Source: Hysterangium stoloniferum (lineage: Eukaryota > Basidiomycota > Agaricomycetes > Hysterangiales > Hysterangiaceae). From it: 64,000 nucleotides of DNA. The notes beneath the pieces were generated by a model that was given only the letters and a program-made list of their open reading frames with translations, searched no databases and was not told the DNA's origin. The stretch covers positions 496,001 to 560,000 of the forward strand of contig WHVD01000026.1 of the NCBI GenBank assembly GCA_015178975.1, read 5' to 3'. Below, piece by piece: positions 1-64,000 of the stretch; the stretch's first letter is position 1, and each line of letters opens with the position of its first letter. A program made the position numbers and the translations under genes.

Positions 1-372
1 TGCAAGATGGGATGGCTTTACTGTTGGTGAGTTCTGTCCTGTGCCTTTTATATCATTAAAACCATCGTCTGATTTCTCCCCCCCAGTTTCCAAGCCTTTA
101 CTGCAGTCCTAATCATTCGAGCTATTGGACAACTTATTGGAGGGTCCACTCGGCGGAGTAAATGGGATAGGATGGATAGGTGATGGATGGCAAGATTTGT
201 CAGGACACTGTGAATCTCGACCTGAGAATGATGGGGAACTGGAGACGACTTTCACTATGATTTTTTCTGCAGACACATGCGAGAAAGATGACTGTCCTTT
301 TTTGGCAGTTGATCTGGCATAGATTCCAGGACATTCTTTGTGAAAGGGACCAGAGCTGGAGGATGAAGATAT

Positions 373-1125
373 TCATTCTGGCTCATCAAATCCACTGAGC
401 AATTCTGCCATCATCTTGTTACATCTCTCCAGGTTGTGTATCAATCTTGACCTGAGAGTAAAGTAGGCGAAACAAAAATTCGAGGGTTTACCGTATATGG
501 ATTCCTTCAATGTTTGAATGTATATGAAATCCGTATCAACCCTTGACACAATGTGGTCCTCTCTGAGCAATACATGCATAATCTGTAGCAAATCATCATG
601 CACACAAAGTAAATTGAAGAGCAGAATGAACAGTTCCATCTTGATACCCGCTATTCCCTTTTCTCGGAAGAATGTCACTTTGTTTGACCACTTTGGGATC
701 AACTTTGTTACCTCATCGAGAGTTCCAGGCCAAGTGAATAAATCGTGTGCTGATATGATGCCATGATACCAACCTAGCCAAACTGCTACTGTTGCAGGCA
801 TGGATGGGTATTTAGTCCTGTAATCCTTCGTGGCAGCAATGACCTTATCTCTCGAAACTCGAGGAGTGTACTAAGAGCCCCACTTCACATTGACAGGCTC
901 TGAATAAAGTAATTGGCCATGATGCTCGAGCATAACTTGTCTCAGTGGGAAGACCAGGGTATTCTTCACGAAGGTGTGAGCATTTTGCCTTTCCAAGGGA
1001 CTCGACTGCTCAAAGTTCAAGTTACCTTCCATTTTAACCAGATTTGCAATGCTCAGCGTGTGAGAAGTTCCAGACAGTGTTTTGCGAAGTTGTGAATGTT
1101 GACACCTTGCAGCTGTGTAGTTAGA
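373..1125 (-). pseudogene. Degraded gene for an uncharacterised protein
   Basis: A reading frame runs leftward from about 1,100 to a stop at 373, interrupted by a single in-frame TAG near 870. The intact downstream part is 142 residues from a Met at 801, but the same frame stays open upstream of the stop, so the original exon was about 240 codons. The product looks soluble and helical, with a hydrophobic stretch rich in Leu and Phe near the middle of the 142-residue part. A possible splice acceptor (CACAG) lies near the upstream end. I do not recognise the family. It could be a host gene remnant or part of a transposon gene. No function is assigned. Confidence 0.45.
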
Positions 1126-1628
1126 ATTTCGTATTGAATAAAATGTTTTTCTTCATAGGGAAAGTACGGTCCGGCCCGGATCACCACTGTGAAGAGTGGT
1201 ATAAGTTCTGACCGTTCTATATACGAATAAATGAGTAGAATGGGAGGAAGGATGATTCAAGTGGAGGCCTCGATTGTTACAGTTCGAGGCCAGAAGTGTT
1301 AGATAGTTCAGATACTGCTACCTACACATGTAGTAGCTGACACGTTACCCTGATCACCGCTCATAGTAGACCTAGTTTATGTCTTACGAGTGGTGGTTCT
1401 TGGGTAAAAAGTGTGTCTGAGTTCTAATTGGTGCCGAGTGCACCCACAAGTATACACAATGCTTCGAACTAATGAAATGATGGAATATTCGAAGAATATA
1501 AAAGATAGATAAATATGAATAGAATAAAAGGAGTGTTTTACCACAATGAAACTGTGGTAAAAGCATACTCCTCACACAGGGAATAATGAAAATGAGTCCA
1601 AATATAACACAGGGTCCATGGAGTGCGG
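1126..1628. other. Intergenic stretch, no gene; hairpin at 1536-1562
   Basis: No coding signal is visible. Positions 1536-1545 and 1553-1562 form a perfect 10 bp inverted repeat around a 7-nt loop (TTTTACCACA / TGTGGTAAAA), just left of the Gypsy A chromodomain end. The expected left (3') LTR of Gypsy A is not found here, so the element is truncated or its LTR was replaced. Confidence 0.4.
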
Positions 1629-2246
1629 TCAGAGAGATGATAGTGGTCCAGGTTTGAGTGGGTAAGCTGTATGAAAGTCAGTAATGATTTCCGTGGCATT
1701 ACCGAGTTCCATGGCCAAAATCCATGAGGTTTCTTCATCGGTGCCCTCGTAACCCACCCACTTGACCAAGTAAAGCAGTTTAAAAGTGTGTCGATGCTTG
1801 TCAATTTTTGAATCTAAAATTTGTGAGATTTCAAACTCGGGTTCTCTGTCAATAATGACTGGAGGAGGCGGAGATTGCACGTGATCCGGGATAGTGTTAG
1901 CAGTACAAGGTTCTAACATAGAAACATGAAATACCGGGTGTACCATGCGCATGCTATCCAGAAGCCGTAGAGTCCAAGAGAGTGAACCTACTTGTCTGAT
2001 AATTTCAAACGGACCTAAATATTTTTCAGCAAGCTTTTTTGATGGATGGGTAGTCTGGAAGAATTGAGCTTTGACAAAAACATGATTGCCAGTCTTGAAG
2101 TTGGGTGGTGGGATCTGGTGTTTGTCCGCTGAATGTTGGTATTGCTCTTGGGTGGACATTATTGCAGTCTGGAGTTCCTTGTGGAGCTCGTGGAGGTCCG
2201 CAGTGAACTCTTGAGCATGAGCAGAGGCGAGATTTCGTTCTGGGTG
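1629..2246 (-). pseudogene. Gypsy A integrase C-terminus and chromodomain
   Basis: This is the 3' end of the Gypsy A pol gene. The first half holds the basic barrel-like integrase C-terminal region (the LGPFEI and HPVFHVSMLEP motifs typical of Tf2-like elements). The last about 60 residues are a chromodomain with the YLVKWVGYEGTDEETSW core, whose aromatic residues would form the methyl-lysine cage. Chromodomains of this class are known to steer integration toward histone H3K9-methylated chromatin. The upstream side stops at 2246 because a Tc1 transposon sits in the coding sequence; integrase resumes at 3855. Confidence 0.85.
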
Positions 2247-2248
2247 TA

Positions 2249-3852
2249 CAGTGGCTTACAAAATGTATCCAATGTTTTGTAGTTTCAGCTTATATATGCT
2301 ATATCCCAGTGTATAAAATAGTAGAAATCACCAAAGTATTTGTGAACATGACCTATCATGTATATATTTATACGGTAGAATTATATTACATAATATCCAT
2401 ATATGGCAACACTATGAATATTTCAATGGAGAGGGTTCATTGGATACATTTTGTAACTGACACATTTAGGCAGTAAATTACTAGTATTTAGTACTTAGTA
2501 TAGCCACCCTTTGCCTTTAATACATCTGAAACTCTCCTAGGCATACTTTCAATCAAATCCTGACACACCTTTGCATCAATCCTGTACCATTCATCCACCA
2601 CCCTCTCCCACAACTCTTCCATCCCCTGGGGTGCATTCTCATACCCTGCCAACCTCCTCTTCAGGTGATTCCATAGGTGTTTAATGGGATTCAAGTCAGG
2701 AGACTGTGCTGGCCATGAGAGAACCCTGAAACCATTTTCTTGGAACCAATTCTGGGCCTTCTTGCAGGTATGCTTGGGGTCATTGTCCTGCTGGAAGATG
2801 ATACCATTGGCAGATTTACCATAGTCTTTAAGACTGGCTTGCAGGTCATCCTCCAGAATCTGGATGTAGAGATCCCCATCCATCCTTCCATCAATCTTGC
2901 ATGCATACCCAACCCCCTCCCACAGCATGCACCCCCAAACCATTAAAGATCCACCACCAAACTTCAGGGTTCCCTCAACCAGTCTGTCACTCAAGCCCTC
3001 CCCTGCCTTTTTCCACACCCACTTCCTGCCATCTGACCCCAGCCTATTAATTTTGGTCTCATCAGACCACACCACCTTCTTCCAATCCTCCACAGTCCAA
3101 TCCTGATGTGCCAAAGCAAAATCCATCCTCTCCTTCCTATGTCTCTTAGAAAGAAGAGGCCTTTTCTTCTTTACCACAGGCTTCATCCCAGCTGCCTTGA
3201 GTCCACGATGCACTGTTTGAGGATTGAGTGACTGGTTGGTGATAGTGCAAAGTGCCTTTTTTGCATCTACAGCTGCATCAGCCTTTCCAGAGCTGATAAG
3301 GCGTTGTGCAAAACGGATGTTGGCTGTGGAGAGTTTGGAAGGACAACCATTAGAGGACTTAGAAAGGTGGGAACAGTGTTTAGAATGAAGTCTAGAGATA
3401 GTAGTATAATTATAGCCAGTAGAAACTGAAATATGTCTGGCAGAATGGCCAGCATCAAGTAGAGAAAGAATCTCATACTGGGCAGCAGTGGAAAGGGGAT
3501 GCATAGTTAGAATTGAGGGAATCTTAGCTGAGAAAGCCCTTCTACTTATACTGTTGTATAGAATGATCACATGACATGTTGAAAAACATAAACAAATGCA
3601 AACAATCAACATAGGCACATGGTTTTCATGCCAGAACCTGTCAGTTACAAAATGTATCCAATGAACCCTCTCCATTAAAATATTCATAGTGTTTCCATAT
3701 ATGGATATTACATAATATAGTTCTACCATATAAATATATACATGACTGGTCATGTTCACAAATAGTTTGGTGATTTCTACTATTTTATCTACTGGGATAT
3801 AGCATATATAAGCTGAAACTACAAAACATTGGATACATTTTGTAAGTCACTG
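2249..3852 (-). mobile_element. Tc1/mariner element 1, inserted in Gypsy A integrase
   Basis: The element is 1,604 bp and is flanked by TA on both sides (2247-2248 and 3853-3854), the Tc1/mariner signature. It begins CAGTGGCTTACAAAATG and ends with the inverse. Each arm is about 215 bp and is itself bounded by two inverted copies of the terminal motif: the outer ACAAAATGTATCCAATG and an inner copy in opposite orientation. Removing it rejoins the integrase reading frame of Gypsy A, so it inserted after Gypsy A was already in place. Confidence 0.92.
2488..3504 (-). CDS. Tc1-family DD34E transposase, catalytic Glu replaced by Lys
   Basis: This is a 338-residue transposase from Met at 3504; the frame is open for 85 more codons upstream but the family start is at this Met. 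The N-terminal third is helix-turn-helix-like DNA binding (SLLDAGHSARHISVSTG). The catalytic core shows VVWSDET (first Asp), IIFQQDNDPKHT (second Asp) and, exactly 34 residues later, SPDLNPIKHLW. The last catalytic position should be Glu and is Lys (codon AAA instead of GAA). The protein ends GGYTKY as in its sibling at 44,994. The ORF is intact but the enzyme should be inactive. It could still bind ends and act as a competitor. Confidence 0.9.
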   Translation of the reverse strand: MHPLSTAAQYEILSLLDAGHSARHISVSTGYNYTTISRLHSKHCSHLSKSSNGCPSKLSTANIRFAQRLISSGKADAAVDAKKALCTITNQSLNPQTVHRGLKAAGMKPVVKKKRPLLSKRHRKERMDFALAHQDWTVEDWKKVVWSDETKINRLGSDGRKWVWKKAGEGLSDRLVEGTLKFGGGSLMVWGCMLWEGVGYACKIDGRMDGDLYIQILEDDLQASLKDYGKSANGIIFQQDNDPKHTCKKAQNWFQENGFRVLSWPAQSPDLNPIKHLWNHLKRRLAGYENAPQGMEELWERVVDEWYRIDAKVCQDLIESMPRRVSDVLKAKGGYTKY

Positions 3853-3854
3853 TA

Positions 3855-4922
3855 CTGTAATATTTGGATTATATCCTTTATTTGCAAAGAACAGGGAAAT
3901 GCCAGTAGTGGCCAAAGGTGCATTGTTGTAAGCAAACTCTGCAAGTGGTAACAAGGATTTCCAATTGTCCTGTTGGTAATTGCAATATATGTGGAGATAT
4001 TGTTCCAATGTCTGATTGACACGTTCGGTTTGTCCATCACCTTCCAAGTGATGTCCAGACATGGAATGTAATGTCATGTCCAAGGATTTCCTGAGGGATC
4101 TAAAGAAGTGAGATACGAACTCTGATCCTCGATTGGAAGTCATGTGGGATGGAACTCTGTGCTTGGAAAATACGTGGATAATGAAAAGTTCTGCTAACTG
4201 CACAGATGTAATGTATCATAAATAGGGATGAATATACCTTGTTTTGAGAATCTGTCAACAATGACTAGAATGGAGGAAAAGCCTTCGGAATCTGGTAGGT
4301 GTTCAATGAAATCCATAGAGATAGAATTCCACCGATGTTCTGGTACTGGGAGTTGTTTCAAAAGGCTGTATGGCTTGTGTTGCTGAGATTTCGAGCGGGG
4401 ACAAGTAGTACAAGATTTACAATAGTGCTTAACGAATCCACGGAGTCCAGGCCAAGTGTATTCTCTTCTTATTAATGATAGAGTTTTGTTGTACCTGAAA
4501 TGTCCTGAGAGTGGATGATCATGTTTGTACTGAAGGATCCTGAGGCAGAGGCCGTTGGAGTCCGGTACATAGATTCGATCATCAAGTCTAATGAAACCAT
4601 GCTGATCAAGAGACCACCGGGGTTGATTGGGGTTCACGGGATTGTCAAGGTGAGCTTTAGTTATTGGGTCTAGTGGAATTGCCGATAGAATATCTTGATG
4701 TAACTTCTCAATATCTATAATGATAATTCTATGGACAATGGGATTGATGAGGAAGGTTGTGCGGACTGATGCGGTAAGTTGTTGATTCGTGAAAATAGGT
4801 TTCAGGTTGTGCGGGTTTACCATGGCATAGTCGTTGCTCCCCTCTTTAGGATAGACGTCCCACCGTCTAGTTAAAGCATTGGGTTTGCTGCTGAGATGGC
4901 CAGGTCGAAAACGGATAATCAT
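3855..4922 (-). pseudogene. Gypsy A integrase, zinc-binding and catalytic core
   Basis: Two overlapping frames (3855-4203 and 4194-4922) cover the integrase N-terminal HHCC region (HDHPLSGH and CKSCTTC) followed by the catalytic core (SMDFIEHLP, then TSNRGSEFVS, then the GDGQTERVNQ block). The second catalytic Asp, expected as TSDRG, is Asn here, so strand transfer should be lost even without the frameshift near 4200. The right part also carries the RNase H to integrase linker (WDVYPKEG). The Tc1 insertion separates it from the chromodomain. Confidence 0.85.
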
Positions 4923-5971
4923 GTTGAAAGCAGATAGATATTCAGACCAGTCAGATCAAAAGTTTTCTGGTAGAAAAGTATTCCAGGTTTTTGTGATCTG
5001 TTACAATGTCAATAGGATTTCCTGAGCCTTCCAAATAGTGTCACCATGCTTTGAAAGCTGAAAAGATTGCCAGGAGTTCCTTATCATGAACATTGTAGTT
5101 GAGCTCTGCTCCGGTAAAAGTCTGGGACAGAAAAGCCACAGGGTTGACTTCTCCATCGGAGTCCTAGATATACAGAATGGCTCCAAGTGCATAGTCCAAG
5201 GCATCCATTTTGATAATGAGCAGGAAGTCTGGTTTCCAATGTGACAGAATAGGAGCTGAAGAAAAAGAATTTTTTAAAAGATTGAAAGCTTTTTGACACT
5301 TATCGTTAAAATTCCACAGAGTATCCTTATGTGTAAGATGGGTAAGGGGAACCGTGATGTTGGAATATCCATGGATAAACCGTCTGTAAAAATTGGCAAA
5401 GCCGAGGAAGGATTGTATATCTTTAACTTTTTGGGGTTCAGGCCAATCTTTGATGACTTGTACTTTAGTTTCATCCATGCGGAGTCCGTCGGGTCCCATG
5501 ATGAAACCCAGGTATTCCATGGAGTCTGTGTCAAAAGTACATTTTTTACCATTCGTGAATAAACCATGTTCTCTGAGTCTCCAGAGAACTTCACAGACTT
5601 GTTTGTCATGTTCCATGGGATTCTTGGAATAGATAAGAATGTCGTCCAAGTAAACAATAATGCATACATTGAGCATGTCAGAGAAAATGACGTTGATAAA
5701 ATGCTGAAAAACAGACAGAGCATTGGTGAGTCCAAAGGGCATCACCAACCACTCAAAGGCCCCATAATGGGTTTTAAAAGTGGTTTTCCATTCATCACCT
5801 GCAGCGATATGGACCAAGTGATAGGCATGTTTGAGATCTATTTTGGTGTAAATCTGGGCATTCCACGGAGCATCGAGCAGATCAGATATAAGTGGGAGTG
5901 GATACTTATCCTTTTTGGTGACAGCATTGAGTCCTCTAAAATCAACACATAGTCTAAGGGATCCATCCTTT
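4923..5971 (-). pseudogene. Gypsy A reverse transcriptase (C-terminal part) and RNase H
   Basis: The intact stretch 5164-5817 encodes RT palm and thumb: [15 protein letters not shown], the catalytic VYLDDILIYS box and SFLGFANFYRRFI. RNase H follows leftward, with a degraded start (KMDALDYA where TDASDYA is usual) and frameshifts between 4923 and 5164. The upstream part of RT is cut off by the solo LTR-E at 5972 and resumes at 6964. In the family this enzyme copies the element RNA into cDNA. Confidence 0.85.
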
Positions 5972-6958
5972 CGTTACGACCGTGTCGTAACCCATGTTGC
6001 AACCCGACGGTCCCCGAGAATACTACAATCTATCGATGTTCCAAGTTATTGATCAAGTCATTATTTCAGCAACCTTCGGAACACCGACACTGACGTATAC
6101 CTTCACGGTGATCAAACCCCATTTACGCCCCTGTCAAAATATACTCGTACCATCTGGTTATGCTTTGATACATCCCTTTTCATTATGATGATCCACTTTA
6201 CTCTATGTTTCACATATGCCCATATATACTTGTAGCCCGTGGACTATTCCCTTTTCTTGTAATCCCGCTCTCGGCTAAATCTCGGCTTCCGATCTTATCG
6301 TAACTTTCCAGTTTCTAGTCAAGTCTATTTGTCAAATAGTGTTTCCACTCTTCCCTCAGTTAGTAGTTTCTAGACGCTGATAACTCGTATATAAACCCGC
6401 TGTAATGTAACTACTAGACAATCAGAATATCGACTTAGATCAACTTAGATACCCTCTAATTTCCGACTCCATTATCTATCCATGACCACCACATTCCGAC
6501 TCCGTCCAATTTTCAATTCAACCTACATTTACGACTTCAACCTCTAATCTCCAACTCTTAGTCTCCGACTATCTCAGTCTCCGACTTTCTCAGTCTCCGA
6601 CTCTCTCAGTCTCTGACTCTCTCAGTCTCCGACTCTCTCAGTCTCCGACTCTCTCAGTCTCCGACTCTCTCAGTCTCCGACTCTCTCAGTCTCCGACTCT
6701 CTCAGTCTCCGACTCTCAGTTTCCGACTCTCAGTTTCCGACTCTCAGTTTCCGACCCCTCAGCCCAACCCTCGACTTGTCCTTCGGTTTCCGATCAGTGG
6801 TTTACCGAGAGGTTTACTTGACAGGACTAGTTTTCGCCCGCTCAAAATTTAAGGACACCCGATGGTAACTTGTGAGGGTGCAGCACATAAGCTGAAGCCA
6901 AGTCCTTCCATTCGGTCCCTGTCGGCCAGCCGACATCCGTCAGTTTCTGCTCTTAACA
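5972..6958 (+). mobile_element. Solo LTR, family E, inside Gypsy A RT
   Basis: This 987 bp LTR matches the copy at 48,571 from its GTTACGACCGTGTCGTAAC start to its CTCTTAACA end. Five-base flanks CCTTT and CCGTT (one mismatch) look like a worn TSD, and taking the LTR out restores the RT reading frame. The first base is C instead of T. It is longer than its siblings because of an expanded 14-bp minisatellite. The LTR start has a 7-bp inverted repeat (TTACGAC..GTCGTAA). Confidence 0.88.
6566..6755 (+). repeat. Minisatellite, 14-bp unit CTCTCAGTCTCCGA
   Basis: About eleven tandem copies of a 14-bp unit, grading into shorter CTCAGTTTCCGA units at the right end. It lies inside LTR-E. The LTR-E copy at 49,160 has only about four units, so the array length varies between insertions. 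Confidence 0.85.
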
Positions 6959-6963
6959 CCGTT

Positions 6964-7233
6964 TTTCTGACAAACAGAACAGGTGCTCCAAAAGGGGACT
7001 TTGAGGGTCTGATAAAACCTATGGACAAATGTTCATCCAGGAAATCACGGATTGCGGACAGTTCCATGGATGAGAGCGGGTAAATATGTCCTAGGGGTGG
7101 CTGGGCACCGTCTTCGAGATCGATTTTTAAGTCATATTCTCTGTGGGGCAGAAGCCGGTCAGATTTTCACTTGCTAAAAACATCTGCGAAGTCATGATAT
7201 TTCTCCGGGATGCCTTCTAGGTCAGCGGCTTGC
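6964..7233 (-). pseudogene. Gypsy A RT N-terminal segment
   Basis: This short piece encodes [23 protein letters not shown] followed by VLFVRK, the finger region just ahead of the RT catalytic core. It is stranded between solo LTR-E on its left and solo LTR-A on its right. Gypsy B carries the same block at about 29,420-29,560 in uninterrupted form, which confirms the assignment. Confidence 0.85.
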
Positions 7234-8051
7234 TGTTACGACCGGACAAATCCTGCCGGACTCCGGGCACTAACTCATACGCCCCCACGCACTACAAGCA
7301 CCAATTGTCTGTTTATAGGATTTCCCGCCCGGACTCCGTTACGTCAAGACTCGTTACGTTCGACCTCATTAAGACACATATCAGTCACCGGACTTCCCCC
7401 GGACCCCGTCTCTGTCTATGTCTGTCTTCGTCCCACGCATCAGTCACCGGACCCGCTTAGAATCCCGTCACCGCTCTAATCGAGCCCCGTTCCCATTTTA
7501 GTCAAATGACCTGTCACGATTTAGGACTCTGCTCCCGCTCCGTTTCCCGTTATGGGTTATGCTTTGTCACGATTCGGACTCCGCTCCGTTCCGTCCCGTT
7601 CCTAACACCAATTTGGTGTTTACTATTCCCGTTTTATGTCTTGCTTGTTTCGTCTCATTATTACTGGATTCGGTATGTCATGCATTCCACGGTCTATATA
7701 AACTGGCAGATGTTGTACATACAATCCAGTCAGAAAATTAGCTTAGATTCCCCCCAGTAATCTAATACATTTTCCTCTCTAAACCCTACTCTTATCAGAC
7801 CACTCGCACTAGTCGGAGCCCATGGGCTCCGGTGCATCTATCTCTCTCGACTATCTCGATTCACGACTCTCGACTCACGACCTACAACTCACGACCCACG
7901 AACCCCCGCCTGGACTCCCCGGGATTCCCGTCCGCCTGTCTGAAATTGGACAACACGATCTAGCGAGGGTGCAGCCTATAAGCTGAAGCCAAGTCCTACC
8001 GGATATTCCGCGGGTTTCTCCGGAAACCCGCCCTGTGTGTGTATCCTAACA
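7234..8051 (+). mobile_element. Solo LTR, family A, inverted, inside Gypsy A
   Basis: An 818 bp LTR running TGTTACGACC to CCTAACA, flanked by a perfect 5-bp TSD CTTGC (7229-7233 and 8052-8056). It sits between the protease and RT parts of Gypsy A, in the opposite coding direction to its host. It shares sequence with LTR-A copies at 10083, 19342, 23913 and 63667. Confidence 0.93.
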
Positions 8052-8646
8052 CTTGCTCAGATTCAGATACGGGGGTTGAAAAACATCCAGTTGCTTCATC
8101 AATTTTTAAGTTGATAGTGAACACCTGGGACCCGTCCATTTTTGAAGCCCTAATAAAAGCTGCAGCATTAATCAGAGAAATAGACAGAGGTGCTGTGGGT
8201 TCCGGGGAAGCCATGGGTGCCATAGGGATCACAGGAGTCCTCGAGACTGCAGGTGCCAGGAAGGCCATGGGTGCCATGGAGGCCAGGTCAGGTGCAGTTT
8301 CCTTGGCTGCCGTGGGGGTCCAGAATGTGATACTGTTAGCTATCCAGTCAATCAATGGATTGTAGTGGGTAAGCCAGTTGTGTCCAAGGACCACCGAGCA
8401 ACTTGAGTCTAACTGGGTCACATAGAAAGTGACCAATTGAGATGTTCCACACAGGAAACAGATGGATAAATCACAAGCTTGGGTAACAACCGAATTACTT
8501 GTGCCATTGAAGAGGTGGAGACCAACAGGATTTATCAGATAAGTTGACAAAGAATTCTTTTGCATGAATTTTGTATCTAAAAAACAATGAGTCGAGCCAG
8601 AATCTATAAGAGCTGAAAAAACAAACTTTGGAATCATATTAGACAT
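8052..8646 (-). pseudogene. Gypsy A aspartic protease
   Basis: The segment encodes a retropepsin-type protease. The catalytic motif is [13 protein letters not shown] near the N-terminus; the second conserved block is VVLGHNWLTHYNPLIDW about 80 residues later. A Pro/Ala-rich linker follows and leads toward RT. In the family this enzyme cuts the Gag-Pol polyprotein. The frame is broken at its RT side by the solo LTR-A. Confidence 0.85.
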
Positions 8647-8762
8647 AAGTTTAATGAAAAATGAATCAGAATGTGAAAGAGTGGATGTGTTGAGATGAGT
8701 AAACTCTTGAATGCGCGGAGAGGCAATGCAACCCCCAACCCGTGCGGAGTCTGCAGGGTTAC

Positions 8763-10046
8763 TTACTCTTTTTTCGAGTCAGAAGCCAGTTTGTCCTTCA
8801 ACGGGGTTTCCGTGGAGGTCTTGGCTGTTCGACCCTTTGCAGAGTTTGCTTTTGCCAGCAGATATTCCAGGACTCGATGACTGGGTTTCCCGCACAAGAG
8901 ACAGAGGTTATTACCCATGCGACATTGTCTTTCCTGTGGGGTCAATTTGCCATCGGGTCCGAGTTTGCCTGAGAGGTTGGGTTTTCCGGCTTGCTTGCCA
9001 GACTGTTGACCCTTGTTATTGTCCTTGTTGTTGTTGTTGTTTGAAGACTTTTTATCGTTCTTCCTGTCAGATTGCATGGAGTTTTGGTTGCTGGTTGACG
9101 AGTTATTGTTGTTGTTTTTATTGGCCATGGACCTGTTCACTTTGTCCATGGAGGTCTTGCAGGCAACTTCTGCATGACATTCCCAATAACGTGCATCCAC
9201 ATTCTGAGCTTTTAGGCACATATGGGACAAGGTTTTTGGCTTGCCATCTTCTCCTTTTGAGACTTTGTCTTTAAGGTGGGACGGCAGACCGGCATAAAAT
9301 TGGTGGCAGAGAGTGGGATTGCCCCATTGACAACAAGCTGCAAGATTATTGAATTGGACGATGTAGTCCATGATGCACTGTGTGTCCTTCATATGAAGAT
9401 TTGTGAGGCTATTCTCGGCTTCTCCTGTCGGGGCATACAGGCCAAAGTTGGTTTCAAGCTCCTCAACAAAAGCATCCCAATCTTCAAGCCAAAGCGGCTC
9501 TTCCTTGGAAATTCCACTAAAAGCCAGTTCGAACCATTTCAACGTGGATCCCAACAAGTATGAAAGTGCATAGTTGACTTTTCGGGAGTCCGTGGAGAAT
9601 GCAGTGGATCGATCGCAGAAATTGAAGCAACATTGCATGAGGAAAGTAGTTGTTTGAGTTGGAACCCATGAAGGGTTCCAGAGCATTGACTTTTGACCAT
9701 GGAGGTTCTTGTTCCTTTTTCTTTCATTCTTCGAGCAGGTGCGTCATAAATTTATCTATAGTACCTGCTAAAAATTCAGAAGTAGGGTCCCCCAAATGTG
9801 GTCATTTGATAGACAGAGGATTTTCGACACCTTTGCCCTTGTCAGGGGCCAAGGATTCGTCCTCATGCTCAGATTCATCCTCATGCTCGGATTCATCCTG
9901 GTTTCCCAGGACTTCTTCGATATGGGCTTCTTCCATGGGTTCCAACTGGTTCGCAAGCGTCTGACTGGTATACAAAGTTAACAGGGAATGAAGAGTCACA
10001 GTCCAGGTAATGATGCCTGTGTGTTCACTTTCTTTCTTGGTGGCAT
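8763..10046 (-). pseudogene. Gypsy A gag
   Basis: Gag likely began at the ATG at 10046 (MPPRKK). It is split into at least three frames by frameshifts near 9990 and 9630 and by internal stops. The acidic repeat SEHEDESEHEDES lies near 9870. The capsid-like core contains the conserved SRKVNYALSYLLGS and WDAFVEELETNFG blocks. An Asn/Lys-rich tract leads to a zinc knuckle reading CLLCGKPSHRVLEY: the last Cys of C-x2-C-x4-H-x4-C is Tyr, so zinc binding should be lost. Gypsy B gag (30,370-31,332) aligns along the core. Confidence 0.82.
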
Positions 10047-10082
10047 ATTGAAAACAATCTGTGAGTCTTAGTCAGAAAATAC

Positions 10083-10881
10083 TGTTAGGATATGTACAGG
10101 GCGGGTCTCCAGAGAAACCCATGGAATATCTGGTAGGACTTGGCTTCAGCTTATAGGCTGCACCCTCGCTAGATCGTGCTGTCCAATTTCAGATGGGTGG
10201 ACAGGAATCCCGGGGAGTCCAGGTGGGGGTCGTGGGTCGAGGGGTCGTAGGTCAGAGGTCGTGGGTTGTGAGTCAAGATAGGTGAGAGAGATAGATGTGC
10301 CAGAGCCCATGGGCTCCCAGCGGTGTAATTCAAGTAGGAGTTTAGAGCAGAAAATGTATTAGATTACTGGGGGGAATCTAAGCCAATTTTCTGACTGGAT
10401 TGTATGTACAACATCTGCCAGTTTAAATAGACCGTGGAGTGAATGTCATACCGAATCCAGTAATGATGAAACGAAATGAGCAAAACATAAAACGGGAATA
10501 GTAAACAAAAAACGGGAATAGTAAACACCAATTTGGTGTTAGGAACAGGATGGAATGGAGTGGAGTCTGAATTGTGACAAATCATAAACCATAATGGGAA
10601 ACGGAGTGGGAGTGGAGTCCGAATCGCAACAGGTCATTTGACTAAAATGGGAACAGGGCTCTGTTAGAGAGGTGGTTTTACGAGTGGGGTCCAGTGACTG
10701 ACACACAGGATGAGGTCGGATATAGACAGAGACGGAGTCCAGTGGGTTTTCCGGTGACTGAAACACAACGTAATGAAGATGAATGTAGACAAGTCTGATG
10801 TACAGAGTCCAGCAGGAATTCCAGTAAACTGATAATGGGTGCGTATAGGGCATGGGTGTGTATAAGTTAGTGCCCGGAGTC
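10083..10881 (-). mobile_element. LTR-A, right (5') LTR of Gypsy A, outer end truncated
   Basis: Starts TGTTAGGATATGTACAGG and follows the 19,342 copy to GTGCCCGGAGTC at about 10,881, where the last 30 or so bases are missing and unrelated sequence begins. It lies 36 bp right of the gag start codon, the expected place for the 5' LTR of a minus-strand element. Confidence 0.8.
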
Positions 10882-11123
10882 ATTCGTGTTCTTATTGTGG
10901 GGAGCGGAGGGATTGGATGTGAATTGTGTGAGTGGAGTCCTTCTTTGGCTTCTCCCACCCCCCAAGCACAATACTAACGACAATCTACACACTCCCTTCT
11001 CCCCCATATCCATATATCCGTGTCTATATCCCTATCCCAGTAAAGAACATCGTCCTCACAGGCTTCCGGCACATAACCCTCCTCGACCTCGACACGATCG
11101 ACCTCTCCAATCTGAACAGAACA
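10882..11123 (+). pseudogene. Fragment of a UBA2-like SUMO-activating enzyme E1 gene
   Basis: Two short exon pieces surround an apparent intron. Positions 10888-10927 encode VLIVGSGGIGCEL, the ATP-binding glycine loop of the E1 adenylation domain. An intron at 10928-11040 has GTGAGT and CCCAG ends. Positions 11041-11120 restore the frame and encode LLKNIVLTGF followed by DLDTIDLSNLNR, a hallmark E1 signature. Wording around the motif fits UBA2 (the SUMO E1 catalytic subunit) better than UBA1 or UBA3. Nothing else of the gene is present nearby. Because the intron is kept, the piece moved as DNA, not through mRNA. It abuts truncated LTR-A on the left and a Gypsy B fragment on the right. Confidence 0.82.
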
Positions 11124-11261
11124 CATAATTGGATGGTAGAGAGAAGTCACTCAGATAGATATGGAAAGTTGCTGTGTTGTAAAAACCAGTTTCATGTTAT
11201 GCAAAGTAACAACGGCATAGTTACTTTCCAACTCTTTAGGATAGATGTCCCATTGTTGAGT
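11124..11261 (-). mobile_element. Gypsy B fragment (RNase H to integrase region)
   Basis: About 140 bp align with Gypsy B 28,190-28,325, the stretch encoding the linker after RNase H. The match stops at an inverted LTR-C remnant. Together with the gag fragment at 11,813 this is the skeleton of an internally deleted Gypsy B copy. Confidence 0.75.
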
Positions 11262-11812
11262 CATGTATTTTTAAGGTTTTTTCTATTTTTCTCAATTTCC
11301 CCAAAACAAAATCACTAATAAAGGCTGTTTAAATGTACTTATATCATGATGATAAAATTGTACAATATTCCTTTGATTTATCTCGAAAATATGCAATTTA
11401 TTTTGTATTTTTATCTTAAGAATTGAAGGAACTATGAAATTTCTACCTTTTTATTCTTTTTTTTAACTATATATTTTCAAACTGGCCAGTATTACATGAC
11501 ATGTGAGAATATTTGTCACAACAAGTGACAGTTGTCACAACAAGTGACAGTTGTCACAACAAGTGACAGTTGTCACAACAAGTGACAGTTGTCACAACAA
11601 GTGACAGTTGTCACAACAAGTGACAGTTGTCACAACAAGTGACAGTTGTCACAACAAGTGACAGTTGTCACAACAAGTGACAGTTGTCACAACAAGTGAC
11701 AGTTGTCACAATAACGTAACAGTCACAAAATGTGACAACTTGTTACAAACATGAAGAGTAGTGTGACAAGCATGATGTATGGGAACATTATGTCATCATA
11801 TATACTACGAGA
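11262..11812 (-). mobile_element. Partial LTR-C, inverted
   Basis: This block is the reverse complement of 32,930-33,467 in the complete LTR-C. The match runs from the terminal ATGTATTTTTA through an AT-rich part and a palindromic minisatellite to a shared ATATATACTAC. The far end is missing and Gypsy B gag sequence follows. Confidence 0.75.
11514..11703 (+). repeat. Perfect minisatellite, ten 19-bp units
   Basis: Ten identical head-to-tail copies of TGTCACAACAAGTGACAGT. Each unit is a small palindrome (TGTCAC, 5-nt loop, GTGACA). The other LTR-C copy at 33,060-33,220 carries a diverged version of the array, so this one was homogenised or expanded recently. Confidence 0.95.
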
Positions 11813-12299
11813 ATGGTATCCTTGAGATATGAGAGCATGAAGTTGACTTTTCAACTGTTGGATTTAAATGCAGTGGGTCGATCACAGAAACTGAAATGGC
11901 ATTGAAGAAGGAAATTCTTCAATTTTTTCAGATCCTTGCCAGTAAATGGTTTGGGTTCTTTGACTCTGGTATGGGATGATTCTTTGCTTTCCTCAGCTGC
12001 AGTGGATTTCAGATAGTCAGCAAATTTCACAATGGAGTTGATAAACATCTTTCGGTCAGTTCATCAGAAGATTTCTTTTTTGATTTGTCTGGTTGTTCTT
12101 CTACATCATCATCATAAACTTTGGGGGCATTGGGATCTTTCACTACCTCAGTGACTTCTTCAATGGAAGCTGATGCTATCGGCTGAGCTGGGTTTTCAGG
12201 TTGAGTAGTATAAAGTTGCAATGGGGATTGACATAATGAGCAAGTCACAGGGTTGAGATCTGATATACTGTTAAGTGCCATGTCAGGAACTTATTCTGG
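11813..12299 (-). pseudogene. Gypsy B-type gag N-terminal fragment
   Basis: Two frames joined by a frameshift near 12,045 encode the gag start (SPLQLYTTQPENPAQ), an acidic and Lys-rich linker, and the capsid start (VKEPKPFTGKDLKKLKNFLLQC, CDRPTAF). It aligns with Gypsy B gag at 30,895-31,332. The right end reads into LTR-B at 12,269; the left end is cut at the LTR-C fragment. Confidence 0.82.
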
Positions 12300-12798
12300 A
12301 ACTAAGGTAGGTGTCGCTTTAGTTTGGCACCTGTTTATGTAAGCAAAAAAGTGACCTGCTCATACTCCTTTCTGTGCTTCCACAACATAGATAATCTGTA
12401 ATTAAAGCCCAGGGAAGTGGAGTTGGGATCCATTCCTCCAGTTCTCAGGTTTAAAACTTGAAAAATAATTCACCCTTGCCAAGTAGTAGGACTTACAAAT
12501 TTTGACTTTTTTTTTGAGTCTCTGAATGCTTAAAAACACATTTCCATGTAATTCTGAGATTTTCAAAATTTCGACAGTGTCAGTATTGGCTGCTTACATA
12601 ATCATAATCATCATGCGATATATTGGGCAGCCTTTTTTTAAGGGCCTAAAATTGGGAAAGAAAACTGTATTAAAGTAGGTTGTATTAAATTCAAATATAT
12701 GTACCTATATTACTTACATAAAAATTCTCCTAAGAAAAAGAGGGTATAGTTGCACATGTACTTGTGCAGTAAGCCGTGCACTTGATCACAGGCCACAT

Positions 12799-12805
12799 TA
12801 TATAA
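12799..12805 (+). promoter_or_regulatory. TATA box of the 109-residue ORF
   Basis: TATATAA lies 41 bp ahead of the ATG at 12847, a usual distance for a fungal promoter with a short leader. Confidence 0.45.
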
Positions 12806-12846
12806 GCAGCACAGTAGCAAACACACAGTCGCACAGTTCTACTACC

Positions 12847-13176
12847 ATGCCTCAGAAGTCTAAAGCTGCACAATCTCACATCAAAAACCTTGGATCCAAG
12901 GCACAAAAAAAGCCCTCAGTGACAATCAAGGATGTCCCAGATGATGATGACTTCAATTGCAAACCAGTTTCTCTCAATCTAGATCAAAGCAATGAAAAGA
13001 TGTATGAGGAAGCATTTATTGTGGATGAAGAAGATGGATCTCTCACCTTGGTGGGCTTTCTTGATGACTTTGAGGAAGAACCTCTACCAGATCTTGCTCA
13101 TGATTTGGACTCAGATGATGAAAATAATGAAAATCCTAGAGATTATTACCCAGAGATTCAAGAACTCTCTGTATAG
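12847..13176 (+). CDS. Acidic 109-residue protein of a TA-flanked transposon
   Basis: An intact ORF lying wholly inside the 12,305-13,300 element. The N-terminus is basic (MPQKSKAAQSHIKNLGSK); the rest is very acidic, with a DDDD-like patch near residue 38 and Asp/Glu runs near the C-terminus. No DDE motif is visible. It may be the N-terminal exon of a longer pogo- or Tc1-like transposase whose catalytic part was deleted, or a separate accessory protein. The uninterrupted frame inside a TE-rich, mutated region suggests recent origin or constraint. I do not recognise a named family. Confidence 0.6.
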   Translation: MPQKSKAAQSHIKNLGSKAQKKPSVTIKDVPDDDDFNCKPVSLNLDQSNEKMYEEAFIVDEEDGSLTLVGFLDDFEEEPLPDLAHDLDSDDENNENPRDYYPEIQELSV

Positions 13177-13819
13177 TGACCCTCCAATTCATTTTTTGAC
13201 TTCATAATAAATTTTTCAAAAATTTGATTCACAAATTTGGCCACTCTTGGCACTTAGTAATATGATTACATAAGGTGCTGAACTAAAGTGATGCCTACCT
13301 TATCAGGAAATGTCCAGGAATCCAGAAACCTTGGGATAGGTTCAGGACATTGGCTTCAGCTTATGTACTGTGTCTCTATGCAAACACTCGGAATGTCTTA
13401 TAATTTCAAAGATGGGATTTATACCAGAAGATTATGGATATTCAGAGTTCCAAAGAGTCCTGTATATTGAGTGTACAGAAAGAAAGAAGGAATAAGAAAC
13501 TAAGTCAGATCTAAGGTAAAGTACAAATTCATGGAAACTAATATAAGCTCTTTCATTATTGTACTACAAACTAGGATCATAATAAGACAGATTTAGGTAA
13601 GTATTCCAAAATGGGAATATAACAAGCAAACAAGTGAATACTTGTCGACTGACAAGTTACCAAATGTGGAACAAGGATGAGGTCTGGAAGTATGGGAACT
13701 ATAAATGTTCCATAGTTGGAAGTTGGGTCAGATATTGAATCAGGAAGTCAGATTAGAGACTCAGGGCAGAAAGTTGGATAATTACGGAAGATTGGAGTAT
13801 CTGGAAACAGATCATAACA

Positions 13820-14571
13820 AAGGCAGAGGAGGGTCTGAGTGATAGGCTTGTGAGAAGACCTGGGGGTGGATCTCTGATGATGTGGGGCTGTATGCTGTGG
13901 GAGGGAGTTGGGTATGCATGCAAGATTGATGGGAAGATAGATGGATGGAGAGTTATACACCAATATTCTGCAGGATGAACTCCAGGAAAGCCTTGCCTTC
14001 TATGGCAAGAATCCCTCCACTATCATCTTCCAGCAGGATAATGATCCTAAGTACAAGTCCAAGAAAGCTACAACTTGGTTTGAAGATCATGGATATAAGG
14101 TCCTTCCTTGGCCAGCACAGTCCCCTGATCTCAATCCTATTGAACATCTTTGGGATCATCTGAAAACGAAGCTGGGAGAGTATGAGAGGGCCTCAGGAGG
14201 GATATTGGAGCTGGGGGAGAGGGTACAAGTAGAGTGGGATAAAATATTGCCAGAGGTGTACCAGAATGTGATTGAACGTATGCCTAGGAGGGTTGCAGCA
14301 GTGGTAAAGGCTAAAGGAGGTCAGTACTAGAATGCATAGCTTTATATTTATAAAATGAGAGCAAAAAAGGGTTGCAATAATACTCCTGTACAAAGTATTT
14401 AATATCTCAACAATGAGTGAATATTTTTGAACAAACTTGCTTATCATGTTAAGGTTCAGAAACAGGGCTTTCTAACTTATATTTCTTCCTAATTCTAGCT
14501 ATTTTATGTCTGGAGTTATAAGCATTTGAGTTAGAATTTACTGAACACTGCAACCCTTTTTTTGCTTACTG
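13820..14571 (+). mobile_element. Tc1/mariner element 2, 5' end lost
   Basis: The right arm (about 14,356-14,571) has an inner GAGCAAAAAAGGGTTGCA and an outer inverted copy ending GCTTACTG, followed by TA. The left half is missing where LTR-B abuts. Confidence 0.8.
13822..14330 (+). pseudogene. Tc1-family transposase, C-terminal half
   Basis: The frame opens with GGGSLMMWGCMLWEGVGYACK. It shifts near 13,945 and then runs intact for 130 residues from 13,941. IFQQDNDPKYKSKK holds the second catalytic Asp, and SPDLNPIEHLWDHLK, 34 residues on, keeps the catalytic Glu. It is closely related to element 1 but independent of it. The DNA-binding half is absent. Confidence 0.85.
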
Positions 14572-14703
14572 TATAAGGGACATAGTGTAGGTTCTTCTAC
14601 TTTGCGAGGAATTGCTGAAATGAAGGGGAAGTGTGAGCATGGTGGTCACATACACACAGCAGGATTGGTAGATGGGGATGTTGGAATGCCCCCCCCATCT
14701 GGG

Positions 14704-15390
14704 CTATATGTCCTTGAGACTGTGATGTGGGAGGGGGGAACACTGGCTGCAAAGCTGAATGAAATGCAGCGGGTCTGGGTGATAATTGCACTGCAGAATC
14801 CAAAAATGTCTGCATTGTATGGCATACATTCCACAAGGCCATTGAACAGTCTGTGATGTGTGGCATGCATTCCACAATGCCACAGAACTGTCTGTGCTAC
14901 ACATCATCCATTTGGCAATGCCATTGGACTGTCTGCATGGTCCACATGTGAACACAATGTGGACCAGCTGCCCATTTGTGAGGTAAAGGATGAATGCACT
15001 TACAGATTTCGAGAGGGTTGGCCTTGAACCCAGGTATAATCTCGGGAATTGGGGCCTTCCTGCTGCCTCAGGCTCCTCAGCTGGTGAAGATATATTCCTG
15101 GCCCATTGTAGTGCATCCAGGTCAACGAACAACCTCATGATAATCAGCACAGCATCTGTCATGGCTCCTCTGTCCTGATTGCCAGAGCTAATGTCATTTG
15201 TTAGATGATGCTTGTGTGCCATCAGCTGAGCTATCTGTGCATCCAGTAGTTCAATTTCCAAAGTGGATGGGTGTTAGCCTGGCTGTCATGCCTCACAGTT
15301 GGTGCCACCCCCTCCTGGAAGTAGTAATGTTGAAGGATCCAGAGGCCCAGTCATTTCCACTGGGGTGGTTTCCATCCCTGCCTCCATGGG
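14704..15390 (-). pseudogene. Unrecognised ORF with internal repeats
   Basis: A 185-codon frame from 15261 begins MEIELLDAQIAQLMAHKHHL, predicted helical. The same frame continues upstream to a Met near 15,390 through two stops. The C-terminal third is built from imperfect repeats of about 50 bp (ALWNACHTSQTVQ-like), so it may be non-coding read-through. No family is recognised. It lies between two Tc1 elements. Confidence 0.35.
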
Positions 15391-15421
15391 GGGAGGGTTT
15401 GTCTTGCTGCCAAGGTTAATA

Positions 15422-17022
15422 CAGTGACTCAAAAAACCCTTCCAATGTTTGGTACTTCAGATGTATATCCTTGATAGCTCAGAGGAGAAAATTGCAAAAA
15501 TCTCGAAAGTATTTGTGAATATGCTCTATCATATCTAGATTGTTGAAATACAATGCCATTACATAAGTTCCAAATATGGAAATACTACAAATATATATAT
15601 ACAGGAGACTCATTGGAAGGGTTTTTTGGCCAACAACTCTGACCCACAAAACTACTAATATTCAGTACTTAGTATGGCTATCCTTTGCCTTCAACACACC
15701 TGCAACCCTTCTAGGCATACTCTCAATCAAATTCTGACACACCTCTACATCAATCTTGTTCCACTCCTCCTCTACCCTCTCCCACAACTTCAATATCCCT
15801 TATCCCCCTCTTTTTATGATTCCACAAGTATTCAATGGGGTTGAGGTCTGGAAACTGTGCTAGCCATGGGAGGACATTAAAATCATTATCTTGAAACCAA
15901 GTCTGGGCCTTCTTGCAGGTGTGTTCAGGGTCATGATCTTGCTGAAAGATGACATTACCCACATATTTTCCATAATAGTTGAGGCTGGCTTGAAGGTTCT
16001 CCTCCATAATCTTGAGAGAAAGGTACCCATCCATTCTCTCATCTATCTTGAAAGAATACCCAGGTCCTTCCACAGCATGTAGCCCCATAATATCACAAAT
16101 CCTTCTCCAAACATCACAAAAAGTTCCTTCCAATGAGTCTCCTATATATAAATATTTGTAGTATTTCCATATTTGGAGCTTATGTAATGGCACTGTATTT
16201 CCATAATATAGATATGATAGAGCATATTCAAAAATATCTCTGATATTGTTGCATTTTTATTCTCTGAGTTATCAGGGATGTAAATCTGAAGTACCAAACA
16301 GGGGAAGGGTTATTGAGGCACCCCCAACCATATTGAGACTATTGCACACAGTTGGGGTACAGATGGACTGGTTAGTGACATTATTAAGAGCTTTGGCCAC
16401 ATCAAAAGCAGTGTCAGCCTTCCCAGAGCTGATGAGATGCTGTGCATAGTGAATATTGGTAGTGGAAAGCTTGGAGGGGTGACCACCAATGGACTTAGAG
16501 AGATGACAACAACGCTTGGAGTAAAGTCTAAAGACTGTGCCAATGCCATAACTAGTAGGAGCTAAAATGTGGCTAGCTGTATGGCCAGCATCAAGCAGTG
16601 AGAGGATATGATTCTGGCTGGCAAGAGACAAAGTGCATATTTTGGGAATTGGGACATTGCTAGTTGCTAAAGGCCATGTATTTATACTGCAGCACAATGT
16701 GGTCATGTGACATCAGGTGACATCATGTGATTTTGTTGATAGGACCCAGTTGGAGGTGAACAATCAACAAGGTCACATGACTATAAGCATTTATAGTCAT
16801 CAATGCTGCTGGCCAAAAAACCCTTCCAATGAGCCTCCTGTATATATATATATTTGTAGTATTTCCATATTTGGAGCTTATGTAATAAAATTGTATTTCC
16901 ACAATCTATATATGATAGAGCACGCTCACAAATAGTTTTGATATTTCTGCATTTTTATCCTCTGAGCTATCAAGGATATACATCTGAAGTACCAAACATT
17001 GGAAGGGTTTTTTGAGTCACTG
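15422..17022 (-). mobile_element. Tc1/mariner element 3 with an extra arm copy inside
   Basis: A 1,601 bp element flanked by TA (15420-15421, 17023-17024), with ends CAGTGACTCAAAAAACCC and its inverse. As in elements 1 and 4, each arm is bounded by inverted copies of the terminal motif CCCTTCCAATG. A third arm-like copy (about 16,126-16,315) sits in the middle of the transposase gene. Confidence 0.88.
15663..16706 (-). pseudogene. Tc1-family transposase, middle replaced
   Basis: The N-terminal DNA-binding part (16,272-16,706; LSLLDAGHTASHILAPTSYG) and the C-terminal catalytic part (about 15,663-16,126; FQQDHDPEHT and, 34 residues on, Glu in FPDLNPIEYLW) belong to one gene. The first catalytic Asp region is missing, replaced by about 190 bp matching the element's own right arm. 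No functional product is possible. Confidence 0.82.
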
Positions 17023-17024
17023 TA

Positions 17025-17340
17025 CCTAAGTGTGCAAATGTCCCTTGTGGTAAGGCTCCAGACATCATAAAGTAGGAAATGAATTAAAACAAAAAGAATT
17101 AAGGAAAGAAATGTGTGAATGAATGTGATTTCTCAAATACTGTACTGACAGAGATGTCACAGGAAACAAAAGGCATGTGATTCCTTCATACACTTGGCTG
17201 GACATTGAGTGCCAAACTACTCCCAGCACACAGGAATTGTGCGGCACTCTATACTAATCTGTCAGTTGGCAAATCTGAGCATCTGACTGACCTGCTCAGG
17301 CCTGCTTAGGTCTAAGTGAAGGTTTTCTATTTTTGTGATC
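17025..17340. other. Short stretch with nothing recognised
   Basis: No coding frame, repeat or motif that I can support is visible between Tc1 element 3 and the start of the tandem array. Confidence 0.4.
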
Positions 17341-19156
17341 TAAAAGGATGGAACAGTAGACACAAGCTCTGGCTCACATATTTTATTTGCTTATTTACCC
17401 AGAATAAAAATTGTTTACCCTCCCCAATAAAACTGTGTGCTCTCCTGAATGAATAGAGGGGGAAAATGTGAATATCATGACTGTAGAAAACTAACCAGAA
17501 AGTATGTCACTTTGACGAATCTGTCAGTTTAGATGAGTATACAATTGGGGATTGATAGAATTTTAATGATGCTAAGCACCCTGGTTGTTGTATATAACAA
17601 CCTTCTGAAATGGGACACATCCAATAGAAAATTGAGCTTGCTGTCAAAGTAGTCGCAGCTTCTAGTATAGAGAGCATTGCCAAGAGTATGGAAGTTTCTC
17701 GCTTAGAATCTGGTATTAGTATAATAAACATCTGCTTGAACAACCTTCCATACCCACACCCCAACACACCTACTGATGCCTCCAAGTAGGATGTCAAAAT
17801 CCAAGCACTCATCATCACTCAAATCTCTTTCTTGGTGTGGGGAAAACCCATCTCGGCCACCATCGACATTGCCCATTCCACTGCCTGTGCTTGTCATCAT
17901 TGCCACTGGTACCACCATGGCATTCCCAGCACCAGCCCCACCTTCTGCATCCCCAACCATAATTTTCCTCCCCCCATGCCCTCAATACTGATCCCACCTC
18001 CCTTCACTTCCCATACCACTGTCTCCACCCCTACTCCCAAGGGTTACACCTGGTGAGGACCTCTTGTACCTAGGTCATTCATCCCATTGTGGGTGCAAGA
18101 CCCACACCAACCTTGTTCACCCATCAGCCCCTCCATGTGCAGCGACATTCCAAACTGCCCTGTATCCACACCACCACCCCACAACAACCCACATTGCCCA
18201 GCATCTGCAGCCTCTTCCCTGAGATCCATTTTGAAGGCCAACAGGGACTGTTCAACCCACAGTCCCAAAAAATAAATCAGTTACATCCCACCATAGGCTT
18301 CACCAATACAAATGTATGGTGGGATGACTATTCATGAAGCAGGAGAGTAGGTGAGATGGAGTCCTCCATATCATGCATTTTGGATATGGACAATTTTGCA
18401 GAAAGGACTCTCTGTTCACTTTCTTCAACTAAAATTCCCATTTTATTCTCCATAAAGTGTAGATTTCCTGTCTAAATATACATTTGCTTGCTATTTCAAT
18501 CACTGGTTCAAAACATCTCATTGTGCTGATCACTCACATATTCAAGAATCATCACCCTTACAACAAGGGTGCAAACCTTGATTTCATCATAACTTCACTT
18601 CTATGATCCCCTGTTTGGTGGCCTTCACTCAATTAATAACAGTTGCTAAATTAAATCTTGATGTTGGATATGTGTTGTGGTTTACATATCTCAATCGATT
18701 GCAAAATTTGTCAAGAAATTTGCCCAGCTAGGAAAGACTTTTATTTATCATGTCCTTGCACTAGTGTAATGACAATTCCCTTCGTCAGATCCATATGTCT
18801 GACTACTAATTAACCTGTCATTCCAACATTTGCATGTGCTTTGGTGATAGTGATGAACGAGACTGGACCAATTTTCTCTTTGTTTCCAAGTTTTCTTCTA
18901 AAGTGAAGTCCTATATACATCATCCAGCATATCACCACAGTATGGCTTGGAAGAAAACTGTCCGAAGATTATCTTCATCTGAACTGCATGGAGCTAGTTA
19001 TCCCATATAGCCAAACAACCAAGGATTCATCCATCCTTGGCCACAGACAAACCAGTCTCCTTGTCTTCCTACCTTGGCCAATTTCACCTTCTAATACTTA
19101 CACTTGATGTCAGTAGTTTGTTTGTGTTTGGTGGCCAACACTGCAGTTTATGCTCA

Positions 19157-20350
19157 CACTGGAGGCATCCCAAGGTTTTTGGAGTTGGAGAACCTTCCAA
19201 AAATCCTAATATTTGGCCAAATTCTCTAAGAATTCTTTGAATTAATAAATTATTTGAAAATTTTAAGTTTTAGTAAGATTTTCCAAGGTGGAAAATCATA
19301 TCTGAAAACTTTAAATATTTGTATCAGGAAATCTGAGGAAATGTTAGGATACGTACAGGGTGGGTCTCCGGAGAAACCCGTGGGATATCCAGTAGGACTT
19401 GGCTTCAGCTTATAGGCTGCACCCTCACTAGATCGTGTTGTCCAATTTCAGACAGATGGACGGGAATCCCGGGGAGTCCAGGCAGGGGTCATGGGTCGAG
19501 GGGTCGTAGGTCGGAGGTTGTGGGTCATGAGTCGAGATTGGTGAGAGAGATAGATGTGCCGGAGCCCGTGGGCTCCGACTAGTGTGAGTGGTGTGATTCA
19601 AGTAGGGTTTAGAGTGGAAAATGTATTAGATTACTGGGGGGAATCTAAGCCGATTTTCTGACTGGATTGTATGTACAACATCTGCCAGTTTAAATAGACC
19701 GTGGAGTGAATGTCATACCAAATCCAGTAATGATGAAACAAAATGAGCAAAACATAAAACAGGAATAGTAAACACCAAATTGGTGTTAGGAATGGGACAG
19801 AACGGAGTGGAGTCCAAATAGTGACAAATCATAAACCATAATGGGAAACGGATCAGGAGCGGAGTCCAAATCATGACAGGTCATTTGACTAAAATGGGAA
19901 CGGGGCTCTGTTAGAGGGAAGACGGGTATTCTGAGTGGGATCCGGTGACTGACACGCGGGACAAGGTCAGAAATAGACAGAGACGGAGTCCGGTGAATAT
20001 TCTGGTGACTGAAACACAATGTAACGAAGTCAAACGTAGACAAGGCTGACGTATGGAGTCCAGTGGGAATTCTGGTGAACTGACAATGGGTGCATATAGG
20101 GTGTGAGTGCGTATAAGTTAGTGCCCGGAGTCCGGTGGGATTTCCAGTCGTAACAGGAAACATCATTAGTCAGAGTTTCTTCATACAAATTTTTAAGATT
20201 TTCAGATATGATTTTCCACTTTGGAAAATCCTACTAAAACTTGAAATTTTCAAACAATTTATCAGTTCAAAAAATTCTTGGAAAATTTGGCCAAATATTA
20301 GGAGTTTCAGAAAGTTTTCAAACTCCAAAAACCTTGGGGTGCCTCCAGTG
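19157..20350. mobile_element. CACTG-ended foldback MITE, interrupted by LTR-A
   Basis: Starts CACTGGAGGCATCCCAAGG and ends with the inverse; flanked by TCA on both sides (19154-19156, 20351-20353). Without the solo LTR it is about 375 bp and nearly a complete palindrome, with arms of about 185 bp. CACTG ends plus a 3-bp TSD are typical of CACTA (EnSpm) elements. The empty site is seen in the array at 42,730 and 55,432. Confidence 0.88.
19342..20155 (-). mobile_element. Solo LTR-A inside the foldback MITE
   Basis: An 814 bp LTR, TGTTAGGATACG to CGTAACA, with a perfect TSD GGAAA (19337-19341, 20156-20160). It sits almost exactly at the tip of the palindrome. Confidence 0.95.
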
Positions 20351-21160
20351 TCATGAAGCTCAATTGATCACACAATTTATCAATGAAAATGAAGCCCCTT
20401 GATACCCCAGCAAGGAAACCTTTTATTCATGCTTGTCTCTGTCCATCATAACAACAACCTTGCAATGCTGCAGATTTCCCACTTGCACGGAATAATCAGC
20501 AACATCTGTATATGTCACAGTCAATAAACAAGTAGTTGCACCATGTCTGCTTGTGCCTCTGTCTGTGATGAGCAATGGGGGGGTCATTCTTCATGCATAG
20601 CTTTTGTGCTTCCATCTATGAGGACTAATGGGGGGGGTTCTTCATGCATAATCGAACAAGCTGAAATGGTCCTTTATTAGTGTCCCTCCACTGAGCAGTC
20701 ACCAAGCCATGCCTGCAGTTGAAGTATATCCATACAACTGGTATATAGGTATGCACTTTTCTGCAGGTAGCATTATCCACAACCCATGTTCTAATTGTGT
20801 GCAGTCCACTCTTAGGATGATGGGTGAGCGAGCTGTCTTAGTCAACTTGAAGCTCCCAGCTTTGGCATGCGATGGGGAGAGTCCTTTGACAGACCACTAG
20901 TCTCATGTTCCCACAACACTGTTTCCTCCCTGAAAGTCTATCCCACAGTCTCAGACACCCTTGATCAATCACAGGTGGCATTGCTGTGATTAGAAGTTCT
21001 TAAATATATTTCACAGTGCTAGGACCAGGAAAAATTGCCTACACTGTCTTTCTAAATGTAGTCACAACCCATAATCTGCTCTTCCTTGCTCAGGCAAATA
21101 CACATATACTTTACCAGGTTAATTTCATAGATGAGAATCCAAATATCAATGCTGCCAGTC

Positions 21161-22430
21161 CCTGTTGGCATTTGAAGTCGATCTCAGGGAAGGAGGTCCA
21201 GATGTTGGGCGGTGTCATGGGGTGTGGCTGTGGATGTGGGGCAATTTGGGATGTCGTCAGATATGGAGGGGCTGATGCATGAATAGCAGTTGGCATTGGT
21301 CTTGCATCCACAAATGGACAAATGAGTTGGGTGCAAGGGAAGCTCTCCAGGTGTAACCCTCAGGAGTAAGGACAGAGACAGTGGTGTGGGAAGTGAGGGA
21401 GGGGTGGGGGCAGTATCAAGGGTGTGAGGGGGAGAGAAATTAGGGTCAGGGATGCAGAAGGTGGTGCTGGGGCTGGGGATGCCATGGTGGGACCAGCAAA
21501 GTATATTTTTACAGCTTATATACAGGTATGCACTTTTCTACAGGTAACACCATCACAGCCAATCCATTGTATTAAATATATCAATTTCATGGGGTGGGCA
21601 TCGCAAAAGAGGTAACATCAAAGCCGACAATTGTTGCCTTAAGAACTTGATCAGAATGTAGACTATTACCACCCCAACTGGCCAGTGTTTCTTCTCTTGA
21701 GGTGTGGGTTTAATTCTTGCATGAGGCCTTTATTTGTTAGTCCTTCTGTACATGACTGTACTGTAATGTGTTGCCTATGTGAGGTACCAGCGCTGGAATT
21801 CATTGTGTTGTTCAGGATTTTAGACTTTTCTTTCTGATTTTATACATCATTTTGATTCAAGGGTTCTGTTCCTCAAGATATGTAATACTGATTGATATAT
21901 TAAATCTGTTCCAAATAATCATTTCTTCTACACTGATCTACTAGTTATTTATGATTATTGCTGCAATTGCTCCTCCAGATGGCTTGATCTATAACAGATG
22001 AGGCTTTTTTCAGCAGGCTCAAACCATCTGCAGGATTGATATGTGGATTCTCCTCATCTATAAAATTAAGTTGGTAAAGTATATATTTGCCTGAGCAAGG
22101 GAGAGCAGAGGCTAAGATTATGAGTTGTGACTACATTTAGAAAGACAGTGTAGGCAATTTGACCTTGTCCTGGCACTGTGAGATAGATTTAGGCACTTTT
22201 AATAATGGTGATGCCACCTGTGATCAATGAAGGGTGTCTGAGAGTGTGGGATAGACTTTCAGGGAGGAAATGGTGTTGTGGGAACATGAGACTAGTGCTC
22301 TGTGGAAGGACTCTCCCTGTCACGCACTGAGGCTGGGAGCTTCAAGTTGACTAAGATGGCTCACTCACCCATCATCCTAAGAGTGGACTGCACACAATTA
22401 GAACTTGGATTGTGGATGATGCTGAATAGA
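21161..22430 (-). repeat. Inverted patch of array modules M1, M4 and M3
   Basis: The sequence reads as the reverse complement of an M1 piece (about 21,165-21,497), then M4 (about 21,549-22,140) and M3 (22,140-22,430). Direct-orientation M4 resumes at about 22,431. Confidence 0.65.
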
Positions 22431-24463
22431 TCTTACAAACAGGGAACGCCTTCAGAGTGGGTTTCAGGAGGCAGCCAACTGATTGTGTGTGGTCCTGTTG
22501 TAAACATATATGTAGCATATTCACATGAGAAGTAACAACAAAAAGAATGATGATCAGAACAGAACAATAGACACAAGCTCCGACTCACACACATTTTATT
22601 TGATTATTTGCCCAGAACAAAAATTTGTTTACCCTCCCCTCACCCCAATAAAATGTGTGCTCTCCTGAATGAATAGAAGGTGGAAGTGTGAATATTGCGC
22701 CTGTAGAAAACTAACCAGGAATTGTGTCACTTTGGCATATCTGTCAGTTTAGATGAGTATACAATTGGGGATTGATAGAATTTTAATGCCACTAAGCACC
22801 CTGGTTGTTGTATATAACAACCTTCTGAAATGGGACACATCCAATAGAAAATTAAGCTTGTGGTCAAAGTAGTTGCAGCTCTAGTACAGAGAGCATTGCT
22901 AAGAGTACGAAAGTTTCTTGCTTAGAATCTGGTATCAGTATAATAAACATCTGCTTGCACAACCTTCCATTCCCACATCCCAACACACATACTGATGCCT
23001 CCAAGTAGGACATCAAAATCCAAGCCCTCATCATCACTCCCATCTCTTTCTTGGCATGGGCAAGACCCATCTCAGCTGCCATCAACATTGCCCATGCCAC
23101 TGCCTGTGCTTGTCATCATCGTCACTGGTACCACCATGGCATCCCCAGTGCCAGCACTGCCTTCTGCATCCCCAACCATAATTTTCTTCCCCCCCATGCC
23201 CTTGATACTAATCCCACCTCCCTTCACTTCCTACACTGCCGTCTCCACCTCTACTCCTGAGGGTTACAACTGGTGAGCACCTCTTGTACCTAGGTCTTCA
23301 TCCCATTGTGGGTGCAAGACCCACACTGACCCTTGTTCACCCATCAGCCCCTCCATATGTGGTGATATTCCAAACTGCCCCGTATCTGCAGCCACACCCC
23401 ATGACACCCCATATTGCCAAGCATCCAGACTCTCTTTCCTGAGATGAATTTTGGAGCACCAACAGGGCTGTTCAACCACAGTCCCATAACATAAATCCTT
23501 TACATCCCACCATAGGCTTTGCCAATACAAATGTATGGCAGGATGACTATTCATGAAGTGGGAGAGTAGGTGAGATGGAGTCCTCCATATCATGCATTCT
23601 GGATATTGACAATTTTCCAGAAAGGACTCTCCTTTCGCTTTGTTCAACCAAAGTTCCCAATTTATTCTCCATAAAGTGTAGATTTCCTGTCTAAATATAC
23701 ATACATTTGCTTGCTATCTCAATCACTGGTTGCAAACATCTCATTGTGCTTATCACTCACATATTCAAGAATCATCACCCTTGCAATGAGGGTGCAAACC
23801 TTATTTCATTGTAACTTCACTTCTATGATCCCCTGTTTGGTGGCCTTCACACAATTAATAACAGTTGCTAACTTAAACCTTAATGTTGGATGTTTGTCAT
23901 GGTTTCCATATCTGTTGTGACCAGAACTCCCACCAGACTCCAGGCACCAACCTATATGCACCTGCACTCTAGATACACCATTTTCAGTTAACTGGAATAC
24001 CCACCAGGACCCAGACATCAATCCGACCTTCATTATCTCATATATCAGTCACTGGAATACCCACCCAGACCCTGCACACATCATCCCTGTCTATCCCCAT
24101 CCCCATTCCACACATCAGTCACCAGACTCCACCCAGAAAACTCCTAACACCTAACTTGGTGTTTATTATTCTCATTTCATGATTACCCATTTAATCTTTC
24201 ATTATTACTGGATTTGGTATTGCATACACTCAGCAGTCTATATAAACTAGCTAATGTTGTACATACAATCCAGTCAGAAAATCAGCTTAGATTTCCCCCA
24301 GTAATCTTAGTTCCTTTCCCACTCTAAACTCCTCTTTGAGAATACCGCTTCAACCTCATCGGAGACCACAGGATCCACTCTCCTATCGCTCAACCTCAAA
24401 CTCTCCTATCACTTGACCTCCCTGACCAATCAACAAATCTGTGGGTTTCCCGCTGTTGACCTC

Positions 24464-25319
24464 TGTTAAGTGCCATGTCGGGAACTTATTCCGGAACTAT
24501 TGGAAAGTCACTGGGAAGTCGGAAACTGTCAGATAGGGTCAGGACATCAGCTTCAGCTTATGTGCTGCACCTCTACCCAAATGCTTAATGTCCTTAATTT
24601 CAGAAGTAAAGCTTACGACAGAAGATATGGATATTCAGAGTTCCAAAGAGTTCCGAATATCTGTTGAAACAGTTGAATAACACTTTGCAGAACACCCCTG
24701 TGAGTGTGATTGGAAAGTAAACACTTAGTATATTCAACTGTAAAGACATACCTGTGAGTGTGATTGGAAAGTAAACACTAAGGAGACTTTCCCACACCCA
24801 CAGTGGACTATACTACTAGGTGCTTATCTAAGCACCTATACAGGAGGTACCAACCTAAGGTAACTCACTCAATACTGCACCTACAGTGCTGGGAAAAATA
24901 CTACAAATATCAGAAGAATATGGAGATCATAATAGACTATGTTAGAGCTGTAGTATCATACTCTAACAATATCGAGCGTACAGAAAGACGGGAGGAGGAA
25001 TAAGAAACTAAGTCGATATCAGATCTAAGGTAAAGTACAAATTCGCGGAAACTAATATAAGTCTACTCATTATTGTACTACAAACTAAGACCATAATAAG
25101 ACGGAAACGGAAGTGTTCTTAAAACGGACATACAATAAGACATATTAGGGAGACAATATTCTGAAACGGGAATACAACAAACAAACGAGTGAATACTTGT
25201 CAATGGACAAATTACCAAATGCAGAACAAGGGAAGAATGTGGATGATACAGTAACTATGATGTTCCATAGTCGGAGATCGGAAGTCGGATATTGAAACAT
25301 CTGGGAACAGGTCGTAACA
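24464..25319 (-). mobile_element. Gypsy B 3' LTR (LTR-B, 856 bp)
   Basis: Runs TGTTAAGTGCCATGTC to GGTCGTAACA. On the coding strand it is preceded by a polypurine tract (AACAGGGGGGTAC) at 25,320-25,332, as expected for plus-strand priming. The 5' LTR lacks about 326 bp found here. Confidence 0.92.
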
Positions 25320-25447
25320 GTACCCCCCTGTTAGGCCGAAATCCCATAGAGGCGATTAGGTACTGAGTGATTGAAGTGACAGTTGATTATTATGTGTGGT
25401 GAAATTTATGCAATTCTGGAGGTGAGAGTTTCGGCTGATGTTCTGAG

Positions 25448-25455
25448 TATAAAAA
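25448..25455 (+). promoter_or_regulatory. TATA box of the antisense gene in Gypsy B
   Basis: TATAAAAA ends 48 bp before the ATG at 25504, on the strand opposite to pol. Confidence 0.55.
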
Positions 25456-25503
25456 CCTCCAAATATTCGAATTAATGTTTTTGTTTCTTTATCCACAACT
25501 TGT

Positions 25504-26629
25504 ATGTTGATTCATCGGCCTCTGTTCATCACTACCCTGGAAGATTCAGATACCAAAATTGCCGTTCTACAAAAAATGTCGAAGGTTGCAGAACTTCAAC
25601 AAAGGATGGAGGAGTTGAAGTGATGACAAGAGGAGGAGGAGAAGGCGTTGATGCAGGAGTTGAACGATGGGGAAGAGGCGGAAAAACGGGAGTTGGAGCA
25701 GGCGAAGGCGGAGAAGGAAGCGTGGATCTGGAAAATGGCAGAGGTTCAGAAACAGAAGGAAGAGGTGGAAAAGTTACAGCAGGAGTCAGAGGCGGCGAAG
25801 AAACGTGAGGAGATAAGGGAAGGAAAGGTAAGTGCCGTCCATAATTTTCCGTGGTTCCAACTGATAACTATTGGATACAGCGAAAAGCCGTGTCAGTGGA
25901 GGTAGAGGGAGAAGCTGGACCTTCGAGTCCTAAAGTAAGTGCATCTACAAGAGGCCGGTAATTGACTAACTTCCGAAACAGAAGCCAAAGGTCAAGGCTC
26001 CGGAACGGATGGAAGTGGTCCATGAAAATCCGTGTTATCCATGTTCCATATGGAGTATGACGTGTTGGAAACAGAAGGTAAAATGGGGCGGAACTTGCTA
26101 TCCCTGCGCGGTTCTTAAACTTCCGTGCACTCTCGCCTCAAAAAGGGTTCCGAAAGGTGAGAAGCCTCAGAGGACTAACAACGTGGAAGGTTCGGGAGCG
26201 GCCAAAACTGTGGAAACTGAGGTACCGCAAACGGATAGTATGGGCATGGAGCTCCTCAAGGACACCATTGATGCGTTAGTCTTTATCGGGACGGAAGTTA
26301 TGAAAATGCAGGATACTCTAGATCGCCATAATGAGATCCAGGAAAAAGGTTTCCGTTGATTGGTCTGAAATTTCCGGAGACAAAATGAATTCCTGGAGAA
26401 GGTAATGGTTAACATCGGTATTATCGCAGTTTCCAAAAGATTTTCCGATAAGGCAAGGGAACAGCCTAACGATCTGTTGGCAGAATGTGTCAAAAAGAGA
26501 TGGGAGTCAGGGAAAGGGCTGGAAAGTGAAGATGAACAGGTACAGGATATGGTGGGGAGTGCGGAGATTGCGGATGATATGGGAGTGGAAATGGAAGGAG
26601 GATTTGGGGTGTCAGAGACTTTAAAATAG
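25504..26629 (+). pseudogene. Antisense intron-containing gene in Gypsy B: coiled coil plus Zn2Cys6-like cluster
   Basis: The gene reads opposite to gag-pol, between the chromodomain stop and the 3' LTR. Exons 25504-25827, 25881-25934 and 25982-26629 join in phase 0 through two introns of about 50 bp with GTAAGT and ACAG ends, giving 341 codons. Residues 25-108 are Glu/Lys/Gln-rich and look like a coiled coil. Residues 144-175 contain C-x2-C-x6-C-x10-C-x2-C-x6-C (CYPCSIWSMTC, CYPCAVLKLPC), which fits the Gal4-type Zn2Cys6 spacing, although basic residues are few. The frame has four TGA stops (25621-25626 twice, 26357, 26366), each in a place where CGA would restore Arg, so this copy is decayed. 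A DNA-binding or antisense regulatory role is inference. Confidence 0.7.
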
Positions 26630-26726
26630 ATGAAAATAAATTTTGACTTGTATGATTTCAAAAATGAGTGTGATATCGGAAATAGCGGAAGTGGCAGAAA
26701 CTGAACAGAAAGAAAAAATGGAAAAG

Positions 26727-27050
26727 TCAGAGTGATGATAAAGGTCTGGGTTTGCTTGGATAAGCCGTGTGGAAATCAGTAACAATTTCCATAGCGTGTC
26801 CGAGTTCCGTGGCCAATATCCATGAAGTTTCCTCGTCGGTACCTTCATAACCTGCCCATTTGACTAAATAGAGCAATTTACAAGTACATTGGCGATTGTC
26901 GATTTTAAAATCCAAAATTTCGGAAACTTCAAATTCGGGTTCTCCGTCAATGATGACCAGAGGGGACGGAGGTTGAATACGTTCCGGGATTTTGTTAGGA
27001 ACACAGGGTTCTAACATGGAAACGTGGAAAACAGGATGAACTGCTCGCAT
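26727..27050 (-). pseudogene. Gypsy B integrase C-terminus and chromodomain
   Basis: Encodes HPVFHVSMLEP, then an FEVSEILDFKI start and YLVKWAGYEGTDEETSW chromodomain core, ending PSKPRPLSSL as in Gypsy A. It is in a different frame from the integrase core at 27,170-27,763, with decayed sequence between. Confidence 0.85.
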
Positions 27051-27169
27051 ACTATCGGGAAGTCGGAGAGTCCATGAGAGAGAACCAGCTTATGCTATAA
27101 TTTCAAAAGGGCCTAAGAATTTCTCAGTGAGTTTTTTAGAAGGTCGGGTAGTACAGAAGAATTGAGCTT

Positions 27170-30100
27170 TTACAAAAACCTGATCACCGATTTTAAAATT
27201 AGGAGGCAGGATCCTGTTTTTGTCCATGGAACGTTGATAATATTCCTGTGCGGAAGAAATAGCTTTCCGAAGTTCTTGATGTAATCTCGTTCGGGATGTA
27301 CAGTGAGATTCGGATTATAGCCTTTGTTGGTGAAGAAAGGAGATACGCCAGTAGTTGCATTCGGAGAGTTATTGTAGGCGAATTCCGCGATCGGGAGAAG
27401 GGATTTCCAGTTGTCCTGTTGATAATTGCAATAGATGTGGAGGTATTGTTCCAATGTTTGATTTACACGTTCCATTTGTCCATCACCTTCCAGGTGATAT
27501 CCCGAGGTGAAGTGTAGTTTCATGTCGAGGGCTTTTCCGAGAGCCTGGAAGAAATGGGAGACGAACTTGGAGCCTCGATCGGAAGTTACATAAGACGGAA
27601 CTCCGTGTTTGGAAAATACGTGAATAATGAAAAGTTCTGCTAATTGTAAGGACGGGATTGTATCATGAGTGGGTATGAAAATGCCTTGTTTCAAGAATCG
27701 ATTCACAACAACTAGAATGGATGTAAAGCCTTCGGAAGTCGGGAGTTGTTCAATAAAATCCATGGAAATTGAGTTCCAGGGTTTTTCTTCTGTATCAGGA
27801 GTTGCTTGAGAAGGCCGTACGGCCTATGGCTCTGGGTTTTGGAGCGTAAGCAGGTGGTGCATGACTTACAGAACTGGGTTACAAAATCTCAGAGGTTGGG
27901 CCAAGTGTATTCTCTACGGATTAAACCAAGAGTATTGTTAATGCCGTAATGTCCAGAGATTGGATGATCGTGTTTATACTGAAGTACGCAGAGTCAGAGA
28001 TTGTTGGAATCTGGAACGTAGATACGTCCATCGAGATGGATAAAACCTTGAGTGTCTTGTGACCATTGGGGTTGGTCCGGATTGTCAGGAACTTCTAGGT
28101 GTGGCTTGAGAGCTGGATCGGAAGTGAGTGTGGAAAGGATATCTTGATGTAATTGCTCAATGTCCATAATCATGATGCTATGCATAATTGGATAGTAGAG
28201 GGAAGTTGCTCGGATAGATGCAGAAAGTTGTTGCATTGTAAAAACCAGTTTTAAGTTATGTGGATTAACAACAGCATAGTTAATTTCCCCCTCTTTAGGA
28301 TAGATGTCCCATTGTCAAGTCATGGCATCTGGTTTTCCACCAAGACGTCCGGGTCGGAAACAGATAATCGTGTTGAAAGCAGAAAGGAATTCAGACCAGC
28401 GGGCCTGCCAGCAGGTTAAAAGTTTAGTGGTGGAAAAATATTTGAGGTTTTTGTGATCGGTAACAACGTCAACGGGAGTTGCAGAACCTTCGAGATAATG
28501 GCACCAATGCTTGAAAGCTTCAAAAATTGCCAAAAGTTCCTTATCATGAACATCGTAGTTGAGTTCAGACACTTTCAGTGTCCGAGGAAGGAATGTGACC
28601 AGATGAATTTCACCGTCAGAATCTTGAATGGAAAGACTCGCAGCAATTGCATAATCGGAAGCATCGGTTTCCACAATAATCGGAACATCAGGTTTCCAAT
28701 GGGAAAGAATCAGGGCAGAAGTGAAAGCATTTTTTAAAGTCTGGAAATCAAAGCGGCATTTGTCGTCAAAGACCCATGGTTGAGTTTTACAGGTAAGACG
28801 AGTGAGCGGTACTGTAATATCCGAGTAGTTCCGAATAAAATGACGGTAAAAGTTGGTGAAACCTAAAAATGACTGAATATCCTTGACTTTCCGTGGTTCG
28901 GGCCAATCACGGACAACTTGAACCTTGGTTTCATCCATACGGAGACCATCAGGTCCGATAATGAAACCTAAGTATTCAATAGAATCCATGTCAAAGTAGC
29001 ATTTTTTACCGTAGGCGAAAAGACCGTTTTTACAGAGTCTTCAGAAGACTTCATGGACCTGTTCATCGTGGAGAGCGGGATCCTTGGAAAATACCAAAAT
29101 GTCGTCCAAATAGACTATGACACATACGTTAAGCATGTTGGAAAATATATCATTAACAAAACATTGAAAAGCGGAAGGGGCGTTGGTAAGGCCAAACGGC
29201 ATAACCAACCATTCAAAGGATCCATAGCGAGTTCGAAAAGCAGTTTTCCATTCATCGCCCTCGGCAATTCGGACCAAATGATAGGTGTGCTTGAGGTCTA
29301 TTTTGGTGTAGATCTGAGCTTTCTGTGGGGCATTGAGTAAATCAGTAACGAGTGGAAGTGGATACTTATCTTTCCGTGTGATAGAATTTAATCCTCTGAA
29401 ATCGACACAGAGTCAAAGGGAGCCATCCTTCTTTCGGATGAAAAGGACGGGTGCTCCATACGGAGACTTTGAGGGACGGATAAAACCTATCAACAGATGT
29501 TCATCCAGGAACTCCCGAATAGAAAGTTCTGATTGGGATAATGGGTAAATAGGTCCTAACGGAGGGTTTGAACCGGGCTCAATATCAATTTTTAAGTTGT
29601 AGGGCCTATGTGGTGCAAGCCTGTCAGCTTTTTGCTTACTGAAAATGTCCGCGAAATCATGGTATTTTTCGGGAACTCCTTCCAGGTCGGCTTTTAGCTC
29701 GGATAATTCTGGAGTCGCAAAATGTCCAGATGCTTCATCAACTTTTAAGCTGATCGAAAAACACTGCAAACCATCCAGTTTACTCACCCTAACAAATGCC
29801 GAAGCATTGATGAGAGAGATTTTTGGAGGCACGGAGGTTTCGGTAGAAGCCGGAGGTGCCGTAGATGCCGAAAAGGTGTTGGCCGGAAGAGACGCTGCAA
29901 GGGGAACCAAAGTGTCGGGAATTCAGAAATTAATACTGCCCAATACCCAGTCAATCAATGGGTTATATCGGGTGAGCCAGTTGTATCCAAGAACTACCGA
30001 ACAGCTAGAGTCCAACTGTGTTACGAAAAAAGTAACTGTCTGGGATGTTCCACAAGGGAACCGGATAGACATGTTGCAGGCTTGGGTAATTGCCATATTG

Positions 30101-30230
30101 CTAGTGCTGTCAAACAGACACAAGGAAATTGCGGGAACAGAATGGAGTTTCAGATTATGTTTCGAGGCAAAGGTGGTATCTACAAAACAGTGTGTGGAGC
30201 CGGAATCTATCAGAGCTCGGAACACTAAAT
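27170..30230 (-). pseudogene. Gypsy B protease, RT, RNase H and integrase
   Basis: Protease: [13 protein letters not shown] at about 30,210 and [46 protein letters not shown], the [10 protein letters not shown] catalytic box and SFLGFTNFYRHFI. RNase H: ETDASDYA, YDVHDKELLAIFEA and VVTDHKNL, so Asp, Glu and Asp are kept. Integrase: HDHPISGHYG, CKSCTTC, MDFIEQLP and TSDRGSKFVS, with catalytic Asp residues kept. One frame carries protease to integrase N-terminus, broken by TGA codons where Arg or Trp is expected; a frameshift lies near 27,790. Gypsy A shares about the same order and wording. Confidence 0.9.
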
Positions 30231-30369
30231 TTCCAAGAAAGTCAGAAACGAGTTTTACAAATAATGAATCGGGATTAGAGAGAGCAGACGCGTTGAGACG
30301 GATAACCTCAGAAACACGGAGAGAGTCAACGCAACCCTCTGTCCGTGCAGATTCCGGAGGGTTGCTTAC

Positions 30370-31332
30370 TCTTTTTTCAACTCCGTGGTGGGTTTTTCCT
30401 TAGACGTTGTAGTCATAGTGGAAGTTGTTGCCAGAAGACTTGCTAGTCAACACCTTGTTATTCTGAGAACATTCCATCGGGTTCTCTCAAGAGACCTCAG
30501 CTTTTCGTTCCCAATAATGGGCATCGGATGTTTGAGCTTTAATCCACATGAGTTGGAGAGTTTTTGGCTTCCCATCTTTGCAGATCTCGTCTTTAAGGTG
30601 TGACGGAAGTCCCATATAGAAATGGTGTCTGAGGGCGGAATCGTCCCATCCACATCGTGCGGTGAGGGTATTGAACTTGACGAGATAATCTGAAACTCAT
30701 TGATTATCCTTCATCTTGAGCGTCATTAATTCATTTTCCGCTTCACCGGATTGATCGTAAGGTCCGAAATTAGTTTCCAGTTCTTCCACAAAAGCGTCCC
30801 AGTTGTCGAGCCATACAGGTGTCTCATCAGATATTCCAGATAGTCCAGGTTCAAACCAATCTTGAGTGGTATCCTTGAGATAAGAGAGTGTGAAATTGAC
30901 TTTTCGACTGTCGGATTTAAATGCAGAGGGTCGATCACAGAAACTGAAACGGCATTGGAGAAGGAAATTCTTCAATTTTTTCGGATCCTTGCCGGTAAAT
31001 GGTTCGGGTTCTTTGACTCCGGTGCGGGATGATTCTTTACTATCCTCAGTGGATTTCAAGTAGTCAGCGAATTTCACAATGGAGTTGACAAACAACATTT
31101 CAGTCAGTTCGTCGGAAGATTTCTTTTTCGATGTCTCCAGCTGATCTTCTGCTTCGTTGTCGGAAGTGTGGGGAACATTGGTGTCCTTCATTACCTCAGT
31201 AACCTCCTCGGTAACTTCTTCGACTGAAGCTGATGTTGTCAGCTGAAAAGGGGTTTCAGGTTGAGTGGTGTAAAGTTGCAATGGGGATTGAAGTTGGGAT
31301 GGTCCTTCGGCAGCTTTGCGTTTGGGACCCAT
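30370..31332 (-). pseudogene. Gypsy B gag, zinc knuckle deleted
   Basis: Starts MGPKRKAAEG at 31332, followed by an acidic and Ser/Lys-rich segment and a capsid-like core (KEPEPFTGKDPKKLKNFLLQC, CDRPSAFKSDSRKVNF, WDAFVEELETNFG). TGA replaces an expected Arg after KMKDNQ at about 30,697 and again near 30,450. Compared with Gypsy A, the Asn-rich tract and CCHC zinc knuckle are absent, apparently a deletion of about 150 bp. Gag and protease share one frame, so a Gag-Pol fusion polyprotein is likely. Confidence 0.85.
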
Positions 31333-31366
31333 GATGAGCGAGTCGCAGAGTTGAGATCTGATATAC

Positions 31367-31896
31367 TGTTAAGTGCCGTGTCGGGAACTTATTCCGGAAC
31401 TATCGGAAAGTCACCAGGAAGTCGGAAACTGTCAGATAGGGTCAGGACGTCAGCTTCAGCTTATGTGCTGCACCTCTACGCATCGCTCAGAAGAATATGG
31501 AGATCATAATAGACTATGTTAGAGCTGTAGTATCATACTCTAACAATATCGAGCGTACAGAAAGACGGGAGGAGGAATAAGAAACTAAGTCGATATCAGA
31601 TCTCAGGTAAAGTACAAATTCGCGGAAACTAATATAAGTCTACTCGTTATTGTACTACAAACTAAGACCATAATAAGACGGAAACAGAAGTGTTCTTAAA
31701 ATGGAAATACAATAAGACATATTAGGGAGACAATATTCCAAAATGGGAATACAACAAACAAACGAGTGAATACTTGTCAACGGACAAATTACCAAATGCA
31801 GAACAAGGGAAGAATGCGGATGATACGGTAACTATGATGTTCCGTAGTTGGAGATTGGAAGTCGGATATTGAAACATCCAGGAATGGGTCATAACA
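31367..31896 (-). mobile_element. Gypsy B 5' LTR (LTR-B, 530 bp, internally deleted)
   Basis: Runs TGTTAAGTGCCGTGTC to GGTCATAACA and is followed by the right TSD ACCTC. It lacks the middle 326 bp of the left LTR; the solo copy at 12,269 has a similar gap. Confidence 0.92.
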
Positions 31897-32484
31897 ACCT
31901 CCTGTGATGTATTAGCCTTATTTTAATACTATTTTCCGAAAAAGGAGTCCAATGCTCTATCAAAATGTGCAAATACTCAATTCACTGCAAGGTAAAATAA
32001 TTTAAGTATTTGATATTAATCAGTGGCAGCCTAAATAGACTTAGAACCCCTGAAGTCAAGAGTTTACTTGAATATATGCACCCTACTTCGCAAAGAAGGT
32101 TTTGAGAGCTGCTTGTGCAAGCTTGTTCTTTTTCTGTAAAAACACTACTAAAATATGAATAACAATTCACTGATTCTGAAACTAGATTCGACTTCGATTC
32201 TAGCTAGTTTATATATTTTATACTATTTATCAAACAGTAAAAATATTTATAAACAGGTCAAAAGATTAGATATAGAATAAAACACTATTTGGCTAATATA
32301 TGCTTTATTTACACTAACCTACAGGGTCTACTGTGATACTAACTTATCAGGATCTTAATGTAGTCTTAAGGATTCTGCAAGAATATTCTCAGTATTTGTT
32401 TATGCCAAAAACTGGGTAGAAATTAGAATATATGTATTTCTAATCTCAATATAACCTAAAATATTTATTACTTTAATTGATAAC

Positions 32485-32720
32485 CAACTACTCAACTAGA
32501 GGTCGATTAGTAATAAAGGATAGCCAGCTACTCAACTAAGAGGTGGCAAAAAGGGAACAAGATTGTTTGTCAGAAGCTCAACTAGAGGTGACAAGGGGGT
32601 AGGATTATTATGTCAGAAGCTCAACTAGAGGTGACAATGGATCCTGAGATAGCTTAGGTCAGCAGCTCAACTAGAGGTGACTAAGTGTTTATATATATTT
32701 ATCCAACAGCCCAACTAGGG
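32485..32720 (+). repeat. Degenerate repeats around AGCTCAACTAGAGGTGAC
   Basis: About six copies of the 18-bp core, spaced 40 to 50 bp apart, inside LTR-C. Confidence 0.8.
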
Positions 32721-33059
32721 GTGGAATATAACTGCTGATGCAGTGGCACACTGATGTGGTGTAGTAAATGGGTTAAAATGAGTTATATTTCAGTGGTGGA
32801 GCAGAGCTCCTTATATACAGTAAAATCTGAGACATGGGAGAATGTTCTAGCTACTTGTTTTACCTATTTTTAGCTATTTTACCTGGAATCTGCTGGAATA
32901 TTCCAGGAGTTTCTACTACTTTCCATTGTAGTATATATCCTGATGTAATATTCTCGCGCGTCGTGAAGTTGCTGATTTCGTGCACGTGCTGATTACATAA
33001 TTTTCCCACGCGTGTCACATATGTGTGATGTTATTATTATTCGGCTGTTTGTGACAAGT

Positions 33060-33220
33060 CGTCGCATTTTGTGACAACAGTCACTTGTTGTGACGACAGT
33101 CACTTGTTGTGATGCCGGTCACTTGTTGTGACACTGGCCACTTGTTGTGATGCTGGTCACTTGTTGTGATGCCGGTCACTTGTTGCGACGAATGTCACCT
33201 GTTGTGACAAATTTTCCCGC
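33060..33220 (-). repeat. Diverged palindromic minisatellite of LTR-C
   Basis: About eight units of GTCACTTGTTGTGAC with variable spacers, the inverted and mutated counterpart of the perfect array at 11,514. Confidence 0.85.
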
Positions 33221-35053
33221 GTGTTGTGCAATAAGTGCCAGATGGCCGACTTAGAAGATATTTAGATAAAAAAGAAAAAACAGTAGAAATTCGATAACTC
33301 TCCCAAAATAAATGATAAAAATATGAATTAAATTGTAAAAATCAGCTTAATTTCAAGAGGCTATTGTACAATAATTTCGTCACAATATAAGTACATTTAA
33401 GCGTGTTTCTATCAATTTGTTTAGGGGAGATTGGATAAAAATTGGAAAAACCTAAAAATACATAACACCTCCCCAACTCCCAATCTATCATCTATCCCCA
33501 GACTCCCCGGGTTTCCCGTCTGCCCATTTGAAATTGGATGTCACGATCTCACAAGGGTGCAGCCTATAAGCTGAAGCCAAGTCCTACTGGCTTTCCTGTG
33601 GGTTTTCTCTGGAAACCCTCTGATAAGCTCCACACACACTCCATAACAACATCTCAATTGATTGCAAAATTTGCCAAGAAATTTGTCCAAGTAGGAAAGA
33701 CTTTTATTTATGTATCATGTCCTGCACTAGTGTAATGATGATTCTGTGAGATATCAGTATCATCTCATAATATTCTCTTAATTTTCTGTGAATTATTTAA
33801 TATTTTCTCGAATTTATTGTATTTTTATTATATTTTTATTGTGAAATATAAGGCCCTATTCCTTTTATCTTCACATAATAATAGCATATATGAGCTCATA
33901 TAATGCTATTAATTTTTAACTAATTATTTATATTTTATCTACTTAGTTATTGCTTTTCAGCACCTTGCTGCAGCCTTGTTTGCACATTTTTGAAGTCATG
34001 TGACTTATTAGATAAGCCTCCGGTGTTGGGATATCACACAAGTCACGAATGTGACTACTCGAGTCATTAATTGATTCCGCCGACTCATTGTTTGCTTCCG
34101 TCCCGGGACTGTGGCCTTGAACCTTCATGTTCAAGCAAGAGGTCAGAACCCTTGTCTCAGAGAGGGGAATCACATGGTAAATAAAGGGTAAAAAATAAGT
34201 AGAATATGAGGTCGTTATGACCTAAATAATGACCTCATAAAGTAAATAAATGATTAAATATTTAGTTATCAAAATGTATATAAGGAGGGCCAAGTTTCCA
34301 ATAAAATCATCATATCTCACACACATTTTACTGCACAGCTCAGAAGCTTATCTAATCATCCTAAGGACAATAATAGCCTTAGTCTGATACACTCACTGCA
34401 AGCACCTACACTTGCAGCATCTTGAATCTTTGTCAGCAACTCTTGAACTTAGCTAATCATCTAAGTTCCCCCAGCCTCACAGCTACCCTTTAGGCTTATT
34501 AATTACATAATAAACCTAATAAGTATCTAAGTATTCTTACTGAAATTCCCTGCCAATACTAGATTATTCAATGTTAGAATATGTTGTATTGCAACCATTG
34601 ATGCATTTTATGCTCGGCTATTTCTTACTTTACAGTAGCTTAGTCATCGTAAATAAAACCTTGTCCGTTTTCCTTACACTGTCTTTAAACATTCAAGCCC
34701 AGTGAAAACCTGCTCTGGAGAAATCTGGGCATAACCGGAGGGGGCCAAGGCTTGCCGAGAACTAACTGAAAGGCGATCAGCCATTCTGAGCACAGGTGGA
34801 ATTCTCCTGACCAACAATTACATCATAAGATGTCCTACATTCGGTGATTCGGTACGGTGTTATGTCCCCTTTTCGCCATCCTATATCACTCTGATAGCTG
34901 ATACGGCTACATTCCATTCCGTTCTTTATGTGAAGTGAAGCCAACTATATCAGGTTTGCAATTATAGGTTTCATTACACCAATATATGTGCAATAAAGTT
35001 AAGACCATCGATGTTTTGTGATATCAAAAAATATTTTCTTACATTGCGAGCAG

Positions 35054-38000
35054 ATGGATCAAAATAACAATGTTCTACACTGCTACTGTCAAAAATGTAA
35101 AGGAAAGCTCATAGCAAAGCGGACCAAGCGCCGTCATCGTGCTGCTGAGAGGAAAACTACCAGTTCTGCAGATGAAGGCGTTCCTTCTTTCAAGGATTGG
35201 AAAAAGTCGACATTGGATACTTTTAGGTCATCAAAGTGGCCAGATCGAAGTTACAATCAAGATCAATCCCCACATTCTGCTTCAAGACCAGAGAATTTGT
35301 CCGAATCTGGCAACAGTAGTAACAAGGAAGCCAGCGTGGAGTGGCCTGAAAAGAGACCGAGAACTGAGGCCAGCCAGGTATGTGTTATTTTAATGAAGCT
35401 ATCTCATTTTACCATTGTCTACTTTAATGTAGGAAAGCTCTCATCTGCATGGAGGTGTAAATGAAGGAGTACAAACACCTGATTTGGATCCACAGGAGAA
35501 TGACATTGGCATGGTATATTTTATTTCTTCACAGTTTGATTTTGATTTCACATTAAAGAATTCGGTTATAGGTGACAACCGCCACTCCAGTTGTTAATCA
35601 AAGCTCACCAGAAATGGATACAGACAATTTCAACAGGGTAAATATACAATCCACTGTATTCAAATCATACTAACGTTTTTCGATTCAGATTGATGATATT
35701 TTTGTGCCTGGCATTCCTTTTATGGTTCTGTCTCACTTTTCGTGTTTAAAACAGGCTCATTAAATGATCAATCAGGAGACCAGCTATGCCCATGTATCAG
35801 ATGAAGATCCAGCCTCTGAATCTGAATCTGAATTACATCAAGATGACCAAAATTTAGCAAATGAACAACAACAGGCAGCTGAGATCAATCAAATACATGA
35901 AGAACAACTAGAACCGATGTCTGATATTGACAACATTCACTTTACTCAGAAACTTATAGTGGAGATATCTACAGCTACACTGGAAAAAGATAAACTTACT
36001 TCCATTATGCTTGAATGGCTGCGAAATCCCAACACAGAACCTATTGACATCTCAGATCCTGATACTGGGCTCTCTCTTGACCTTTTCATGGCTTGTGACC
36101 ATTCCTCTGAAGCAACATACGATGCCATCCGCCAGTCCATTCTTCACCACTCTCCAAATACAGAGGTCCTTTCATATTACTCTGTCAAGAAACTGGTTTC
36201 CGATATCAGTGGAGTGGATGCTGTGCTTGATGACATGTGTATTGGATCTTGTATTGCCTATGTTGGTCCTTATGCTCATCTGAAGCAATGTCCCAGTTGT
36301 TCTCAGCCTCGTTTTGATCCTCAAAAACTTGCTCACACTGGAAAAGAGGTTCCTAGACAACAACTATATACTTTTCCTCTTGGTCCACAACTTCTGGCTC
36401 TTTGTCGCTCACTCCATGCTTCTCTTGCCTTATCCTATCGGACTCAGAAGATAACTGAAATCCTTGAGAAATTTGGAGTCCCTGGTTCACCAGATGATCT
36501 TGTCTATGACGATATATTTTGTGGTAGTGATATTTGTGCCCTTGCACAGAAGCTTAGTCTGACAGGTGATGATATTTTGATTGGATTATCATTGGATGGT
36601 GCCCAACTTCATATCAGTAAGAAGTCAGATGCATGGATCGGTATTTGGGTTATCTTTGACCATGATCCAGTGAGGCGGTACATTAAAAAACATATCCTCC
36701 CAGCATTTGTCATTTCTGGACCTGGGAAACCAAAAAACCAGGATTCATTTCTTTTCTGCAGCTTCTATCATCTCTCAGCACTTCAACATGAGAATGAAGG
36801 AAAAGGAATGCTTGTCTGGGATGCACTCCAGAAAAAGACTGTATATTCACGGGTGATGCAGTGGGATTGACAGAGCTTGATGGCCGAGTTGGTCATCATG
36901 GTGCCCGAGGCTGCCGAATGGGGTGTCATATGAAAGGAAGACATAAACCATCCAGTGGACATTACTGTGCAGCTCACCTATGCCCAAATGATATCTCCAA
37001 CAGCAGCAACAGCAACAATAACCATCCAGATTATGATTTTCGTCATCAACAAACCCATCACCTAATGCCTATAAAGTTGATCTAGCAAAGGTGATCTCTT
37101 CAACTGATCAAGCTAGTTATGAATGCAATCGGAAGGTTACAGGGATCAGTAAACCTTCAATTCTGAGTGGCCTTGATACAGAATTTATGCTAACTGTTCC
37201 AAGGTGCTTCACTCTTGATTTGATGCATTTAATTATTAACCTTGGCGAGCTGTTTATTCCACTCTGGCATGGAACACTTTGATGTGATTCCACAGACAAC
37301 AAGGCTAACTGGGACTGGGTAACTTTGGTTGGTGATACCTGGATCAAACATGGCAAACTAGTGGCTGAGGCAACCCAATACTTTCCATCATCTTTCCATC
37401 GTCCTCCTTGCAATCCTGCTGAAAAGATCTCAAGTGGCTTTAAAGCAACTGAATATTATCATTATCTGTTTGGTTTAGGTCCTGGGTTCTTCCGTGCTGT
37501 ACTACCTAAGAAGTATTGGAGAAACTTCTGCAAATTGGTTCATGGTTTTCGGACCATTTGTTAAGAACTGGAAACTGACTAATGTCGGTGGCCGACAGGG
37601 ACCGATCGGAAGGACTTGGCTTCAGCTTATGGGCTGCGCCCTCGCAAATATCCGCAGGATGTCCTTAAATTTCGGGCGGGCGAAGACTAGTCCTAGTGAG
37701 TACCTTTCGGCGTGATACCGATCGGAATCGAAGGACAAGTCGGGCGTCGGGCCAAGGGGTCGGGGCCGGGAGTGGGCGAGCGCACGCGAAGGCGGATGGG
37801 GGAAGTCTTAGTATGAGACTGATACAGGTGTATGAGGGTATTCTGAGTCGATATTCTGATTGTCTAGTAACTACAATTACAGCGGGTTCATATACAAGTA
37901 ACAGGCGTCTGGAAAATACTAATGGGGAGAAGGGCGGAACACGGTATTAACAATAAGCTTGACTAGGAACGGGAAGTTTATGATTAGTTCGGAGGCCGAT

Positions 38001-39249
38001 GATAACCGAGAGCGGGATTACGATAAAAGGAAATGGTTCGAGGACTACAAATATAGATAGACATATGCGAAACATAAGATTGAACGGATCAACATAATAA
38101 AGGGGACGTATCAAAGTTTGACCAGACAATACGAGTTATTTGACGTGGGCGTAAATGGAGTTTGATCTTCGCAAAACATTCGTCAGCTTCGGGGCCGATG
38201 GTTTCCGAGAGGATGACTTGAAACGTTGACAAGTGGCGATAACCTCGGGGCCGATAGGGTTGCGACACGGTCGTAACACCATTATCCAATGCAGCATCAC
38301 TGGCCGTCAGATTAAGGAAGCCCATATATCTCTAACATCATTTGTTGAAGAATATGAACACTTGTACTATCAGAGGTGTGTGGACCGTCTTCACTTCTGT
38401 CCTCCATGTTTACATACACTTCTTCATGCAGCACCAGAATGTGCTCGTGTGGGACCTGGTGCATATACCACACAGTTTACAATGGAGTGTGCAATTGGTG
38501 ACTTAGGCCAAGATATTCGCCAACCATCAAATATTTTTGCAAATCTCTGTCAAATTGCACTTCGTCGATCTCAAATTAGTGCTCTCAAAACTTCTTGTCC
38601 AGAACTTGATGCTGACTTGACTCCATCCCTGCCAAAATACTCATATGACTGTGGAAATAATTTTGTACTCTTACGGCCTAGAGATCGTTACAAAACTCAT
38701 CTGTTTGGACAACAATTAAAGGCTATTGAGAGAGAAAGTTTGGCCCGGTTCAGTCCAGCTTGCGGCATTGGGGTCGTATTCAGTTACCCAATGGGCAAGT
38801 TGTTCGCAGCCAGTTTGCTGAGGTGGGGAAGCGGCCCAATACTCGTGTTTCACGCAATGTCAAGGTACATAATTTCAGTAATATAACAGGCAGCCTTTTT
38901 AACAGCAGAGCTTCAGATTAATCTCAATGGAGAAAAGGTATTTGGTGAAGTCTATTTCTATTTCCTCATCGAGAATGTACAAGAGAAACTGGTTCCTTAT
39001 GCACTTGTATCATTATATGGTCCACCAGATGTGGATATGCACAGTGATTCATATGGCACCCTCATTTCTTGCAAGTATCAAGGTGATTCTGCTCTACAAG
39101 TCCTCCAGGTATCCAAAATCATGTCTTTGGTTTCAATGCAACCATTGCCTCAACGACCTGATGATGAAGAGGATTTGTGGTTTGTGGTGGAAAAATCTGG
39201 TTTGGATGATACTGAGCCTAGTGGTTACTTCAACCAGATATTTGTTTAA
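35054..39249 (+). pseudogene. Tnp2/Plavaka-type transposase, split by a solo LTR
   Basis: The first exon (35054-35377) carries the N-terminal CYCQKCKGK zinc motif common in fungal Tnp2-like transposases. After several short introns the core includes YDDIFCGSDI, LSLDGAQLH with KSDAWIGIW, LPAFVISGPGKPKNQDSFLF and RVGHHGARGCRMGCH. After 37,250 come FSSFHRPPCNPAEKI and LGPGFFRAVLPKKYWRNFC. The gene resumes behind the solo LTR (37,559-38,278) with FVEEYEHLYYQRCVDRLHF and DIRQPSNIFANLCQIALRR. It ends with LVSLYGPPD, YQGDSALQV and PQRPDDEEDLWFVVEKSG. Frameshifts near 36,845 and 37,075 and a TGA at about 37,282 show it is dead. Confidence 0.85.
37559..38278 (-). mobile_element. Solo LTR-E, inverted, inside the Plavaka transposase
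   Basis: 720 bp, TGTTAAGAACTGG to CGGTCGTAACA, with a perfect TSD CCATT (37554-37558, 38279-38283). Removing it and one TSD copy rejoins the transposase coding sequence. Confidence 0.95.
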
Positions 39250-39703
39250 TAGTTGGAATGGTTGTACTTATCTCTGCTTCTTTTGTAGAACCATGTATAA
39301 ACAACATTGATAGTATTTGTGACTTCTCAGATGGTTTTTAACCAGAGGTGAAACATCATTTGATGATTTCTGTGAGCTATTGAACCACACTTGTATGGAA
39401 GATTGTAGCAGTGGGACTACCTGCAGTCAATAATGTGGTCATATGAGCCTCACCATCCCCACCCTACATTTGACCCTCTTGCCCATACCAACCAGCTACA
39501 TCCGTATCCTACTGCTCCCCCACCTACCATTAGGTACTTTTCCTCCCAATTGCTATGTATCTTAGTTATGCGATGCAGTATATAAATGTATTAAAATAAT
39601 AATAAAAATGTGGTCATGTGATCAAATGACATGTCATGCTCTAGCTTTACCTACTCTCATTCCCTTCCTTGAACTCTCTCTTACAACCTTCTTTTTTACT
39701 ACT

Positions 39704-41731
39704 ATGTCAACTCAATGTGACTCAAGTTCATTGCCATATCACTTCTCTCAGTCTTCTCTGCAACTGAACCAGACCCAGTGGCCACGTATAACATTCGGGA
39801 ATTCCAGCCAACTAAATTGGTCTGGACAAGTAAGTAGAGCCTGGTTTTTGCAAATACAGTCATCTCAGAGTCCTTTTAGCAGATTTTAGCAGATTTTGAT
39901 TCACCATTACACAATTCCAGTCAGAGCATCGATCAGCGTGCATATTTCGACATCCTCATCAAAGCTACCGAAAGTGACCTTTTGCAAGCCCGAAATCTTG
40001 CATTTTGTGTCATGTGTACCAAAGTTTCTTCCCTGGAAGCCCAACTGGATGCACAAAGGTAACATTAACAACTTTTGATATTTTTGAGACGCATATGTAC
40101 ACTCAGTTTATTTTTATACAGAGACCTAGTTGCAACGTTAAAACTTATGCTACAAACTCAGCCAGCTGCTGCTTCCACACAAGCTAAAACATCTGGGAAG
40201 CTCACCATTCCTCCATCACCTGCAAACTCAAGTCGAGTGGAGTTTCCAGATGTCAAGTTCTGGACGCGAAGTGATTGGCAGCAATTCACGAAGGATTGCA
40301 TCGAGCGTGGCAGGGACTTCAAAAAGCTTGGTTTTCTGACAAATGAGGAGGGTCAGGCACTCGGAGACACTCGGATCAGTGTAATGACTGACTATGCGAA
40401 GCAATTGTGGAACTCACTGCGCACAGAGAAAGAAGATCCAGAAAGTTGGGGGGGCAGGAATGCATTTGCAAGCGAGTACTTCTGCAACCATATGTGCACC
40501 AAGTTTCCTGAATTTCAGTGGTGCGAGGGTGATTGGAAGGTTCAGGCATTTGCGACAGTGGGGTATCCAGACTGGGTTGGTCAGGCTCGGAAATCAGGTA
40601 AACTTCTCATACACATTACTCTACTGTCACTGATCATCATTTTGACAGTCTCTAGCTCTAAACGGCACACTGACAATGACGAGGACCCCAGTAGCAGTCA
40701 TAGGAAGAAGAAATCGAAAAATCAAGGAGCAAGTGTAGCCCTTCCTCCCTGCACTGATACCATTGACCTTGCTAGTGATGAGCCATCTAATTCATCAGCT
40801 CTGCAGACTTCATCATTGTCACCTCCATTTATTGACAGAAATTACAACTCTTTGGCTACAGCTGGATCCACCAACTCAAACTCAAAAACACCTTCTCAGA
40901 CACTTGATCTTCCCTTCCCCATTCCATGTCCCATCACTCCACAACTCGCATCAGCCCCAACTCAACCTGGTGATCTCACTTCATCAGAAATGCCTGTGCA
41001 TCGTACTCCAGATGCTAGTAATGTGCCAGTATATTTTGTAAGAAGTTTTCTCTTTTTTCCCTTTCATACCAATGATGTGTTGTATACAGGCAATCTCTGT
41101 GGACTTGAATCAGGTCCAAGAGCTGACTCCTCAGGATGAGTGTGGGACAACCATTACCCCCACAGCTAACAATCTGTTAGCTCAACAAGAGGTGCGTAAG
41201 TTTTGAGAAACATTGTTAACATTGTATTATTTTAACTGACTTTTAGGATGAATTATTGGATGTTTTTTCAACTCCCATTTAGTGTTTCTGAAGTCTATCA
41301 CTTACTTGTCGTTTACTTTATATAGTATGAACCTGACGATCCCTGCTCCCTCCAACGAGATCCCATATGGACCCACCTTATCCACACCCACTGCTTCAAA
41401 AAGGACTGAGTCCAAGAAGGGAAAGGTGATGGAACCGTCAAAGGCAATTACGGCACAGTACTTCAATTTTTCGTTGCTTTTCCCTCTCTAATCTGACAAA
41501 AAAAATAGTAATCTTTATGCACTCAACTACCTCAAAGAGCACCCTGATACGAGCACGGCTGAGTTCAAGAAGGTTTTCAATAACCTTGACAAGGAGACAC
41601 GAAAGGTATGTCTATTACATATCTCAACCTTATGAATTTTCTGAAAGTATGTCATCTTCTAGAAGTATGATGTGCTTGCTAAGGAAATGAAGAAAACTCC
41701 TTGTCATTGTCACCAACTAATTGATGCATAA
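39704..41731 (+). CDS. Accessory gene next to the Plavaka transposase
   Basis: Multi-exon gene in the same direction as the transposase. Supported exons: 39704-39829, 39925-40058, 40122-40597, 40649-41037, 41090 onward; the 3' part to the TAA at 41,729 has less certain splicing. Exon 2 is helical (RAYFDILIKATESDLLQAR) and joins QRDLVATLKLM, suggesting a coiled coil. Exon 3 holds KFWTRSDWQQFTKDC and EFQWCEGDWKVQAFA, a Trp-rich domain of unknown function that I recognise as recurrent in agaricomycete proteins beside such transposons. The middle is Ser/Pro/Thr-rich with a basic KKKSKN patch. The last exon encodes KYDVLAKEMKK. The exons seen are open, so this gene is better kept than the transposase. 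Its role is unknown. Confidence 0.6.
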
Positions 41732-42316
41732 AGTTACATTTTTTTCTTCGTCTTTCAGCCCAATCTCACTCACTAACTAAATGTTGTTTTTTTTTCAAAT
41801 AGATTCACTAACAAATATGTTTATTTCTCAACGGTACATTATTTTTGTGATCTCTGGACTTTTAAATATTGATGTGAGCTATCAAGAACCTTGGTGGAAT
41901 ATGACTTCTAAGCAAAATGTAATAACTTAGCCCCCTGGACGAAAATTGGCAGAGCAGGAAATGGTGGGTATGCAGAGCTCAGATGGACACGGTAGAATGC
42001 AGAATATACCAGAAAAAATATGTGTTATAGTGAAATTAATAATTAACTAGCAATTTAAAACATCTACAGACTGCCTCAGACCACACCAGCCAGAGCCAGA
42101 AGTGCTCAGCATTTTGATGGAACTTTCAAATTTCAGACACAGAATGTGTCGGCAGAGACCAGCGGATCCTCTGGAAAGTGGCCAAAATCTGGAAATATCT
42201 GGTTACAATCTGCTGTTCAGTTTTAATTACTGGACCTTTGCTTGTTTTATTGTTGAAGCTCTGTGACACTATAGCATATATTGAGCTATCTAAGAGAAAC
42301 CCCTGAATACATTACA
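41732..42316. other. Non-coding right end of the 8.57 kb insertion
   Basis: No ORF is supported. AT-rich sequence leads to the terminal ATACATTACA. I found no inverted repeat matching the left side. Confidence 0.45.
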
Positions 42317-42833
42317 GATTCCCTTCATCAGATCCATATGTCCAACTACAAATTAACCCGTCATTCCAATGTTTGTGTGTGCTTTAGTGATAGTGACAAA
42401 CAAGACTGGACCAGTTTTCACTTCATTTCCAAGTTTTCATACATACTAAAGTGCATCCTATATATACATCATCTGGGATCTCAGCACAGCATGGCTTGGA
42501 AGAAAACTGTCTGAAGATTATCTTCATCCAAACCACATGGAGCTAGTTATCCCATATAGCCAAACAACCAAGGATTCATCCATCCTTGGCCACAGACAAA
42601 CCTTTACATTGCCCTGTGAGTGACCACCACCAGTCTCCTTGTCTTCCTACCTTGGCCAATTTCACCTTCTAATACTTACACTTGATGTCAGTTGTTTGTT
42701 TGTGTGTGGTGGGCAATGCTGCAGTTTATGCTCATGATGCTCCATCAATCACACAATGTATCAATGAAAATGAAGCTGCTTGATACTCCTGGCAAGGAAG
42801 TCTTTCATTCATGCTCATCTCTGTGTTGAAATA

Positions 42834-44493
42834 AGATCTTAAAAGCTCATGAATCTCAAGCAATGACAAATATAATTTCTGTTTGACCCTCTGTGTCTCG
42901 TTACACCTTGAGAACAATAGACATATGGCAACATAGAGTTAAGCCAAACTCAAAAGAACAATAGGGTGGCAAATTGCCAGTGTTGCACCTCATGCATGCT
43001 TGCACAGCCCTATATTCTAACACACTCCCCTGAGCAAAACAAGGTGCCAAAAGCACTCCCTGAAATTGACGGTCAAATCAGTTCAACTTCTCCTCAGTCA
43101 CTCTGAAAATCCTCCAAAAAACTCTTGTCTTCTTTAATGCTTCCCAAATCCCTCTAAAATCATCAGCAGGCCTGCTGAAGGCACTACCTGGTCTTCTGGA
43201 GGCCCACTCAAGGCACTCCCTGGTCTTCTGGAGGCCCACTCAAGGCACTCCCTGGTTTTCTGGAGACACACTCAAGGCACTCCCTGATTTTCTGGTGGCC
43301 CATTCAAGGCACTCCCTCGACAATTCTTCTGCCCCCAGGCTCATGGAGGACTTTCTCTGCAAGTTTAGAGGCATTGTAGGCCTTCTTCTGCCTTGGCAAC
43401 AAAAGGACTTTGATCTGCACTCTGAGTGAGCAGCTTTCTGCTGTGAAATGGACAACAGCAGGAATTGGACATCAGAGCATGAGTCTTCAACTCCAGCAGC
43501 ATCTGAGAGGTCAAGAAGTTGAGTTGGCAGTAGGGAATGAGAGCCAGTGAGGACAACAACTACAAAGTGAATATGTTACTGACCCACTCGAAAGGACAGG
43601 ATCTGTTTGTGTTGAAATAAGATCTTAAAAGCTCGTGAATCTCAAGCAATGACAAATATAATTTCCATTTGACCTTCTGTGTCTCATAGGAGGCAAATGG
43701 ATAGCATAAGTACAAGAAATCTATACTAGTTATGTATATATGCCTTGAGAACAATAGATGTATGGCAACAAAGGGTTAAGCCAAACTCAAAAGAACAATA
43801 GTGTGGCACCTTGTGCATGCTTGCACAGCCCTATATTCTGTTACAACCCATGCACTCAGCACACTGTCAGACCCGATCAGACCTCACACAAAACTCCAAT
43901 CACTCACAAACCATCAGTATCCTGACTAACCCCATTAGGTACCTCCATTGTTCCTGATTGGTATTTCTGTCTGCCCTTATCCTATACAACCAATTTATGC
44001 CTTTTCCACCCCTACGTCCATATTTATAATGTTCCATCTATCGGTCTCCATTTTCGTGTCACTATATATGTAGTTCCATCTTCTCCATTAGTACTTTCCT
44101 TTGTTCTGTTTTCATTCAGATAAGCACTGGATTTCCATATATATGCCGCTCATGTATTGTAGTATTAGGACAATCAGAATATTGACTCAGAACACTTGTA
44201 TACATCTCTCAGAGTCTCACTCTAAATATCCCACTCTCCACCTCTGCTTCTGCTCGCTCACCCTCGGTTTCCGACTCTCAGTCTCCGACCCTTCAACCCA
44301 ACCTTCAACTTATCCTTCAGTGACTTACTGAGAGGATTATTTGACAGGACTAGTTTTCCACCTGCCTGAAATTTAAGGACACCCAATGGTAACTTGCAAG
44401 GGCACAGCACATAAGCTGAAGCCAAGTCCTTCCACTTGGTCCCCGTCGGTCTACCAACATCAGTCAGTTTTCTGTTCTTAATATATTCTAACA
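42834..44493 (-). mobile_element. TRIM-like miniature LTR retrotransposon
   Basis: Two direct repeats start TGTTGAAATAAGATC and end CTATATTCTAACA (42,834-43,022 and 43,610-44,493, the latter holding a solo LTR-E). Flanks CTCTG and ATCTG fit a 5-bp TSD with one change. Without the inner LTR-E it is about 1.0 kb: LTRs of 189 and about 234 bp around about 590 bp with no pol. Next to the left LTR, 43,023-43,035 read on the minus strand gives a polypurine-like GGGGAGTG, which sets the orientation. The internal part has short direct repeats (CTGGTTTTCTGGAG..). Confidence 0.78.
43839..44483 (+). mobile_element. Solo LTR-E inside the TRIM right LTR
   Basis: 645 bp with TSD TATTC (43834-43838, 44484-44488). 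It is diverged and CpG-poor compared with the 48,571 copy; its last bases read TTAATA instead of TTAACA. Confidence 0.85.
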
Positions 44494-44754
44494 ATCTGTC
44501 CTGTAACAACCTTTCAATGCTGCAGATTTCCCACATGCACAGAATAATCAGCCACATCTGTGTGTGTCACAGCCAATAAAGTATTCGCACAATGTTTACT
44601 TGTGCTGCTATGTACGAGATGCAATGGGGGGGGGGGGGTTTCTTTGCACATCATCAAACAAGCAGAAATAGTCCTTTATTAGTGTCCCTCTACACCGCTG
44701 AGCAGTCACTAAACCATGCCTGCAGTTGAAGTATATTCATACAACTGGTATATA

Positions 44755-46339
44755 CAGTGAGGGACAAAACCCTTCCAATGATTTTTAGTTGTGAAAATAT
44801 TCTTGAATAACTCAAGAACTGCTGTAGATACAGACCTGAAATTTGGTGGTTGGTTAGGTCTATATTATCTATATACCCTTAAAATATTATGACAAAAGCA
44901 TTAGTATTTCCCATGCTATAAACAAAACACTAAGAAAATCACATTGGAAGGGTTTTTTTTGTCCCTGGTATAAAAGAACACAAATCAAACAATCTAGTAC
45001 TTGGTATAGCCTCCCTTGGCCTCCAAAACAGCTTCAACCCTTCTAGGCACACTCTCTATCAAGTTCTGACAAGTAGAGACAGGGATCTTCTCCCACTCTG
45101 TCTGAACCCTCTCCCGAATACTCTTGGGTGCCACTTCATACTCTCCCAGCCTCTTTTTGAGATAATACCAAAGGTGTTCAATTGGATTAAGGTCAGCAGA
45201 CTGAGGTGGCCATACCATGACCACAAATCCATTGTTTTTAAACCAATTGGTGGCCTTCTTGCTCTTGTGTTTGGGGTCATTGTCTTGCTGAAGGACCACA
45301 TCTTCTGTGTTCTTGCCATAATACTCCATGGTTGCTTGAAGTTCATCTTCCAGAATTCTATCATAAAGGTCAGCATACATCCTTGCATCAATCTTGGTGG
45401 AATATCCTGGTCCTTCCCACAATATACAGCCCCACAATATCAGATTTCCTCCTCCAAACTTGACTGTACCCTCAACCACCCTATCACTGAGCCCCTCTCC
45501 TGCCCTTTTCCACACCCACTTCCTCCCATCTGATCCCAAATGATTGATTTTTGTCTCATCTGACCAAACAACTTTCTTTTAATCATCCACAGTCCAGCCA
45601 GAGCAAAGTCCATCCTTACCTTCCTATGCCTCTTAGTGAATAAAGGCCTTTTTCTCTTCACCATAGCCCTCATTCCAGCCTTCTTGAGTGCTCTATGAAA
45701 GTCTTCACTGAAATGGACTCTCCAGTCATATTTTGAAGGATTTTGGTAACCTCAGTGGCACATTCTGCCTGCTGAGAAGTGATTTGTTGGATGGAATCAT
45801 GAATATCTGAGGGAGAAAGCATGCATGGATGGCCACCAAGTGCTTTGGCAAGTGATGGGCAATGGGTAAAGTGAATTCTGGATATAGTGGACAGGCCTCT
45901 GCCAGTAATTGCAGAGATCTGAGATGCAGACTTGCCCTTATTGAGCAAAGTGAGAATGTGGCTACCCTGAGCAGAAGTAAGAGCTTTCATAGTGTAGAAT
46001 GTTGAGTTGTGGGGATGTTGTTGAACTAGAAAGTGAACAGCTATATATATATCTAATTTTGACAGGTCACATGATTAAACAAAACCTTATTTGCAGATAA
46101 TCAATAAGGTTTTGTGCTAATCATGTGACTGGGACAAAACCCTTCCAATGTGATTTTATTATTATTTTATTTATAGCATGGGAAATACTAATGCTTATGT
46201 CATAATATTTTGAGGGCATATAGATAACATAGAAACCTAACCACCCACCAAATTCCAGGTCTGTAGCTACAGTGGTTCTTGAGTTATTCAAGAATCTTTG
46301 CACAACTAAAAATCATTGGAAGGGTTTTGTCCCTCACTG
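44755..46339 (-). mobile_element. Tc1/mariner element 4
   Basis: 1,585 bp, flanked by TA (44753-44754, 46340-46341). The empty site GGTATATAGGTATGC is present at 20,739 and 55,780. Arms of about 205 bp carry GGGACAAAACCCTTCCAATG at the outer end and its inverse at the inner end. Confidence 0.93.
44994..45990 (-). pseudogene. Tc1-family DD34E transposase, frameshifted
   Basis: Three overlapping frames rebuild one gene. N-terminus 45,670-45,990 has a helix-turn-helix region (LLNKGKSASQISAITGRG). The middle 45,440-45,673 contains KRKRPLFTKRHRK, and the C-terminal 44,994-45,539 contains VVLQQDNDPKHKSKK and ADLNPIEHLW with exactly 34 residues between Asp and Glu. The catalytic residues seen are intact, unlike element 1, but two frameshifts (near 45,670 and 45,560) prevent translation. 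Confidence 0.88.
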
Positions 46340-48537
46340 TAGGTATGCACTTTTCCACAGGTAGCATCATCCACAATCCATGTTCTAATTGTGTGCAGTC
46401 CACTCTTAGGATGATGGGTGAGTGAGCCATCTTAGTCAACTTGAAGCTCCCAGCCTCAGTGCGTGACGGGGAGAGTCCTTCCACAGAGCACTAGTCTCAT
46501 GTTCCCACAATGCCATTTCCTCCCTGAAAGTCTATCCCACACTCTCAGACACCCTTCATCGATCACAGGTGGCATCACCATTATTAAAAGTGCCTAAATC
46601 TATCTCACAGTGCCAGGACAAGGTCAAATTGCCTACACTGTCTTTCTAAATGTAGTCACAACTCATAATCTTAGCCTCCGCTCTCCCTTGCTCAGGCAAA
46701 TATATACTTTACCAACTTAATTTTATAGATGAGGAGAATCCACATATCAATCCTGCAGATGGTTTGAGCCTGCTGAAAAAAGCCTCATCTGTTATAGATC
46801 AAGCCATCTGGAGGAGCAATTGCAGCAATAATCATAAATAACTAGTAGATCAGTGTAGAAGAAATGATTATTTGGAACAGATTTAATATATCAATCAGTA
46901 TTACATGTATCTCGAGGAACAGAACCCTGGAATCAAAATGATGCATAAAATCAGACAAAAAAGTCTAAAATCCCGAACAACACAATGAATTCCGTCACTG
47001 GTACCTCACGTAGGCAACACATTACGGTACAGTCATGTACAGAAGGGCCAACAAATAAAGGCCTCATGCATGAATTACCACATCTCAAGAGAAGAAACAC
47101 TGGCCAGTTGGGGTGGTAATAGTCTTACATTCCGATCAAGTTCCTGAGGCAACAATTGTCGGCTTCAACGTTACCTCTTTCGCGATCCACCCCATGAAAT
47201 TTATATATTTAATACAATGGATCGGCTGTGATGGCGTTGAATAAATCTTACAAACGGGGAATGCCTTCGGAGTGGGTTTCGGGAGGCAGTCGACTGATTA
47301 TGTATGGTCCTGTGTTGTAAACATATACCATATACACATGAGAAGTAACAACAAAAAGAACGATGATTAGAACGGAATAACAGACACAAGCCGGGGAATG
47401 CCTTCAGAGCGGGTTTCGGGAGGCAGTCAACTGATTATGTGTGGTCCTGTGTGGTAAACATATAGCATATTCACATGAGAAATAACAACAAAAAGGAAGA
47501 TGATTAGAATGGAACAATAGACAGAAGCTCCAGCTCACATATTTTATTTGCTTATTTGCCCAGGACAAAAATTTGTTTACCCTCCCCTTGCCCCAATAAA
47601 AATGTGTACTCTCCTGAATGAATAGAGGGGGGAAGTGTGAATATCGCACCTGTAGAAAACTAACCAGGAATTGTGTCACTTTGGCATATCTGTCAGTTTA
47701 GATGAGTATACAATTGGGGATTGATAGAATTTTAATGACACTAAGCACCCTGGTTGTTGTATATAACAACCTTCCAAAATGGGACACATCCAATAGAATA
47801 TTAAGCTTGCTGTCAAAGTAGTCGCAGCTTCTAGTACAGAGAGCATTGCCGAGAGTACGAAAGTTTCCCACTTAGAGTCTGGTATCAGTATAATAAATAT
47901 CTGCTTCAACAACCTTCCGTACCCACACCCCACACCTATTGATGCCTCCAAGTAGGACATCAAAATCAAAGCCCTCATCATCGCTCCCATCTCTTTCTCG
48001 GCGTGGGCAACACCCGTCTCGGCTGCCGCCGACATTGCCTATTCCACTGCCTGTGCTTGCCATCGCCGCTGCTGGGACCACCATGGCATCCCCAGCGCCA
48101 GGACCGCCTTCCGTCTCCCCACCCTCAATTGTACTGCCCCCCCTGGTCCTCAATACTGACCCCACCTCCCCTCACTTCCCACACCCATGTCTCCGCCGCC
48201 CTTACTTCAGAGCCTTACACCTGGAGAGCTCCCCTCATACTCAGCTCGTTCGTGCATTTGTGGATGCAAGACCCACACCAAGGGTTATTCACACATCAGC
48301 CCCTCCACGTCCGGCGACATCTCAAACTGCTCCCCATCTGCACCAACACCCCGTGACACCCCACATTGCCCAGCATCCACAGCCTCTTCCCTCACATTGA
48401 CTTCCAACACCAACAGGGACTGTTCAACCCACAGTCCCAAAACATAAACAAACGTACATCCCGCTATATATTTCGCCAATGCAAATGTATGGCAGGATGA
48501 TTATTCATGAAGCGGGAGAGTAGGTGAGATCGAGCCC

Positions 48538-49581
48538 TGTTAGATATTTTGGGAGTCTTAATGTATAAGGTGTTACGACCGTGTCGTAACCCATGTCGCA
48601 ACCCGATGGTCTCCGAGAATACTACAGTCTATCGATGTTCCAAGTTATTGATCAAGTCATCATTTCGGCAACCTTCGGAATACCGACACTGACATATACC
48701 TTCACGGCGATCAAACCTCGTTTACGCCCCTGTCAAAATATACTCTACCATCTGGTTATGCTTTGATACGTCCCCTTTCATTATGATGATCCGTTTTACT
48801 CTATGTTTCACATATGCCCATATATACCTGTAGCCCGTGGACTATTCCCTTTTCTCGTAATTCCGCTCTCGGCTAAATCTCGGCTTCCGATCTTATCGTA
48901 ACTTTCCGGTTCCTAGTCAAGCTTATTTGTCAATGCCGTTTTCCGCTCTTCCCTTAGTTAGTAGTTTCTAGACGCCGATAACCCATATATAAACCCGCTG
49001 TAATGTAACTACTAGACAATCAGAATATCAACTTAGAATATCAACTTAGATCGACTTAGATACCCTCTAATTTCCGACTCCATTATCTATTCACAACCAC
49101 CACATTCCGACTCCATCCGATTTACGATTCAACCTACATTTACGACTTCAACCTCTAATCTCCGACTCTCTCAGTCTCCGACTCTCTCAGTCTCCGACTC
49201 TCTCAGTCTCTGACTCTCTCAGCCTCCGACTCTTGGTCTCTGACCCCTCAACCCAACCCTCGACTTATCCTTCGGTTTCCGATCGGTAGTTTACCGAGAG
49301 GTTTACTTGACAGGACTAGTTTTCGCCCGCCCGAAATTTAAGGACACCTGACGGTAACTTGCGAGGGCGCAGCACATAAGCTGAAGCCAAGTCCTTCCGT
49401 TCGGTCCCTGTCGGCCAGCCGACATCCGTCAGTTTCTGCTCTTAACATAAGGGCAAAGCACATTATTGTACAATGCTCACTACATGATGTTTATATACCT
49501 AAATACCTAATTCAATCTCAGAATCAAACATCGGAGACAATACCGGAGTCTCGCAGCTTCTACAGCTCGCAGACTCCAACA
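48538..49581. mobile_element. Small solo LTR-F (162 bp) hosting LTR-E
   Basis: The outer pieces TGTTAGATATTTTGGGAG and GCAGACTCCAACA lie between AGCCC and AGTCC (one mismatch, worn TSD). Without LTR-E it is about 162 bp, Copia-like in size. Confidence 0.72.
48571..49447 (+). mobile_element. Solo LTR-E, 877 bp
   Basis: TGTTACGACCGTGTCGTAAC to CTGCTCTTAACA with a perfect TSD TAAGG (48566-48570, 49448-49452). This is the best reference copy of the family. Confidence 0.96.
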
Positions 49582-50510
49582 AGTCCTCCATATCATGCAT
49601 TCTGGATGTTGACAATTTTGCAGAAAGGACTCTCCGTTCGCTTTGTTCAACTAAAGTTTCCATTTTATTCTCCATAAAATGTAGATTTCCTGTGCATTTG
49701 CTTGCTATTTCAATCACTGGTTGAAAACATCTTGTTGTGCTGATCACTCGGATATTCAAGAATCATCACCCTTGCGACGAGGGCGCAAACCTTGATTTCA
49801 TCGTGACTTCACTTCTCTCATCCCCTATTTGGTTGCCTTCACTCAATTAATAACAGTTGCTAACTTGAACCTTGATGGTGGATGTTTGTTGTGGTTTACA
49901 TATCTTGATCGATCGCAAAAATTGTCAAGAAATTCACCCAGCTAGGAAAGATTTTTATTTACCACATCCTTGCACTAGCATAATGACGATTCCCTTTGTC
50001 AGATCCATACGTCTGCCTACAAATCAACCTGTCATTTCAACGGTTGCGTGTGCTTTGGTAACAGCAACAAATGAGACTGGACCAAATTTCTCTTCATTTC
50101 CAAGTTTTTGTACTAAACGGAGTCCTATATATACACCAACCAGGACCTCAGCACAGCATGGCTTGGGAGAAAACCATCTGAACATTATCTTCATCCGAAC
50201 CGCGTGGAGCTAGTTATCCTATATAGCCAAACAACCAAGGATTCATCCATCCCTGGCCACAAAAAAACCTTTAAATTGCCCTGTGAGTGTCCGCCACCCA
50301 TTTCCTTATGTTCTTATCTTGCCAATTTTATTGATACTTACACTTGATGTCAGTTGTTTGTGTGTGGTAGCCAACACAGTGATGCTCTTGAAGCTCAATC
50401 GATCGCACAGTTTAACAATGAAAATGAAACCCTTGACACCCGGCAAGGAAGACTTCTATGCATGCACATCTCTGTCCATTGTAACAACCTTGCGATGCCG
50501 CTGCAGATTT

Positions 50511-51816
50511 CAAGTACCACTGGCACCCCCCACTATGACATTCCCAAAATGGGAGTGATTACAAATACGGTGGGATAATCGATAAGATTTGTCTCAAGTG
50601 TTCCATCCAAGCCATTGCTCTGCTAAGCCAGATGCTTGACTAATTACGGGCACTATCAGGGGGTCATAGCACTTTTGAGATGATAGGCGATGGTTTCAGG
50701 GAGGTCAGGGAAGCAAGAAAATATGAAATTCTCAGAGAGCTTGGAAGGACATGTTTGAATAGTAGATAGAAGGACACAGAAGTCACCAGAAGTGACCAAA
50801 CTCAGACTCAGACTCAAACTCGATGACCGGCAGTGGTAGATTGCCAACACGCAGATAGCGCTACAGTAAGTACATGTGGGTACATATGGGTCCAAACCAC
50901 ACACAACAAACAGGACATAGATAGATACACATATATCATAGAGAACACAAAGAGTTGGGCTAGAGGCCTCCCCTCCTCTCATCTGTGTCCCCCAGGAATG
51001 CGTTTCCTTCATTTTCATCTTCATCTGCACTTCTGGCTCGATCATCATGCATTAAACTGAGAGCCCGTCCAAACACCAACATCCTGCCTTCTTCATTATC
51101 TTCTTCTAGCTCGTGCTCATGCACCGAGTCATTAGCAACTTCGTTTGTAGGGTCTTCTCTCTCAACTGAAGCCTTCTCTGTTGTATGCCTTTGTGCAATT
51201 GTTGCAGGTAGCCTTGTCGCCTTTTTTTGCCCTTGCACATTTCCATTTATTGGAGTTACTTGGAGCCATCAACTCAGACTGTTGAGAATCTGATTGTACC
51301 AGCCTGGGTGTTGAGACAGGGGTGAAATTGCGAGTCTATGAAAATATTAACAGCCACAAGCTGTTACAGGACATATGAACCACCTTTACAAGTACTGTGT
51401 GGGGCTCGTTCTTCCAGAAAAAGAAGGAGAATTGGTAAGTACCTGTGAAATTTACAAGTTGGAAGTGGTGCCCTTTTAGCTGTGGAAGATCCTTGCTCCT
51501 TGCTCCTCCTTGAGCTTGGGTCCTATCCTGGAACGAGGTGAGTATGAACATACACTACGCTGTGGACAAGAAGTTACACAGGGTGCAGATCCTCGAGCAC
51601 ACGTTGTAGGGTGTCTATAGTATGTGAAAACCACATATATAATTGCGTTAGTATTCTGTTAATGTTGTGACGACGCGAAACAGTCAGACATCCAACATGT
51701 TGTTTGGTTGTTTGGTTCAGATAGTGTTTGGAGACGCGTTGTTTGGTTCAGATTGTTTGGATTTTTAATAATTTCCTTTTTTGGCAAATGTCATAGTGGG
51801 GGGCGTCTGTGTTCGT
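50511..51816. mobile_element. MULE-like element with 9-bp TSD
   Basis: Inverted ends share CCCCCCACTATGACATT (left starts CAAGTACCACTGGCACC; right ends GTCTGTGTTCGT). The flanks TGCAGATTT and TGCAGAATT match at 8 of 9 positions and the uninterrupted sequence exists at 55,553. A 9-bp TSD with TIRs suggests a Mutator-like or KDZ-class element. No transposase is present. The interior holds non-TE-looking coding sequence. Confidence 0.68.
50656..51238 (-). pseudogene. Unrecognised coding fragment inside the MULE-like element
   Basis: A 92-residue frame from 51238 (MQGQKKATRLPATIAQ) is highly charged, with HEHELEEDNEEG in the middle. A second open stretch further left (about 50,656-50,800) ends TIAYHLKSAMTP and could be a downstream exon. 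I recognise neither. It may be a captured host gene piece. Confidence 0.35.
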
Positions 51817-52304
51817 TGCAGAATTCCCACATGCACAGAATAATCCAGTATTCGCACAATGTTTACTCGTGCTGCTGTCTACGAGGAGCAATGGGGGGGG
51901 GGGGGGTTCTTCGCGCATAGTCAAACGAGCGGAAATGGTCCTTTATTAGTGTCCCTCTACACTGCTGAGCAGTCACAACGCCATGCCTACAGTTGAAGTA
52001 TATTTGTACAACTGGTATATAGGTATCCACTTTTCAGGTAGCGTCATCCACAACCCATGTTCTAATTGTGCGCAGTCCACTCTTAGGACGATGGGTGAGC
52101 GAGCCATCTTAGTCAACTTGAAGCTCCCAGCCTCATGCTTAGGGGAGAGTCCCACAAACCACTAGTCTCGTGTTCCCACAACGCCGTTTCCTCCCTGAAA
52201 GTCCTATCCCACACTCTCGAACACCCTTTATCTATCACGGGTGGCATCGCCGTGATTAGAAGTTCCTAAATATATTTCACAGTGCTAGGACCAGGCAAAA
52301 TTGC

Positions 52305-53950
52305 TCCTTGCCAGGAGTGTCAAGGGGTTTCATTTTCGTTGTTAAATTGTGCGATCAATTGAGCTTCATGAGTGTCGCTGTGTTGGCTACCACATACAGA
52401 CAAACAGCTGACATCAAGTGTAAGTATTGACAAAATCGGCAAGATAGGAACATGAGGAAACGGGTGGCGAACACTCACGGGGCAATCCAAAGGTTTCTTT
52501 GTGGCCAGGGATGGATGAATATTTGGTTGTTTGGCTATATGGGATAACTAGCTCCACGTGGTTCGGATGAAGATAATATTCGGACGGTTTTCTCCCAAGC
52601 CATGCTGTGCTGAGATGCTGGATGATGTATATATAGGACACCCTTTAGTACGAAAACTTGGAAACGAAGGGAAAATTGGCCCAGTCTAGTTTGTCGCTGT
52701 CACCAAAGCACACGCAAACGTCGGAATGCGGGGTTAATTTGTGTTCAGACGTATGGATCTGACGATGGGAATCGTCATTACACTAGTGCGAGGACATGAT
52801 AAATAAAAGTCTTTCCTAGCTGGGCAAATTTCTTGACAAATTTTGCGATCGATCGAAATATGTAAACCATGACAAACATCCACCATCAAGGTTTAAGTTA
52901 GCAACTGTTATTAATTGTGTGAAGGCCACCAAACAGGGGATCATAGAAGTGAAGTTACAATGAGATGAGGTTTGCGCCCTCATTGCAAGGGTGATGATTC
53001 TTGAATATGTGAGTGATCAGCACAATGAGATGTTTGCAACCAGTGATTGAGATAGCAAGCAAATGTATGTATATTTAGACAGGAAATCTACACTTTATGG
53101 AGAATAAAATGGGAACTTTGGTTGAACAAAGCGAAAGGAGAGTCCTTTCTGCAAAATTGTCAATATCCAGAATGCATGATATGGAGGACTCCATCTCACC
53201 TACTCTCCCGCTTCATGAATAGTCATCCTGCCATACATTTGTATTGGCAAAGCCTATGGTGGGATGTAAGGTATTTATGTTCTGGGACTGTGGTTGAACA
53301 GTCCCCGTTCGCGCTCCAAAATTCATCTCAGGGAAGAGAGTCTGGATGCTCGGCAATGTGGGGTGTCGTGGGGTGTGGCTGCGGATGGGGGGCAATTTGA
53401 GATGTTGCCGCACGTGGAGGGGGTGATGGGTGAACAAGGGTCGGCGTGGGTCTTGCACCCGGAATGGGATTAATCACCTAGGTACAAGAGGTACTCGCCA
53501 GGTGTAACCCTCGGGAGTAGGGGCGGAGACGGCGGTGTGGGAAGTGAGGGGAGGTGGGATGAGTATTGAGGACCGGGGGAAGTACAATTGGGGGTGGGGA
53601 GACGGAAGGCGGTGCTGGCACTGGGGATGCCGTGGTGGGACCAGCGGCGGCGATGGCAAGCCCAGGCATTGGAGTGGGCAATGTCGATGGCGGCCGAGAC
53701 GGGTTTTGCCCACGCCGAGAAAGAGATGGGAGCGATGAGGGCTTGGATTTTGACGTCCTACTTGGAGGCATCAGTGGGTGTGTTGGTGTGTGGGTACGCA
53801 AGCAGATGTTTATTATACTGATCCCAGATTCTAAGCGAGAAACATTCGTACTCTCGGCAATGCTCTCTGTACTAGAAGCTACAACTATTTTGACAGGAAC
53901 CTTAATACTCTATTGGATGTGTCCCATTTCGGAAGGTTGTTATATACAAC
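52305..53950 (-). repeat. Inverted patch of array modules M2 and M1
   Basis: The reverse complement of M2 (52,305 to about 53,215) then M1 (to about 53,950). At the right junction M1 flips back to direct orientation around GTTGTTATATACAACAACC, so the joint is a head-to-head palindrome of M1 copies. Confidence 0.75.
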
Positions 53951-55169
53951 AACCGCAGCTTCTAGTACAGAGAGCATTGCCGAGAGTACGAAAGTTTCCC
54001 GCTTAAAGTCTAGTATCAGCATAATAAACATCTACTTGAACAACCTTCCGTACCCACACCCCAACACACCTACTGATGTCTCCAAGTAGGACGTCAAAAT
54101 CCAAGCCCTCATCATCACTCACATCTCTTTCTTGGCGTGGGCAACACCCGTCTCGGCCGCCGCCGCCGGTCCCACCACGGCATCCCCAGTGCCAGCACCG
54201 CCTTCCCTCTCCCACCCCCAATTGTACTGCCCCCCCCCCGGTCCTCAATACTCATCCCACCTCCCCTCACTTCCCACACCGCCGTCTCCGCCCCTACTCC
54301 CGAGGGTTACACCTGGCGAGTACCTCTTGTACCTAGGTGATTAATCCCATTGCGGGTGCAAGACCCACGCCGACCCTTGTTCACCCATCACCCCCTCCAC
54401 GTGCGGCAACATCTCAAATTGCCCCCCATCCGCAGCCACACCCCACGACACCCCACATTGCCGAGCATCCAGACTCTCTTCCCTAAGATGAATTTTGGAG
54501 CGCGAACGGGGACTGTTCAACCACAGTCCCAGAACATGAATACCTTACATCCCACCATAGGCTTTGCCAATACAAATGTATGGCAGGATGACTATTCATG
54601 AAGCGGGAGAGCAGGTGAGATGGTGTCCTCCATATCATGCATTCTCGATGTTGACAATTTTGCAGAAAGGCCTCTCCGTTCGCTTTGTTCAACTATAGTT
54701 TCCATTTTATTCTCCACAAAATGTAGATTTCCTGTCTCAATATACATTTGCTTGCTATTTCAATCACTGGTTGAAAACATCTCGTTGTGCTGACCACTCG
54801 GATATTCAAGAATCATCACCCTTGCGACGAGGGCGCAAACCTTGATTTCATGGTTACTTCACTTCTATGATCCCCTGTTTGGTGGCCTTCACTCAATTAA
54901 TAACAGTTGCTAACTTGAACCTTGATGGTGGATGTTTGTCATGGTTTACATATTTCGATCGATCGCAAAATTTGTCAAGAAATTTGCCCAGCTAGGAAAC
55001 ACTTTAATTTATCATGTCCTCGCACTAGTGTAATGACGATTCCCATCGTCAGATCCATACGTCTGAACACAAATTAACCCCGCATTCCGACGTTTGCGTG
55101 TGCTTTGGTGACAGCAACAAACTGGGCCAATTTTCTCTTTGTTTCCAAGTTTTCGTACTAAAGGGTGTC

Positions 55170-55178
55170 CTATATATA
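55170..55178 (+). promoter_or_regulatory. TATA-like box conserved in each array unit
   Basis: CTATATATA followed by CATCATCCAGCATCTC recurs at the same place in all units (about 18,910, 42,467, 50,127, 52,632 inverted, 59,114). Conservation suggests a promoter, but no transcript is known. Confidence 0.35.
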
Positions 55179-56725
55179 CATCATCCAGCATCTCAGCACA
55201 GCATGGCTTGGGGAGAAAACTGTCAGAACACTATCTTCATCCGAATCACGTGGAGCTAGTTATCCCATATAGCCAAACAACCAAAGATTCATCCATCCCT
55301 GGCCACAAAGAAACCTTTGGATTGCCCCGTGAGTGTTCGCCACCCGTTTCCTCATGTTCCTATCTTGCCGATTTTATCAATACTTACACTTGATGTCAGC
55401 TGTTTGTCTGTGTGTGGTAGCCAACACAGCGACGCTCATGAAGCTCAATCGATCGCACAATTTCTCAACGACAATGAAACCCCTTGACACCCCCGGCAAG
55501 GAAGAGTTTTATTCATGCTCGTCTCTGTCCATCGTAACAACCTTGCGATGCCGCTGTAGATTTCTCACATCCACAGAATAATCAGCCACATCTGTGTATA
55601 TCACAGTCAATAATCAAGTATTCGCACAATGTTTACTCGTGCTTTTGTCTACGCCAAGCAATGGGGGGTCCGTTCGTCGCGCATAGTCAAAAGAGTGGAA
55701 GTGGTCCTTTGTGAGTGTCCCTCTACACCGCTGTGCAGTCATCAAGCCATGCCTGCAGTCGACGTATATTCGTACAACTGGTATATAGGTACGCACTTTT
55801 CTGCAGGTAGCGTCATTTACAACCCATGTTCTAATCGTGCGCAGTCCACTCTCAAGACGGTGGGTGAGCGAGCCATCTTAATCAACTTGAAGCTCCCGGC
55901 CTCAGCGCGCAACGGGAAGAGTCCTCCCATAGACCCCTAGTCTCGTGTTCCCACGACGCCGTTTCCTCCCTGAAAGTCCTATCCCACACTCTCGGACACC
56001 CTTTGTCGATCACGGGTGGCATCGCCGTGATTAGAAGTTCCCAAATATATTTCACAGTGCCAGGACCAGGAAAAATTGCTTACACTGTCTTTCTAAATGT
56101 AGTCACGACCCATAATCCGCTCTCCCTTGCTCAGGCAAATGTATACTTTACCGGCTTAATTTTATGGATGAGGAGAATACGAATATCAATGCTGCACACG
56201 AACTAAGTCTGCCCCTCCGTTTTGTCTTATATCAGGAAGAAAGCCTCGTTTGTTATTGATCAAACCATCCGGACGAGCACTTGCAGCAAGAATGATAAAT
56301 AACAAACAGTAAAAGAAATGACTATTTGGAACAAACCCAGTATATCAGCATTACATGTATCTCGAGGAACAGAATCCTGGAATCAGAGTGATGCATACAA
56401 TCAGAAACCAAGTCTAAAATCCTGAACAACACAATGAATTCCGTCGCTGGTAACCTTCGTAGGGAAAATGACATACATGCACAGAAGGGCCAAAGTTTCG
56501 TGCAGGAATTGACCCACCAGTACTAGTTATGCGCGACATTACACTATATTCCATACGGTAATCGAAGCCCTGGTGGTCTACAGTACGTGCGATGAAGCGT
56601 ATATGATACCCGCCCAAACCCATAAAACAGAATAATTAACGTAAGATCATACTCCTAGACATGAATACTTTACTTCTACACAACGCATAATAATCCCTCC
56701 TGCGTCTTGCCTGGTGTTTAATCAT

Positions 56726-56912
56726 CTATAACGATAACGTGTCCACGTCATCTTCTATAATAACCACGCCATCCACCTCATTATCCTTGGACGGGCTCGA
56801 CATGGGCATAGCCTGAGGGTCGGTTCGCGGTCGTTTAACCCGATCACGATCATGATCGACGCTTTCTGCAGGTCGCTTCGAGCCAATTGTAGGAGTAGAC
56901 GGCCTAATATAT
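56726..56912 (-). pseudogene. C-terminal exon of a captured gene with a SUMO-interaction-like tail
   Basis: About 60 codons ending at a TAG at 56,726: Ser/Pro-rich start (RPSTPTIGSKRPAES), a basic KRPRTD patch that could be a nuclear localisation signal, then DGVVIIEDDVDTLSL. VVII followed by acids fits the SUMO-interaction motif consensus. It lies in the unique block of array unit 4, with apparent 3' untranslated sequence to its left. The layout resembles the C-terminal tail of UBA2 proteins, which makes a link to the UBA2 piece at 10.9 kb possible but unproven. Confidence 0.4.
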
Positions 56913-57697
56913 TTCACAGTGCTAGGACCAGAGAAAATTGTCCACACTGTCTTTCTAAATGTAGTCACAACCCATAATCCGCTCTCCCTTGCTCAGGCAA
57001 ATATATAGTTTATCAGCTTAATTTTATAGATAAGGAGAATCCGAATATCAATGCTGTACACGAACTAAGTCTGCCACTCCGTTTATTTCATATCAGTAGC
57101 AGGAAGAAAGCCTCGTGTGTTATTGATCAAATCATCCGAACTTGCAGCAATAATGATAAATAACAACTAGTCGAAGAAATGACTATTTGGAACAAACGCT
57201 GTATATCAGTATTACATGTATCTCGAGGAACAGAACCCTGGAATCAAAATGATGCATACATCAGAAAACAAGTCTAAAATCATGAACAACACAATAAATT
57301 CCGTCGCTGGTACCTCACGTAGGCAGCACGTTACGGTACAGTCATGTGCAGAAGGGCCAACAAATAAAGGCCTCATGCAGGAATTAACCCACGCCTCAAG
57401 AGAAGAAACACTGGTGGTAATAGTCTTACGTTCCAATTAAGTTCCTGAGGCGACAATTGTCGGCTTAGACGTTACCTCTTTCGCGACGCCCACCCCACGA
57501 AATTGATATATGTAATACAATGGATCGGCTGTGACGGCGTTGAATAAATCTTACAAACGGGGAACGCCTTCGGAGCGGGTTTCGGGAGCCAGTCGACTGA
57601 TTATGTGTGGTCCTGTGTTGTAAACATATACCATATACACATGAGAAGTAACAACACAAAGGACGATGAGTAGAACGGAATAACAGACACAAGCTCC

Positions 57698-57723
57698 GGT
57701 TCCTGATATGAATATCAGGAACC
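57698..57723. other. Perfect 12-bp-stem hairpin followed by CTAAT
   Basis: GGTTCCTGATAT, 2-nt loop, ATATCAGGAACC; 11 nt later CTAA is followed by T. It sits at the junction between M4 and M1 and is absent from the other units. Confidence 0.6.
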
Positions 57724-57754
57724 AATTCAGTTTTCTAATATTTCATTAGTTGCA

Positions 57755-59413
57755 AATACTCTCTAGTATACAATTGGGGATTGATAGAATTTTAATGACG
57801 CTAAGCACCCTGGTTGTTGTATATAACAACCTTCCGAAATGGGACACACCCAATAGAATATTAAGCTTGCTGTCAAAGTAGTCGCAGCTTCTAGTACAGA
57901 GAGCATTGCCGAGAGTACGAAAGTTTCCCGCTTAAAGTCTGGTATCAGTATAATAAACATCTGCTTGCGTACCCACACACCAACACACCCACTGATGCCT
58001 CCAAGTAGGACGTCAAAATCCAAGCCCTCATCGCTCCCATCTCTTTCTCGGCGTGGGCAAAACCCGTCTCGGCCGCCATCGACATTGCCCACTCCAATGC
58101 CTGGGCTTGCCATCGCCGCCGCTGGTCCCACCACGGCATCCCCAGTGCCAGCAACGCCTTCCGCCTCCCCACCCCCAAATGTACTGCCCCCCAGGTCCTC
58201 AATACTCATCCCACCTCCCCTCACTTCCCACACCGCCGTCTTCCCCCCCACTCCCGAGGGTTACACCTGGCGAGTAGCATTAATCCCATTGCGGGTGCAA
58301 GACCCACGCCGACCTTGTTCACCCATCATCCCCTCCACGTGCGGCAACATCTCAAATTGCCCTCCATCCGCAGCCACACCCCACGACACCCCACATTGCC
58401 GAGCATCCAGACTCTCTTCCCTGAGATGAATTTTGAAGCGCCAATGGGGACTGTTCAACCACAGTCCCTAAACATAAATCCTTTACATCCCACCATAGGC
58501 TTTGCCAATTCAAATGTATGGCAGGATGATTATTCATGAAGCGGGAGAGTAGGTGAGATGGAGTCCTCCATATCATGCATTCTCGATGTTGACAATTTTT
58601 GCAGAAAGGCCTCTCCGTTCGCTTTGTTCAACTAAAGTTTCCATTTTATTCTCCATAAAATGTAGATTTCCTGTCTAAATATACATTTGCTTGCTATTTC
58701 AATCACTGGTTAAAAACATCTCATTGTGCTGACCACTCGGATATTCAAGAATCATCACCCTTGCGACGAGGGCGCAAACCTTGATTTCATGGTTACTTCA
58801 CTTCTATGATCCCCTGTTTGGTTGCCTTCACTCAATTAATAACAGTTGCTAACTTGAACCTTGATGGTGGATGTTTGTCATGGTTTACATATTTCGATCG
58901 ATCGCAAAATTTGTCAAGAAATTTGCCCAGCTAGGAAAGACTTTTATTTATCATCTCCTTGCACTAGCGTAATGACGATTCCCTTCGTCAGATTCATACG
59001 TCCGCCCACAAATTAACCTGTCATTCCAACGGTTGCGTGTCCTTTGGTAACAACGACAAATGAGACTGGACCAATTTTCTCTTCATTTCCAAGTTTTCGT
59101 ACTAAAGGGTGTCCTATATATACATCATCAAGCATCTCAGCACAGCATGGCTTGGGAGAAAACCGTCCGAACATTATCTTCATCCGAACCGCGTGGAGCT
59201 AGTTATCCCATATAGCCAAACAACCAAAGATTCGTCCATCCCTGGCCACAAAGAAACCTTTAAATTGCCCCATGAGTGTCTGCCACCTGTTTCCTTATGT
59301 TCCTATGTTGCTGATTTTATCAATACTTACACTTGATGTCAGCTGTTTGTGTGTGTGGTAGCCAACACAATGATGCTCGTGAAGCTCAATCGATCGCACA
59401 ATTTCTCAACGAC
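57755..59413 (+). repeat. Array unit 5, truncated
   Basis: M1 57,755-58,540 and M2 58,540-59,413. It stops at CTCAACGAC, where a Gypsy gag fragment begins. Confidence 0.75.
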
Positions 59414-59952
59414 TCGTCGACCGTTCGGCGGCCTTGATGGTAAGTCGTCCCTTCCAACTTGATATCCACTGTCGCTGCTTCATCAGCCGGGAAAAACTCA
59501 TGTTCGAAAGTCCATGCAAACGTTTCCCATGAAAACACCGAATCTCCTCGACTCCACGATTTCATGAGCCGATTTGCAAAAAGGGCAGCTCAACTGGTCT
59601 TCATAAATGAAACCACCCATTGTACCTTTGTCTCATCCATCTGAAATTTTGTTTCATTCATACTGATGTACAACAGGCATGAATTGTAAAAAGTTCAACC
59701 ACTGGATCGATCGCCATCATATGCATTTGGAAGTGGAATTTTTGGACCTGAGTTTTTCGAAATGGTGGGAGGAGTCAACGTAAGTAGTGTTGGCACTTGT
59801 GGAGGAGTCGACGGTGGTTGTGATTGCAGGGTGAGTTGCTCAAGGATCTGCTGCAGCAAATCCATATTTTGTTTCTGGGAGGCTTGGAGCTCTCAAATGT
59901 CATTACTGTGTTGTTCTAACACCTGATGTGGATCGGTCATAGAAGCCGACAT
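59414..59952 (-). pseudogene. Ty3/Gypsy gag N-terminal fragment (third family)
   Basis: Starts MSASMTDPHQVLEQHSNDI at 59952, followed by a Gln/Leu-rich helix and a Pro/Thr linker. The capsid region has KIPLPNAYDGDRSSG, MNETKFQMDETKVQW, TFAWTFEHEFFPADEAA and GTTYHQGRRTVDE, which are typical Retrotrans_gag blocks. Internal stops and a frameshift near 59,690 are present. It differs clearly from gag of Gypsy A and B. The 5' end of the element should lie to the right and the rest is lost at the array junction. Confidence 0.78.
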
Positions 59953-59979
59953 GATAGTCAAAGTGAGGGGGCCGCATGC

Positions 59980-60065
59980 AAACTCGAAGTACACAAACTC
60001 GAAATACACAAACTCGAAATACGCAAACTCGAAATACACAAACTCGAAATACGCAAACTTGAAAT
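59980..60065 (+). repeat. Minisatellite, 15-bp unit AAACTCGAAATACAC
   Basis: Five full copies and a partial one, just upstream of the gag start in the presumed leader. Confidence 0.92.
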
Positions 60066-60640
60066 GATCTGAAGAGGTATCTCAACTTGTGATGTTAAGT
60101 GTAGTTCAACAAATAGTGGCGGTAGTTCCGGTCACTTGAGGTGAGACTTCTCTTCTGTAAGGGCGACTCTCTAGACTGCACTGACTCGCACTAAGACTGA
60201 GTTGGGGCACTAGCAGAGGGAATCTGAAGTTAGTTTATATCTATCTATTTATATACATATAGATTGCAGTACTACTTACCTAGCAGAGGGAATCCGAAGA
60301 GAAAAGTCTAAGGAACCCTCAGCTAGTGTGTGACTAACTAAAAGTGCAGCTGAGTTTGAAAATGTGATAAAGACAAGGTACCCTTACCCCTGGACCTATG
60401 AGACTAGACTCTGACAAGTCAAAAGTGAATTTGGGGAACTTAAGGTTGTCCCCTGACAGGGGAGTTGAAATCTATGTCTCTTTATGTATCAGTTAGACAA
60501 TGCTGAGTAATTTTATGATGACGCACCAATTTCCTTCGACACCTATAGATCCATGACAGTACTATGTACTGAGCAGAAAACATTAAGATGTTATGAAGAC
60601 AATCAGCCAAGTCATTCCTAAGTGGTGAAAAGATGCTGAC
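60066..60640. other. Unassigned stretch between gag leader and KRE6 pseudogene
   Basis: No ORF is supported. The phrase CTAGCAGAGGGAATC occurs twice (about 60,208 and 60,281). It may contain the 5' LTR of the gag fragment or decayed 3' exons of the glucan-synthesis gene; I found no clear TSD. Confidence 0.4.
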
Positions 60641-62045
60641 AATATACTACACGTATGAATAGGGCCATAGACTGTCTGTGGATGCACCGTAGCCCAGGCA
60701 TCCAAGATTTCCCATGAGCCACATGCCAGGCTACTGTGGAGGGGGCTAGAGGGTGATGGCACAAGTGAGAAGCAAACTTACATATCCTGTAACATTGCTA
60801 CTAGTTACCGATACTGCAAGACAAAGGTTAGCAATGTAAAGATATAAGTGGTAGCTACACTACAGTCACTGACCTTCAATATTACCACCTGTGAAACAGA
60901 ATTTGTTCCAGCTCTGAAGCATTGCTGACTTCCAACTGAGTCCGTGGTTTGTCATTGGATCAGCTGCATCCAGACGAAGGTGTAAACTTCCGTTAACCAT
61001 TGTGGCTTCTTCCACAGTGCTGTGAGCCATAAATACTAAACACTTCGACAGGAATGCTCACCTGGCAAATACCATTCCATGTCTTGGGTACCACTGTACC
61101 AGAAATCTACCACCTCCCAGAATGGATCATCACCTGGCCAAAACATGCAACCTTCAACATTGAACTTGTCCAAAAAGACCAATCATAGTTGTAGCTGTCC
61201 CAGCCTTTACGCGCCATGACATCAACTGGCATGTGTATATCAACAAGCAAGGGAAAGTTCATCAAAACCGGTACTTGACCAGTGCCATTCACTTGAACAT
61301 TATTGTCGGTTGCCAGATTCCACATATTTGATCGTAGGAAGGTGACGATAGGATAAAGAGTGAAAAGACAGATGAGTGTGATACAAAATGTATGAGGATG
61401 GTGATGTTAAAACAGCCCTGGAGATTGAAAGCCAAAAACCTTTGTCATGGTCTAATGTCTCCGGGCCATGCATAATGTCTTTGGGCCATGCATAATGTCT
61501 TCTGCATCTGGCGGTCCATTTTGGTCCTGACTGGGATCATACGCATATGCAAGAAAAGTCCCCTTCCCACCTGTGTCGAACTTCTCTGTGGGGCATTTTG
61601 AGCCAGAAGGGATGCTGTGTACTGATAGACCTGAATCAGAGCCCATACTGAATTGATCCCATGGATGCCGAGATGGGGACATGCGGGGATCGTCGTCCCA
61701 AGGGTCAGAGTTGGAAGCTAGTCAGTATAACAGTATGCTTCCCTGTGAACCAACAGACAATTCTCATGCACCTAGGAAAAAATATCCACCTGGACTGACA
61801 CCCAGTGGCGTACAAGAGTCATCAGAAATCAGCCGTGACATGCTCCCATGGGATTCTAGCTGACTTGAAGAATCATTTGGGCTTAAAGGGGAGGTCAATG
61901 CTAGCAGGGGCTCATTTGGACTGTGACCTGCCATAGGCGAGATTGGCATTGTAAGGAGTGGATCTTCTTTATCATTCTGACCTCCACTGCTGCTGCTTCC
62001 ACTGTTTTGTGAGAGCAGGGTGGGTAACCTAGATGTGAATGGATA
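60640..62045 (-). pseudogene. KRE6/SKN1-like beta-glucan synthesis protein (GH16 fold), degraded
   Basis: From right to left: a Ser/Pro-rich N-terminal region (LLTMPISPMAGHSPNEPLL, DPWDDDPRMSPS, TGGKGTFLAYAYDPSQDQNG), a signal-anchor-like helix (FCITLICLFTLYPIVTFL) near 61,360, then the luminal start (GQVPVLMNFPLLVDIHMPVD). The GH16-type core follows in shifted frames: FNVEGCMFWPGDDPFWEVVD, NGSLHLRLD, KSAMLQSWNKFCFTGG and MGNLGCLGYGASTDSLW. In yeast and other fungi such type II membrane proteins act in beta-1,6-glucan synthesis. Frameshifts (about 61,185, 60,700), a stop after LCMARRH and loss of the 3' part show it is dead. It keeps intron-like gaps, so it is a decayed host gene or a DNA-level copy. 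Confidence 0.75.
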
Positions 62046-62059
62046 CTACTGAAGATATC

Positions 62060-62205
62060 GCCGCCGCTCTCAATTGTTCGTATTCTGTGTCATCTTTGTC
62101 ATCGTCACCACCGTCATTGTCATCATTACCTCCATCATTGTCACCTCCATCATTGTTGTCATCACCACTGTCAAGAACGTTGTGGTAGGGCCTTATTGAC
62201 AGAGT
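62060..62205 (-). other. Asp/Gly/Asn-rich acidic coding-like repeat
   Basis: Imperfect GAT/GGT/GAC triplets encode DDNNDGGDNDGGNDDNDGG and then DTEYEQLRAAAISSV. It may be an exon of a lost gene or a simple-sequence tract. Confidence 0.3.
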
Positions 62206-62311
62206 TTAAAACCTTGCAGATATTCTTGTTCACGTATTCCCTTTAAAAAGGTTAGTAGTTTTTGTATATGTCTACCATCAAATTCATACTTTTTTACATG
62301 TCATATTTGAA

Positions 62312-63387
62312 ATGGCTAGTCTGGAGCTTTCATCAAAGAGTACGAAGCAGAAGAGAAAAACTCTATCCATGCTCAATCTACAAACGTGGTTAGTGAAAGT
62401 TAATAAACAACACATCCTTTACCTTCCACCAGGCCCAAATTTTGTCTGCCCTGCTGGAGGCTGGCATGCATGGAAATTCATTAACTACATTGAAGATGGT
62501 GATCAGGATAACAGGGAGGCAAGCGCTAGTTGGTTGGTGGTGGTGTGTGGGTGGCAGCATAGTGTGTCATCAGGATCACATCTATGTATCAATGTCCAAT
62601 TAGCTTTCAATATTCCCACTCTATCACCATTGATGCAAACAAGGAGGCACTAGCCTATATTGCAATGGATGTTGAAACCTATGACAATGAGCTTAAAGAG
62701 CTGAAGGCCCTGTATGATGACAACCATGAAGAAAATAACACCAACAAGGAGCTGACAGCACCAATAGACAACAATCACTGGAGGCTTGGGTCTCCTCAGT
62801 ATTGCCTAATGACATCAAAGCTGTCTACAGAGTTTCCTAATAATCCCATCCTTCACACTCTTACAGAGGATATCTCCAATGTTGTTAGACAATATCTTGC
62901 TCCAAGTGAAGTCATTTTAACAGGATACAAGGTAAATATTGATTCATTTTCTAGACTTAGTTTGACAACATTACAGATTATTCCTTACAAGTGTGTCCAT
63001 ATTCACTACACATCTCTTGAGGACTTGGAGGTTAAGAAAGACATTGCATGCTGCAAGCCATCCTTTCATGGCCACCCTCAATATGACTGCATCCTTATTA
63101 ACACAAACCCAGTGAGCTATGGTTGTCTGCTGTTTGTATTCTCCTGTATCCTACGGTCAGGACAGACAGTGGATATGGCACTTGTCCAGTGGCTAAAGGA
63201 AGCTAAGTGGAAACCAGAAACATATTGGAAGAACTGCCAGGTATTTGAGGAGAAGGGAAGAAGTATAATTTTCCTCAAGTATGTGGTGTGGGCATGCCAC
63301 ATGATCCCAACATTTGGTGGACCTGACAGGATGTACTACTTGAATGATATGGTTGATGCAGACATGTTCTTATGCTGTGGTAACTAG
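62312..63387 (+). pseudogene. C-terminal part of a Plavaka/Tnp2-type transposase
   Basis: The main frame (62,584-63,387) shows NNHWRLGSPQ and, after an apparent intron (about 62,931-62,980, GTAAAT to TACAG), IIPYKCVHIHYTSLED. KPSFHGHPQYDCILIN and SGQTVDMALVQWLKEAKWKP follow, ending VDADMFLCCGN. These blocks match the C-terminal portion of a fungal transposase class related to, but different from, the one at 35-39 kb. The upstream frame (62,312-62,653) contains CPAGGWHAWKF and is in another phase. The N-terminal and catalytic parts are missing. Confidence 0.55.
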
Positions 63388-63666
63388 GAGTTTGTCAGTC
63401 TACAATGTAGTATTAGAATAGACTTCATTGCATGGTAAGGGGTCAAGCAGCAGGAGGACTAGTGTGGAGAGCTAGAGGGCTGATGTGCACTTACAATATG
63501 TATGTATCTGTGTGACTCTGCAAAATAGTTAACATAATTTACCTTGATTTTATTCAGAAAAATAACCAGAACAATCTAGCTTACCAATCCATGTTGTGCA
63601 ACTTATTCCAAAAGGATAATCTACAAATGATTGTTTGACTAACTTTTATCTAATACAGCATACATA
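63388..63666. other. Nothing recognised
   Basis: Non-coding sequence between the transposase fragment and the LTR pair at the window end. Confidence 0.4.
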
Positions 63667-63878
63667 TGTTAGGGTACGTACACAGCAGGTCTCCAGAGAA
63701 ACCCACAGAATATCCAGTAGGACTTAACTTCAGCTTATAGGCTGCACCCTCACGAGATCGTGTTGTCCAATTTCAGACAGGCAGATGGGAATCCCGGGGA
63801 GTCTGGGCAGAGTTCATGGGTCGAGGGGTTGTAGGTCAGAGGTCGTGGGTCAAGAGGTCGTGAGTCAAGATAGGTAAG
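63667..63878 (-). mobile_element. LTR-A, cut by LTR-E
   Basis: Starts TGTTAGGGTACGTACAC and follows the LTR-A pattern to GATAGGTAAG, where LTR-E begins. Its remainder should lie beyond the window. Confidence 0.85.
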
Positions 63879-64000
63879 TGTTACGACCATGTCGCAGCTG
63901 TTTCAGCCCCGAGGTTATCGCCACCTATTGATGATTCAAGTTATTGCTCAAGTCACCACATCAGAAACCATCGCCCCCAATGCTGACGTATGCTTTTGCA
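63879..64000 (+). mobile_element. LTR-E start, running off the window
   Basis: TGTTACGACCATGTCGCAGC matches the start of the LTR-E family. Whether it is solo or part of a full element cannot be seen. Confidence 0.8.

Follow-up and report, generated by a model that had tools for sequence, protein, structure and literature searches.

A spliced antisense gene for a Zn2Cys6-like cysteine-cluster protein in chromodomain Ty3/Gypsy elements of Hysterangium stoloniferum

Results

Our analysis of the window, the whole 64,000-nucleotide stretch of Hysterangium stoloniferum DNA under study, revealed a real antisense gene carried by a Ty3/Gypsy retrotransposon, and the genome carries hundreds of element copies with this gene. 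Its predicted protein of about 335-350 amino acids would consist of a coiled coil, a basic junction, a six-cysteine cluster, a long helix and an acidic tail, and substitution patterns among the copies point to purifying selection acting on that protein.

The host of the gene is a minus-strand chromodomain Ty3/Gypsy element between LTRs at 24910-25319 and 31487-31896, which align with 95% identity over 410 bp. The order of its domains is that of Ty3/Gypsy elements (gag, protease, reverse transcriptase, RNase H, integrase, chromodomain), and all of them but the integrase have a family above the Pfam cut-off, consistent with a chromovirus. Within pol, RVT_1 scored 89.6 bits (cut-off 29.6), PF17917 and PF08284 were also above cut-off, and PF00665 (integrase) was below it (E 7.8e-05). 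Since pol is split into several ORFs, the window copy is decayed. The features of the element and of the antisense gene are as follows.

24910..25319, minus strand: 3' LTR of the Gypsy element, 95% identical to 31487-31896
25272..25290, plus strand: CGG heptamer array in the LTR (CGGAGAT CGGAAGT CGGAT), a candidate binding array
25320..25333, minus strand: polypurine tract adjoining the 3' LTR, located by regular expression (LTR end and tract at the expected distance in 35/40 loci)
25448..25455, plus strand: antisense-gene TATA box (37/40 loci have exact GTATAAAAA, 506-558 bp ahead of the match to exon 3)
25504..25827, plus strand: exon 1, a charged coiled-coil-like segment, decayed here with stops at 25621 and 25624
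25828..25880, plus strand: intron 1, phase 0 (GT..AG in 30/30 near copies)
25881..25934, plus strand: exon 2, 18 codons, with basic runs at both junctions
25935..25981, plus strand: intron 2, phase 0 (GT..AG in 28/30 near copies)
25982..26629, plus strand: exon 3 with TAG stop, decayed here with stops at 26357 and 26366
26033..26128, plus strand: six-cysteine cluster C-x2-C-x6-C-x10-C-x2-C-x6-C (cysteines conserved in copies, spacing kept in P0003)
26240..26446, plus strand: long helix predicted downstream of the cluster, position approximate and mapped by alignment from the P0003 model
26635..26640, plus strand: AATAAA after the stop codon (within 40 nt in 26/30 near copies)
26727..27050, minus strand: end of pol with chromodomain (PF00385, 26.2 bits, cut-off 25.1), convergent with the antisense gene
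27170..30225, minus strand: pol with integrase, RNase H, reverse transcriptase (29041-29412) and protease, in several broken ORFs
30697..31332, minus strand: gag (PF16297 above cut-off, PF03732 below)
31487..31896, minus strand: 5' LTR, by alignment to 24910-25319

No target-site duplication was found at the alignment-defined LTR edges, where the outer 5-mers are AAATA and ACCTC, and the earlier view of the element as bounded by such a duplication was not borne out. The outer 58 bp of the window LTRs (24910-24967 and 31487-31544) are absent from the matching LTR of nearly all copies. About the same 58 bp recur in locus L012, at the end of an insert of about 307 bp in pol that is flanked by a 5-bp duplication, and the window LTR may therefore be chimeric. 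Beside the Gypsy elements, ORFs at 13941-14330 and 15750-16193 contain PDLNPIEHLWD-like motifs, which we take to be typical of Tc1/mariner transposases.

The antisense gene occupies the plus strand between the end of pol (26727) and the polypurine tract and LTR (25320/25319), with TATAAAAA 115 bp inside the polypurine tract, followed by the ATG at 25504. Its three exons comprise 108, 18 and 216 codons (the last including TAG) and are separated by introns of 53 and 47 nt, both in phase 0 and of the form GTAAGT...CAG. The cysteine codons of exon 3 start at 26033, 26042, 26063, 26096, 26105 and 26126 (spacing 2-6-10-2-6), and the basic runs at the exon-2 junctions form what is presumably a nuclear localisation signal-like pattern. 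Because pol of the other strand stops at 26727, both coding regions converge without overlap. This anatomy agrees with the preliminary description of the window in the position and orientation of the gene, its TATA box, its two phase-0 GT-AG introns, its long coiled coil and its cysteine spacing. Transcription from a promoter of its own is predicted from two signals, the conserved TATA box and AATAAA. Folding gave no sign of structured RNA in 25828-25981 of the sense strand (z 0.78).

The frame of the window copy is broken by four in-frame TGA stops, which the preliminary description had proposed to read as arginine. Among 30 near copies, the codon at 25621 is CGA in 19 and TGA in 9, that at 25624 CGA in 18 and TGA in 9, and that at 26366 CGA in 16 and TGA in 6, and at 26357 the other copies have TCG, TCA or TTG. 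An exon-3 protein search also revealed TAA and TAG stops in other copies. Recoding of TGA was rejected on both counts; because most fetched copies have CGA at the two adjacent sites 25621 and 25624, TGA in the window copy represents decay and not a sense codon.

Copies were sought in the whole assembly (111 Mb, 554 contigs). A DNA search with a 1.39-kb segment gave at least 41 matches at 83-100% identity (best 40 of 388 candidates scored), from which 30 near-copy loci were fetched and aligned in gene orientation; all 30 start with ATG, and two (L013 and L029) are open throughout. In the exon-3 protein search, the best 150 of 775 candidates scored were all matches, down to 72% identity, and among the matches listed at least 107 of the 150, by a count made by eye, had no stop within the matched region. 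One subfamily at 92-100% identity to its query had at least 24 members among the matches listed, 22 of them stop-free by eye. Ten divergent loci all start with ATG as well, three of them (L047, L050 and L051) being open throughout.

The resulting 40 loci of the window type (type B; 30 near and ten divergent) were chosen by the gene and not by pol. An LTR end and tract lie at the expected distance in 35 of them (all but L025, L048, L053, L054 and L055), the exact TATA string is present in 37 (all but L026, L028 and L031), and 37 have an antisense chromodomain no more than about 0.65 kb from the match to exon 3 (all but L023, L024 and L048). Homologues in this genome sit at the same place and in the same orientation in Gypsy elements, a point that the preliminary description had proposed to check, in 35-37 of 40 type-B loci and in 12 of 14 loci of a second clade.

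This second clade is that of Gypsy A, at about 1.6-13.7 kb of the window, for which the genome was searched with the end of its pol and the best 14 loci were taken. The gene is absent from the window's own Gypsy A (L057) and from its nearest match (L058), and to this extent the earlier statement that Gypsy A lacks it stands, but not for the clade: 12 of the 14 loci, chosen by pol alone, carry an antisense gene at the same place and in the same orientation. For L057 and L058, no LTR end or tract was found by regular expression in the 1.5 kb beyond pol, nor was a 3' LTR or polypurine tract of Gypsy A found in the window downstream of its pol, and its 3' end therefore seems missing. All 12 genes are accompanied by an LTR end and tract, and ten have an exact TATA string in front. 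Spliced models were possible for 11 loci, with GT..AG for intron 1 in 11/11 and for intron 2 in 10/11 (L067 has lost the 3' end of intron 2 together with the first part of exon 3), and in the twelfth, L060, both introns are visible by eye. Exon 2 has 19 codons in this type, and exon 3 of L066 contains CSGCNDRNTECNRKAGRGPGCYQCAHLKARC, with the spacing 2-6-9-2-6; the x9 spacing is kept in 9/11 models, L061 and L065 being frameshifted or decayed there. Four copies (L066, L067, L068 and L070) are stop-free, and L065 is without ATG at its assigned start. An exon-3 search with this type gave at least 150 matches at 80-100% identity (best 150 of 1381 candidates scored).

The two gene types are only distantly similar. 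Translated BLAST linked them weakly, with 22-36% identity in exon 3 (best E 1e-5) and, at a single locus, 56% across 18 residues of exon 2; hhalign matched them with a probability of 97.8 across the coiled coil, the exon-2 segment and the cluster, the charged coiled coil being the least telling part of this match and able to inflate its score. Between the two clades, pieces of gag and pol share 60-81% identity, and the antisense gene evolves faster than pol. Because a diverged version sits in 12 of the 14 Gypsy A-clade loci, the gene and both introns predate the split of the clades, contrary to the gain or loss between Gypsy A and the window element that had been proposed. The suggestion that antisense introns can persist through retrotransposition, on the other hand, agrees with the presence of both introns in two diverged clades; in the genomic RNA they are present as the reverse complement, which lets them pass through the RNA stage.

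Two minor features of the Gypsy-A type were noted. Intron 1 of L067 is extended to 72 nt by a run of about 30 T. More than 12 listed copies contain a 1304-aa open frame around the end of pol with near-identical scores, and several of these are only a few kb away from the end of a contig. The pattern suggests recent activity together with either subtelomeric placement or assembly breaks at repeats.

Conservation of the protein was evident at several levels. The six cysteines are kept in 179 of 180 cells across the 30 near copies, where the modal fraction of exon-3 residues averages 0.91, and in 58 of 60 cells across the ten divergent copies. Exon lengths are multiples of three in 23/30, 29/30 and 27/30 copies for exons 1, 2 and 3, and intron lengths vary (52, 53, 57 and 58 nt for the first; 47, 48 and 49 nt for the second). 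Since a loose Gal4-type regular expression also matches an unrelated place in the window near position 632, its one such match (none in 20 shuffles), the case rests on conservation and not on the motif alone.

Ka/Ks was calculated for ten type-B sequences chosen from the 40 (five open, five with one stop; 45 pairs). A first computation gave 0.15-0.30 in 45/45 pairs, and recomputation on 326 gap-free codons gave a median of 0.22 (0.16-0.28) in frame, compared with 1.26 (0.77-2.10) and 1.08 (0.51-1.49) in the shifted frames of the same strand; as Nei-Gojobori counts ignore the strong transition excess, these absolute values are rough, and the argument is therefore the contrast between frames. 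The reverse-strand frames gave 0.97, 0.30 (frame 2) and 1.42, the ratio of 0.30 being taken as the mirror of shared third positions. Variable columns among the 326 numbered 179 at third, 85 at first and 86 at second positions. The chromodomain piece of the same ten elements had a median of 0.22 (0.00-0.64), and the Gypsy-A type of the gene 0.39 (0.21-0.52; 21 pairs of 7 sequences chosen from 12). The linker after the cluster evolves fast, with Ka/Ks of at least 0.50 in 7/8 pairs examined.

The identity of the cluster was assessed by spacing and by profile. The pattern C-x2-C-x6-C-x5..12-C-x2-C-x6..8-C, which we take to be the cysteine spacing of PF00172, fits the window copy, P0003 (a homologue described below), the ten divergent copies (58/60 cysteines) and 9/11 Gypsy-A models (x9). 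The comparison with the PF00172 profile, which had been suggested earlier, stayed below the curated cut-off of 21 bits: P0001, P0003 at full length and the L013 piece gave no match, Gypsy-A type pieces scored 7.8, 10.8 and 14.8 bits, and among pieces of 51-53 aa 5/7 matched at E up to 10 (best 0.0079). Alignment by hhalign with zinc clusters of the same genome gave a probability of 46% with the six cysteines in register, a score reached by 5/60 shuffles that kept the cysteine columns and by 0/60 full shuffles, so the match to genuine zinc clusters would depend largely on cysteine spacing. For these reasons we describe the cluster as Zn2Cys6-like and not as a member of PF00172. The Gal4-type identity in the preliminary description holds for the spacing but not for the profile, and may be called suggestive. 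As in Zn2Cys6 domains, two C-x2-C-x6-C halves are joined by a linker of variable length (x9 or x10), but the cluster falls below the family cut-off, and its recognition-loop residues presumably differ from those of Gal4-type clusters, the basic residues that we take to be typical of that loop missing in the window type. Members of PF00172 bind two zinc ions and CGG-containing DNA, and zinc binding by the six cysteines would be expected from their arrangement. Elsewhere, several Zn_clus matches cluster in single ORFs (G000:C115:74483-75050 and G000:C56), unlike one-cluster transcription factors.

Across an alignment of seven chosen cluster pieces from three groups, five cysteines and G, Y, K and L residues are invariant, the sixth cysteine being lost in one decayed copy, L054. 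Structure models were of low confidence (mean pLDDT 49 and 48) and AlphaFold yielded nothing for the cluster itself; for P0003 it placed a helix at 96-168 after the cluster with moderate confidence (pLDDT 56-85 by ten-residue block). Homologues were not found by single-sequence search at E 0.001, and alignments then detected P0002 to P0005, the exon-3 profile matching four proteins at E up to 10 (1841 candidates scored in a database of 5.8 billion). Three of these (P0002, P0004 and P0005) come from Hysterangium stoloniferum (Agaricomycetes, Phallomycetidae) and are without the cluster part, P0005 being 80% identical over 61 residues to the divergent copy L052. The fourth, P0003, is of environmental origin, is 39% identical over 99%, and keeps all six cysteines with the spacing 2-6-10-2-6; its start looks like the read-through end of an intron preceding the start of exon 3. 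No relative of P0003 or A2 was found among viral contigs, PDB sequences gave no match for P0001, and for the Gypsy-A type PDB gave weak matches to talin and other helices (best E 0.037).

Zn2Cys6 proteins contact CGG triplets, and the LTRs of the elements hold a candidate array of such sites. Tandem heptamers of the form CGGARRT lie beside the LTR end, with three units in the window copy and more in L022, L051 and L056. In 9/37 LTRs (L009, L019, L022, L030, L047, L049, L050, L051 and L056), CGG occurs more often than in any of 200 dinucleotide shuffles, and enrichment in the others is weak or at expectation, perhaps due to CpG decay. At least one CGG pair 7 bp apart occurs in 17/37 LTRs and none in 20/37; the 37 LTRs are related to one another, and these counts are therefore not independent tests. 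In the window copy, about 160 bp separate the array from the TATA box of the antisense gene. Both LTRs have the array, in decayed form in the right one, so that a single array could act on the sense promoter as well as the antisense one. CGG and CCG also occur in the LTR ends of the Gypsy-A type, where inspection by eye showed no heptamer array. The pairing of array and cluster protein is a correlation, and the array may be no more than a repeat within the promoter. At 6517-6748 and 49114-49265 of the window there are tandem arrays containing units of TCCGACT, which is AGTCGGA of the LTR read on the opposite strand.

Discussion

We propose that this is an antisense accessory gene of a chromodomain Ty3/Gypsy lineage, older than the split of the two Gypsy clades compared in this genome, whose cluster protein, made from a spliced transcript, binds CGG arrays and tunes the LTR, a reading to which we give an even chance. 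Its anatomy, linkage, conservation and selection as a protein can be read from the sequences; transcription, splicing, zinc binding, nuclear localisation, dimerisation and CGG-array binding are steps that we infer. Transcription toward pol would start from a promoter of the gene's own, between the 3' LTR and the reading frame, and would be followed by two splicing events. The protein would enter the nucleus by means of its basic junction, dimerise through the coiled coil or the helix, and bind through its cluster to the arrays of CGG heptamers at the LTR's U3 end, where binding would tune sense LTR transcription, the antisense gene's own promoter, or silencing. The protein may thus act as a nuclear self-regulator of the LTR, with a working mode like that of HBZ, the antisense regulator of HTLV-1, which is made from spliced transcripts; homology is not implied. 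More tentatively, and with the balance leaning against it, a spliced zinc-cluster DNA-binding factor encoded by the element and matching CGG sites in its LTR might form a self-contained regulatory or anti-silencing circuit. That the antisense orientation of the gene relative to the replicating RNA is what alone permits introns in such a circuit is a similarly doubtful, though possible, extension.

LTR retrotransposons have long been seen to carry antisense accessory genes, whose function is not known (PMC7264820). According to the available parts of two papers, plant Gypsy elements carry antisense ORFs (aORF-3R) between pol and the 3' LTR, among them Grande gene23, RIRE2, Retand TRP28 and PvRetro13; the Grande product is nuclear and has its own promoter, and the Retand products are predicted to bind DNA and have tandem repeats nearby (PMC7264820; PMC11963269). 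The gene reported here likewise lies between pol and the 3' LTR opposite gag-pol (type-B loci and 12/14 of the Gypsy-A type), is found in most copies (12/14 pol-chosen Gypsy A-clade loci) and is conserved like the chromodomain. The plant genes are likened to it in position and orientation, by their available descriptions and not by sequence; from what these relate, it differs in its two spliceosomal introns, its six-cysteine cluster and its fungal chromodomain lineage. The gene brtn of Boty/BcGypsy1 in Botrytis cinerea, reportedly described by Zhao et al. in 2011, is also antisense between pol and 3' LTR of a fungal Gypsy element, and is likened by position only, within what the available text conveys. 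Boty of Botrytis is listed, in the parts of the sources available, among elements with an antisense gene (PMC7264820; PMC8365987). Of the HTLV antisense products treated in the accessible part of one paper, HBZ is a leucine-zipper factor, an example of an antisense product able to regulate an LTR, and the APH proteins of other HTLVs are nuclear, with LTR-driven transcription repressed (PMC3185765). The likeness is that in both cases the 3' end of an LTR element encodes an antisense product, function here being suggested by analogy only; as far as that account goes, HBZ is a bZIP protein with its promoter in the 3' LTR, whereas here a cysteine cluster is found and the promoter would lie next to the LTR, without homology between them.

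Among the papers listed by searches of the open-licence literature, none was seen to describe a spliced antisense gene with a cysteine cluster in a Gypsy element of a basidiomycete, and this form of antisense accessory gene looks new. The family is unusually testable, with hundreds of copies, some of them open, and two deeply diverged types that share the same introns, and it also offers a likely metal-binding domain with a candidate target array in the LTR. It provides a clean case of an RNA-replicating element that retains spliceosomal introns. If the family is widespread, some fungal cysteine-cluster gene models could be element genes.

The cluster protein might instead be an anti-silencing factor that preserves its own LTR in an unmethylated or open state by binding the tandem CGG heptamers, for which the VANC proteins of plant VANDAL elements are a model. 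An element-encoded protein with the look of a nucleic-acid binder, next to a short tandem LTR array, would fit this role, and CpG transitions between the window copy and L029 (41/110), L013 (39/78) and L011 (40/79) would be consistent with methylation as the threat. However, the array lies inside the LTR, where plain promoter control explains it equally, and we regard anti-silencing as rather unlikely.

A helper in the replication cycle, acting in nuclear import of the integration complex or as an RNA export factor or nucleic-acid chaperone, with the cluster as a zinc knuckle or protein contact, seems quite unlikely. The basic junctions, coiled coil and cysteine cluster would fit such a helper too, but a separate antisense promoter would decouple the protein from particle production, and the six-cysteine spacing is, we presume, closer to Gal4-type clusters than to CCHC knuckles. 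An additional protein of the C. elegans element Cer1 does act in RNA export, according to the available part of the source (PMC10309623).

Retrotransposon antisense transcripts can feed silencing, as the accessible text of one paper describes (PMC7264820), and the functional product could in principle be the antisense RNA itself (double-stranded RNA or siRNA), the frame being incidental. This is very improbable given a Ka/Ks of 0.22 in one frame against about 1.1-1.3 in two others of the same strand, exon lengths in threes (23, 29 and 27 of 30) against varying intron lengths, and a cysteine pattern kept in P0003 at 39% identity.

Finally, a host transcription-factor gene or another mobile element, inserted once and carried passively, is extremely improbable on the surroundings of the 40 type-B loci: two introns and a TATA box look host-like, and L023 and L024 are without pol beside the gene within the fetched flank, but purifying selection is apparent, and an independent insertion of a host gene is disfavoured by the polypurine tract outside the gene and by the same site being occupied in two diverged clades.
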